A stretch of DNA of 39,700 nt from the NCBI GenBank assembly GCA_902791425.1, contig CADAVS010000004.1, forward strand, positions 1 to 39,700, written 5' to 3'. Source of the DNA: an uncultured Ruminococcus sp. (GTDB lineage: Bacteria; Bacillota; Clostridia; Monoglobales; Monoglobaceae). Position 1 is the first letter of the stretch. The number at the start of each line of letters is the position of its first letter. Positions 1-39,700 of the stretch are shown one piece after another. The notes beneath the pieces were generated by a model. That model had not been told where the DNA came from and searched no databases. It saw nothing but the letters and a program-made list of their open reading frames with translations. A program made the translations under genes and the position numbers.

Positions 1-300
1 CCAACTTGGTCTTCGCTTCTGTCGCCGATATTATGCGTTTTTGTAACAGCTGTAATCGGGTTCTGTATATTAAAATTTTTTGCAAAGAAATACGATATAC
101 TTTATCTCAAATGTCATTATGATGCAAGAAAAAAATCCGTGCAGAGCGGTTTTGGAATAGGAATAATAATTTACATAATAGGAATAGCATTTATGTATTT
201 CACAGGTGTGGGATTACCAATTGTTTATTCGAGCATTGCAGTAGCAGCAGGACTATCAAAAGCTTATAAAATCGTGAAATCAAACTCGACACAAAATTAA
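1..300 (+). CDS. C-terminal part of an unrecognised membrane protein (cut by window edge)
   Basis: The reading frame is open from base 1 to a TAA at 298-300, giving 99 residues with no start inside the window. It shows two or three hydrophobic stretches: residues about 8-27, about 52-68 and a short one near 74-88. They are separated by a polar, Lys/Arg-rich segment and followed by a basic, Ser/Thr-rich tail. I do not recognise the family. It lies upstream of a truncated integrase, so it may be part of an old mobile element, but this is only inferred from position. Confidence 0.6.
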   Translation, partial: PTWSSLLSPILCVFVTAVIGFCILKFFAKKYDILYLKCHYDARKKSVQSGFGIGIIIYIIGIAFMYFTGVGLPIVYSSIAVAAGLSKAYKIVKSNSTQN

Positions 301-347
301 ACAATTATCTTACTAATGAAAATAGAAATGTTTTATGAGTACAAAAT

Positions 348-503
348 GTGTGTATTGTTGGTATGATGGTTGCAGCTGTTTTGGGATATCTCAGGACAAG
401 AGGTCTTGAAGGAGCTTTTAAAACAGTCACGATTATATTATATATGGTTGCATTTATATTTTTCCTGCTTGGAGCAATTATATTGCACAATCAAGGTATG
501 TAG
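348..503 (+). pseudogene. Small hydrophobic reading frame, probably a degraded gene
   Basis: The frame from GTG at 348 (or ATG at 363 or 366) to TAG at 501-503 encodes about 50 residues with one strong membrane helix near its C-terminus. No Shine-Dalgarno sequence precedes any of these starts. An overlapping 16-codon frame begins at ATG 316 and ends at the TGA that overlaps ATG 366. That pattern would fit a gene broken by a frameshift. I cannot assign a function. It may equally be non-coding. Confidence 0.3.
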
Positions 504-506
504 GCA

Positions 507-536
507 CTGTTTCTAAAGGTACACTTTTAGGAACAG
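507..536 (+). other. Imperfect 13-bp stem-loop after the small frame
   Basis: Bases 507-519 pair with 524-536 (11 Watson-Crick and two G-U pairs in RNA) around a 4-base loop. No T-run follows, so it is not a classical terminator. It may be part of the decayed element or an RNA-processing hairpin. Confidence 0.4.
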
Positions 537-558
537 CGAAAAATTAACAAATCATATC

Positions 559-595
559 AAAAGTGTCCGTAATGCATTACGGCACTTTTGTTTTA
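559..595 (+). terminator. Intrinsic terminator upstream of the integrase fragment
   Basis: A long stem (left arm starting at 559, right arm ending at 589, one bulged T) with a short loop is followed by TTTT. It ends plus-strand transcription from the membrane-protein region. The integrase remnant begins inside or directly after it, which supports a recombination junction here. Confidence 0.7.
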
Positions 596-624
596 ACCAC
601 TGTTATATTGGTTCTCGGCACATT

Positions 625-1170
625 ATGACAGGGATGCGTTCGGGTGAGTGCTTAGGTTTAAGATGGGATTCCATTGATTTTGAGCATAAAACTATATTTA
701 TTGACAAAACGTTGTCTTATGCAAATAATACTTGGTTTCTATCAACTCCCAAAACACCTCGTAGCACTCGTACCATAGCTATTGATTATGTTGCTGTTGA
801 ACTTTTGAAGAGACACAAAGATGAGCAGGATAAACAGAAAGAAATAGTAGGTAATGCTTGGCAACAGCCTGACATGGTTTTTACGTCTTGCACCGGACAT
901 TGGTACGACAGAAGTTTACTGAATGCACAGTTTAGAAGATTTATAAAGGCACACAAGGAAGAACTTAATCTTAACCATAATCTGACTATTCACGGATTGA
1001 GACATACAAACGCATCTTTGTTATTGTTCGCTGGTGAAGATATTGAGAATGTGTCTGCTCACTTGGGACACGCATCGGTTGAGACGACTTCGAAGGTCTA
1101 TGCTCATATGTATGCTGAAGTCAGAGTAAGAGTGGCAAAGACCGTTTCTAATGCGTTACATAATGTATAA
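625..1170 (+). pseudogene. Tyrosine recombinase/integrase, catalytic domain only (N-terminal half missing)
   Basis: The 181-residue product carries every catalytic residue of a phage or conjugative-element tyrosine integrase: Arg5 in the TGMRSGE motif, Lys43 in TPKT, His123 and Arg126 in HGLRH, His149 in LGHAS, and nucleophile Tyr159. Family members are usually about 350-400 residues, with an N-terminal DNA-binding part that is absent here. Just upstream, a different frame reads into this one as V-L-G-T-L directly before the methionine, as expected if a one-base frameshift and a break near 585-600 removed the rest. No good ribosome binding site precedes ATG 625. I read it as the remnant of an excised or decayed integrated element. 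A short protein that is still made cannot be excluded. Confidence 0.75.
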
Positions 1171-1214
1171 CATAGCTTGATTTGTGGCAGATTCGTGGCA
1201 CGAAAGATAAAAAT

Positions 1215-1249
1215 AACCCCACAATCGTGATGGTTGTGGGGTTTTGTAG
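1215..1249. terminator. Bidirectional terminator between the integrase remnant and rpsI
   Basis: A perfect 10-bp stem (1215-1224 with 1234-1243) has T-rich sequence on both outer sides. It ends rpsI transcription on the minus strand and the integrase region on the plus strand. Confidence 0.85.
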
Positions 1250-1258
1250 ATATAATAA

Positions 1259-1651
1259 TTATCTCTTACTAAACTGCGGTGCACGACGAGCGGCCTTCAA
1301 GCCGTACTTCTTTCTTTCCTTCATTCTCGGGTCACGAGTGAGGAAGCCTGCACTCTTAAGTTCTGCTCTGTACTCTTCGTCAACTTCAAGTAAAGCTCTT
1401 GCGATACCGTGGCGGATAGCACCTGCCTGTCCGGTAAAACCGCCGCCCTGAACGGTTACGAGTACATCAAACTTACCGATAGTCTTTGTAAGTTCCATAG
1501 GCTGTCTAACAACAACCTTTAATGTTTCAAGACCGAAATATTCATCAATATCTCTTTTGTTAATTGTAATTTTACCTGTGCCGGGTACTAATCTAACCCT
1601 GGCAACAGACTTCTTTCTTCTACCTGTTCCGTAATACTGTACGTTTGCCAT
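1259..1651 (-). CDS. rpsI: 30S ribosomal protein S9
   Basis: This 130-residue protein has the typical S9 features: a YYGTGRRK N-terminus, the GGG[15 protein letters not shown] core, and the C-terminal basic tail ending in QFSKR that reaches the P-site tRNA. The length matches the family. It follows rplM by 19 bases, the near-universal rplM-rpsI pairing, and ends before a strong terminator at 1215-1249. Confidence 0.98.
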
Positions 1652-1670
1652 TGTTTGTCAGTCCCCTTTC

Positions 1671-2102
1671 TTATGCCTGTTCCCAAGCGATAGGTGCCTG
1701 GGCCTCGTGTTTGTGGTTAGCATCTTTGTAAATTCTGAGCTTCTTTAAAGCTTTTCTTCCGAGAGTGTTATGCGGAAGCATACCTGCAACAGCAAGCTCA
1801 ACTGCCTTTTCAGGTCTCTTTTCCATAAGGTCTTTGTAAGACACTTCCTTCATATTACCGATGTAACCTGTGTGTCTGTACCACTTCTTCTGGAGAAGCT
1901 TGTTACCTGTAAGAACTGCATCCTTTGCGTTGATGATGATAACAAATTCACCGCAATCAACACCCGGTGTATACTGCGGGCGGTGCTTTCCTCTGAGGAT
2001 AGTAGCAGCAGTAGCAGCTACACGTCCGAGGGGCTTGCCGGCAGCATCAATGATGTACCATTTTTTCTCAATTTCATTGGCTTTAGCCATATAAGTTGAC
2101 AT
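1671..2102 (-). CDS. rplM: 50S ribosomal protein L13
   Basis: This 143-residue protein has the L13 N-terminus (KWYIIDA-x-GK-x-LGR-x-A), the central YTPGVDCGEFVIIINA segment and the MLPHNTLGRK motif. The start at 2102 is supported by an AGGAGG-like site on the minus strand at about 2112-2118. It is the first gene of the rplM-rpsI operon. A consensus promoter at 2179-2207 and a hairpin at the very 5' end of the transcript suggest leader-mediated autoregulation of the kind known for L13 in Firmicutes. Confidence 0.98.
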   Translation of the reverse strand: MSTYMAKANEIEKKWYIIDAAGKPLGRVAATAATILRGKHRPQYTPGVDCGEFVIIINAKDAVLTGNKLLQKKWYRHTGYIGNMKEVSYKDLMEKRPEKAVELAVAGMLPHNTLGRKALKKLRIYKDANHKHEAQAPIAWEQA

Positions 2103-2146
2103 ATTATTGCCTACCTCCTTATATATTTACCTAATCAATTTCATTC

Positions 2147-2175
2147 AAAAGGCGTCCAACATTTTAGGACGCCTT
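2147..2175 (-). promoter_or_regulatory. 5'-leader hairpin of the rplM-rpsI mRNA (candidate L13 leader)
   Basis: Bases 2149-2157 pair perfectly with 2167-2175 around a 9-base loop. From the promoter position this hairpin starts within a few bases of the predicted transcription start, about 50 bases before the L13 ribosome binding site. L13 leader RNAs are an established Firmicutes family. Membership here is inferred from position and shape. Confidence 0.55.
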
Positions 2176-2178
2176 GCT

Positions 2179-2207
2179 ATTATAATACTATTTTTTACTT
2201 TTGTCAA
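2179..2207 (-). promoter_or_regulatory. Consensus sigma-A promoter of rplM-rpsI
   Basis: On the minus strand a perfect -35 TTGACA (2207-2202) and a perfect -10 TATAAT (2184-2179) are separated by exactly 17 bases. The predicted start is near 2172. Confidence 0.85.
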
Positions 2208-2316
2208 GCTTTTTTTCAAAAAAATTAATTTAGTATTTATCAATCTCTTAAATTCGCTTATTTTCTCTTATATACTCACGTATGCTCACTTTCAATTTTC
2301 ATTTTTTGAAATATTA

Positions 2317-3357
2317 TTATTGAAATCCTGTTATAAGTCTTGCGATATCATTCCAGGTCACAAACAGCATAAGGGCAATCAAAAGAGCAAACCCGATTAT
2401 ATGCACCAATCCTTCTTTTTCAGGCGGAATGGGTTTTCTGAATATTAACTCAAACAGTGCAAATATAATTCTTCCTCCATCAAGAGCCGGAATAGGCAAT
2501 AAATTCATAATACCGATATTGACTGTCAGGAATGATGCAAAGAACAGAAAATTAAGCCAACCGCTCCGAGCTACCTCGTTCATTGTATAAACAACACCCA
2601 CAGGGCCTGACATATCGCTGACGCTCGCCTGCCCTCCAAACAGCATACCCAATGACACAAACACGAGTTTCACCATCCATATTGTCTGAAAAAAGCCTTC
2701 ACGCAGTACAGAGCCCACGCTCAGCCTGCCGGGAGCGATATTAAAGCCAACAACATATGCTTTTGTTCCGTCATCGTACTCAAGCTGCATAGGAACAAAA
2801 GTATTCTTCATTTTCTCGCCGTTTCTTATATATTCAATAGTACATTCATTACCGTTTGTATTTGAGAGTTCAAAGCTGATATCCTTTTGAATATGAATTA
2901 CTGCATCATTAATCTTTACAATCCTGTCACCCTTTTGCAAAAATTCCGCCGCAGATGCCTCAGGATTTACACTCTCAACCACTGTTGACGGCATCATTCC
3001 CGTTTGAAACGCAGATACAAAAACCACAGACGTGACAATTATAAAGCCTAACAAAACATTCATACCCGCTCCTGCCGCCAGGACAATTATTTTAGGTATG
3101 GGCTTTTTGGAACTGAAGCACCCCTCTGTCTGCGTGTCTTCGTCCTCACCCTCCATCTTACAAAAACCGCCCATAGGGATAGCACGTATTGAATACAAAG
3201 TATTTTTGCCTTGCTTTTTAAAGATAGCAGGCCCCATTCCTATTGCAAATTCAAGCACATTGACTCCAAACGCCTTTGCGGCAATAAAATGTCCAAGCTC
3301 GTGCACAAAAATTATTACTGAAAATATAATTACCGCACAAATTATTGTAACTATCAT
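2317..3357 (-). CDS. rseP: RIP/site-2 zinc metalloprotease
   Basis: This 346-residue polytopic membrane protein cleaves membrane-embedded substrates such as anti-sigma factors. The zinc-binding HELGH motif lies at residues 19-23 in the first membrane helix. A PDZ domain occupies about residues 115-185. The third zinc ligand is in NLLPIPALDGGR at 285-296 (Asp293), followed by a final hydrophobic helix. It lies 7 bases after dxr, a conserved pairing, so the two are co-transcribed. No strong terminator follows it; the sequence from 2210 to 2316 is AT-rich without a clear stem. Confidence 0.95.
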   Translation of the reverse strand: MIVTIICAVIIFSVIIFVHELGHFIAAKAFGVNVLEFAIGMGPAIFKKQGKNTLYSIRAIPMGGFCKMEGEDEDTQTEGCFSSKKPIPKIIVLAAGAGMNVLLGFIIVTSVVFVSAFQTGMMPSTVVESVNPEASAAEFLQKGDRIVKINDAVIHIQKDISFELSNTNGNECTIEYIRNGEKMKNTFVPMQLEYDDGTKAYVVGFNIAPGRLSVGSVLREGFFQTIWMVKLVFVSLGMLFGGQASVSDMSGPVGVVYTMNEVARSGWLNFLFFASFLTVNIGIMNLLPIPALDGGRIIFALFELIFRKPIPPEKEGLVHIIGFALLIALMLFVTWNDIARLITGFQ

Positions 3358-3364
3358 TTTTAAA

Positions 3365-4513
3365 TCAGTTACCCCTTTCGATAGATTGTCTTACCTCTTT
3401 GTCAACCTCTGTAATTTGCTCTATTGACACGTTTTTCTCCGCTTTGTAGCTATCCATTGTTTTCTCAACTATCTCCGCTATTTCCAGGAATTCAATCTCG
3501 TCACGCAGAAACTTTGCAACCGCAACCTCGTTTGCTGCATTCATAACCGTCGGCATAATACCGCCCATTTTCCCCGCTTTTTTTGCAAGGGCAAGGCATC
3601 TGAAGGTATCTTCATCAGGCTTTGCAAACGTCAGCTTTGCTATATCCGCAAAGGAAACCCTGTCGTCCCTTGACTGCAATCTGTCGGGATATGTAAAAGC
3701 ATACTGTATAGGATGCTTCATCGACGGCAGCGACAACTGCGCAATAATGCTCTTGTCACAGAACTCTACCATTGAGTGTATTATACTTTCACGCTGAACA
3801 ACAACTTCTATATCATCTATATCCACATCAAACAGCCATCTTGCCTCAAGAACCTCTAAGCCCTTGTTCATAAGAGTTGCACTATCTATGGTAATCTTTG
3901 CACCCATACTCCAATTGGGGTGCTTTAACGCCTGTTCCTTTTTCACTCCAACCAATTCATCTTTTGTTCTGCCAAAGAATGGTCCGCCTGAGGCTGTCAG
4001 CAAAATTTTGCTCAGTTCCTTGGGTTTGCCGCCGTGCAGGCTTTGGAATATGGCACAATGCTCGCTGTCAACAGGCAATAGCCTCACACCTTTTTCAGCA
4101 ATGGCATCCATAAACAGCTTTCCTGCGGTTACAAGTGTTTCTTTGTTAGCAAGAGCAATATCACAGCCTGCCTCTATGGCACACATAGTCGGCACAAGCC
4201 CTGCAAATCCTACGATTGATGACAAAACCATATCCGCTCCGCTATCTGCCGCAATATGGCACAACCCCTCCTGTCCCGATAAAACCTTGCACTTGGTATC
4301 GGCAACGGCAATTCTCAATTTGTCGGCTGCAGATTTATCGGAAACAGCCGCATATTCAGGTCTGTACCTTCTGATTTGTTCTTCTAATAATGATATGTTG
4401 GAGTTTCCCGATAGGGCTACGACTTCAATATCCTTTATTCCTTTTAAGTCATCAACAACCTCAAGTGCCTGTGTACCTATGGAGCCTGTTGAACCCAATA
4501 CAGATACTTTCAT
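3365..4513 (-). CDS. dxr: 1-deoxy-D-xylulose 5-phosphate reductoisomerase
   Basis: This enzyme converts DXP to 2-C-methyl-D-erythritol 4-phosphate with NADPH, the committed step of MEP isoprenoid synthesis. The 382-residue protein shows the NADPH-binding GSTGSIG motif at residues 7-13, the DSEHCA metal-site segment, the ASGGPF motif and the KHPNWSMG-x-KI-x-IDSATLMNKGLE active-site region. The length is typical. It stands immediately before rseP and after a dCMP deaminase. In most Firmicutes it directly follows cdsA, but here cdsA is 10 kb away on the other strand. Confidence 0.97.
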   Translation of the reverse strand: MKVSVLGSTGSIGTQALEVVDDLKGIKDIEVVALSGNSNISLLEEQIRRYRPEYAAVSDKSAADKLRIAVADTKCKVLSGQEGLCHIAADSGADMVLSSIVGFAGLVPTMCAIEAGCDIALANKETLVTAGKLFMDAIAEKGVRLLPVDSEHCAIFQSLHGGKPKELSKILLTASGGPFFGRTKDELVGVKKEQALKHPNWSMGAKITIDSATLMNKGLEVLEARWLFDVDIDDIEVVVQRESIIHSMVEFCDKSIIAQLSLPSMKHPIQYAFTYPDRLQSRDDRVSFADIAKLTFAKPDEDTFRCLALAKKAGKMGGIMPTVMNAANEVAVAKFLRDEIEFLEIAEIVEKTMDSYKAEKNVSIEQITEVDKEVRQSIERGN

Positions 4514-4565
4514 TAAATATCAATCCTTTGTATTTTATTCCTATATGTGTTTGATTATTCTGATA

Positions 4566-5054
4566 TTAATAACCAAGCATTCCCTCAAGAGATTCGTCAT
4601 TCTCTATCCAATCCGAAACAGGATAAACTGTGTATTCCGTTTTTGTGTTGCGAACAATAACATTTTCAATCCCTGCGTTTATAACCAAACGCTTGCACAT
4701 TGCACAACAACACGCATCCTTTACGAGCTCACCCGTTTTAACATCTCTGCCCACCAAATACAAAGTTGCACCTATCGTTTCGTTTCGCGGTGCTGAGATT
4801 ATACAATTGGCTTCGGCGTGAACACTTCTGCAAAGCTCGTATCTTTCGCCTCTAGGAATATTGAGTTTCTCTCTCATACAAAATCCCAGGTCCGAACAAT
4901 TTTTTCTTCCTCTTGGTGCCCCTGCATATCCCGTAGAAACAATTTCATCATTCTTTACGATAATGGCACCGAATTTTCTCCGCAGACAAGTTCCTCTTTC
5001 GGTCACTGTGTCTGCGATATCCAAATAATAATTATTCTTATCTACTCTTTCCAT
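4566..5054 (-). CDS. dCMP/cytidine deaminase family protein (ComEB-like)
   Basis: The 162-residue protein belongs to the zinc-dependent deoxycytidylate deaminases, which make dUMP for thymidylate synthesis. The HAE zinc/proton-shuttle motif is at residues 79-81. The usual PCxxC motif appears as a Cys-rich CCCAMC at 115-120, so Cys117 and Cys120 are the likely ligands and the normal proline is a cysteine. The following INAGI segment is conserved. It lies in a minus-strand group between a 2-hydroxyacid dehydrogenase and dxr, with 39 bases of spacer upstream. Exact substrate (dCMP or a related cytosine compound) is inferred. Confidence 0.88.
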   Translation of the reverse strand: MERVDKNNYYLDIADTVTERGTCLRRKFGAIIVKNDEIVSTGYAGAPRGRKNCSDLGFCMREKLNIPRGERYELCRSVHAEANCIISAPRNETIGATLYLVGRDVKTGELVKDACCCAMCKRLVINAGIENVIVRNTKTEYTVYPVSDWIENDESLEGMLGY

Positions 5055-5093
5055 TTTAATCTCCGTTCCGCCGTCTGTTTTCGGCTAATTTTA

Positions 5094-6047
5094 TTATACA
5101 ATGCGGTTCTGACGCTCACCACTAAAAAATTTCTCAATATTACTGCCCATTATCTCAATACATCTGACTCTTGACTCATATGCACCCCAAGCGTTGTGAG
5201 GAGTCAAACATACATTGGGTAATTTCATTATCTTTGTATACGGATGGTCTTTTGGTATCGGCTCTTCGGTATACACATCTATACCTATTCCGCCAATTCT
5301 GCCCTCGGCAACGGCATCAGCCAATGCCGCCTCGTCCGCTACCGCTCCTCGTGCAACATTGATAAATATTGCATTGCTCTTCATCATATTAATTCTGTCG
5401 CGGTTTATTAAATTTCTTGTTTCCTCAGTCAATGGCGTGTGCACAGATATAATATCCGCCGTTGCGCATAGATTATCAATGTCGGCAAACTCATAGTCGC
5501 CATCAGGCGTTCTCTTGTTGACTATAACACGACATCCCATAGCCTCCGCAACCCTTGCAACCTGCTTGCCGATATTTCCTGCACCTATAATTCCCCAAGT
5601 CTTTCCGTATATCTCATTGTATACAGGGGTAAGGCGGTTTGCAATTCCGCTTGCGGAATACTCCCCGCTCTTTACATATTCGGTGTACTCTGTCATTCTG
5701 TTAATCAGCATAAGTGCCATAGAAATTGTAAGCTGTGCTACGCTCTGAGTTGAATAACCTTTTACATTACAGACCGCAACATTGTTTTCTCTGCACCATT
5801 TTAAATCAATATTATCATAGCCTGTGGCAGATACACATATCAGCTTAAGGTTTTTGGCACCGCTTAAGTTACTGCCAAGCCTAATCTTGTTCACTATCAA
5901 CACATCGGCATCTTTCGCCGCCATCGGCACTTGGTCAAGTGTTGTTGTTTCTCTCATATCCACTTCACCGAATTTGCCGAATATCTCATATGCCTTCTCT
6001 TTGATATCACAGCCGAGAGTCGCTGCATCCAATATTGTTATCTTCAT
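5094..6047 (-). CDS. D-2-hydroxyacid dehydrogenase (hydroxypyruvate/glyoxylate reductase type)
   Basis: This 317-residue protein belongs to the D-isomer-specific NAD(P) oxidoreductases, which interconvert 2-oxo and D-2-hydroxy acids. The dinucleotide motif GAGNIG is at residues 155-160. The catalytic triad is Arg233 (NVARGA), Glu262 (TEEP) and His284 (TPHNAWG). After the second beta strand the cofactor-selecting position carries Asn-Lys-Arg (177-179) rather than an acidic residue, which points to NADP(H). Substrate cannot be told from sequence; glycerate, lactate and phenyllactate are possible. It follows the M13 peptidase by 25 bases. Confidence 0.88.
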   Translation of the reverse strand: MKITILDAATLGCDIKEKAYEIFGKFGEVDMRETTTLDQVPMAAKDADVLIVNKIRLGSNLSGAKNLKLICVSATGYDNIDLKWCRENNVAVCNVKGYSTQSVAQLTISMALMLINRMTEYTEYVKSGEYSASGIANRLTPVYNEIYGKTWGIIGAGNIGKQVARVAEAMGCRVIVNKRTPDGDYEFADIDNLCATADIISVHTPLTEETRNLINRDRINMMKSNAIFINVARGAVADEAALADAVAEGRIGGIGIDVYTEEPIPKDHPYTKIMKLPNVCLTPHNAWGAYESRVRCIEIMGSNIEKFFSGERQNRIV

Positions 6048-6072
6048 AAGTCACATCCTCGCATTTATGCCG

Positions 6073-8520
6073 TTACCAAATACTTATAACCTTTTCTTCG
6101 GGAATATACATTCCGTCACCCTCTACAACCCCGTACAATCTTTTAAATTCATCAAAGTTCGACAGAACTCTGTTTACTCTGATTTTGTTGGGGGAGTGAA
6201 CATCTGTTTTCAGCATCAGCTTTGTGTATTCATCAGTTGCTTTTATACGCCAGGTCTTTGCGTAGTTTTTAAACATCTTATCAAGCTTGATATGGTCATC
6301 GCCTATCAGGCTGATAATACAAGTCATAGCGGCAATATCTGCAATGTTTTCATTCAACGTCATCTCTCCGTTCACATAGGAATGGTCTATCTTAGCCTCA
6401 TTATATTCCGCAACCACCTTTTCGCACAGCTTAGAAAAGGCTTGCTTGTCCGCGTCTGTCCACCAATCCGACAGATTGCCGTTTTCGTCAAACTGTGCCC
6501 CTGTTCTGTCAAAGGCGTGGCTTATCTCGTGAGCGATAACCGCACCGATACCGCCGAGGTTTTCCGCATACTCTGCACTTGCTTCAAAATACGGAGCTTG
6601 CAATATTCCCGCAGGAATAGTAATGCTGTTTGACAAAACATCATACATTGCATTAACCGTCTGAGGGTACATTCTCCACACTTCTTTTGACGGAATAATG
6701 TCCCCGTCAACCACCATTTTACATTCTTCCGCATAAGCATTTGCATATGCCATACGATATTCCATCAGGCTGCCGCCATCCTCTGTGGAACGCAAAACAA
6801 CATACGTTTTGCAATAATCCTCTATATTATCGGGATACGCTGCATATACCTTTATATTTTTCAGCTTTGTTATAATATTATTTCTTGTCCGAGGCGATAT
6901 GCGTGTGGAGGCTCTGACAATTTTCTCATACTCTTGTATTATCTGCTTTGTCATATCCTCAATAAGCGTCTTTGCGGTTTCGGGGAAGTATTCCTTTATA
7001 TACAAGCTTCCAAGCTCCCAACCCAAAAGCTCCTGAACAATCCCTGTTGCATAATCTGAGGGAATTGCATCTATATCAGCACCATATAATTTATTATAGT
7101 ACCTCTGATACGCTTCAAACATATCCGTTGACAAATACAGTGATGACGAGTCAAGCACAGATGCCTTAAGATATGCTTTTAAGGCATCAAGTTTGTCGTC
7201 TGTAATAATCTGATTTATATGCTTTGCAAGGTTTTCGTCATATACTATGTATTTCTTCGCCTTGCCAACCCCTATTTTATTAAAGTATTCAATAATATCA
7301 AAATTGGTAAATATACCTTTTATTTTCTGTGCGTCATAGACAACATCTTGTTTTGATATATCCGACACTATTGTTTCTGTATTCATTATCTCTGCAAGGT
7401 CTTTGCAAAGCTCTGCTGTATACTCAGCCATTTGTTCTGAATTTTCTTCGCCTGAAATTTCAAACAGCTCTTTTACATATTCTTTATATATCTTTATATG
7501 CTTGTCCGCTCCGTCACCTGTCATCAATGCCTTATCCATTCCCGTATAACAGCCTGCAACAGCAGGAAGGCTCTTGTTTGAGCCATTGACATCTGTATCA
7601 AGCGAAACCTTTATTAGTGTAGAAAAACCATTCTTCTCAAGTTCCGCCATAACGTCAACCAAGTCAGAAGTCTTTTCTGTTGCATCAATTTTATCAAGCA
7701 ACGGCTTTATTGGCTCAATGCCAATCTTGTCTCTATACCCTTGATTTGCCGCCGCAGAATAGACAGATATGATTTTTCGTTCTATAGAATTATCATCAAA
7801 TTCCTCGCCTTTATTATAATATCTTTTGTACAGAGAAAATATAATATCCGTTATTCTCGAGCTTACCGTTTGATTTAATCTGTCTATATCGGACTTGACC
7901 GAAACACCCTCCTCTAAGGTGGTTTTTTTTAGCCAAACAGAATTTATATAGTCATAGTAATCACCCGCAGGCCCCATATATCTGACCACTCTGTCACATA
8001 ATATATTTATCTGCTCGTGAGTCAAAAAGTCACCTGCCCCCAGGGTTCCGTCGCCATAGCCCCTTACAATACCGGCGGCAGCAAGCCTGTCCACCTGCTT
8101 TTCTGCCCATTTTGGCGTATCTGAAAATTTAACATCATACCACTCGGCAAGCTCCACATTGCTAAGCGCACGATTTAATATAGTCAACGCCTCTAAACGT
8201 GTTATGTTAGCCTGGGGCTTTAAGGTATCATCCTCATACCCGCTTATCAATCCCGAGTCCACAGCCGCCGCAACCTTTTCAAGATTTGCATAGGATATCT
8301 TTTCTTTATCCGAAAATTTGTTTAACACCTTTGTGTCGATATTGAATTTCTCTATCCCGACAGCATCAACAAACTTTGCCGCCGCTTGCTCACGTGTTGC
8401 GTACTCCGATTTAACCTTATACTCGCTGTTTATATGAGTATATTCTTTGGCATAAGAAACAGGAGCCGACAGGCACAATAACATCATAATCGTTATAATA
8501 ACAGATACGATGCGTTTCAT
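6073..8520 (-). CDS. SLH-domain M13 (neprilysin/PepO-like) zinc metallopeptidase
   Basis: This secreted oligopeptidase has about 815 residues. A signal peptide covers residues 1-24, ending in S-Y-A. A region of SLH-type repeats (about 35-190) is expected to anchor it to the cell wall. The M13 peptidase part starts near DYYDYINSVWLKK. The catalytic HEISH is at about residues 664-668 and the third zinc ligand Glu in ENIAD near 724; the C-terminal RVNRVLSNFDEF segment is also typical. I chose ATG 8520 because a GGGAG site lies 9 bases upstream; a TTG three codons earlier is too close to it. A promoter is visible at 8580-8608. SLH plus M13 on one chain is an unusual combination. Confidence 0.93.
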   Translation of the reverse strand: MKRIVSVIITIMMLLCLSAPVSYAKEYTHINSEYKVKSEYATREQAAAKFVDAVGIEKFNIDTKVLNKFSDKEKISYANLEKVAAAVDSGLISGYEDDTLKPQANITRLEALTILNRALSNVELAEWYDVKFSDTPKWAEKQVDRLAAAGIVRGYGDGTLGAGDFLTHEQINILCDRVVRYMGPAGDYYDYINSVWLKKTTLEEGVSVKSDIDRLNQTVSSRITDIIFSLYKRYYNKGEEFDDNSIERKIISVYSAAANQGYRDKIGIEPIKPLLDKIDATEKTSDLVDVMAELEKNGFSTLIKVSLDTDVNGSNKSLPAVAGCYTGMDKALMTGDGADKHIKIYKEYVKELFEISGEENSEQMAEYTAELCKDLAEIMNTETIVSDISKQDVVYDAQKIKGIFTNFDIIEYFNKIGVGKAKKYIVYDENLAKHINQIITDDKLDALKAYLKASVLDSSSLYLSTDMFEAYQRYYNKLYGADIDAIPSDYATGIVQELLGWELGSLYIKEYFPETAKTLIEDMTKQIIQEYEKIVRASTRISPRTRNNIITKLKNIKVYAAYPDNIEDYCKTYVVLRSTEDGGSLMEYRMAYANAYAEECKMVVDGDIIPSKEVWRMYPQTVNAMYDVLSNSITIPAGILQAPYFEASAEYAENLGGIGAVIAHEISHAFDRTGAQFDENGNLSDWWTDADKQAFSKLCEKVVAEYNEAKIDHSYVNGEMTLNENIADIAAMTCIISLIGDDHIKLDKMFKNYAKTWRIKATDEYTKLMLKTDVHSPNKIRVNRVLSNFDEFKRLYGVVEGDGMYIPEEKVISIW

Positions 8521-8579
8521 ACCAATCAACTCCCAACCCTATTTGTATTTTATCTGACGAATAAATTTAGCTACATTAT

Positions 8580-8608
8580 AATATACCACATTTTCATACA
8601 CTATGCAA
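8580..8608 (-). promoter_or_regulatory. Promoter of the M13 peptidase group
   Basis: On the minus strand TTGCAT (8608-8603) and TATATT (8585-8580) are spaced by 17 bases. It is divergent from the tsaE promoter. The rest of 8530-8733 is AT-rich and holds no gene. Confidence 0.65.
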
Positions 8609-8663
8609 GGGTTTTATTAAATCTGATATCTGTTAAAAATTTGTTTTCAGAACAATTACGTTA

Positions 8664-8692
8664 TTGACTTTACGGCATTAAATTAATATAAT
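8664..8692 (+). promoter_or_regulatory. Promoter of tsaE-tsaB-dacF
   Basis: TTGACT (8664-8669), a 17-base spacer and a perfect TATAAT (8687-8692) lie 42 bases before the tsaE start codon. Confidence 0.8.
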
Positions 8693-8733
8693 ATATTTAA
8701 TCTCAAAATTATTCCGAAGGGAAGACAGTATTT

Positions 8734-9153
8734 TTGGAAAAATATATAACTAAAACAGAAAAAGAAACAATAGAGATAGGCAAAAAGTTTGCCGCCGGGC
8801 TGTCTGTCGGCTCAATAGTTGCGTTAAACGGCGACTTGGGCTGCGGAAAAACCGCTTTTGTAAAGGGCATTGTTGAACACTTCGGCAACTCCGATGACGT
8901 CAGCAGTCCCACATATACACTCGTGAACGAGTACGACGGCACCATACAAATCTATCACTTTGATGTGTATCGGCTTGAAAATCCCGCACCCGAACAATGT
9001 GATTGGATGGACGATTACTTTTTTTCAGACGGAATTTCTTTGATAGAGTGGGCGGATAACATAAAAGCCGTTCTGCCCGAAAACACAATAATGGTAACCT
9101 TTAAAAAACTGCCCGAAAAAGGTGAGGATTACCGTGAAATTATAATTGAATAA
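8734..9153 (+). CDS. tsaE: tRNA threonylcarbamoyladenosine biosynthesis ATPase TsaE
   Basis: This small P-loop ATPase works with TsaB and TsaD in t6A37 modification of ANN-decoding tRNAs. The 139-residue product has a Walker A motif GDLGCGKT, the SSPTYTLVNEY motif, HFDVYRL and the EWADN segment. The start is a TTG at 8734 preceded by an AAGGGAAG site about 10 bases upstream; there is no ATG alternative. tsaB follows after 20 bases. Confidence 0.95.
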   Translation: MEKYITKTEKETIEIGKKFAAGLSVGSIVALNGDLGCGKTAFVKGIVEHFGNSDDVSSPTYTLVNEYDGTIQIYHFDVYRLENPAPEQCDWMDDYFFSDGISLIEWADNIKAVLPENTIMVTFKKLPEKGEDYREIIIE

Positions 9154-9173
9154 TACAAGGAAGGTCAAAACAA

Positions 9174-9887
9174 ATGCTTATATTGGGAATCGACACCTGC
9201 TGTATGGCGGCAACAACTGCGTTAATGTCTGATGACAGACTTGTTGCACAGGTGGTTCAGAATAATAAAAAAACACACTCACAAAATATTATGCCTATGA
9301 TAGACTTTATGCTATCTCAGGCAGAGATTTCCGTAAAAGACGTTGACGGCTTTGCAGTCGCTGTCGGTCCCGGTTCTTTTACGGGTGTCAGAATAGGTGT
9401 AGCAACGATTAAGGCTCTTGCACACTCAACAGGCAAGCCCTGCATTGCCGTGTCCACACTCAAGGCTCTTGCCAACAATGTCGTTCCATTTGAAGGTATT
9501 ATCTGTCCGATTATGGATGCAAGGCGTGGTCAGGTATATAACGCCCTCTTTGACGGGCAACACCTCGACCGCATTGCCGACGATAGAGCAATTTCCATTG
9601 ACGACCTCTGCAAAGAGCTTGAAAGCATCGACAAAGATATTATTTTTGTGGGCGACGGCTTGCCTGTTCACGCAGATAGGATAAACAAGGCTCTTGGCAG
9701 ACGCGCCGTCTTTGCACAGCGTATGCAGATGATGAACTTGGGGGCATCTGTAGCGGAGCTTGGCTACGAAAAAATGCTCTTAGGCGACGTATGCGGTTAT
9801 GCCGAGCTTAAGCCCACTTATTTGAGATTATCACAAGCTGAGAGAGAACGTCTTGAACGTATGGGAGGAAAGACAAATGAAAAATAA
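9174..9887 (+). CDS. tsaB: tRNA threonylcarbamoyladenosine biosynthesis protein TsaB
   Basis: This 237-residue inactive ASKHA-fold partner of TsaD is needed for t6A formation. The N-terminus (LILGIDTCC-x-AATTAL), the THSQN-x-MPMID segment and the AVAVGPGSFTGVRIG motif are diagnostic. It lies between tsaE and dacF and overlaps the dacF start by 11 bases. The usual Firmicutes order tsaE-tsaB-rimI-tsaD is broken here, since rimI and tsaD are absent from the window. Confidence 0.95.
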   Translation: MLILGIDTCCMAATTALMSDDRLVAQVVQNNKKTHSQNIMPMIDFMLSQAEISVKDVDGFAVAVGPGSFTGVRIGVATIKALAHSTGKPCIAVSTLKALANNVVPFEGIICPIMDARRGQVYNALFDGQHLDRIADDRAISIDDLCKELESIDKDIIFVGDGLPVHADRINKALGRRAVFAQRMQMMNLGASVAELGYEKMLLGDVCGYAELKPTYLRLSQAERERLERMGGKTNEK

Positions 9888-11265
9888 CTCAAAAACAATA
9901 CTTTATTTCATATTAATATTTATATTTTCCTTTTGTTTCATAACACCTGTTGTTGCTGTAGAGGATAACTCCTCCGGAACTGAAACAGAGGTCACAACAG
10001 AAAAAAAGATTCGCAAAGAGGGCGAGGCACCAACATTTAATGATAGAGAAACCGCAATCTTGATTGATGCAGGGAACGGAAATGTACTCTTTGAAAAGGA
10101 GAGCAACAAGCGTATGTATCCTGCAAGCACCACAAAAGTTATGACAGCACTGCTGGCGTTTGAAGCCATTGAACGGGGTGAGATATCGCTGACTTCAGAA
10201 ATAGAGATTACATCCGAAATGATAGACGGGCTTGACCCCACAGGCAGTACAATGTCCCTTAAAGTCGGCGAAATCGTAACTCTTGAAAACTTGTTAAAGG
10301 GTATGCTTATCCCATCGGGAAACGATGCGGCTTGCTCTATTGCCGCAGCAGTAGGCAAAAGCATATCCACATTTGTGGATATGATGAACGCCAAAGCACA
10401 AGAATTGGGCTGTGTTGACACACATTTTGCAAACCCTGACGGCCTTCACGATGACAACCACTACACAACCGCCGCAGATATGGCTAAAATCGCCAGAGCA
10501 GCTATGCAACACTATGATTTCAGAAACATAGTGGATTGCGTTCATATCAAAATTCCGCCTACAAATATGTCACCCGAACGCTACTATATAAACACAAACG
10601 GATTGCTTTCCACAATGAGATACCCCAACTTTGCATACAAAGGTGCAACGGGTATAAAGACGGGTTTTACCCAAAAAGCAGGCAACTGCCTTGTATCCTC
10701 CGTCAAACGTGACGGTATGGAATTTATAGGCGTAGTTTACGGTGGCAAAGACGTTGCAAACTCTCACAATGGCACTATTAATATGTTCAATTACGGCTTT
10801 GAAAGTTTCACTTCCATAACACCTGTTTCAAGCGGAGATATGCTGTATGATATAAAGGTCAAGCAAAGCGGCGGTTCTGACAAATTGGCTCTGTCGGCAA
10901 AATCCTCTGCCACTGTTATAGTTCCCAAGGGAACAAACCCAGACGACGTTAAGCTTGAACCTAAAACTCCCGATTTTATAACCGCTCCCGTAAACGCAGG
11001 AGATACAATAGGCACTATGTCCGTCACACTTAACGGGCAAGAACTTTCATCATTTGATTTGATTGCCTCAACCTCGGTCAAGCGAAGCTTCTTCTGGCCC
11101 GTAATGGCAATCGGTGACTTTTTGTGGGGAAACAAAGTTACGCGTACAATAATATGCTTAATTGCAATGGCGGCTGTAATATTTATTATTGCATTTGTTT
11201 TTGCCATATACAACAACATAAAAAAGGCTAAAAGACACAGACAGAACAGGCGACACAGAAAATAA
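9877..11265 (+). CDS. dacF: D-alanyl-D-alanine carboxypeptidase (DacF/PBP5-type)
   Basis: This low-molecular-weight penicillin-binding protein trims the terminal D-Ala from peptidoglycan stem peptides. It has an N-terminal signal/membrane segment (residues about 7-28), the serine active-site motif S84-T-T-K87, an SGN motif near residue 140, a KTG motif near 255 and a PBP5-type C-terminal domain. A final membrane helix is followed by a very basic cytoplasmic tail. I chose ATG 9877 over an earlier in-frame ATG at 9853 because GGAGG lies 9 bases before it. The DacF label rather than another paralogue follows from the sporulation background and is tentative. Confidence 0.93.
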   Translation: MKNNSKTILYFILIFIFSFCFITPVVAVEDNSSGTETEVTTEKKIRKEGEAPTFNDRETAILIDAGNGNVLFEKESNKRMYPASTTKVMTALLAFEAIERGEISLTSEIEITSEMIDGLDPTGSTMSLKVGEIVTLENLLKGMLIPSGNDAACSIAAAVGKSISTFVDMMNAKAQELGCVDTHFANPDGLHDDNHYTTAADMAKIARAAMQHYDFRNIVDCVHIKIPPTNMSPERYYINTNGLLSTMRYPNFAYKGATGIKTGFTQKAGNCLVSSVKRDGMEFIGVVYGGKDVANSHNGTINMFNYGFESFTSITPVSSGDMLYDIKVKQSGGSDKLALSAKSSATVIVPKGTNPDDVKLEPKTPDFITAPVNAGDTIGTMSVTLNGQELSSFDLIASTSVKRSFFWPVMAIGDFLWGNKVTRTIICLIAMAAVIFIIAFVFAIYNNIKKAKRHRQNRRHRK

Positions 11266-11274
11266 TTTACACCT

Positions 11275-11312
11275 ATGCTTTTTTCAGTAAAATTTATCTT
11301 GAAAAAAAGCAT
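11275..11312 (+). terminator. Hairpin after dacF overlapping the next promoter
   Basis: Bases 11275-11286 pair with 11300-11312 (one extra A in the right arm). The stem is AT-rich and followed by only two T residues, so termination would be weak. The right arm overlaps the -35 box of the downstream promoter. Confidence 0.4.
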
Positions 11313-11327
11313 TTGCTATGTTATACT
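11299..11327 (+). promoter_or_regulatory. Promoter of the Ser-rich membrane protein gene
   Basis: TTGAAA (11299-11304), a 17-base spacer and TATACT (11322-11327) lie about 48 bases before the preferred start codon. Confidence 0.65.
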
Positions 11328-11374
11328 GATTGTAGCTTTATATTCGTACAAAATACGAAAGGATGATATGCAAA

Positions 11375-11833
11375 ATGCCACAAAAATCTCAAACAGAAGG
11401 TTATAAAAAGACTTCAGGCGGAAGAAAATTTCTCGCTGTTCTCGGCATCCTTTTTGTGACTATTGGAATATTTTTATTTGCTTTTGGTTTTTCTTTTAAA
11501 ACAATGATGCTTCCTAAGGAGAGCAAGAAAAGCCAAAGCGAAATTGACGCAGAGATTGACCGTTTGAAAATCTCTGTCACTCAGCTTGAGGAGGAAAACA
11601 GACGCTTGAAAGAAGAAAATGACATATTAAAGCAAGGCACATCATCTTCATCAAAGTCATCTTCGTCAAGTTCATCATCAACTTCATCGGGGTCATCTTC
11701 GGGAAGTTCAAGCAGCTCGTCAAGCACATCGGGCAATAAAAGCTCAAACAGCTCAAGCAATTCGTCGAACAGTTCAAAAAGCTCTTCTTCGAACAGTTCA
11801 AACAATTCGTCAGGCTTGACTTATTCTGATTAG
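11375..11833 (+). CDS. Single-pass membrane protein with coiled coil and Ser/Asn-rich tail, function unknown
   Basis: I do not recognise a named family. The product has about 152 residues. A short basic N-terminus is followed by one strong membrane helix (about residues 18-40). A charged heptad-like coiled coil follows (about 48-82), and then a tail of about 65 residues made almost only of Ser, Asn, Gly, Thr and Lys. The topology (small cytoplasmic head, helix, coiled coil, extracytoplasmic disordered tail) resembles small cell-envelope or division proteins in shape only. ATG 11375 is preferred over ATG 11363, which overlaps the AAAGGA ribosome site. The tail is encoded by TCA/TCT/AGC-rich repeats prone to length change. 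Its own promoter lies at 11299-11327. Confidence 0.75.
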   Translation: MPQKSQTEGYKKTSGGRKFLAVLGILFVTIGIFLFAFGFSFKTMMLPKESKKSQSEIDAEIDRLKISVTQLEEENRRLKEENDILKQGTSSSSKSSSSSSSSTSSGSSSGSSSSSSSTSGNKSSNSSSNSSNSSKSSSSNSSNNSSGLTYSD

Positions 11834-12006
11834 CGGGCCAATCGCCAAATCCAAAATTATTTTTCATTGCAGTTGGGCTTGGCAACTGTATGGGCGAAGG
11901 GCAAAAATCAGATAAAGTTATTTCGTATAAAAAAGCCGCATAAAATATGATTGTTCGCATTTTATAAACGACTATTTTAAAATAAATATATAAGGAGATA
12001 GATCAT

Positions 12007-12714
12007 ATGAAACCAAAATACAAAAGAATTATGCTCAAAATCAGCGGTGAAGCACTTGCAGGAACCAAAGGCTTTGGTCTTGACCAACAGACAATTGATG
12101 CGATAGCACTCAAAATCAAAGAATGTTACGATATGGGTGTGCAAATTGCGATTGTAGTCGGCGGCGGCAACTTTTGGAGAGGCCGCAGCGGTGAGGGTAT
12201 GGACAGGTCACGTGCCGACCATATGGGAATGCTGGCAACTGTTATCAATTCCCTTGCCATGCTTGATGCACTTGAACATCTCGGCGTTGAATGCAGAGTT
12301 CAGACTGCCATAGAGATGCGTCAGATTGCTGAGCCGTATATCCGTCTTAAAGCCGCTTCTCACTTGAAAAAGGGCAGAGTCGTTATATTTGCCTGCGGAA
12401 CGGGTAACCCATTCTTCTCAACCGATACAACAGCCGCTCTCCGTGCTGCTGAAATTGATGCTGAGGTTATTCTTCTTGCCAAAAAGGTTGACGGCGTATA
12501 CGACAGCGACCCACATATCAATCCTAACGCAACCAAGTTCGACAAACTGACATATATGGAAGTATTAAACCGCGAGCTTGCCGTTATGGACTCAACCGCT
12601 ACATCTCTTTGTATGGATAATAATATTCCTCTTGTAGTTTTCGGTCTTGACGACCCCGAAAACATCAAACGTGCCGTTGTGGGCGAAGAAATCGGAACTA
12701 TTGTTACCAAATAA
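12007..12714 (+). CDS. pyrH: UMP kinase
   Basis: This enzyme phosphorylates UMP to UDP in pyrimidine synthesis. The 235-residue amino-acid-kinase-fold protein has KISGEAL near the N-terminus, the GGGNFWRGR motif, the [20 protein letters not shown] segment and the [11 protein letters not shown] motif typical of bacterial hexameric PyrH. An AGGAGA site precedes the start. It heads the conserved pyrH-frr-uppS-cdsA group. The spacer 11834-12006 contains no gene and no promoter I can identify with confidence. Confidence 0.97.
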
Positions 12715-12753
12715 TTTGTAAATATTAAATTGACAAGAAAGGTTTGAAGTATT

Positions 12754-13296
12754 ATGCAAAACACAGAAAATAAAATGAACAAAGCTATAAATTCTCTTGA
12801 GGCTGACTTTGCATCTATCCGTGCAGGCCGTGCTAATCCTGCAATTCTTGATAAAATTTCAGTTGAATACTATGGTGCTTCCACACCTTTGGCTCAGGTT
12901 GGTACAATTTCCGTTCCCGAGGCAAGGTCTATCATTATTCAACCCTGGGATGCAACCATATTAAAGGATATCGAAAAAGCAATTCTTGCATCTGATATCG
13001 GCATAACGCCTAACAATGACGGCAGGGTTATCCGTCTTAACTTCCCTCCCCTTACCGAGGAGAGAAGAAAGGAGCTCAGCAAGGGTGTTTCAAAACGTGG
13101 TGAAGAGGCAAAGGTTGCTGTCAGAAACATCAGACGTGACTCTATCGAGGTTTACAAAAAGCAAAAGAAGAATAACGAAATAACCGAAGATGATTTAAAA
13201 GACATAGAAGAGAAAATTCAAAAGCTTACTGACAAGTTTGTTAAGAAAATTGATGAAATCACCGCTGAAAAAGAAAAGGAAATTATGGAAGTATAA
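12754..13296 (+). CDS. frr: Ribosome recycling factor
   Basis: With EF-G this protein splits post-termination ribosomes. The 180-residue sequence shows the FASIRAGRANP-x-ILD motif, the YYGA-x-TPLAQVGTISVPE region and the LTEERRKEL hinge segment. It is slightly shorter than the usual 185 residues, at the N-terminus. It follows pyrH after 39 bases, as in most bacteria. Confidence 0.97.
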   Translation: MQNTENKMNKAINSLEADFASIRAGRANPAILDKISVEYYGASTPLAQVGTISVPEARSIIIQPWDATILKDIEKAILASDIGITPNNDGRVIRLNFPPLTEERRKELSKGVSKRGEEAKVAVRNIRRDSIEVYKKQKKNNEITEDDLKDIEEKIQKLTDKFVKKIDEITAEKEKEIMEV

Positions 13297-13340
13297 TTCA
13301 AAATCTGTTTAGCATAATATGCTACTTTATAGGTGATAAT

Positions 13341-14090
13341 ATGTTTTTTAAAAGAAAGCCAAAACAGCAAAATAACGAAACAATGGATATGGCACGCATA
13401 CCTAAGCATATAGGTATAATTATGGACGGCAACGGCAGATGGGCCAAAAGCAAGGGGCTTCCCCGAAAAGCCGGACACCGCCAGGGTGCCAAAACCATTG
13501 AAAACATCACGGATTACTGTGCTTCAATCGGAGTTGAAGTAATTACCGCATATGCCTTTTCGACTGAGAATTGGAACAGACCAAAAGAGGAAGTTGACGC
13601 CTTGATGGACTTACTCTATGAGTATTTAATTCAGGTTGAAGAAAAGTTCAAAAACGATAGGACAAAGTTTATGGTAAGCGGTGACGTATCCAGGTTCAGT
13701 CCCAAACTTCAGGAGGCTATTGCCCACGCCATTGATGTAACAAAGGATGGCGACAGGATTATTATAAATCTCGCACTCAACTACGGCGGACGCGACGAAA
13801 TTGTACGTGCCTCAAAGAAGTTATATGGTGATATATGCGAAAATAAACTCTCTGTTGATGACGTCAATGAAGAAGTTTTTTCTCGGTATCTTGATACCTA
13901 CGGCTTGCCTGAGGTAGATTTGATTATCCGCCCAAGCGGCGAGCAACGTCTGTCCAACTTTTTGCTGTGGCAGGCTGCCTATGCCGAGTTTTGGTACAGC
14001 GATATCTGTTGGCCTGATTTTTCTTCCGCCGATATGGATGCCGCAATAATTGCGTACCAAAAACGTGACAGACGTTATGGCGGTGTATAA
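13341..14090 (+). CDS. uppS: Isoprenyl transferase (undecaprenyl diphosphate synthase)
   Basis: This cis-prenyltransferase makes the C55 lipid carrier for cell-wall synthesis. The 249-residue protein has the catalytic HIGIIMDGNGRWAK motif, the GHRQGA segment, the AFSTENW motif and the C-terminal RPSGEQRLSNFLLWQ-x-AYAE signature. An AGGTGAT site precedes the ATG. The order frr-uppS-cdsA is conserved. Confidence 0.97.
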   Translation: MFFKRKPKQQNNETMDMARIPKHIGIIMDGNGRWAKSKGLPRKAGHRQGAKTIENITDYCASIGVEVITAYAFSTENWNRPKEEVDALMDLLYEYLIQVEEKFKNDRTKFMVSGDVSRFSPKLQEAIAHAIDVTKDGDRIIINLALNYGGRDEIVRASKKLYGDICENKLSVDDVNEEVFSRYLDTYGLPEVDLIIRPSGEQRLSNFLLWQAAYAEFWYSDICWPDFSSADMDAAIIAYQKRDRRYGGV

Positions 14091-14111
14091 GACAAGAAAG
14101 GATTTTGCACT

Positions 14112-14942
14112 ATGACACCTTCTCTTAAATCACGTTTACTGACATCTGTGATTGGCATACCGATAATAATTCTCATATTGTTGGCTCCTAAGTCAGTTAT
14201 AACATTTGTTGTTATGCTTGTATCTCTTATTGGAATGCACGAATACTACAAAACAACAGGTCTGTCAGAACATAAAAATTTATGTGTAATGGGATACATT
14301 GCGGCAATAGTTATCTCTGTCGGCCTTAAGCTGTCAGTTGCCTCATCGCTTACCTTGGTATATCTATACGTTGTTGCATTGTTTCTGCTGATGCTGTTTA
14401 GCAATCGCACAATAAGCATCAAACATTTGGGAGAGCTTTTGTTCGGCTTGGTCTATATTCCATACTTTCTCTCCCACATAATATATATACATTCTTTGGA
14501 TTTCGGCAGATTTTATGTATGGCTTGTTTTTATAGGTGCGTTTATGTCTGACAGCTGTGCGTATTTTGTCGGCTCTTATCTCGGGAAACATAAATTATGC
14601 CCCGATATCAGCCCTAAAAAGACTGTTGAAGGTGCAATCGGCGGTGTGATAGGCGGCGGTGTGTCTTTTGTTATATATGGTATAATCGTAAATACACTCT
14701 TCACAAGCTACTTAAACGGAGGCAGTTTTAACCTGATTTTGCTGTTTGTCCTTGGCATAATTGCATCTATTGTTTCTCAGATTGGCGATTTAACAGCTTC
14801 TGCCATTAAACGTCAATTTGGAATTAAAGACTTCGGAAATATTTTTCCGGGGCACGGCGGTATGCTCGACAGATGTGACAGCATAATTCTTGTAGCACCT
14901 ATAATATTCCTGTTTTTATACAGCATAAGCATAATTATTTAG
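14112..14942 (+). CDS. cdsA: Phosphatidate cytidylyltransferase
   Basis: This enzyme makes CDP-diacylglycerol from phosphatidate and CTP. The 276-residue polytopic membrane protein ends with the CDS family signature: S-A-I-KRQFGIKDFGNIFPGHGGMLDR, which holds the Mg-binding aspartates. It has about eight hydrophobic segments. It is the last gene before a strong terminator. dxr and rseP, which normally follow cdsA, have moved to the minus strand at 2.3-4.5 kb. Confidence 0.96.
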   Translation: MTPSLKSRLLTSVIGIPIIILILLAPKSVITFVVMLVSLIGMHEYYKTTGLSEHKNLCVMGYIAAIVISVGLKLSVASSLTLVYLYVVALFLLMLFSNRTISIKHLGELLFGLVYIPYFLSHIIYIHSLDFGRFYVWLVFIGAFMSDSCAYFVGSYLGKHKLCPDISPKKTVEGAIGGVIGGGVSFVIYGIIVNTLFTSYLNGGSFNLILLFVLGIIASIVSQIGDLTASAIKRQFGIKDFGNIFPGHGGMLDRCDSIILVAPIIFLFLYSISIII

Positions 14943-14950
14943 TTAATGTA

Positions 14951-14981
14951 ATATCCCATATCTAATATGGGATATTTTTTT
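14951..14981 (+). terminator. Intrinsic terminator after cdsA
   Basis: A perfect 11-bp stem (14951-14961 with 14965-14975) with a 3-base loop is followed by a run of seven T. Confidence 0.88.
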
Positions 14982-14992
14982 GTAAAAATTTC

Positions 14993-15021
14993 TTGATTTT
15001 TGGCTTAATACGATATATAAT
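14993..15021 (+). promoter_or_regulatory. Promoter of the Na/Pi cotransporter gene
   Basis: TTGATT (14993-14998), a 17-base spacer and a perfect TATAAT (15016-15021) lie 50 bases before the start codon. Confidence 0.75.
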
Positions 15022-15071
15022 ATATAGTGGATAAAGCTTGATTTGCATTATATCATTGGAGGCTGATTTAT

Positions 15072-16835
15072 ATGGACATATTCTCTATATTAACTCTTAT
15101 CGGCGGACTTGCCATCTTCCTTTATGGAATGGACTTAATGGGCGATGGCTTAAAGAAATTGGCAGGCGGTCAGCTTGAAACATTTTTGGGAAAGCTGACG
15201 TCAACCAAATCTAAAGGCTTTTTGCTTGGACTTATTGTTACTGCAATAATCCAATCATCTTCTGCCACCACCGTTATGCTTGTGGGTTTTGTAAATTCGG
15301 GAATTATGAATTTATCCCAAACCATCAGTATAATTTTGGGTGCCAATATCGGAACAACCGTTACATCTTGGCTTCTCAGTATGACAGGTATCCAAGGTGC
15401 CAGCTTTTTTCTTAAGCTTTTAAAGCCTGAATCCTTCTCACCTATTCTTGCCATTGTAGGTATTATAATGATGATGGCAAGCGATAGCGACCGTCGCAAA
15501 AATATCGGTTCCATATTAATCGGCTTTTCACTGCTTATGTTTGGTATGGAAACAATGAGTTCCTCTATGGAAGGGCTTAAGGACAACGATGCTTTTACAA
15601 AGCTGTTGATTATGTTCGCAAATCCCGTAATGGGTATCATAGTGGGCACTCTGTTTACTGCAATAATTCAGTCATCATCAGCTTCAATCGGTATCCTTCA
15701 GGCGTTATCCCTTACGGGTGCAATTCCGTATTCCACCGCCATACCGATTATATTAGGTCAGAATATAGGTACAACTATCACACCTGTTTTGTCGGCAATA
15801 AGCGGTAATGTTCAATCCAAAAGAGTTGCCGCCGCCTGTGTATATATCAAAATGATTGGCGTTATTGTTGTCGCGGTTGCATTCTATGTATTAAATGCAA
15901 TATTCAAGTTCTCTATTATGAACCAAAATGTTTCTGTACTTTCAATTGCAATAATCCACACGTTGTTTAATATTATTTCAACTGTTATTATAATGCCGTT
16001 CTGCGGTTGGATAGAAAAAATATCTAAGAAAACAATTAAAGGCGAAAAAGAGAAAAGTGATGTATTCTCAACTCTCGACGACAGATTTCTTTCTATGCCG
16101 TCATTCGCTGTTGAAAAGTGCAAAGCTCTCGTATTCGATATGTTTGAAATCACAAGACATTCCTTGCTGGAGGCAACTTCATTGCTTAAAAAATATGACA
16201 AAGCAATAGCAAAGGATATAGTAGAAAATGAGGCCAATATTGATAAGTATGAGGATAAAACAAGTGCATACCTCGTTAAAATTGCGGGAAAAGAATTGTC
16301 GGCAAATGACAGCCTTGAGGTTACACGCCTGTTGCACGTAGTCGGTGATATCGAAAGAGTATCCGACCACTCAGTAAATATTTTAAATGTTGCCCGCGAG
16401 GTTACTGAAAAAGGTATTGTATTCTCAAAGGAAGCCGCTGAAGATATAAATATAATTACTTCGGCAGTCAATGAAATAATCAATATAACCATTGACGCCT
16501 TCATTAACGAAGATTATGACCTTGCCAAAAAGGTAGAGCCTCTTGATGCGGTTATAGATAAACTGAAATATAAAATTAAAAACAATCATATCAAGCGTCT
16601 GCGTGATGGTGATTGTACTGTGGAAATGGGATTTATTTTATCTGACCTCCTCACAACATACGAGAGGGTATCAGGTCACTGTTCAAATATCGCTGTCAGC
16701 CTTTTGGAGCCTGAGATAGAAACACTTGAAACACACGACTATCTAAAGCACGTTAAGGCAGATGACGAAAATGGGTATTTTGACGATTATAAAGCCTATA
16801 AGCAAAAATATAGATTGCCTCATTACGAAAAGTAA
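15072..16835 (+). CDS. Na/Pi cotransporter family protein with PhoU-like C-terminal domain
   Basis: This 587-residue membrane protein is of the sodium-dependent phosphate cotransporter (NptA/YjbB) type. The two inverted family repeats each carry a QSSSA motif (AIIQSSSATT near residue 60 and AIIQSSSASI near 198), both followed by a GxNIGTT motif. About residues 340-560 form a soluble helical domain resembling PhoU. The start has a GGAGG site upstream and the gene has its own promoter and terminator. It likely moves phosphate; direction (uptake or efflux) cannot be told from sequence. Confidence 0.9.
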   Translation: MDIFSILTLIGGLAIFLYGMDLMGDGLKKLAGGQLETFLGKLTSTKSKGFLLGLIVTAIIQSSSATTVMLVGFVNSGIMNLSQTISIILGANIGTTVTSWLLSMTGIQGASFFLKLLKPESFSPILAIVGIIMMMASDSDRRKNIGSILIGFSLLMFGMETMSSSMEGLKDNDAFTKLLIMFANPVMGIIVGTLFTAIIQSSSASIGILQALSLTGAIPYSTAIPIILGQNIGTTITPVLSAISGNVQSKRVAAACVYIKMIGVIVVAVAFYVLNAIFKFSIMNQNVSVLSIAIIHTLFNIISTVIIMPFCGWIEKISKKTIKGEKEKSDVFSTLDDRFLSMPSFAVEKCKALVFDMFEITRHSLLEATSLLKKYDKAIAKDIVENEANIDKYEDKTSAYLVKIAGKELSANDSLEVTRLLHVVGDIERVSDHSVNILNVAREVTEKGIVFSKEAAEDINIITSAVNEIINITIDAFINEDYDLAKKVEPLDAVIDKLKYKIKNNHIKRLRDGDCTVEMGFILSDLLTTYERVSGHCSNIAVSLLEPEIETLETHDYLKHVKADDENGYFDDYKAYKQKYRLPHYEK

Positions 16836-16851
16836 AATATGTATTAAAGTC

Positions 16852-16896
16852 AAAGTCCCTCAAGCACATATGCTATGCTTGAGGGACTTTAAAATA
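16852..16896. terminator. Terminator shared by the convergent cotransporter and acyl-CoA synthetase genes
   Basis: A perfect 15-bp stem (16852-16866 with 16876-16890) has a 9-base loop. On the plus strand it is followed by an A/T-rich run including TTTTT. It lies between two convergent genes and probably serves both. Confidence 0.85.
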
Positions 16897-16899
16897 TTT

Positions 16900-18594
16900 T
16901 TATTTCTTGTAATTCTCTACGTCGTTATCTCTGATTTCTTTTCTTCTGATTTTACCGTTAAATGTCTTAGGCAGATTTTCAACGTATTCTATAACTCTCG
17001 GATACTTATAAGGAGCGGTGTTCTCTTTAACGTATACCTGCAACTCCTTAGTCAACTCGTCCGACGGAGTATAATCGTTTGCGAGAACAATTGTCGCTTT
17101 TACGGCAAAGCCTCTGATTGGGTCAGGCACACCTGTAACAGCAACCTCGGATACTGCAGGATGTTCAAGCAATACGCTCTCTATCTCGAAAGGTCCGATA
17201 CGATAACCCGACGACTTAATAACATCATCATTTCTGCCAACGTATCTGAACATTCCCTTTTCATCACGATACGCAGTATCACCTGTGTGATAGAAACCAT
17301 CGTGCATTGACTTCTTGGTGTCTTCTGCACTAAAGTTGTATGAGTCAAGAAGCCCGCAGGACTTTCTCATTTTGCTCAATACTCTGACGCAGATTTCGCC
17401 TGTTGCACCACGCGGGCAGGACTCGCCGTCCTCACCTAATATATGAACATCATATCCGGGAACAGGGTAACCGATACATCCCGGAACAGGCTCGCACCAA
17501 GGATAGATAGTTGCGATACAAACTGTTGTTTCTGTCTGTCCAAAGCCTTCGTATATCTTATGCCCTGTCTTGTTATACCAATTGTTATAAATTTCAGGGT
17601 TTAATGCCTCACCTGCGGTACAGCAATGTGTAAGACTTGATAAATCGTATTTTGATACGTCATTCTGTAAAATCATTCTGTACATAGTAGGCGGTGCACA
17701 GAAGGTTGTGATTTTATACTTTTCAATCTTCTCAAGAATATCAGCACCATCAAACTTCTCAAAGTCATATACGAACACGGCACTTTCACCGAACCATTGT
17801 CCGTAGAGCTTACCCCATAAGGACTTAAGCCAGCCTGTGTCTGAGATTGTAAAGTGCAAGCCGCCGTCTACAACTCTGTGCCAAAAAACACCTGTCATAA
17901 TATGACCTAAAGGATATTTAAAGTTATGAGTTATAATTTTAGGGTAACCTGATGTGCCTGACGAAAACGCCATAAGCATAGTGTCATCAGCCATTGTATC
18001 AGCTTCACTCGTAGGTCTTGTCCATTCCGAGCTTGCCATTTCAAAGCCTGCTTCAAAGTCTATCCAATCTTCACCCGCATCTTTGTGCCCTGTAACAAAC
18101 TTCTTTTCTATGGTTTCGTAACTGTCTTTTCCCTCGTCGAAGTATTCTGTTTCCTTGCCGTCGCCTGTGATAACGACAGCCTTGATGTTACCTACGTTAC
18201 AACGATAAACATAGTCCTTTGCTTTGAGCATATTTGTTGCCTGAACAACAACGGCACCTATTTTATGGAGTCCCAGAATACAGAACCAAAAGTAGTAACT
18301 ACGCTTTAAAACAAGCATAACTCTGTCGCCCTTTTTTATTCCCATATAATGAAAATAGTTAGCCGCCTTGTTTGAATAAATCATCATATCTTTAAAGGTG
18401 AATTTCTTTTCTTCACCATCTTTTGACACCCATACCATAGCGAGTTTATCAGGACTTTGCTTGCCCAATTCGTCAATTACATCATATGCAAAGTTAAAGT
18501 TTTTAGGGTATGTCAGTGTATAGTTCTTTTGTGCATCCTTAAGTGATATAAAATCATCACGGCTTGCACCTACATATTTTTCATAAATAGCCAT
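16900..18594 (-). CDS. AMP-forming acyl-CoA synthetase (medium/branched-chain or aryl acid type)
   Basis: This 564-residue adenylate-forming enzyme activates a carboxylic acid with ATP and CoA. It shows the nucleotide-binding SSGTSGYPK segment, GFGQTET, YHTGD and the C-terminal catalytic lysine region KTFNGKIRR. It resembles the medium-chain/ACSM branch rather than classical acetyl-CoA synthetase, but substrate is inferred from context. It is the last gene of an operon with a 2-oxoacid:ferredoxin oxidoreductase and a branched-chain aminotransferase. That suggests branched short-chain or aryl-acetic acids as substrates. Confidence 0.92.
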   Translation of the reverse strand: MAIYEKYVGASRDDFISLKDAQKNYTLTYPKNFNFAYDVIDELGKQSPDKLAMVWVSKDGEEKKFTFKDMMIYSNKAANYFHYMGIKKGDRVMLVLKRSYYFWFCILGLHKIGAVVVQATNMLKAKDYVYRCNVGNIKAVVITGDGKETEYFDEGKDSYETIEKKFVTGHKDAGEDWIDFEAGFEMASSEWTRPTSEADTMADDTMLMAFSSGTSGYPKIITHNFKYPLGHIMTGVFWHRVVDGGLHFTISDTGWLKSLWGKLYGQWFGESAVFVYDFEKFDGADILEKIEKYKITTFCAPPTMYRMILQNDVSKYDLSSLTHCCTAGEALNPEIYNNWYNKTGHKIYEGFGQTETTVCIATIYPWCEPVPGCIGYPVPGYDVHILGEDGESCPRGATGEICVRVLSKMRKSCGLLDSYNFSAEDTKKSMHDGFYHTGDTAYRDEKGMFRYVGRNDDVIKSSGYRIGPFEIESVLLEHPAVSEVAVTGVPDPIRGFAVKATIVLANDYTPSDELTKELQVYVKENTAPYKYPRVIEYVENLPKTFNGKIRRKEIRDNDVENYKK

Positions 18595-18616
18595 TTCTTC
18601 TGTTCACCTCAAAATA

Positions 18617-19183
18617 TTATTTCACAACAACAGCAATAAACTTAACAGGTTCGTCACCGATTGCCTGTTCTGCGTGGGGAATGCTGCTGTCAAAGTACAC
18701 GCTGTCACCCTCTGATAATTCATACGAAATGTCACCGATATACAGCTTCATTTTACCCGACAAAAGATAATTAAATTCCTGCCCCTCGTGTCCGTGCATA
18801 ACAGGCGGTTTTCCATCGGGTATGCAGGTAACAAGGAAAGGCTCTGCCTTTTTGTTTCTGAAGGTATAAGCCAAATGCTTATAGTCATACTCGTGTGCTC
18901 TCTGAACAGAATAGCCCTTGCCCTTTTTAACCATACAGCACATTGACAATGTGGGTGCGTCACCGCTTATCAAGTCAAGAACATCAACGCCCAAAATCTC
19001 AGCAGCGTTATAAATAAAGCTGAAGGAGAAGTCCATCATACCCTTTTCGTATGCCACATATGTTTCCTCGTCAACACCTAACTTTTCAGCCATCTCAGAA
19101 ACCGAAATTTCCATATCGTCACGCAGACCTGCAAGACGCATACCAATATCTTTAATTTGCTCGTTCTTAATTTCTTCACTCAT
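18617..19183 (-). CDS. XRE-family regulator with C-terminal cupin sensor domain
   Basis: The 188-residue protein has an N-terminal helix-turn-helix of the Cro/C1 type (about residues 8-63). A small cupin-2 barrel follows (about 112-185) with the motif HGHEGQEFNYLLSG and a C-terminal HAEQ histidine. Such proteins are usually ligand-responsive repressors. It sits inside the operon, between the oxidoreductase subunits and the acyl-CoA synthetase, so it probably senses a pathway acid, acyl-CoA or amino acid and controls this operon. Ligand and operator are unknown; one candidate palindrome lies upstream of the aminotransferase gene. Confidence 0.9.
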   Translation of the reverse strand: MSEEIKNEQIKDIGMRLAGLRDDMEISVSEMAEKLGVDEETYVAYEKGMMDFSFSFIYNAAEILGVDVLDLISGDAPTLSMCCMVKKGKGYSVQRAHEYDYKHLAYTFRNKKAEPFLVTCIPDGKPPVMHGHEGQEFNYLLSGKMKLYIGDISYELSEGDSVYFDSSIPHAEQAIGDEPVKFIAVVVK

Positions 19184-19197
19184 AATCCGTACCTCCT

Positions 19198-19734
19198 CTA
19201 CCCTTCATAATTATATCCAAGCTCTACCGCACTCATATTGAGGTCATACAAATTCTGTTTTTTGGCAGATACAACTTTTTTCATCGCCTTTTCAATATTT
19301 TCCTTTGGAATTATACCTGTGTTTTTAATCATAAGACCAATCATAATCATATTAGCAAGACCATTCAGATTTTTTTCTGAGGCAAGCTTTGATGCAGGAA
19401 TATAATATGCCTCTATGTCCTCTCTCTCACTCTTCTTTTCAATCAAGGAGCTGTCCACAAAGACCTTGCCGCCCGGCTTTATTTCGTTTATATACTTATC
19501 AAACGAAGGGGCGTTCATAGCGATTAAAATATCAGGCTTATCAACAATGGGAGAACCGATTTTGTTATCGCTGATTATAATACTGCAATTTGCCGTGCCG
19601 CCCCTCATTTCAGGGCCGTAAGACGGCAGCCACGACACTTCTTTACCGGCAATCAAGCCCTCATATGCAAGGAACTTTCCCGAGAATAAAATGCCCTGTC
19701 CTCCAAAGCCTGCGATTAATATTTGCTTATTCAT
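19198..19734 (-). CDS. 2-oxoacid:ferredoxin oxidoreductase, gamma subunit
   Basis: This 178-residue subunit has the AGFGGQGILFSGK N-terminus and the WLPSYGPEMRGGTANCSI motif of the gamma domain of KOR/VOR-type enzymes. The start overlaps the end of the beta-subunit gene by 8 bases, indicating translational coupling. With alpha, beta and delta it forms the four-subunit enzyme that interconverts 2-oxo acids and acyl-CoA plus CO2 with ferredoxin. Confidence 0.95.
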   Translation of the reverse strand: MNKQILIAGFGGQGILFSGKFLAYEGLIAGKEVSWLPSYGPEMRGGTANCSIIISDNKIGSPIVDKPDILIAMNAPSFDKYINEIKPGGKVFVDSSLIEKKSEREDIEAYYIPASKLASEKNLNGLANMIMIGLMIKNTGIIPKENIEKAMKKVVSAKKQNLYDLNMSAVELGYNYEG

Positions 19735-20476
19735 CAGCCTGTGCCCCCTTGTCCTTATATACTCCGAGAGGATAATACGGAATCATATTTTCCTCAAGCC
19801 ACTTCATAGAATCAAGGGGAGTCATACCCCAATTGGTAGGACAGGTGGAAAGAACTTCAATAAGCGAAAAACCTTTTCCCTCTGCCTGATATTGAAATGC
19901 CTTTTTAATAGCCGCCTTAGCAGCCTTGATATTTTTAACGTTGTTTACCGCAACTCTTTCAAGATAAGTTGCACCGTCGACATTTGACAAAAGCTCACAA
20001 ACCTTAACGGGATAACCTACCTTAGACACATCTCTGCCGTAAGGCGAGGTCTGTGTAACCTGACCGGGCAGAGTAGTAGGTGCCATCTGACCGCCTGTCA
20101 TTCCGTAAATAGCATTGTTTACAAAGATAACAGTGATGTTTTCACCTCTTGCGGCACTGTGTACAGTTTCAGCCGTACCGATTGCGGCAAGGTCGCCGTC
20201 ACCCTGATATGTAAATACAATGTTGTTTTCGTCTGACCTCTTTACACCTGTTGCCACTGCGGGTGCTCTGCCGTGTGCCGCCTGAACCATATCACAGTTG
20301 AAATAGTTATACGAAAAAACAGAACAGCCGACAGATGCCACACCGATTGTGCGGCCGGTTAAGCCTAACTCATCAATGGCTTCAGCCACAAGTCTGTGGA
20401 TAATGCCGTGTGTACATCCGGGACAGTAGTGCAACACCGCGTCTGTAAGTGCATTTGGTTTTTCAAATACTGTCAT
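19727..20476 (-). CDS. 2-oxoacid:ferredoxin oxidoreductase, beta (TPP-binding) subunit
   Basis: This 249-residue subunit carries thiamine diphosphate and Mg: YQGDGDLAAIG with the downstream NNAIYGMTGGQ forms the TPP motif. HYCPGCTHG near the N-terminus and VGCSVFSYNYF supply conserved cysteines. The start codon overlaps the last base of the alpha-subunit stop. Confidence 0.95.
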   Translation of the reverse strand: MTVFEKPNALTDAVLHYCPGCTHGIIHRLVAEAIDELGLTGRTIGVASVGCSVFSYNYFNCDMVQAAHGRAPAVATGVKRSDENNIVFTYQGDGDLAAIGTAETVHSAARGENITVIFVNNAIYGMTGGQMAPTTLPGQVTQTSPYGRDVSKVGYPVKVCELLSNVDGATYLERVAVNNVKNIKAAKAAIKKAFQYQAEGKGFSLIEVLSTCPTNWGMTPLDSMKWLEENMIPYYPLGVYKDKGAQADE

Positions 20477-21546
20477 TATTTTGCACCTCCCATTTTTACT
20501 GCTTCATCAATTTTATCAAGAACATTCTGTGTGGTAGGAATCATTCCTCCTACACGATTGCAAAGCAGAACAGGTTTTTTACACCTTGTTGCCAACTCAA
20601 TATCCTCAATCATCTGTCCCATATTAAGCTCAACGGATATAAACGAGTTAACCTTATCTGCCGCCTTATTTAAGACATCCTTAGGGAACGGCCAAAGAGT
20701 AATAGGTCTTATCATTCCGACCTTTATTCCCTTTTCTCTCGCCTCATCAATTGCGTTCTGAGAAACACGTGCGGCAACGCCAAATGCAACGATACAGATT
20801 TCAGCATCTTCCATTCGGTATTCATCGTACATAACCTCATTCTTTTCAACCTGAGCGTATCTCTCATATCTCTCAAAGTTGAACTGTTCAAGCTCCTCAG
20901 GCTTTAAGAAAAGAGAGTTTACAATATTCGGCTTTCTCTTGCCCTCTGTGCCTGTCAAAGCCCAAGGCTTATCGTATTTGGTAACATTCTTTGCATCAAG
21001 AGTAACAGGCTCCATCATCTGTCCCATTGTTCCGTCTGCAAGAAGCATAGCAGGCATTCTGTACTTGTCGCCAAGGTCAAACGCCTTAAAAGTCAAGTCA
21101 ACCATCTCCTGAACTGAAGCAGGTGCCAAAACTATCATATGGAAGTCGCCGTGTCCCGCACCTCGTGTTGCGTGGAAGTAATCTGACTGTGAAGGCTGAA
21201 TACCCCCAAGACCGGGGCCGCCTCTCTGTACATTTACTACCAAAGCAGGTAAGTCACAGCCTGCTAAATATGACAATCCCTCACTTTTAAGGGAGATGCC
21301 GGGACTTGATGATGATGTCATAACTCTCTTGCCGGTAGCGGCAACACCGATTACCATATTTATAGCGGCAATTTCGCTCTCTGCCTGTAAGAAAACGCCG
21401 CCGTCAACTTTAGGCATTCTTTTTGACATATACGCGGCAACCTCTGTCTGAGGCGTGATAGGATATCCAAAGTAATGATGACAGCCTGCCATAATAGCGG
21501 CTTCAGCCATTGCCTCATTGCCCTTCATTAATACTTTTTCTGACAT
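20476..21546 (-). CDS. vorB: 2-oxoacid:ferredoxin oxidoreductase, alpha subunit (VorB-like)
   Basis: This 356-residue subunit begins with the pyrimidine-binding region (GYPITPQTEVAAYM) and contains the SSPGISLKSEG segment conserved in KOR/VOR enzymes. The four-subunit layout with separate delta, alpha, beta and gamma is the 2-oxoisovalerate/2-oxoglutarate type. The branched-chain aminotransferase upstream favours branched-chain 2-oxo acids (VOR). The VorB label is by likeness and context only. Confidence 0.93.
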   Translation of the reverse strand: MSEKVLMKGNEAMAEAAIMAGCHHYFGYPITPQTEVAAYMSKRMPKVDGGVFLQAESEIAAINMVIGVAATGKRVMTSSSSPGISLKSEGLSYLAGCDLPALVVNVQRGGPGLGGIQPSQSDYFHATRGAGHGDFHMIVLAPASVQEMVDLTFKAFDLGDKYRMPAMLLADGTMGQMMEPVTLDAKNVTKYDKPWALTGTEGKRKPNIVNSLFLKPEELEQFNFERYERYAQVEKNEVMYDEYRMEDAEICIVAFGVAARVSQNAIDEAREKGIKVGMIRPITLWPFPKDVLNKAADKVNSFISVELNMGQMIEDIELATRCKKPVLLCNRVGGMIPTTQNVLDKIDEAVKMGGAK

Positions 21547-21571
21547 TTATTTCATTCCTTTCTTAAAAAGC

Positions 21572-21775
21572 TTATCTCTCTACGGTAATAACGCAGTCGG
21601 GACACATAGTTGCACAAAAAGCACAGCCTATGCATTCCTCCTTATTCTCAACACCCGCAGGGTGATATCCCTTTGAGTTAAGGTCGTCTTTTAATTTAAC
21701 AATATGTTTAGGACAGGCGGATACACATAAACCGCAGCCCTTACACAAACTTTCATTAAATGTTACGTTTGCCAT
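21572..21775 (-). CDS. 2-oxoacid:ferredoxin oxidoreductase, delta (2x[4Fe-4S] ferredoxin) subunit
   Basis: The 67-residue protein has two CxxCxxCxxxC motifs at residues 11-21 and 48-58, binding two [4Fe-4S] clusters that pass electrons to external ferredoxin. I chose ATG 21775 because GGAG lies 7 bases before it; an earlier in-frame ATG would overlap the upstream gene. It precedes the alpha subunit by 25 bases. Confidence 0.94.
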   Translation of the reverse strand: MANVTFNESLCKGCGLCVSACPKHIVKLKDDLNSKGYHPAGVENKEECIGCAFCATMCPDCVITVER

Positions 21776-21777
21776 TT

Positions 21778-22467
21778 TTATCTCCTCTCTCTCAGCCAAG
21801 ACTGTCTGACGTACAGCTTAATCGGCTGTAAGTTATCTATTTTCCCCGAAAGCTCACCTGCAAGCTCCTCTTTTACAGTTGTCATTTTTATGTCAAGTCC
21901 TGTCAGTTGCGAAACCTCCTTCGCATACTCCACAGACTTTAAAACCGTATCAGCTGTTGTTTCCTCACCGATATTTGAATTATTTACTATTCCCGTGAAC
22001 TTAACACCTGCGGCTGTTTCAATCTCAACCATTACCTCAACGGCAGACCTTGCATCAGCAGTCAAATATCTGTATTTATTAATTACGTACAACATTTCGT
22101 AATCATTCTCCTGCTTCATATATGGAACATATCTGCCAAGTGCCAAGGCACCTCTGTCATCGCCGCCCACATCAATAATGGCTGTTATGCTCTTGTCGGC
22201 AAAAACGGAATATATATCAGCAGGCAAGGCGGGTGTATCAACATTTGTATTTGCGTACTCAGACGAAATCAAACGTATTCCCGCATCCTCCAACACCTGT
22301 TCCGAATCCTTTGTTCTGAAGTACGGATTGACTATATCAATATCGGCAATCGCCGTCCTTCTGCCAAGTGCCGAAACCCCAAGAGCATAGTTTACTGCGA
22401 TATTAGTCTTTCCGCTCCCGTAGTGTCCTGCGAAAACAGTAACTCTTTTTATATTTGAACTGTCCAT
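21778..22467 (-). CDS. P-loop ATPase of unknown role linked to the oxidoreductase operon
   Basis: The 229-residue protein has a Walker A motif GHYGSGKT at about residues 14-21, an ADIDIVNPYFRT switch-like segment and a hydrophobic strand ending in DVGGDDRGA. It is of the SIMIBI (MinD/ArsA/CobQ-like) type, but the Walker A motif lacks the second signature lysine of MinD/ParA (KGGxGKT). It overlaps the aminotransferase gene by 19 bases and ends 2 bases before the delta-subunit ATG, so it is locked into this operon. It may help cofactor or Fe-S insertion or act as a regulatory NTPase. I do not know its function. Confidence 0.85.
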   Translation of the reverse strand: MDSSNIKRVTVFAGHYGSGKTNIAVNYALGVSALGRRTAIADIDIVNPYFRTKDSEQVLEDAGIRLISSEYANTNVDTPALPADIYSVFADKSITAIIDVGGDDRGALALGRYVPYMKQENDYEMLYVINKYRYLTADARSAVEVMVEIETAAGVKFTGIVNNSNIGEETTADTVLKSVEYAKEVSQLTGLDIKMTTVKEELAGELSGKIDNLQPIKLYVRQSWLRERR

Positions 22468-23516
22468 TTATAATTGTCCTCTATCTTGCCCCATTGAATA
22501 CCCGTCAGCTTGTCATAAAGCTCCTGGGTAACCTTACCGATTTTGTTATCATTGATGGTATAAGTCTGTCCGCCGTAGTAAAGCTGACCTATGGGAGATA
22601 CAACTGCGGCTGTTCCGCAGCCCCACGCCTCCTCAAGAGTACCGCTTTGCAATGCGGCAAGCAGCTCATCAACGGAGAGCAATCTCTCTTCAACTTTATA
22701 GCCCGCATCTTTTAATACCTCAATACAGGACTTTCTTGTAATACCGGGAAGTATAGAACCAGAAAGCATAGGTGTTACGATTGTGCCGTCAATCTTGAAC
22801 ATAACATTCATAGCACCAACCTCTTCTATGTACTTTCTTTCAACACCGTCAAGCCAAAGAACCTGAGTATATCCCTTTTTCTCCGCTCTCTCGCCGGCTC
22901 TGTTTGCTGCCGCATAGTTACCGCCGCACTTGGTATAACCTGTACCGCCTCTTACTGCTCTGACGTCTTCTTCCTCAATCATAATTTTAACAGGGTTGAT
23001 ACCTTCTGTATAGTAGCTTCCGCTTGGCGATGCAATGATATAGAATATTGCATTTTCGATTGAGTGAACACCTAAATGCTCATCAGCACCAATCATAAAG
23101 GGTCTTAAATAAAGCGACTCACCTTCGCCCGACGGCACCCAATCCTGTTCAACCTCAACAAACTTAAGTATAGCCTCAAGCATATCCTGTTCAGGCATCT
23201 GCGGAAGTCCGATACGTTCAGCCGAACTGTTCATTCTTTTTACATTCTCGATAGGGCGGAACAGTTGTACCTTGCCGTCTGCTCTGCGGTACGCCTTTAG
23301 TCCTTCAAATATTTCTGCACCATAATGGAAAACAGTTGTTGCAGGATGAAGCTCGATACTTCCAAAAGGAACTATTCTTCCATTATACCAACCCTTTTCC
23401 CTGTTGTAATTCATAATAAACATATGGTCGGTAAATATCTTACCAAAGCCCAAATTCTCAGTCTGCTTTTCCTTAGGTGCCGTTGTCCTTTCAATTTTAA
23501 TATCCAATTTTATCAT
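22449..23516 (-). CDS. ilvE: Branched-chain amino acid aminotransferase
   Basis: This class IV PLP enzyme transfers amino groups between Leu/Ile/Val and their 2-oxo acids. The 355-residue length matches the type II bacterial/eukaryal-like BCAT. The PLP lysine is in the GTGYTKCGGNYAA segment. The FHYGAEIFEGLKAYR and YLRPFM-x-G motifs and the SGSILPGITR segment are also typical. It is the first gene of the eight-gene operon. The start is preceded by a GAAAGG site. Confidence 0.95.
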   Translation of the reverse strand: MIKLDIKIERTTAPKEKQTENLGFGKIFTDHMFIMNYNREKGWYNGRIVPFGSIELHPATTVFHYGAEIFEGLKAYRRADGKVQLFRPIENVKRMNSSAERIGLPQMPEQDMLEAILKFVEVEQDWVPSGEGESLYLRPFMIGADEHLGVHSIENAIFYIIASPSGSYYTEGINPVKIMIEEEDVRAVRGGTGYTKCGGNYAAANRAGERAEKKGYTQVLWLDGVERKYIEEVGAMNVMFKIDGTIVTPMLSGSILPGITRKSCIEVLKDAGYKVEERLLSVDELLAALQSGTLEEAWGCGTAAVVSPIGQLYYGGQTYTINDNKIGKVTQELYDKLTGIQWGKIEDNYKWTVQI

Positions 23517-23527
23517 CCTTTCTTAAT

Positions 23528-23537
23528 TTGTCGACAA
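23528..23537. promoter_or_regulatory. 10-bp perfect palindrome before ilvE (candidate operator)
   Basis: TTGTCGACAA reads the same on both strands and lies 11 bases upstream of the ilvE start. On the minus strand a GTTGACTAC sequence precedes it. No convincing -35/-10 pair was found in 23538-23601. It is a plausible site for the operon's XRE-cupin regulator, unproven. Confidence 0.3.
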
Positions 23538-23601
23538 GTAGTCAACACTCTTAACATTAAATTTTTAACACTTTATATGTAATATAATTATTTTACTTAT
23601 T

Positions 23602-24387
23602 TCAAATGCCGAGTATTCTTTCAGCATTCTTATGAAAAATCAACTCATATTCTTCGTTTGAAAGCTCCATTGACAACAGGCTGTCAATCTCTCTTTGGGC
23701 ATCCCACATAGGATAATCGGTACCGAAAATCATTCTTTCCGCACCATACAGCCTGATTAATTCCTTGGAACGCTTAAGTCCCAGCATAGAAAATGAACTT
23801 GAAGTATCCAAAAAACAATTCTCATCACCCAAGAGCTCATACGCCAAATCAAACAAAGACCAACCGCCGAAGTGAGCACCTATTACAATCAGCTTTGGGA
23901 ACTCCCTCAGCAATCTTTTAAGGCGTTTTGGGTGAGAATAGTCATATCTGTAATCACCGCAATGGATTATGATAGGTATACTGTTTTGGCTTAGATAATC
24001 ATACAGCTCAAACATTCTCTCATCGTCCATATTGAATTTTTGCGTGTCAGGGTGAATTTTAACACCATTGAGGCCCATATGTATAAGTCGGTCAACCTCT
24101 GTTATCTTATCCTCGAAGTCGGCGTGCATAGTTCCAAAGCCGTAAAACTCTTTATGCTTGTCACATTCCGATGCAATAAAGTTGTTAATAGTCTGTACGT
24201 TTTTTGCGGTTACTGCAACGGAATATACCGCATATCCTGTAACACCGCACTTACTTCCTTTTTCTATAAGGTTCTCAGAAGTACCTCCGCCCGTCATAGT
24301 CAATGTGTAAAATTCGCCTACGCTGGCAACAGCTTTTTCCGCTATCTTCTCAGGATATATATGTGTATGAAAATCAATGATGTCCAT
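23602..24387 (-). CDS. Amidohydrolase family protein (metal-dependent TIM-barrel hydrolase/decarboxylase)
   Basis: This is a 261-residue amidohydrolase-2 type barrel. Metal-binding features are DFHTH near the N-terminus, GVKIHPD in mid-chain, IIHCGDYR, IGAHFGG and the late GTDYPMWD aspartate. Family members are hydrolases or decarboxylases such as ACMSD-like enzymes; substrate is unknown. ATG 24387 has GGAGGG 7 bases upstream. An earlier in-frame start at 24462 would place the coding sequence across a terminator hairpin, so I reject it. It stands alone after the vor/ilvE operon region. Confidence 0.85.
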   Translation of the reverse strand: MDIIDFHTHIYPEKIAEKAVASVGEFYTLTMTGGGTSENLIEKGSKCGVTGYAVYSVAVTAKNVQTINNFIASECDKHKEFYGFGTMHADFEDKITEVDRLIHMGLNGVKIHPDTQKFNMDDERMFELYDYLSQNSIPIIIHCGDYRYDYSHPKRLKRLLREFPKLIVIGAHFGGWSLFDLAYELLGDENCFLDTSSSFSMLGLKRSKELIRLYGAERMIFGTDYPMWDAQREIDSLLSMELSNEEYELIFHKNAERILGI

Positions 24388-24403
24388 TGATGACCCTCCG
24401 TTT

Positions 24404-24435
24404 ACTAAAAAAGGCTCTGCCGAAAAAGCAGAGCC
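24404..24435 (-). terminator. Intrinsic terminator after the small Cys-rich membrane protein gene
   Basis: On the minus strand an 8-bp GC-rich stem (24435-24428 with 24420-24413) and a 7-base loop are followed by six T. Confidence 0.88.
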
Positions 24436-24458
24436 GTATGATTTGCTGTTTAAGCCTT

Positions 24459-24722
24459 TCAAACGATTTGATTTACTGCCTTTTCATTAAATTTTAAGCT
24501 GCGTATTATAATTATGCATATAATAATTATTCCTATAATGATATCAATGACCTTAATACCACTAAATATAATTATGGCAACGCAAAATAAAACAGACACG
24601 GCTAACGCAATGTCTGTATATCTGATAATATTAAATTTATTTTTACAATCACAAGTGCAAGGTGCAAAACAATTTGCATCTTTTGATGAATTATTTGACT
24701 TTAAGGCTCTAAACATATTCAT
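24459..24722 (-). CDS. Small Cys-rich two-helix membrane protein, unknown
   Basis: The 87-residue protein has a polar N-terminal part with a dense cysteine motif at residues 18-26 (C-x3-C-x-C-x-C). Two adjacent hydrophobic segments follow (about 36-56 and 58-75) and then a short polar tail. I do not recognise a family. The cysteines could bind a metal or be redox-active. Start at 24722, or at the second methionine (24716), is set by AGAGGGG/AAGGG sequences just upstream. It is monocistronic, with a clear promoter at 24753-24781 and its own terminator. Confidence 0.7.
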   Translation of the reverse strand: MNMFRALKSNNSSKDANCFAPCTCDCKNKFNIIRYTDIALAVSVLFCVAIIIFSGIKVIDIIIGIIIICIIIIRSLKFNEKAVNQIV

Positions 24723-24752
24723 CCCTTACACCCCTCTCGAAAATATACTATT

Positions 24753-24781
24753 ATAATACCACTTTATTGACAATATGTCAA
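24753..24781 (-). promoter_or_regulatory. Promoter of the small Cys-rich protein with palindrome over the -35
   Basis: On the minus strand a perfect TTGACA (24781-24776) and TATTAT (24758-24753) are 17 bases apart. The -35 box is half of an inverted repeat TTGACA-ATA-TGTCAA at 24767-24781, a plausible operator. Confidence 0.7.
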
Positions 24782-24787
24782 TAAAAC

Positions 24788-24822
24788 ATACTCTTTTTTG
24801 TGGAAACCAACCACAAATTTAC
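24788..24822. other. Weak hairpin between spoVT and the small membrane protein gene
   Basis: A 7-bp TTTGTGG/CCACAAA stem with a 7-base loop lies in this gap. No strong T-run follows on the minus strand, so it would be a poor terminator for spoVT. I see nothing else in 24782-24889. Confidence 0.35.
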
Positions 24823-24889
24823 GCCAACATTCCGCACAGCTTGTCAAAATTCTATGAAACAGGTCAAATACAATATGCACTTTTAAAAG

Positions 24890-25426
24890 CTATTCCATAG
24901 TCTTGCCCAAAAAGCCTGCCGCCGTTTCTGCCAACTTGCTTTCTACCTCACCAACCTTTGAGGTAGGCTCTGCAATAAAAATTACTGTTCCGATACTGTC
25001 ACCCTCAAATACAATAGGTGCAACAACTCCTGCCTCATATTTGTCATTCTCGTCGGCTATCTGAATGTTTTTAGACCCCGGACTTGCTGTGTAAACCGAT
25101 TTGGAGTTCATTATTTTTTCCAAGTCACCTGAAATTTTCTTTTCCCTTAATTCCTTTTTAGGTACACCTGAAACCGCAATAATATTATCCTTATCTGTTA
25201 TACAAGCAGGCAACCCCGTCGACTTTGACAGCGACTCGGCATACTGAGTTGCAAACTCGCCAAGCTCGCCTATGGGCGAATACTTTTTAAATATGACAGT
25301 TCCGTTGCTTTCGGTAAAAATTTCCAGCGGATCGCCCTCGTGTATTCTCATAGTTCTGCGTATTTCTTTCGGTATTACAATACGACCTAAATCGTCAATT
25401 CTTCTCACAATTCCTGTTGCTTTCAT
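24890..25426 (-). CDS. spoVT: Stage V sporulation protein T, AbrB-type transcriptional regulator
   Basis: The 178-residue protein has an N-terminal AbrB/MazE swapped-hairpin DNA-binding domain (residues 1-50, with GIVRRIDDLGRIVIPKEIRR). A C-terminal GAF-like domain (about 55-178) shows the GVVAPIVFEGDSIGTVIF segment. This is the SpoVT architecture and length, a late forespore regulator in endospore formers. GGAGG precedes the start. The mRNA appears to have a 175-base leader with two hairpins. Confidence 0.95.
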   Translation of the reverse strand: MKATGIVRRIDDLGRIVIPKEIRRTMRIHEGDPLEIFTESNGTVIFKKYSPIGELGEFATQYAESLSKSTGLPACITDKDNIIAVSGVPKKELREKKISGDLEKIMNSKSVYTASPGSKNIQIADENDKYEAGVVAPIVFEGDSIGTVIFIAEPTSKVGEVESKLAETAAGFLGKTME

Positions 25427-25534
25427 ATATTTTCCTCCAATTTACAAATTTATTTTACAAAAAGTATTGTTTGCAATATGACAAATTTTATCCAAGAAAA
25501 AAATTGGAAGAAAAAACTTTGGCTCCCTTACGGT

Positions 25535-25563
25535 GTATATTGGATATTCATTATCCAATATAC
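25535..25563 (-). promoter_or_regulatory. 12-bp perfect hairpin in the spoVT leader
   Basis: Bases 25535-25546 pair perfectly with 25552-25563 around the loop TTCAT. It lies between the spoVT promoter and the gene and could be a binding site for a dimeric regulator or an RNA hairpin. Bases 25427-25534 hold no gene. Confidence 0.55.
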
Positions 25564-25570
25564 AAATTAA

Positions 25571-25598
25571 TAATAAAAAGGCGTGCAAAAAACACGCC
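25571..25598 (-). terminator. Terminator-like hairpin at the very start of the spoVT transcript
   Basis: On the minus strand GGCGTG (25598-25593) pairs with CACGCC (25585-25580) and is followed by TTTTTATTATT. It begins about 5 bases after the predicted transcription start at 25602. It could act as an attenuator for spoVT or terminate an upstream minus-strand transcript. Confidence 0.6.
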
Positions 25599-25608
25599 CA
25601 ACATTTTA

Positions 25609-25637
25609 ATTATATCACAGCTATATGTATTTGTAAA
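25609..25637 (-). promoter_or_regulatory. Promoter of spoVT
   Basis: On the minus strand TTTACA (25637-25632) and a perfect TATAAT (25614-25609) are 17 bases apart. It lies 183 bases before the spoVT start codon. Confidence 0.75.
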
Positions 25638-25711
25638 TATTTATTTTGTTTTCTTCTGTATATTCTGCCTTTTATACAAAAAATTATTTTAAAACTTTAG
25701 CAATATGTCAA

Positions 25712-25740
25712 TTGATTTCCGAATTTTTTTGTGCTATTAT
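25712..25740 (+). promoter_or_regulatory. Promoter of the structured plus-strand transcript
   Basis: TTGATT (25712-25717), a 17-base spacer and TATTAT (25735-25740) predict a start near 25747. Confidence 0.65.
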
Positions 25741-25933
25741 TTAAGTGTAAGAAAGAACAGGAGGTAAAGTCCAATGAGAATTTAATCTTGACATCAGATA
25801 AAGAATATCAGCAGTTAATCTGAACATTGTTTTAAAACACGGCGGTGTGACGCTTTATATATATAATAGATACAGAAAGTATCAATAGTAGTATAAGTTC
25901 AGATTAGGAAAAATTTTTATCTGAAGGTCAGTA

Positions 25934-26074
25934 TTGAGAAATCCTTTTGCCGGAGAAATTAATATCACAAACATAGAGCGGTTCTCCTTAGAGAAAATAG
26001 AAAGATGGTGTTTTGAAAAGGGATATGTAAATCAGAGCAAAGGGAAATCAATAGAAAGAGAGGTAAACAATTGA
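25934..26074 (+). CDS. Possible 46-residue protein with TTG start
   Basis: TTG 25934 follows a GAAGG site (25923-25927) by 6 bases and opens a frame of 46 codons. The product is polar and helix-prone, with an IERFSLEKIERWCFEKGY segment and a basic, Glu/Lys-rich C-terminus. The ribosome site partly lies in the 3' arm of the stems formed by the upstream RNA, so translation could be controlled by folding. No family is recognised and it may be the last legible part of a broken gene. Confidence 0.3.
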   Translation: MRNPFAGEINITNIERFSLEKIERWCFEKGYVNQSKGKSIEREVNN

Positions 26075-26099
26075 TGTTAGATAATAAGAGTGAGCAGAG

Positions 26100-26149
26100 A
26101 TGACCCTTGGTTGTAGGTGTTGATACAATCAAGGGTCATTTCTTTTTTT
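26100..26149 (+). terminator. Strong intrinsic terminator of the plus-strand transcript
   Basis: A 16-bp stem with one G-T pair (26100-26115 with 26124-26139), an 8-base loop and a T-rich tail to 26149. No T-run follows in the minus direction, so it belongs to the plus-strand transcript. Confidence 0.9.
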
Positions 26150-26177
26150 ATGCCATAAATTCAATATTAATTATATC

Positions 26178-27431
26178 TTAGAATAAGATTATCAAGAACT
26201 GTGACACAAGAACTACTGCGATAAGTGCAATGGGATATGTAGCCGCATACGCTGATGCAACCTCCTCCGTCTTTGCAACATTGATAAGTGTGCCAAGTGC
26301 AGGAGTTGATGTCATACCCCCTGTGATTGAGCCAAGGCTGTTCAACAACGGAAGCTTTAAAATATGCTTTGCAAACAGATAGCCAACAAACATAGGTACA
26401 ACTGTCATTATTATACCATATACAAAGTACATTGGGTTAAAGTGTGCTACAAATTCTGCACCGCCCGGGATACCTGCACCCACCAGGAAGAGTACAAGAC
26501 CAAGCTCGCGGAACAGCTTAAGCGTTGAGGTATCGGGCATAATGTTCAGCTTGCCTATTCTTCCAAAGTGACCGAATACAAGTGATGTCAAAAGACATCC
26601 GCCTGTTGTAGTCAAAGCAAAGGTTGTACCGCTAAGTCCATTTGATGAAAGGGGAATTTTAATCATTCCTACAACCATACCAACAACTGCCGCAAGTGCA
26701 AATGCCGCAAAGCCGTGCTCGTCAAGACTTAAAAGTTTGAGGTTGACTGCTTTCTTTGTTGATTGTTCCTTTGATACCATAATTTTTGCTCTCTCTGCAT
26801 CCATATCAGCCTTTGTGATTTTTGGAATAAGCTGAACGAACAGCACAACACCGATTACGCCGAATATGTATGCAATACCGTGACCTACTGATACAAGGCT
26901 CTCAAAATCAGGATTTACGGTTGCCTTAGCCGCCGAGAAAGCAGGAGTTGATGTAAGTGAGCCTGAAAGCAAGCCGACTATCATCGCTACAAAGCTGCCG
27001 TCCTTTGGCTCGCCCAATGCAAAACCTAAGTATATACACCCAACTGCCGCAAGTCCGCCAAACAATATTATCATAAGACCGATAAGCACATATGACTTAA
27101 AGTTCTTTTTCATATTGCCAAAGAAGTTCGGACCTGCAATAAAACCAACTGAGGTAACAAACAAAATAAGACCAAAGTTTTCGATAATCTTCAGTGCCTT
27201 ATCTGTATAGTGTACCATTTCTCCTCCGAATTTAATAGCAAGCTGTGCTTCAAGGGGCTTATAGAAGAAACATCCAAAAAGCAAGGCAATGATAAATACA
27301 CCTGCATCACCCAAAGACACACCCTTGATGGTTATGCGTCCCAGAGCGTAGCCCACAAACAAAATTGCAAACAAGCAGAACATTAAAAATGTAATTCCCG
27401 TTATGGGAATAACTCCGCCAAATAAACTCAT
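26178..27431 (-). CDS. AspT/YidE-family transporter, probable dicarboxylate (succinate) exporter
   Basis: This 417-residue polytopic membrane protein has about ten helices and two inverted family repeats marked by GLLSGSLTSTPAF (mid-first half) and GGMTSTPALGT (second half). The family includes the aspartate:alanine exchanger AspT and the SucE succinate exporter of Corynebacterium. The TrkA-C domain found between repeats in AspT/YidE is missing, leaving a loop of only about 35 polar residues. It is the last gene of an operon encoding malate dehydrogenase, fumarase and fumarate reductase, so export of succinate, possibly in exchange for another dicarboxylate, is the best guess. GAGGT lies 9 bases before the start. 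Confidence 0.85.
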   Translation of the reverse strand: MSLFGGVIPITGITFLMFCLFAILFVGYALGRITIKGVSLGDAGVFIIALLFGCFFYKPLEAQLAIKFGGEMVHYTDKALKIIENFGLILFVTSVGFIAGPNFFGNMKKNFKSYVLIGLMIILFGGLAAVGCIYLGFALGEPKDGSFVAMIVGLLSGSLTSTPAFSAAKATVNPDFESLVSVGHGIAYIFGVIGVVLFVQLIPKITKADMDAERAKIMVSKEQSTKKAVNLKLLSLDEHGFAAFALAAVVGMVVGMIKIPLSSNGLSGTTFALTTTGGCLLTSLVFGHFGRIGKLNIMPDTSTLKLFRELGLVLFLVGAGIPGGAEFVAHFNPMYFVYGIIMTVVPMFVGYLFAKHILKLPLLNSLGSITGGMTSTPALGTLINVAKTEEVASAYAATYPIALIAVVLVSQFLIILF

Positions 27432-27460
27432 TTTTTTAAAACCTCTTTTCTTTAATCATT

Positions 27461-27494
27461 ATTGATGTCAGCTGAAAAAACAGCTGACATCAAT
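27461..27494 (-). promoter_or_regulatory. 14-bp perfect intercistronic hairpin between frdA-like gene and transporter gene
   Basis: Bases 27461-27474 pair perfectly with 27481-27494 around a 6-base loop. It fills most of the only large gap (72 bases) inside the operon. No T-run follows on the minus strand, so it is more likely an mRNA processing/stability hairpin or a partial attenuator than a full terminator. Confidence 0.65.
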
Positions 27495-27503
27495 AAAATC
27501 TTT

Positions 27504-29099
27504 TTATTTTCTTGTGTAATCAGGCAACAACTTAGGTGAAACTACATCAGTATCAATGCCTGCTGCTGAAATTTCAGCCTCAAAATTATCAATATGCTTA
27601 AGTGACAGTGTGCCAACCTTAACATCCTTGCACTTAGCAGCAGCATTCTTACCCGCACTGCGGCCAAATACGATAATGTCAAGAAGTGAGTTGCCCATAA
27701 GTCTGTTTCTTCCGTGGATTCCGCCTACTGCCTCACCTGCAACAAAGAGGTTTTCAATCTCTGTTGTCATACAATCCGCATTAATATCAAGACCGCCATT
27801 TTGATAGTGAAGTGTCGGATAAACCAAAATCGGTTCCTTGCGGATATCAATTCCGTATTTAGCAAACATACGCATCATAGCGGGAATTCTTGCCTCAATA
27901 GTACCCTCACCGCCGATTTTTTCAATCATAGGAGTATCGAGCCATACGCCAAGGCCGTTGCCTGTATCTACTCCATTACCTCTGTCTGAACATTCACGAA
28001 TGATAGATGCGGCTGAAACGTCTCTTGTTTCAAGGGGATGCATAAACGCTTCTCCATTAACGTTGATGAGCTTTGCACCAAGTGAACGAACCTTCTCTGT
28101 AACCAACGCACCAAAAATCTGTTCAGGATATGCAACACCGGTCGGGTGATACTGAAGTGTATCTGCATATAAAAGCTTAGCACCTGCACGATAGCCAAGT
28201 ACAAGTCCGTCTGCTGTTGCACCATAGTGGTTAGATGTGGGAAATCCCTGATAATGCATACGGCCTGCACCGCCTGTTGCGATAATAACAGTCTTAGCCT
28301 TAGCAACAAGCAATTCCTTTGTTTCCATATTCATAAGCACTGCACCTGCGGCATTTCCGTTTTCATCGAGGATGAGTTCAATTGCAGAAGTAAAGTCAAC
28401 CACGGGGATACCACGGTTTATAACTTCATCACGGAGAGTTCTCATAATTTCCGCACCGGAATAATCCTTAGCCGCGTGCATACGCTTACGTGATGTACCG
28501 CCGCCGTGAGTTGTAATCATTCTGCCGTCCTCATCCTTGTCGAACTCGACGCCGAGCTCGTTAAGCCACTGAATAGCCTCAGGTGCATCACATACGAGCT
28601 TTGACAAAAGTTCACGCTTTGCAGCATAATGACCGCCGCCAAAAGCATCTACAAAGTGAATTGCAGGAGAGTCGTTTTCTTTGTCTGCCGCCTGAATACC
28701 GCCCTCTGCCATCATTGTGTTTGCATCACCGATACGGAGCTTTGTAACTATCATTACATTTGCACCTGCCTCGTTTGCTTCGATTGCCGCAGACGAACCT
28801 GCACCGCCACCGCCGATAACCAAAACATCAACGTCATAGTCGACCTTATTCAAATCAACTGCATCTGACTTTATACGGCTGTGTGCCTGAAGTATAGCCG
28901 CAAGCTCTGTGGGAACCTTCTCACCTTTATTGGGACCGATTTTCAATTCCTCAAACTCGTCTACCTTATAGTCAGGGTGATAAGCCTTAAGTAAGTCCTC
29001 TTTTTCCTGTGCGGTCATACGTCTTGGCTCAAGCTTAATATTTTCTTCTCTTGCGGCTTCAACCGCCTTTATTGATTCAGTAAATCTATCTGCATACAT
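27504..29099 (-). CDS. Soluble fumarate reductase/succinate dehydrogenase-type flavoprotein
   Basis: The 531-residue catalytic subunit interconverts fumarate and succinate. The FAD motif GGGGAG is at residues 96-101. Catalytic and substrate residues of FrdA/SdhA are present: HPTG at 318-321, Arg359, HYQNGG (His431) and Arg466 in HGRNRLMGNS. The position of the covalent-FAD histidine is Asn127 (ANTMMAEGG), so FAD should be non-covalent. An 87-residue extension, rich in charged residues, precedes the FAD domain, unlike standard FrdA. It follows its iron-sulfur partner by 14 bases, and no membrane-anchor subunit exists in the operon. It could instead act on another enoate, but the conserved residues and nearby fumarase favour fumarate. 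Confidence 0.9.
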   Translation of the reverse strand: MYADRFTESIKAVEAAREENIKLEPRRMTAQEKEDLLKAYHPDYKVDEFEELKIGPNKGEKVPTELAAILQAHSRIKSDAVDLNKVDYDVDVLVIGGGGAGSSAAIEANEAGANVMIVTKLRIGDANTMMAEGGIQAADKENDSPAIHFVDAFGGGHYAAKRELLSKLVCDAPEAIQWLNELGVEFDKDEDGRMITTHGGGTSRKRMHAAKDYSGAEIMRTLRDEVINRGIPVVDFTSAIELILDENGNAAGAVLMNMETKELLVAKAKTVIIATGGAGRMHYQGFPTSNHYGATADGLVLGYRAGAKLLYADTLQYHPTGVAYPEQIFGALVTEKVRSLGAKLINVNGEAFMHPLETRDVSAASIIRECSDRGNGVDTGNGLGVWLDTPMIEKIGGEGTIEARIPAMMRMFAKYGIDIRKEPILVYPTLHYQNGGLDINADCMTTEIENLFVAGEAVGGIHGRNRLMGNSLLDIIVFGRSAGKNAAAKCKDVKVGTLSLKHIDNFEAEISAAGIDTDVVSPKLLPDYTRK

Positions 29100-29113
29100 T
29101 AGAAAACACCTCC

Positions 29114-29788
29114 TTATTTCTCTATTTCTCTGTTGTTATAAAGTTCTTTAATTTCGTCTATGGGCTTTTGCATAAGACCCTCTATAAGCTCAGTAAATGT
29201 GCCGTCCTTAATCTCCTGAACACGATTTTCAAGGTGAGCGGACTTAGGTGCTAAATACTTGCCGTTAAGACGTCTTGCGAGCATTGCAACCTGAGGATGT
29301 GAAATTCCTGCAGGACATCGTGAAGAACATACTCCGCACATTACACAGTCGAATGACTCCTCGGCACACTTTTCGTATTCGCCTCTTTGAGCATATGCGA
29401 TATACTGCATAACATTAAGCTCCTGAGTACAGCTCTTTGTACAGGCATTACAGCCGATACAAGCGTAAATCTCAGGATAGAGCTGCATCATAATCTGCTC
29501 TGTGGGAGCAATCTTTTCGATATCATAAACCTGCTTAACCAACGGGAAGAAGGGCAATGTTGCGATATACATATTGTCCTCAACCTTAGTCTGACAAGCA
29601 AGGCAAGCCTTAAGCTCAGTCTGCCCTTTAATTCTGTAAATTGTAGCACAAGCACCACAGAAGCCGTTACGGCATCCGCAACCGCGAACCAACTGATAAC
29701 CGGCATATTCCATTGCACTCATTATTGTAAGATTGTCCGGAACTTCATACTTCTTTCCGAACAGAAATATATTTACCATATTTTCCAT
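29114..29788 (-). CDS. Fumarate reductase-like iron-sulfur subunit (FrdB/TfrB N-terminal type)
   Basis: This 224-residue electron-transfer subunit has an N-terminal [2Fe-2S] ferredoxin domain (C39-x4-C44-x2-C47-x14-C62). Two CxxCxxCxxxC motifs follow at 110-120 and 148-158, which suits two [4Fe-4S] clusters rather than the [4Fe-4S]/[3Fe-4S] pair of membrane-bound enzymes. ATG 29788 has GGAGG 8 bases upstream; an earlier in-frame ATG lies inside the preceding gene. It resembles the N-terminal part of methanogen thiol:fumarate reductase TfrB, whose C-terminal HdrB-like part is encoded here by a separate hdrB gene. Confidence 0.9.
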   Translation of the reverse strand: MENMVNIFLFGKKYEVPDNLTIMSAMEYAGYQLVRGCGCRNGFCGACATIYRIKGQTELKACLACQTKVEDNMYIATLPFFPLVKQVYDIEKIAPTEQIMMQLYPEIYACIGCNACTKSCTQELNVMQYIAYAQRGEYEKCAEESFDCVMCGVCSSRCPAGISHPQVAMLARRLNGKYLAPKSAHLENRVQEIKDGTFTELIEGLMQKPIDEIKELYNNREIEK

Positions 29789-29804
29789 TTCGATTTCCTC
29801 CTTA

Positions 29805-30638
29805 TTAATACTCATCCGGCAGTTCTTCAAGCTCGTCACAGCGGAACACAGGGCCGTCTTTGCAAACATACTTTGACCCGATATTACATCTGCCGCACTT
29901 GCCTATGCCGCACTTCATACGAAGCTCCATAGTTGTATAAACCTGAGTTTTATCATAACCCATCTCAATAAGTCCTTGGAGTGTAAACTTAATCATAATC
30001 GGCGGTCCGCAAATAATAACTGTTTTGTTGGTGTCAAAGCCCAGCTCCTTAACATAGTTAGGAACAAAACCAACGTGACCGTCCCAGCCTTCCTGCTCGT
30101 TATCAATGGTAAGGTGAACGTCAATTCCGTCGTCCTTTACCCATTCGTTGATAATCTCATCGTAATCTACAAGGTCGTCCTTACTCCTTGAACCATATAC
30201 AATATCAATCTTGCCATAATTTTCTCTGTAATGTCTGCAATAATTGATTACCGAACGCAGAGGCGCAAGGCCTATACCGCCGGCAATAAAGAGTAAATCC
30301 TGTCCTTTAAACGCATCGTCTACAGGGAAAGGGTTTCCGTACGGACCTCTTATGGTAATTTGCTGTCCTACCTCAGCCTGATGGAGCCATTCGGTTACAC
30401 AGCCGCACTTTTTAATCGAAAACTCCATAAACTCTGCATTTGTAGGCGAAGATGTTATGGAAAACATTGCCTCTCCCACGCCGGGGATAGAAAGCATTGC
30501 ACACTGCCCGGGTCTATGCTCAAAAGCTTTTTTGCCGTCGGGAGTTACCACGCGGAAGGTCTTTACATCAGGTGTATCAATACGAACATCAGTAATCACA
30601 CCAATTTTTGGAATTAAAGTTTCCTCACGATTATTCAT
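29805..30638 (-). CDS. FlxA-like FAD/NAD(P)H-binding subunit
   Basis: The 277-residue protein belongs to the ferredoxin-NADP-reductase family as in AsrB, hydrogenase gamma and PyrK subunits. The FAD-binding part contains HRPGQCAML and FSITSSP. The NAD(P)-binding part contains GGIGLAPLRS near residue 120. A C-terminal [2Fe-2S] motif CGIGKCGRC followed by VCKDGPVF binds the cluster. In FlxABCD-HdrABC complexes this subunit takes hydride from NADH, and that is its probable job here. Its start overlaps the end of the FlxB-like gene by 8 bases. Confidence 0.9.
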   Translation of the reverse strand: MNNREETLIPKIGVITDVRIDTPDVKTFRVVTPDGKKAFEHRPGQCAMLSIPGVGEAMFSITSSPTNAEFMEFSIKKCGCVTEWLHQAEVGQQITIRGPYGNPFPVDDAFKGQDLLFIAGGIGLAPLRSVINYCRHYRENYGKIDIVYGSRSKDDLVDYDEIINEWVKDDGIDVHLTIDNEQEGWDGHVGFVPNYVKELGFDTNKTVIICGPPIMIKFTLQGLIEMGYDKTQVYTTMELRMKCGIGKCGRCNIGSKYVCKDGPVFRCDELEELPDEY

Positions 30639-31656
30639 TATCTTTACCTCCTAACGTCTTCATAACCTTTACGATATTCATAGAAATCGGGCATTTAGCC
30701 AAACATCTGCCACAGCCTACACAACTGAACAAACCGTCATTGTTTGTAGGATAGTACACAAGCTTGTGCATAAATCTCTGACGGAAACGCTCAAGCTGAG
30801 AGTTTCTGGAGTTGCCGTGAGCCATCTTTGTAAAGTCTGAATACATACAAGAGTCCCAACAACGGAAACGAATAACTCCGTGACCTGTGTTGTAGTCCTT
30901 TATGTCATAGCACTGACAAGTCGGGCATACAAATGTGCAAGTACCGCAGCCTAAGCACGACTGTGAAAGTTCCTTCCACTCGGGTGCATCAAAGAACTCA
31001 TTTGTCTTGTCTGCACCGAACTTATCGGCTGTAAGATTGGCAAGAGGAAGCTTCTTCATAATCTCGTGAGTTTTCTCTATCTGTGCATCAACTTCACTGC
31101 TGTCTGCATCCTCGGTTACACCCTCCAGCTTTGCCATAAGAGCATTACCCTTTTCGGTTACCGCATTAAAGAAAATGTCATTCTCTGTCTTGTGACAAAC
31201 AATGTCACCCTCAGGGTTTGCCGCATCTATGTCAAAAGTCTGACAGAAGCAGGTTTCAACAGGTCTGGTACAAGCCATTGAAATTATAACACCGTGCTCA
31301 CGTCTGTTGGCATAATAGCTGTCATAAGGCTCAACCAAGAATACTCTGTCAAGTATCTCAAAGCTCTTTACATCACAGGCACGAACGCCGAATACAACAA
31401 AGTCTTCCATCTCATCTCTGTTATCAATTATCTCGATTTCCTTGCCGCTTGTCTTAAATTCCATAAGATTTTCGGTCTGAGGAAAGAAGAAGTCCTTAGG
31501 GCTTCTGTTTGTATTGAGGGCGTTGCTTAATACTGCACCCTCTGTCCACTCCTTATAATCTGTACCCTTTTCGCTGTCCTGCGGAATATAGAGTTTAGCC
31601 TCCTCTGCAATTTTAGAGAACACAGCATCTAAATTCTGAATTGAACATTTACGCAT
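30631..31656 (-). CDS. FlxB-like 4Fe-4S protein (AsrA/sulfhydrogenase-beta family)
   Basis: The 341-residue protein has an N-terminal domain with the conserved FGVRACDVKSFEILDRVF segment. Two C-terminal [4Fe-4S] motifs follow: CLGCGTCTFVCP and CVGCGRCLAKCP. It is related to anaerobic sulfite reductase subunit A and hydrogenase beta subunits. It probably wires the NADH-oxidising FlxA to the rest of the complex. It overlaps both neighbours by 8 bases. Confidence 0.87.
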   Translation of the reverse strand: MRKCSIQNLDAVFSKIAEEAKLYIPQDSEKGTDYKEWTEGAVLSNALNTNRSPKDFFFPQTENLMEFKTSGKEIEIIDNRDEMEDFVVFGVRACDVKSFEILDRVFLVEPYDSYYANRREHGVIISMACTRPVETCFCQTFDIDAANPEGDIVCHKTENDIFFNAVTEKGNALMAKLEGVTEDADSSEVDAQIEKTHEIMKKLPLANLTADKFGADKTNEFFDAPEWKELSQSCLGCGTCTFVCPTCQCYDIKDYNTGHGVIRFRCWDSCMYSDFTKMAHGNSRNSQLERFRQRFMHKLVYYPTNNDGLFSCVGCGRCLAKCPISMNIVKVMKTLGGKDNE

Positions 31657-32647
31657 TATCTGACGCTCCTTTCAGAACAGCATCGGTAGGCTCAATGTCC
31701 TCCGTGGTGTAGTCTACAAGGGGAGCACGGCTGCCTGCCTCTGCCCCTGCCTGATATTCACCATAGAAGCTGTTAATATCTTTTATAAACTTTCTGTTGA
31801 GTAAGTGAAGGGGAATATTCTGAGGACAAACCCTTGAACATTCACCGCAGTCGGTACAACGTCCCGCCACGTGGAAGGCACGAATAATGTGGAACATCTT
31901 TTCTTCAAAGCTGTCCGAAATCGCCTTGTTAGCCACACTTGACTCAGGATTATCAAACACACACTTTTCACAGGTACAAGCAGGACATACGTCACGGCAA
32001 GCATTACATCTGATACAGCGTGATAACTCATTCTGCCAGAATGCAAATCTCTCGTCCTCTGTCATAGCCTCTAACTTTTCTACCTCGTCAAAACGATTTG
32101 AGTCGATAACGTCGCCATCTTCGCCCAAAAGCTCGTCATATGCAACGTGCTTTTTACTCTTACATACCATACATCTTTCAGCAAGTACATCAGCACAGGC
32201 CACAGCTTTATCCTCATCATACAGAGTTGAAATAACAAGATTTTCGCCTTCCGCTTTGATTGCGGTGATGCCATCACCTGCGGCAGCCTTTACCTTTGTT
32301 ATATCAGCCATACCCTCACAAGGAATACCTACTGCATACACTTTTTCTCTGTCAAAGCGGTGTTCGGTTAAAAGCTGATTAAAGCTGTATGTATCGCAGG
32401 GTTTTAAGAATACAAGCACCTTGCTTTCTGTTTTACGTGTTTCTTCTATCAAATATTTAGAGAAGTTTGCACCGCAGAAGTCATTGAAAACAAACTCGGA
32501 TTTGATATCGTCAGTTGTTGTAAAGAGAGCAGGAGTTACATCATATACAAACTCGCCGTTTTTCCAGCCAAGCACTCGGTCAACAGTGCCGTTTTCAAGC
32601 AATTCGCAAGCCTTGGCTGCAAGTGTATCACAAGTTACTTTTTGCAT
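31649..32647 (-). CDS. FlxC-like iron-sulfur protein
   Basis: This 332-residue protein has a Cys-containing N-terminal region with the LKPCDTYSFNQLL segment. Two cluster motifs follow, CIRCNACRDVCPACTC and CTDCGECSRVCPQN, suited to [4Fe-4S] clusters, with extra cysteines in between. It looks like the FrhB/FdhB-related electron-transfer proteins and matches FlxC by order. It overlaps the FlxD-like gene by 13 bases and FlxB by 8 bases. Confidence 0.83.
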   Translation of the reverse strand: MQKVTCDTLAAKACELLENGTVDRVLGWKNGEFVYDVTPALFTTTDDIKSEFVFNDFCGANFSKYLIEETRKTESKVLVFLKPCDTYSFNQLLTEHRFDREKVYAVGIPCEGMADITKVKAAAGDGITAIKAEGENLVISTLYDEDKAVACADVLAERCMVCKSKKHVAYDELLGEDGDVIDSNRFDEVEKLEAMTEDERFAFWQNELSRCIRCNACRDVCPACTCEKCVFDNPESSVANKAISDSFEEKMFHIIRAFHVAGRCTDCGECSRVCPQNIPLHLLNRKFIKDINSFYGEYQAGAEAGSRAPLVDYTTEDIEPTDAVLKGASDNA

Positions 32648-33072
32648 CTCAAATCCTCCAATCTCTTGTTTTCGCCGAGAGCCGCAACAGCCTCGGTAAA
32701 CTCATTCATTGTCTGTGCAAACTTTGCACCCTCGGCGGCAGATACCCATTCAACACGGGTACGCTCTTTTTCAATTCCGAGGTAGTTCAGCATAGAGAAC
32801 AGCAGTGCCATTCTTCTTCTTGTATAATAATTTCCTGATGTATAGTGACAATCACCCGGATGACATCCGCAAAGGATTACACCATCAGCACCCCGTTGAA
32901 ACGCACGGAGTATAAACATAGGGTTTACACGGCACGAGCAGGGAACCTTGATAATCTTAACATTTTCAGGATAAGCCAATCTGTTATTACCTGCAAGGTC
33001 TGCACCTGCGTATGAACACCAGTTACAGCAAAAAGCCACTATTTTAGGTTGAAATTCGCCATTTATCTGCAT
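32635..33072 (-). CDS. FlxD/MvhD-like [2Fe-2S] protein
   Basis: The 145-residue protein matches the MvhD family, which links an electron donor module to HdrA. Conserved cysteines are in FCCNWCSYAGAD, KVPCSCRVNP and LCGCHPGDCHY. The family start (P-x-I-V-A-F-C-C-x-W-C) is intact. The gene overlaps hdrA by 10 bases, indicating coupled translation and a direct partner role. Confidence 0.94.
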   Translation of the reverse strand: MQINGEFQPKIVAFCCNWCSYAGADLAGNNRLAYPENVKIIKVPCSCRVNPMFILRAFQRGADGVILCGCHPGDCHYTSGNYYTRRRMALLFSMLNYLGIEKERTRVEWVSAAEGAKFAQTMNEFTEAVAALGENKRLEDLRCKK

Positions 33073-35057
33073 ATAGCATCCACCTCCGCAATAATCTGTT
33101 TTGTTGCAAAGCCCTTAAGGTCCATAGCACCTGACGGGCACGCAACTGTACAAGCACCGCAGCCCTGACACACAGCCTCATTGACAGAAGCCACACGTCT
33201 TACCCTTGTTGTTCTGTCAGGCATACGGAATTCTTTGTCAACATAAGTGATAGCACCATAAGGACAAACTCTTTCACAGGAGGAACAGCCGTTACACATA
33301 AGCTCGTCTGAACCTGCGACACACGGGTTACCTGTAAGCTTATCCTTTGCCAGCAAGCCGATAACCTTCGCAGCAGCCGCACTTGCCTGAGAAACTGTTT
33401 CAGGAATATCCTTAGGTCCTTGACAAGTACCCGATAAGAATACACCTGCTGTTGGGCTTTCTACGGGACGGAGCTTAGGATGGGCTTCTGTAAAGAAGTC
33501 GTTGGTATCCATACTTGCTGTAAGCTGAGTTGCAAGAGGTCTTGCAGACTTGTCAGGCTCGATAGCGGCAGCTAATACAACCAAGTCCGCCTCAATGTGC
33601 AACTGCTTGTTTGCAAGAATGTCAGATGCCTGAACCATCAGCTTGTCACCCTCCGGTGATACCTTGCCCACCATACCCTTGATGTAGTGAACACCATATT
33701 CCTCAACGGCACGGCGATAAAATTCATCAAATGCCTTACCCGGAGTTCTTACGTCTATGTAGAATACATAAACATCAGTATCGGGATACTTATCTCTTGT
33801 GAGCATTGCGTGCTTTGCGGTATACATACAACAAATCTTTGAACAATACTCCTTACCCTTTTCGGCACAAGCTGAACAACGGGAACCCACACACTGTACA
33901 AACACGATTGTGTGTGGATGCTTGCCGTCAGAGGGGCGAACAAGCTTGCCTGCGGACGGGCCTGCGGCATTTGTCAAACGCTCAAATTCAAGAGAGGTGA
34001 TAACGTCCTTTGACTGATTGTATGCATACTCGTCAAACTTATCCATACTAATTGGATTAAAGCCTGTTGCCGCAACGATTGCACCGTATTTTTCTTCTAT
34101 AATCTCGTCCTTCTGAGTATAATCTATAGCACCTGCGGTACAAACCTTTGAGCAAACACCGCACTTACCTGTCTTTAACATCGTACAATAGTCTGCATCT
34201 ATTGTTGCAACCTTAGGAACAGCCTGTGCAAAAGGAATATATATTGCACGTCTGTTGTCCATACCCAGGTTGAACTCATTGGGAACCTTTTTCTGCGGAC
34301 ATTTTTCTGTGCAAATTCCACAGCCTGTACAAATATCCTCGTTTACGAAACGAGCCTTCTTTCTGATTTTAACATCAAAGTTGCCGACAAAGCCTCCAAC
34401 CTCTTCTATCTCACTGTAAGAGAAAATGCGGATATTTTCATTCTGTGCCACATCCACCATCTTAGGTGTGAGGATACAAGCCGCACAGTCAAGTGTCGGG
34501 AAGGTCTTATCAAGCTGAGCCATCTTACCGCCGATTGTCGGCTTCTTCTCAACTATATCAACGGGGAAGCCTGCCTCTGCTATATCGAGAGCCGTCTGGA
34601 TGCCTGCGATACCGCCACCGATAACAAGGGCTCTCTTTGTAACCGGGCTTTCTCCCGGTTTAAGGGGAGCATTAAGGTTAACCTTTGCAACTGCCGCCTT
34701 ACCTAAAATTATAGCCTTTTCTGTTCCCGTGGGCATATCTTTGTGTACCCAAGAACATTGTTCACGTATGTTTGCAATCTCAACCATATATGGATTAAGA
34801 CCTGCGGCTGCCGCAGTCTTACGGAAGGTTGCCTCGTGCATTCTCGGTGAACAAGAACATACAACAATACCTGTGAGCTTATGCTCTGCTATGGCATTTT
34901 TTATAATATCCTGTCCTGCTTGAGAACACATATATTGATAATTCGTGGAAAAGACAACACCCGGCTCATTTTGCAGAGCATCTGATACTGCCTGTACATC
35001 CACGGTGCCGGCGATATTACTACCGCACCAACACACGAATACGCCTATTCTTTGCAT
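33063..35057 (-). CDS. hdrA: Heterodisulfide reductase subunit A (electron-bifurcating flavoprotein)
   Basis: This 664-residue flavo-iron-sulfur protein is the bifurcation centre of Hdr complexes. The N-terminal domain has the CWCGSNIAGTVDV start and VCSCSPRMHE. The FAD motif GGGIAGIQTAL lies near residues 148-158, followed by KMAQLDKTFPTLDCAACILTPKM. Central ferredoxin-like cysteines (CTGCGICTEKCP), CVGSRCSAC, YCSKICCMY and two C-terminal [4Fe-4S] motifs (CNGCSSCERVCP and CQGCGACTVACP) follow. The length matches the family. It is preceded by hdrC (16 bases) and overlaps the flxD-like gene. Confidence 0.96.
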   Translation of the reverse strand: MQRIGVFVCWCGSNIAGTVDVQAVSDALQNEPGVVFSTNYQYMCSQAGQDIIKNAIAEHKLTGIVVCSCSPRMHEATFRKTAAAAGLNPYMVEIANIREQCSWVHKDMPTGTEKAIILGKAAVAKVNLNAPLKPGESPVTKRALVIGGGIAGIQTALDIAEAGFPVDIVEKKPTIGGKMAQLDKTFPTLDCAACILTPKMVDVAQNENIRIFSYSEIEEVGGFVGNFDVKIRKKARFVNEDICTGCGICTEKCPQKKVPNEFNLGMDNRRAIYIPFAQAVPKVATIDADYCTMLKTGKCGVCSKVCTAGAIDYTQKDEIIEEKYGAIVAATGFNPISMDKFDEYAYNQSKDVITSLEFERLTNAAGPSAGKLVRPSDGKHPHTIVFVQCVGSRCSACAEKGKEYCSKICCMYTAKHAMLTRDKYPDTDVYVFYIDVRTPGKAFDEFYRRAVEEYGVHYIKGMVGKVSPEGDKLMVQASDILANKQLHIEADLVVLAAAIEPDKSARPLATQLTASMDTNDFFTEAHPKLRPVESPTAGVFLSGTCQGPKDIPETVSQASAAAAKVIGLLAKDKLTGNPCVAGSDELMCNGCSSCERVCPYGAITYVDKEFRMPDRTTRVRRVASVNEAVCQGCGACTVACPSGAMDLKGFATKQIIAEVDAICR

Positions 35058-35073
35058 TTTTGTCTTTTCCTCC

Positions 35074-35466
35074 TTACTTACTATATTTTCTAAGTGCGCT
35101 GACTATTGCTTGCTGTGGCATATCCTCGTCAAGCAGAGCCGGAATATCGTCTGCTTTTAAGTGATTTGCACCTTGCTTGCGGATAACCGCAAGACGTACA
35201 GCCTCAACCAGCTTTGCAGGCTCAACTCCCCTTGGACATCTCTCTATGCAAGCAAAACAAGTAAGACATTGATACAGGGATTTAGACTCTAAAAGCGGCT
35301 GAACGTCACCGTTTTCTACCATATACACAAACTGATGCGGATGATATTCCATCTCGTCATACGCAGGACAAGTTGCAGAACATTTACCGCAACGCATACA
35401 CTTTTTTGGGTTTACTCCGCTGATGCGGATAATTTCTTTTTGGAGATTTTCTGTACTGTTATTCAT
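35074..35466 (-). CDS. hdrC: Heterodisulfide reductase subunit C
   Basis: This 130-residue protein has two [4Fe-4S] motifs, CMRCGKCSATCP near residue 21 and CLTCFACIERCP near residue 66, in the usual HdrC arrangement. It passes electrons from HdrA to HdrB. It follows hdrB with no gap, and hdrA comes 16 bases later. Confidence 0.94.
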   Translation of the reverse strand: MNNSTENLQKEIIRISGVNPKKCMRCGKCSATCPAYDEMEYHPHQFVYMVENGDVQPLLESKSLYQCLTCFACIERCPRGVEPAKLVEAVRLAVIRKQGANHLKADDIPALLDEDMPQQAIVSALRKYSK

Positions 35467-36246
35467 TTAGTTCTCCTCCTTTACACCGAGTGCCTCTGCA
35501 AGCAGTTCAGTAAAGTAAACAACAGGAATTTCACTGCCGTTCTTCTCTAAATTATACTTACAAAGAGGACAAGCCGTAACAATTATCTCAGCACCGTTAT
35601 TTACAGCACTGTCAGTTACCTTGTTACTTCTTATCTTTGCTGACTCAGGGTTTTCCAATGCGATATATCCGCCGCAACATTCGTTTCTGTACGGATAAAC
35701 CACAGGCTCTCCGCCAAGTGCGGAAATCAAATCTTCGATAATAGTCGGGTTCTCGGGGTCGTCCATCTGCATAACGCTGCTCGGTCTGAGGAGCAAGCAA
35801 CCGTAATATGCGGCAACCTTTTTACCCTCTAATGACTTTTTAACCTTTTCGGCTACCTTATCAAAGCCTACCTCATCGCGAAGGAGCTCCAAAAAGTGCA
35901 TAACCTTAGCTTCACCATTATATTCTTCATCAACATATTGGTTTACACGGAAGTTAAATTCCTCATCTGTCTGCATTGCATTGTTTGTCTGCTTTATAAC
36001 ATTGTGACAGGCAGAGCAAACAGAAACGAGAATTTGGTCTTTCTTTGCTGCCTCTGACAAGGCTCTGACAGATGACAGCTTTGTAGCTATCTCGTCACGG
36101 GCAGTTGTAAACACACCGCCGCAACATTGCCAATTTTCGATTTCCTCTAAGGTGATATCAAGAACCTCTGCACTTTTTCTTGTATATTTGTCAAGCTCTT
36201 TAGCTTTAGTCTTTAAGGTACAGCCCGGAAAGTATGATACCTTCAT
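35467..36246 (-). CDS. hdrB: Heterodisulfide reductase subunit B (CCG-domain)
   Basis: This 259-residue protein has two CCG repeats: PGC near residue 9 with CCGG and CSAC, then YYGC with CCGG and CPLC. These bind the noncubane [4Fe-4S] clusters that cleave disulfides in HdrB. No methanogen cofactor genes are present, so the bacterial electron acceptor must be something else. The iron-sulfur subunit of the fumarate reductase in this operon, or a thiol/disulfide carrier, are the candidates. Confidence 0.94.
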   Translation of the reverse strand: MKVSYFPGCTLKTKAKELDKYTRKSAEVLDITLEEIENWQCCGGVFTTARDEIATKLSSVRALSEAAKKDQILVSVCSACHNVIKQTNNAMQTDEEFNFRVNQYVDEEYNGEAKVMHFLELLRDEVGFDKVAEKVKKSLEGKKVAAYYGCLLLRPSSVMQMDDPENPTIIEDLISALGGEPVVYPYRNECCGGYIALENPESAKIRSNKVTDSAVNNGAEIIVTACPLCKYNLEKNGSEIPVVYFTELLAEALGVKEEN

Positions 36247-36264
36247 TTATGCTACCTCCTAAAA

Positions 36265-37641
36265 TTATACCATCTGCTCAGGATGGAATACTTCGTCAAA
36301 TTTTTCAGCTGTGAGAAAACCTAATTCAACACAGGCTTCCTTTAATGAGATGTTATCTTTAAATGCCTTCTTCGCCGTCTTTGCCGCATTCTCGTAACCA
36401 ATATATGGGTTAAGAGCAGTAACAAGCATAAGTGAGTTGTGAAGGTTATGATGCATTTTCTCTTTGTTAGCTTTGATACCTACAGCACAGTTTTTGTTGA
36501 ATGAGAGAATTGCCTCAGCCAAAAGTCTTGCGGATTGCAAGAAGTTGTAGATACAAACAGGCATAAATACGTTAAGCTCAAAGTTACCCTGTGATGCCGC
36601 CATAGAAACCGCAACATCATTACCCATAACCTGAACAGCAACCATAGTAACTGCCTCACACTGTGTCGGATTTACCTTGCCGGGCATAATTGAAGAACCC
36701 GGCTCGTTCTCAGGAATAAAAATTTCGCCAAGACCATCTCTCGGACCGCTTGCAAGCCAACGAACGTCGTTTGCAATCTTCATCATATCAGCCGCAAGAG
36801 CCTTGATTGCACCGTGGGCGAACACCAATTCGTCCTTTGATGTAAGAGCGTGGAACTTGTTTTCCGCAGTAACGAAGGGCTTACCTGTAAGACCTGAAAC
36901 CTTTTCAGCAACAAGCTCGCCAAAGCCATCAGGAGCGTTAAGTCCTGTACCTACCGCAGTTCCGCCAAGAGCCAACTCATACAGAGGCTTAACTGCCATC
37001 TTTAAGAGTGCCACGTCTTTTTCAAGACTTGAACGCCAACCGCTTATTTCCTGAGAAAATGTGATAGGAGTTGCATCCTGAAGGTGAGTTCTGCCGCTCT
37101 TTACTATACCTTCGTTTTCCTTTTCAAGACCTTTGAATGTATCAATAAGAGTCTGAGCCGCAGGGATGAGTTTGTCCTCAAGCATTAAAACTGCCGCAAT
37201 GTGCATAGCTGTCGGGAATGTATCATTTGATGACTGACTCATATTTACATCATCATTGGGATGAAGAATTTTATCGCCTGCAATTTCATTTCCTTTGTTG
37301 GCGATAACCTCATTGGCATTCATATTGGATTGTGTACCCGAACCCGTCTGCCATACAACGAGAGGAAAGTTATCATTGAGCTTGCCTGAAATAACCTCGT
37401 CACAGGCACCGCTTATAGCCTCAAGCTTTGCCGCTGTCATTTTTTCGGGACGAAGCTGGCTGTTTGCCTGTGCGGCAGCCTTCTTTAAGATACCAAATGC
37501 GTGAGTAATCTCTCTTGGCATTGTTTCAATATTAACACCGATTTCAAAATTCTCGTGACTTCTCTGGGTTTGAGCCGCCCATAGCTTGTCTGCAGGAACC
37601 TTGACTTCACCCATTGAGTCGTGTTCAATACGATAGTCCAT
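36265..37641 (-). CDS. fumC: Fumarate hydratase, class II
   Basis: This 458-residue iron-free fumarase interconverts malate and fumarate. The signature GSSIMPGKVNPTQ, the GRTHLQDATPI motif and the SSNDTFPTAMH segment are present and the length is typical. Class II enzymes are oxygen-stable homotetramers. The gene lies between malate dehydrogenase and hdrB in the operon, supplying fumarate to the reductase. Confidence 0.97.
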   Translation of the reverse strand: MDYRIEHDSMGEVKVPADKLWAAQTQRSHENFEIGVNIETMPREITHAFGILKKAAAQANSQLRPEKMTAAKLEAISGACDEVISGKLNDNFPLVVWQTGSGTQSNMNANEVIANKGNEIAGDKILHPNDDVNMSQSSNDTFPTAMHIAAVLMLEDKLIPAAQTLIDTFKGLEKENEGIVKSGRTHLQDATPITFSQEISGWRSSLEKDVALLKMAVKPLYELALGGTAVGTGLNAPDGFGELVAEKVSGLTGKPFVTAENKFHALTSKDELVFAHGAIKALAADMMKIANDVRWLASGPRDGLGEIFIPENEPGSSIMPGKVNPTQCEAVTMVAVQVMGNDVAVSMAASQGNFELNVFMPVCIYNFLQSARLLAEAILSFNKNCAVGIKANKEKMHHNLHNSLMLVTALNPYIGYENAAKTAKKAFKDNISLKEACVELGFLTAEKFDEVFHPEQMV

Positions 37642-37673
37642 TTCTATATCCTCCTTAATATTAAATACAAATT

Positions 37674-38618
37674 TTAGATTACAGTGGCGTTTATGATTTC
37701 CTTAAGCTTGTCTGCACTGTTACGAAGCTTCAATATCTCATCATCATTAAGCGGAAGCATAACCTTACTGCGGATACCCTTATTACCTACAACACTGAGT
37801 GTACTTAAGCAAACGTCATCAATTCCGTACTCTCCGTGCATCATTGTGGAAATTGTCATAGTTGTGTCAATACCTCCGAGCAAACACTTACAGATATGGC
37901 ATACTGAAATTGAAACCGCATAAAATGTTGCACCCTTGCGTTCAATAACTCTGCCCCCTGATTTACGAACGTGCTCAAGTATTTCTTCTCTGTCAAGTTC
38001 AGGAAGAATAGTAGATCCTGTTGAGAATGATTTAGGGCAGTCGTCAATGTGTACATTTGAAATGTTTGCAAGTGACCAAGGAATAAATGATGAGTCACCG
38101 TGTTCACCCAATACATAAGCGTGAACATTGTTCTGGCTTATTTTGTAGTATTCGGAAAGACGTGAACGCAATCTTGCAGTATCAAGAATTGTACCTGAAC
38201 CGATAATGCGTTCCTCAGGAATACCTGAGCACTTACAAAATGCATAAGTCAAAATATCAACAGGGTTACTTACAAGAAGGTAAACAGCATCAGGTGCATA
38301 GTGTGTAATCTCAGGTATAATGCCCTTTAACACATCAATGTTTGTCTGAGCAAGCTCAAGTCTTGTCTGACCTGCTTTTCTTGGTATTCCTGATGTAATG
38401 ATTACAATATCTGAATTTTCAGCATCTTCATATGAGCCTGCATATACACTGCAAGGATTACAGAAGGGGATACCCTGTCTGATATCAAGTGCCTCTCCGA
38501 GAGCCTTTTCGTTGTTAATGTCAATCATAACGATTTCCGAGCAAATACCGTTAACCGTCAATGTGTAGGCGATGGTTGAACCAACACTTCCGCTTCCGAT
38601 AATAGTAATTTTATTCAT
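37674..38618 (-). CDS. mdh: Malate dehydrogenase (LDH-like family; automatic labels may say L-lactate dehydrogenase)
   Basis: The 314-residue protein has the NAD motif GSGSVG at residues 8-13, Asp33 favouring NAD, and the catalytic His in GEHGDSS. The substrate-specificity loop reads GIPRKAGQTR (77-86). The residue aligned with lactate dehydrogenase Gln102 is Arg80, the mark of malate/oxaloacetate specificity, and Arg86 is the mobile-loop arginine. Together with fumarase next door this argues for malate dehydrogenase working in the reductive direction. The lactate activity of some relatives cannot be excluded. Confidence 0.82.
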   Translation of the reverse strand: MNKITIIGSGSVGSTIAYTLTVNGICSEIVMIDINNEKALGEALDIRQGIPFCNPCSVYAGSYEDAENSDIVIITSGIPRKAGQTRLELAQTNIDVLKGIIPEITHYAPDAVYLLVSNPVDILTYAFCKCSGIPEERIIGSGTILDTARLRSRLSEYYKISQNNVHAYVLGEHGDSSFIPWSLANISNVHIDDCPKSFSTGSTILPELDREEILEHVRKSGGRVIERKGATFYAVSISVCHICKCLLGGIDTTMTISTMMHGEYGIDDVCLSTLSVVGNKGIRSKVMLPLNDDEILKLRNSADKLKEIINATVI

Positions 38619-38641
38619 AATTTTTCTCTCCTTAAAAAAGA

Positions 38642-39700
38642 TTATTTATTTTCATTTGATTTGTAAACGCCAACAGCACCCTTAATTGTCTTTTCGTATG
38701 CCTGCATTCCATATTTGTCAACTTCACTTTTATCCTTTGCACCGTGGGTTAAGCAACCTGCACCGCCGATACATCCACCGTTACAAGCCATACCCTCGAT
38801 AAAGTTTACATCTATAAGATTTTTGTTCTTTTTAATCAGAGCAATCTTACATTCCTCAATTCCGTCACAGGAAATACCCTTGACCTCAAAATCATTAATA
38901 TTTTGTTCCTTAAGTGCCTCAACCACCGCATCGGACAGTCCTCCGCAACGGGCAAAAATTCTTCCGTAATATGATGCATTGTCAAGCACTCCTTCTTCAA
39001 GAGTTGTGATATCTATATCGCGACTGTCAAACAATGCCTGCAATTCTTCAAAGGTGAGAACCACATCAACATAAGGCTTTACTTTATCAAGCTGTATCTC
39101 CGCTTTTTTTGCGGTACACGGACCGATAAAGATTATCTTTGCACTCTCGTCAGTTTCCTTGATATATTTTGCAATTCTTGCCATAGGCGACAAATTGTGT
39201 GAAATGTTCTCCTTCATATCAGGGAAGTTCTTCTCAACATATCTTACAAATCCTGGACAGCACGAGCTGGTAAGGAAACCCTTTTCCACAAGCTCTTTCG
39301 ACTCCTCCATAGCAACCATATCTGCGCCGAGTGCAGCCTCAACCGTTGTGTATGCACCGAGTTCCTTAATTCCCGTGACCACCTGTCCAAGCTTCGCATA
39401 TGTAAATTGGCTGGAAACAGACGGAGCAACTACCGCATATACCTTATATTTTGTGTTGTTCTCGCTGTTCTTGATTATATCTATTGCATCTAAGATATAA
39501 GACTTATCCGAGATTGCACCGAAAGGACATTGGTAAACACAAGCGCCGCAGGATATACACTTTTCATTATCAATCTTAGCAGCCTTATTCTCGTCCATAG
39601 AAATCGCCTTGATTTTGCAAGCACTCTGACAAGGACGTATATGATGTGTAATCGCACTGTACGGACAAACCTTGGAACAAGCACCGCACTCCTTACACTT
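38642..39700 (-). CDS. [FeFe]-hydrogenase-like protein (N-terminus beyond the window)
   Basis: The frame stays open to the window edge, leaving 352 residues. Ferredoxin-like cysteine motifs come first (CKECGACSKVCP at the edge, then CISCGACVYQCP). The H-cluster motifs follow: L1 TSCCPGF, L2 GPCTAKKAE and L3 GMACNGGCIGG, so the four H-cluster cysteines are present. The L2 motif starts with Gly instead of the Met of classical HydA, as in the group B monomeric enzymes. It is the first visible gene of the operon and could evolve H2 from ferredoxin, oxidise H2, or act as a sensor. Activity is inferred. Confidence 0.88.
   Translation of the reverse strand, partial: KCKECGACSKVCPYSAITHHIRPCQSACKIKAISMDENKAAKIDNEKCISCGACVYQCPFGAISDKSYILDAIDIIKNSENNTKYKVYAVVAPSVSSQFTYAKLGQVVTGIKELGAYTTVEAALGADMVAMEESKELVEKGFLTSSCCPGFVRYVEKNFPDMKENISHNLSPMARIAKYIKETDESAKIIFIGPCTAKKAEIQLDKVKPYVDVVLTFEELQALFDSRDIDITTLEEGVLDNASYYGRIFARCGGLSDAVVEALKEQNINDFEVKGISCDGIEECKIALIKKNKNLIDVNFIEGMACNGGCIGGAGCLTHGAKDKSEVDKYGMQAYEKTIKGAVGVYKSNENK

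Follow-up and report, generated by a model that had tools for sequence, protein, structure and literature searches.

The window analysed here, a stretch of 39,700 nucleotides from an uncultured Ruminococcus sp., contains at 25747-26149 of the plus strand what is almost certainly a real, conserved RNA gene, and both the existence of this RNA and its architecture are near certain. The RNA is about 400 nt long, with a 5' end estimated to lie about 7 nt past the -10 element of its promoter, it is conserved in relatives, and it is most likely a free-standing, regulatory RNA gene of a new family. In the reading that we propose, this regulatory RNA is transcribed independently and keeps ribosomes at both of its ends; to this mechanism, taken as a whole, we assign a probability of roughly 0.45.

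A sequence-only reading of this locus had suggested a novel regulatory RNA bounded by a promoter and a terminator of its own, and the suggestion is supported as far as sequence can show. The 403-nt RNA has a predicted folding energy of -99 kcal/mol, compared with -71.2 +/- 5.0 kcal/mol in dinucleotide shuffles (z = -5.55, with none of 100 shuffles as low), and no protein gene runs across the interval in the window. The Rfam scan that had been recommended returned no family: at the gathering cut-off, Rfam 15 gave no match at the window RNA or at 15 other carrier loci, and permissive searches gave chance-level matches alone at the RNA, so that known RNA families were rejected. The tmRNA was rejected as well, given that ARAGORN found none in the window and that the tmRNA of this genome is located at G000:C97. 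Beyond the elements described in the sequence-only reading, we identified a second Shine-Dalgarno sequence followed by a 9-codon ORF, a hairpin at 25837-25853 with an R-Y contact, two further helices (P4 and P5) and two boxes upstream of the promoter. Elsewhere in the window, at 6073-8529 of the minus strand, there is a gene for an M13-family peptidase with S-layer homology domains, likely a cell-surface protease.

A DNA search of 60 relatives found one homologue with 83% identity (in genome G001); other genera and families gave shorter matches, which were strongest toward the 3' end, and these blocks are common to otherwise unrelated intergenic regions. When a degenerate pattern of the 3' block was scanned over 84,980 species, each represented by one genome, 106 stretches were retrieved, corresponding to 108 distinct copies including that of the window. 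The titles of the carrier records name Oscillospiraceae, Clostridia, Faecousia, Pseudoflavonifractor and similar groups, mostly metagenome bins and mostly gut bacteria. A covariance model of the 3' block (R1) detected the RNA in 14 of the 51 genomes of the window's order and in 20 of 391 genomes of a class-wide sample, usually in one or two copies each. Most carriers in the class sample are less than 90% complete (they make up 6 of the 317 genomes that are at least 90% complete and 14 of the 74 others), perhaps because the carrier lineages are known solely from metagenome bins.

The promoter that had been read from the window, with a -35 element TTGATT (25712-25717), a 17-nt spacer and a TG-extended -10 element TATTAT (25735-25740) on the plus strand, is present at its place and has conserved counterparts in relatives, the TTG of the -35 element being kept in about 90 of 91 copies. 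Taken alone, the window promoter matches the consensus at only 9 of 12 positions. Upstream of it, within 25660-25711, there are two boxes, box 1 (TTCTGCCTTTTATACAAAA, about 25662-25683) and box 2 (about 25690-25711), which recur in 91 copies. The -35 element, the usually TG-extended -10 element and the two boxes occur at near-fixed spacing in the tabulated copies (91 for the boxes), and the promoter region as a whole is conserved over about 90 bp. Conservation so far upstream points to a dedicated regulator, for which the boxes are probable binding sites, and the promoter itself looks like a regulated one of the sigma-A type. A sequence-only promoter model (R2), built on an alignment of 55 sequences, recovers the window promoter at an E value of 2.7e-13; in ten carrier genomes the promoters of the RNAs scored between 4e-11 and 1.5e-17, and other matches at 6e-7 or weaker. 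Searching for co-regulated genes with this model yielded, besides the RNAs, just these much weaker matches, and the four that were inspected are not RNAs of the family. On the minus strand, 25711-25683 carries an 11 of 12 promoter match (TTGACA-17-AATAAT) directed toward spoVT, which overlaps the upstream box of the RNA and is apparently not conserved in relatives.

The two perfect nested stems of 9 and 10 bp that had been noted are both exact in the window: helix P1 pairs TCAGATAAA (25794-25802) with TTTATCTGA (25916-25924), and within it helix P2 pairs TAATCTGAAC (25816-25825) with GTTCAGATTA (25897-25906). Because both helices are too variable to be aligned, they were tested jointly, by comparing the native pairing energy with that obtained when the arms were re-dealt among relatives; the native mean was -26.6 kcal/mol against -16.3 +/- 0.8 kcal/mol, and none of 20000 re-dealings was as good. 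A switch between this nested fold and two local hairpins had also been postulated, and here the comparison speaks against it: all the local folding of both sides taken together is weaker than the nested pairing in 27 of 30 relatives (-17.3 versus -29.1 kcal/mol in the window), and the TCAGAT/ATCTGA arms that the switch needs are not retained in relatives. Within the same core there is a hairpin, P3 (ACACGGCGGTGT), which together with its downstream contact spans 25837-25853, bases 25842-25844 (RCG) contacting 25851-25853 (CGY), possibly as a small pseudoknot, and which is followed by an ATATA(G)A motif. Between the hairpin CACGRCGGTG and the 3' CGY, the R-Y pair covaries in 29 copies (G-C in 19, A-T in 9 and A-C in 1). 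Helix P4 (25942-25950 with 26037-26045), which was also predicted blind, has two-sided changes in 8 of 9 pairs, with 93.2% of cells paired in 31 sequences, and the hairpin P5 enclosed by it (TTCTC-CTTA-GAGAA, 25982-25995) has two-sided changes in 3 of 5 pairs in 31 sequences; the values observed for P4 and P5 were reached by none of 500 shuffles. The homologues do covary, as the sequence-only reading had asked to be checked, and this covariation shows the predicted nested core to be conserved. P1 to P3 are present in the window's subfamily, and many other copies, in Faecousia and its relatives, keep the two ends and a P5-like hairpin alone, with differing middles.

At the 5' end, the Shine-Dalgarno sequence and three-codon start-stop frame seen earlier (AGGAGG at 25759-25764 and ATG AGA ATT TAA, M-R-I-stop, at 25774-25785; ORF1) are not only present in the window, where AGGAGG lies about 12 nt from the estimated RNA start, but are a conserved feature of the family, and in many relatives the distance to the RNA start is shorter. 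When the start of ORF1 is assigned to whichever ATG comes first at the expected spacing from the promoter (a rule that in about three tandem copies may pick the neighbour's ORF1), a stop is found 2 or 3 codons away in 79 of 83 copies, exactly 3 in 74 of them, compared with 90 of 398 other ATGs in the same RNAs. The inner codons vary and the stop may be TAA, TGA or TAG; in Vescimonas, for instance, ORF1 reads ATG ACC TAA. ORF1 is not indispensable, since 15 of 98 copies with a recognised promoter have no ATG at this position, several of which keep the Shine-Dalgarno sequence and one of which has TTG.

At the 3' end, the window carries a second Shine-Dalgarno sequence (GAAAGAGAGG, 26054-26063) and the 9-codon ORF2 (26074-26103, MLDNKSEQR-stop), which correspond to a 3' block shared across the family, a Shine-Dalgarno sequence and then ATG TTA GAT nnn AAG AGT GAA CAG AAA TGA, leading directly into the terminator. 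The peptide MLD[ITN]K[SN]EQ[KR] is encoded in nearly all of 121 copies, nearly always with a length of 8 or 9 codons, although the pattern used for the scan itself prescribed parts of codons 1-3 and 5-8, so that some of their conservation is built into the search. It placed no such condition on codon 4, codon 9, the stop, the terminator, ORF1, the promoter or the core. Copies retrieved by DNA similarity alone agree with this consensus (MLDTKNNR, MLDIKSVRK, MLDINNEQK). The stop is TGA in 93 copies, TAA in 26 and TAG in Vescimonas, where the opposite arm of the terminator stem is altered to match. One copy (L070) has changed the usual stop to CAA and has a new TAA one codon earlier, and another (L153) has lost the stop.

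The intrinsic terminator that had been described is confirmed, with a stem of 17 rather than 16 bp (26097-26113 with 26126-26142) followed by a T run ending at 26149. In 46 sequences, two-sided changes occur in 14 of 17 pairs and 99.7% of cells are paired, in a set pre-selected for 9 of the 10 outer pairs; 106 of 108 copies passed this selection and the other two are cut by a contig end. The first base of the 5' arm of the stem is the third base of ORF2 codon 8, and the arm includes the stop codon, which is located inside the terminator stem in all copies with a complete terminator. With the usual ribosome footprint, which extends about 15 nt past the first base of the P-site codon, a ribosome at the ORF2 stop would extend to about 26113, where the terminator 5' arm ends. 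Since the polymerase outruns the ribosomes in Firmicutes, it may be quite usual there for terminators to lie near stop codons or to overlap them, and for this reason the overlap is only suggestive. The conservation of stops in ORF1 while its inner codons vary, and of start, length and stop in ORF2 with any of TGA, TAA and TAG, indicates selection for translation signals, as does the substitute stop of L070; the comparison shows that the putative translation signals at both ends of the RNA are under selection.

In the mechanism that we propose, the sigma-A-type promoter would give rise to an RNA of about 400 nt ending at its own terminator, as its sequence and conservation indicate. A ribosome bound at the strong 5' Shine-Dalgarno sequence would read Met and one or two codons, stop, and might restart, and this cycling on ORF1 would keep the 5' end occupied much of the time. 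With such a ribosome in place, RNase J should be unable to degrade the RNA from its 5' end, a protection known from STAB-SD leaders (PMC3997798). Any action on a target or protein probably resides in the folded core. A second ribosome would read ORF2 and, when paused at its stop, would by the geometry of the sequence cover roughly all of the terminator 5' arm; occupancy of ORF2 and formation of the 3' hairpin should therefore be mutually exclusive. Ribosomes at both ends would probably protect the RNA and tie it to translation, and its stability and activity would follow ribosome availability. It is a tentative suggestion that the RNA represents a new class among bacterial RNAs, in which two mini-ORFs bracket a core, ribosomes are parked at the 5' end and on the terminator, the read-out is ribosome availability, and a dedicated transcription factor binds the upstream boxes.

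The conservation of ORF2 can also be taken to mean that the RNA serves mainly as an mRNA. In that case the 9-residue peptide MLDxKSEQK would be an effector or signal inside the cell, and its translation would be controlled by the long leader and the start-stop ORF. We regard this as possible but rather unlikely. The peptide, its Shine-Dalgarno sequence, its length and its stop are strongly conserved across families of Clostridia, as it would predict, but the changes within ORF2 are not mainly silent (I/T/N at codon 4 and S/N at codon 6), and certain silent changes are missing altogether, GAT being fixed at codon 3, which argues that a constraint on the RNA itself also acts. Moreover, the 9 residues include no signal sequence or hydrophobic stretch, and the folded leader, which measures about 100 to 460 nt and in some copies more, is large for such a product.

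This constraint at the nucleotide level inside ORF2 is what would be expected of an untranslated base-pairing sRNA, in which the purine-rich conserved ends would be pairing or protein-binding sites that resemble translation signals, and like many sRNAs the RNA is folded, stand-alone and terminator-bearing. That possibility seems improbable, because both ORFs keep their stops in differing letters (TGA, TAA and TAG), and because the start and stop of ORF1 are constant while its inner codons vary freely.

The position of the ORF2 stop in the terminator stem and the presence of short ORFs, typical of attenuator leaders, would also fit a cis-acting, translation-sensitive attenuator, in which slow or stalled ribosomes on the mini-ORFs prevent termination and allow readthrough into the next gene. 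We consider this very unlikely given the gene context: of 91 loci, 43 have their next downstream gene on the same strand and 48 on the opposite one, this gene is not shared between loci, and in the window it is convergent. Neighbour-ORF clustering revealed no recurrent partner at a fixed place, save shared loci inside subclades. The random downstream orientation and the absence of a shared neighbour indicate that the RNA is not the leader of a gene, and a cis-acting leader was rejected on gene orientation; together with the conserved promoter and terminator, they point to an independent unit. The vmlR leader (PMC9226507) is an example of a ribosome-mediated attenuator, and it resembles our RNA in its short ORFs and intrinsic terminator; attenuators and riboswitch leaders lie upstream of, and codirectional with, the gene that they regulate, whereas the RNA described here has neither a conserved downstream gene nor a preferred orientation. 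Genes for MATE-family-like transporters occur at most 4.5 kb from 12 of the loci, at varying distance and strand, some of these loci being orthologous and the family a common one. In two genomes, Gut-1 RNAs (RF01706) lie close to the RNA and adjoin tRNA genes (L004 1803-1877 and L006 779-850), probably a coincidence of an RNA-rich locus.

The distribution of the RNA is patchy, and in other genera it is found at other loci. In the sibling species G004 the flanking genes are in the same order and have 98-99% protein identity, but the DNA that replaces window positions 25517 to about 26171 (L225, G004:C8:28400-30000) is unrelated, about 570 bp long and apparently contains internal repeats, indicating that the RNA is an accessory gene that was gained or replaced at this site. 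Five loci (L050, L055, L087, L130 and L133) have two or three tandem copies that all point the same way within 0.4-2.4 kb; their ends are conserved and their middles differ. These features could suggest a selfish or cassette-like element, whose RNA would serve its own maintenance; such an origin is hardly likely, considering that there is no associated protein gene or recurrent neighbour and that loci shared in subclades (on the mnmG side in six, on the tilS/rdgB side in four) suggest vertical inheritance there. A phage or plasmid element is likewise not supported: no copy was found in IMG/VR viral contigs or in phage collections, and of 72,556 plasmid records just one has a copy, that of an 860-kb replicon from Vescimonas fastidiosa MM35 that carries hemW and an EF-G gene. 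Finally, a weak reading frame across 25820-26071 is broken by stops, but a decayed protein gene with chance structure can be practically dismissed and a pseudogene was rejected, since relatives show no intact homologue, including the gene of about 100 residues that had been envisaged as a counter-indication, the nearest one likewise has stops, and covariation and conserved ends extend across several families.

Among known systems, type I toxin-antitoxin loci do not fit, as there is no hydrophobic membrane peptide of about 20-60 residues, the peptides being 2-3 and 8-9 residues long and the longer one hydrophilic. Dual-function sRNAs with an internal small ORF include RNAIII/hld, SgrS/SgrT and SR1, and the known ones encode longer peptides. 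Like them, our RNA is structured and free-standing, has a promoter and a terminator of its own, as deduced from sequence and conservation, and contains a short ORF with a Shine-Dalgarno sequence; comparative evidence for translation is strong at ORF1 and ORF2. It differs in that its ORFs, of which there are two, are much shorter (usually 3 and 9 codons), are placed at both ends and are its most conserved parts. In the STAB-SD leaders of Firmicutes mRNAs, such as cryIIIA and ermC, a Shine-Dalgarno sequence mediates protection of the 5' end (PMC3997798). The strong Shine-Dalgarno sequence near the 5' end, expected to block 5'-to-3' decay, is also found here, but STAB-SD leaders protect protein-coding mRNAs, whereas our RNA has a start-stop ORF in addition and no protein gene behind it. 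Short ORFs of this kind are known as minigenes, lambda bar being one of them. Mini-ORFs with strong ribosome sites in axe-txe and LEE4 act on RNA stability (PMC8708949). All three share with our RNA ORFs of two to six codons, strong ribosome sites and mostly UAA stops, but minigenes act in cis on a following gene, absent here, or are toxic via peptidyl-tRNA loss. The odc1 motif also combines RNA structure with a conserved peptide, of 11 residues in its case and about ten in both, but it precedes a protein gene and overlaps its start (PMC8632094), whereas our RNA is free-standing. A search of open-licence papers turned up neither the peptide nor an RNA of this type. The RNA probably works like a dual-function sRNA with STAB-SD-like ends, and is a member of none of the RNA families compared here.

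A structured RNA gene that recurs in several families of Clostridia, is absent from Rfam, and has two tiny ORFs rather than its fold as its most conserved parts is unusual, and makes a promising candidate for a ribosome-engaging regulatory RNA of a new kind. The annotation of gut genomes gains a family that can be searched with the RNA model R1 and the promoter model R2. Since Vescimonas fastidiosa MM35 and Pseudoflavonifractor sp. MSJ-30, two of the carriers, are named strains instead of metagenome bins, expression and ribosome occupancy can be tested directly. The family thus offers a natural system for asking whether ribosomes on start-stop ORFs act as RNA caps or sensors in Firmicutes.
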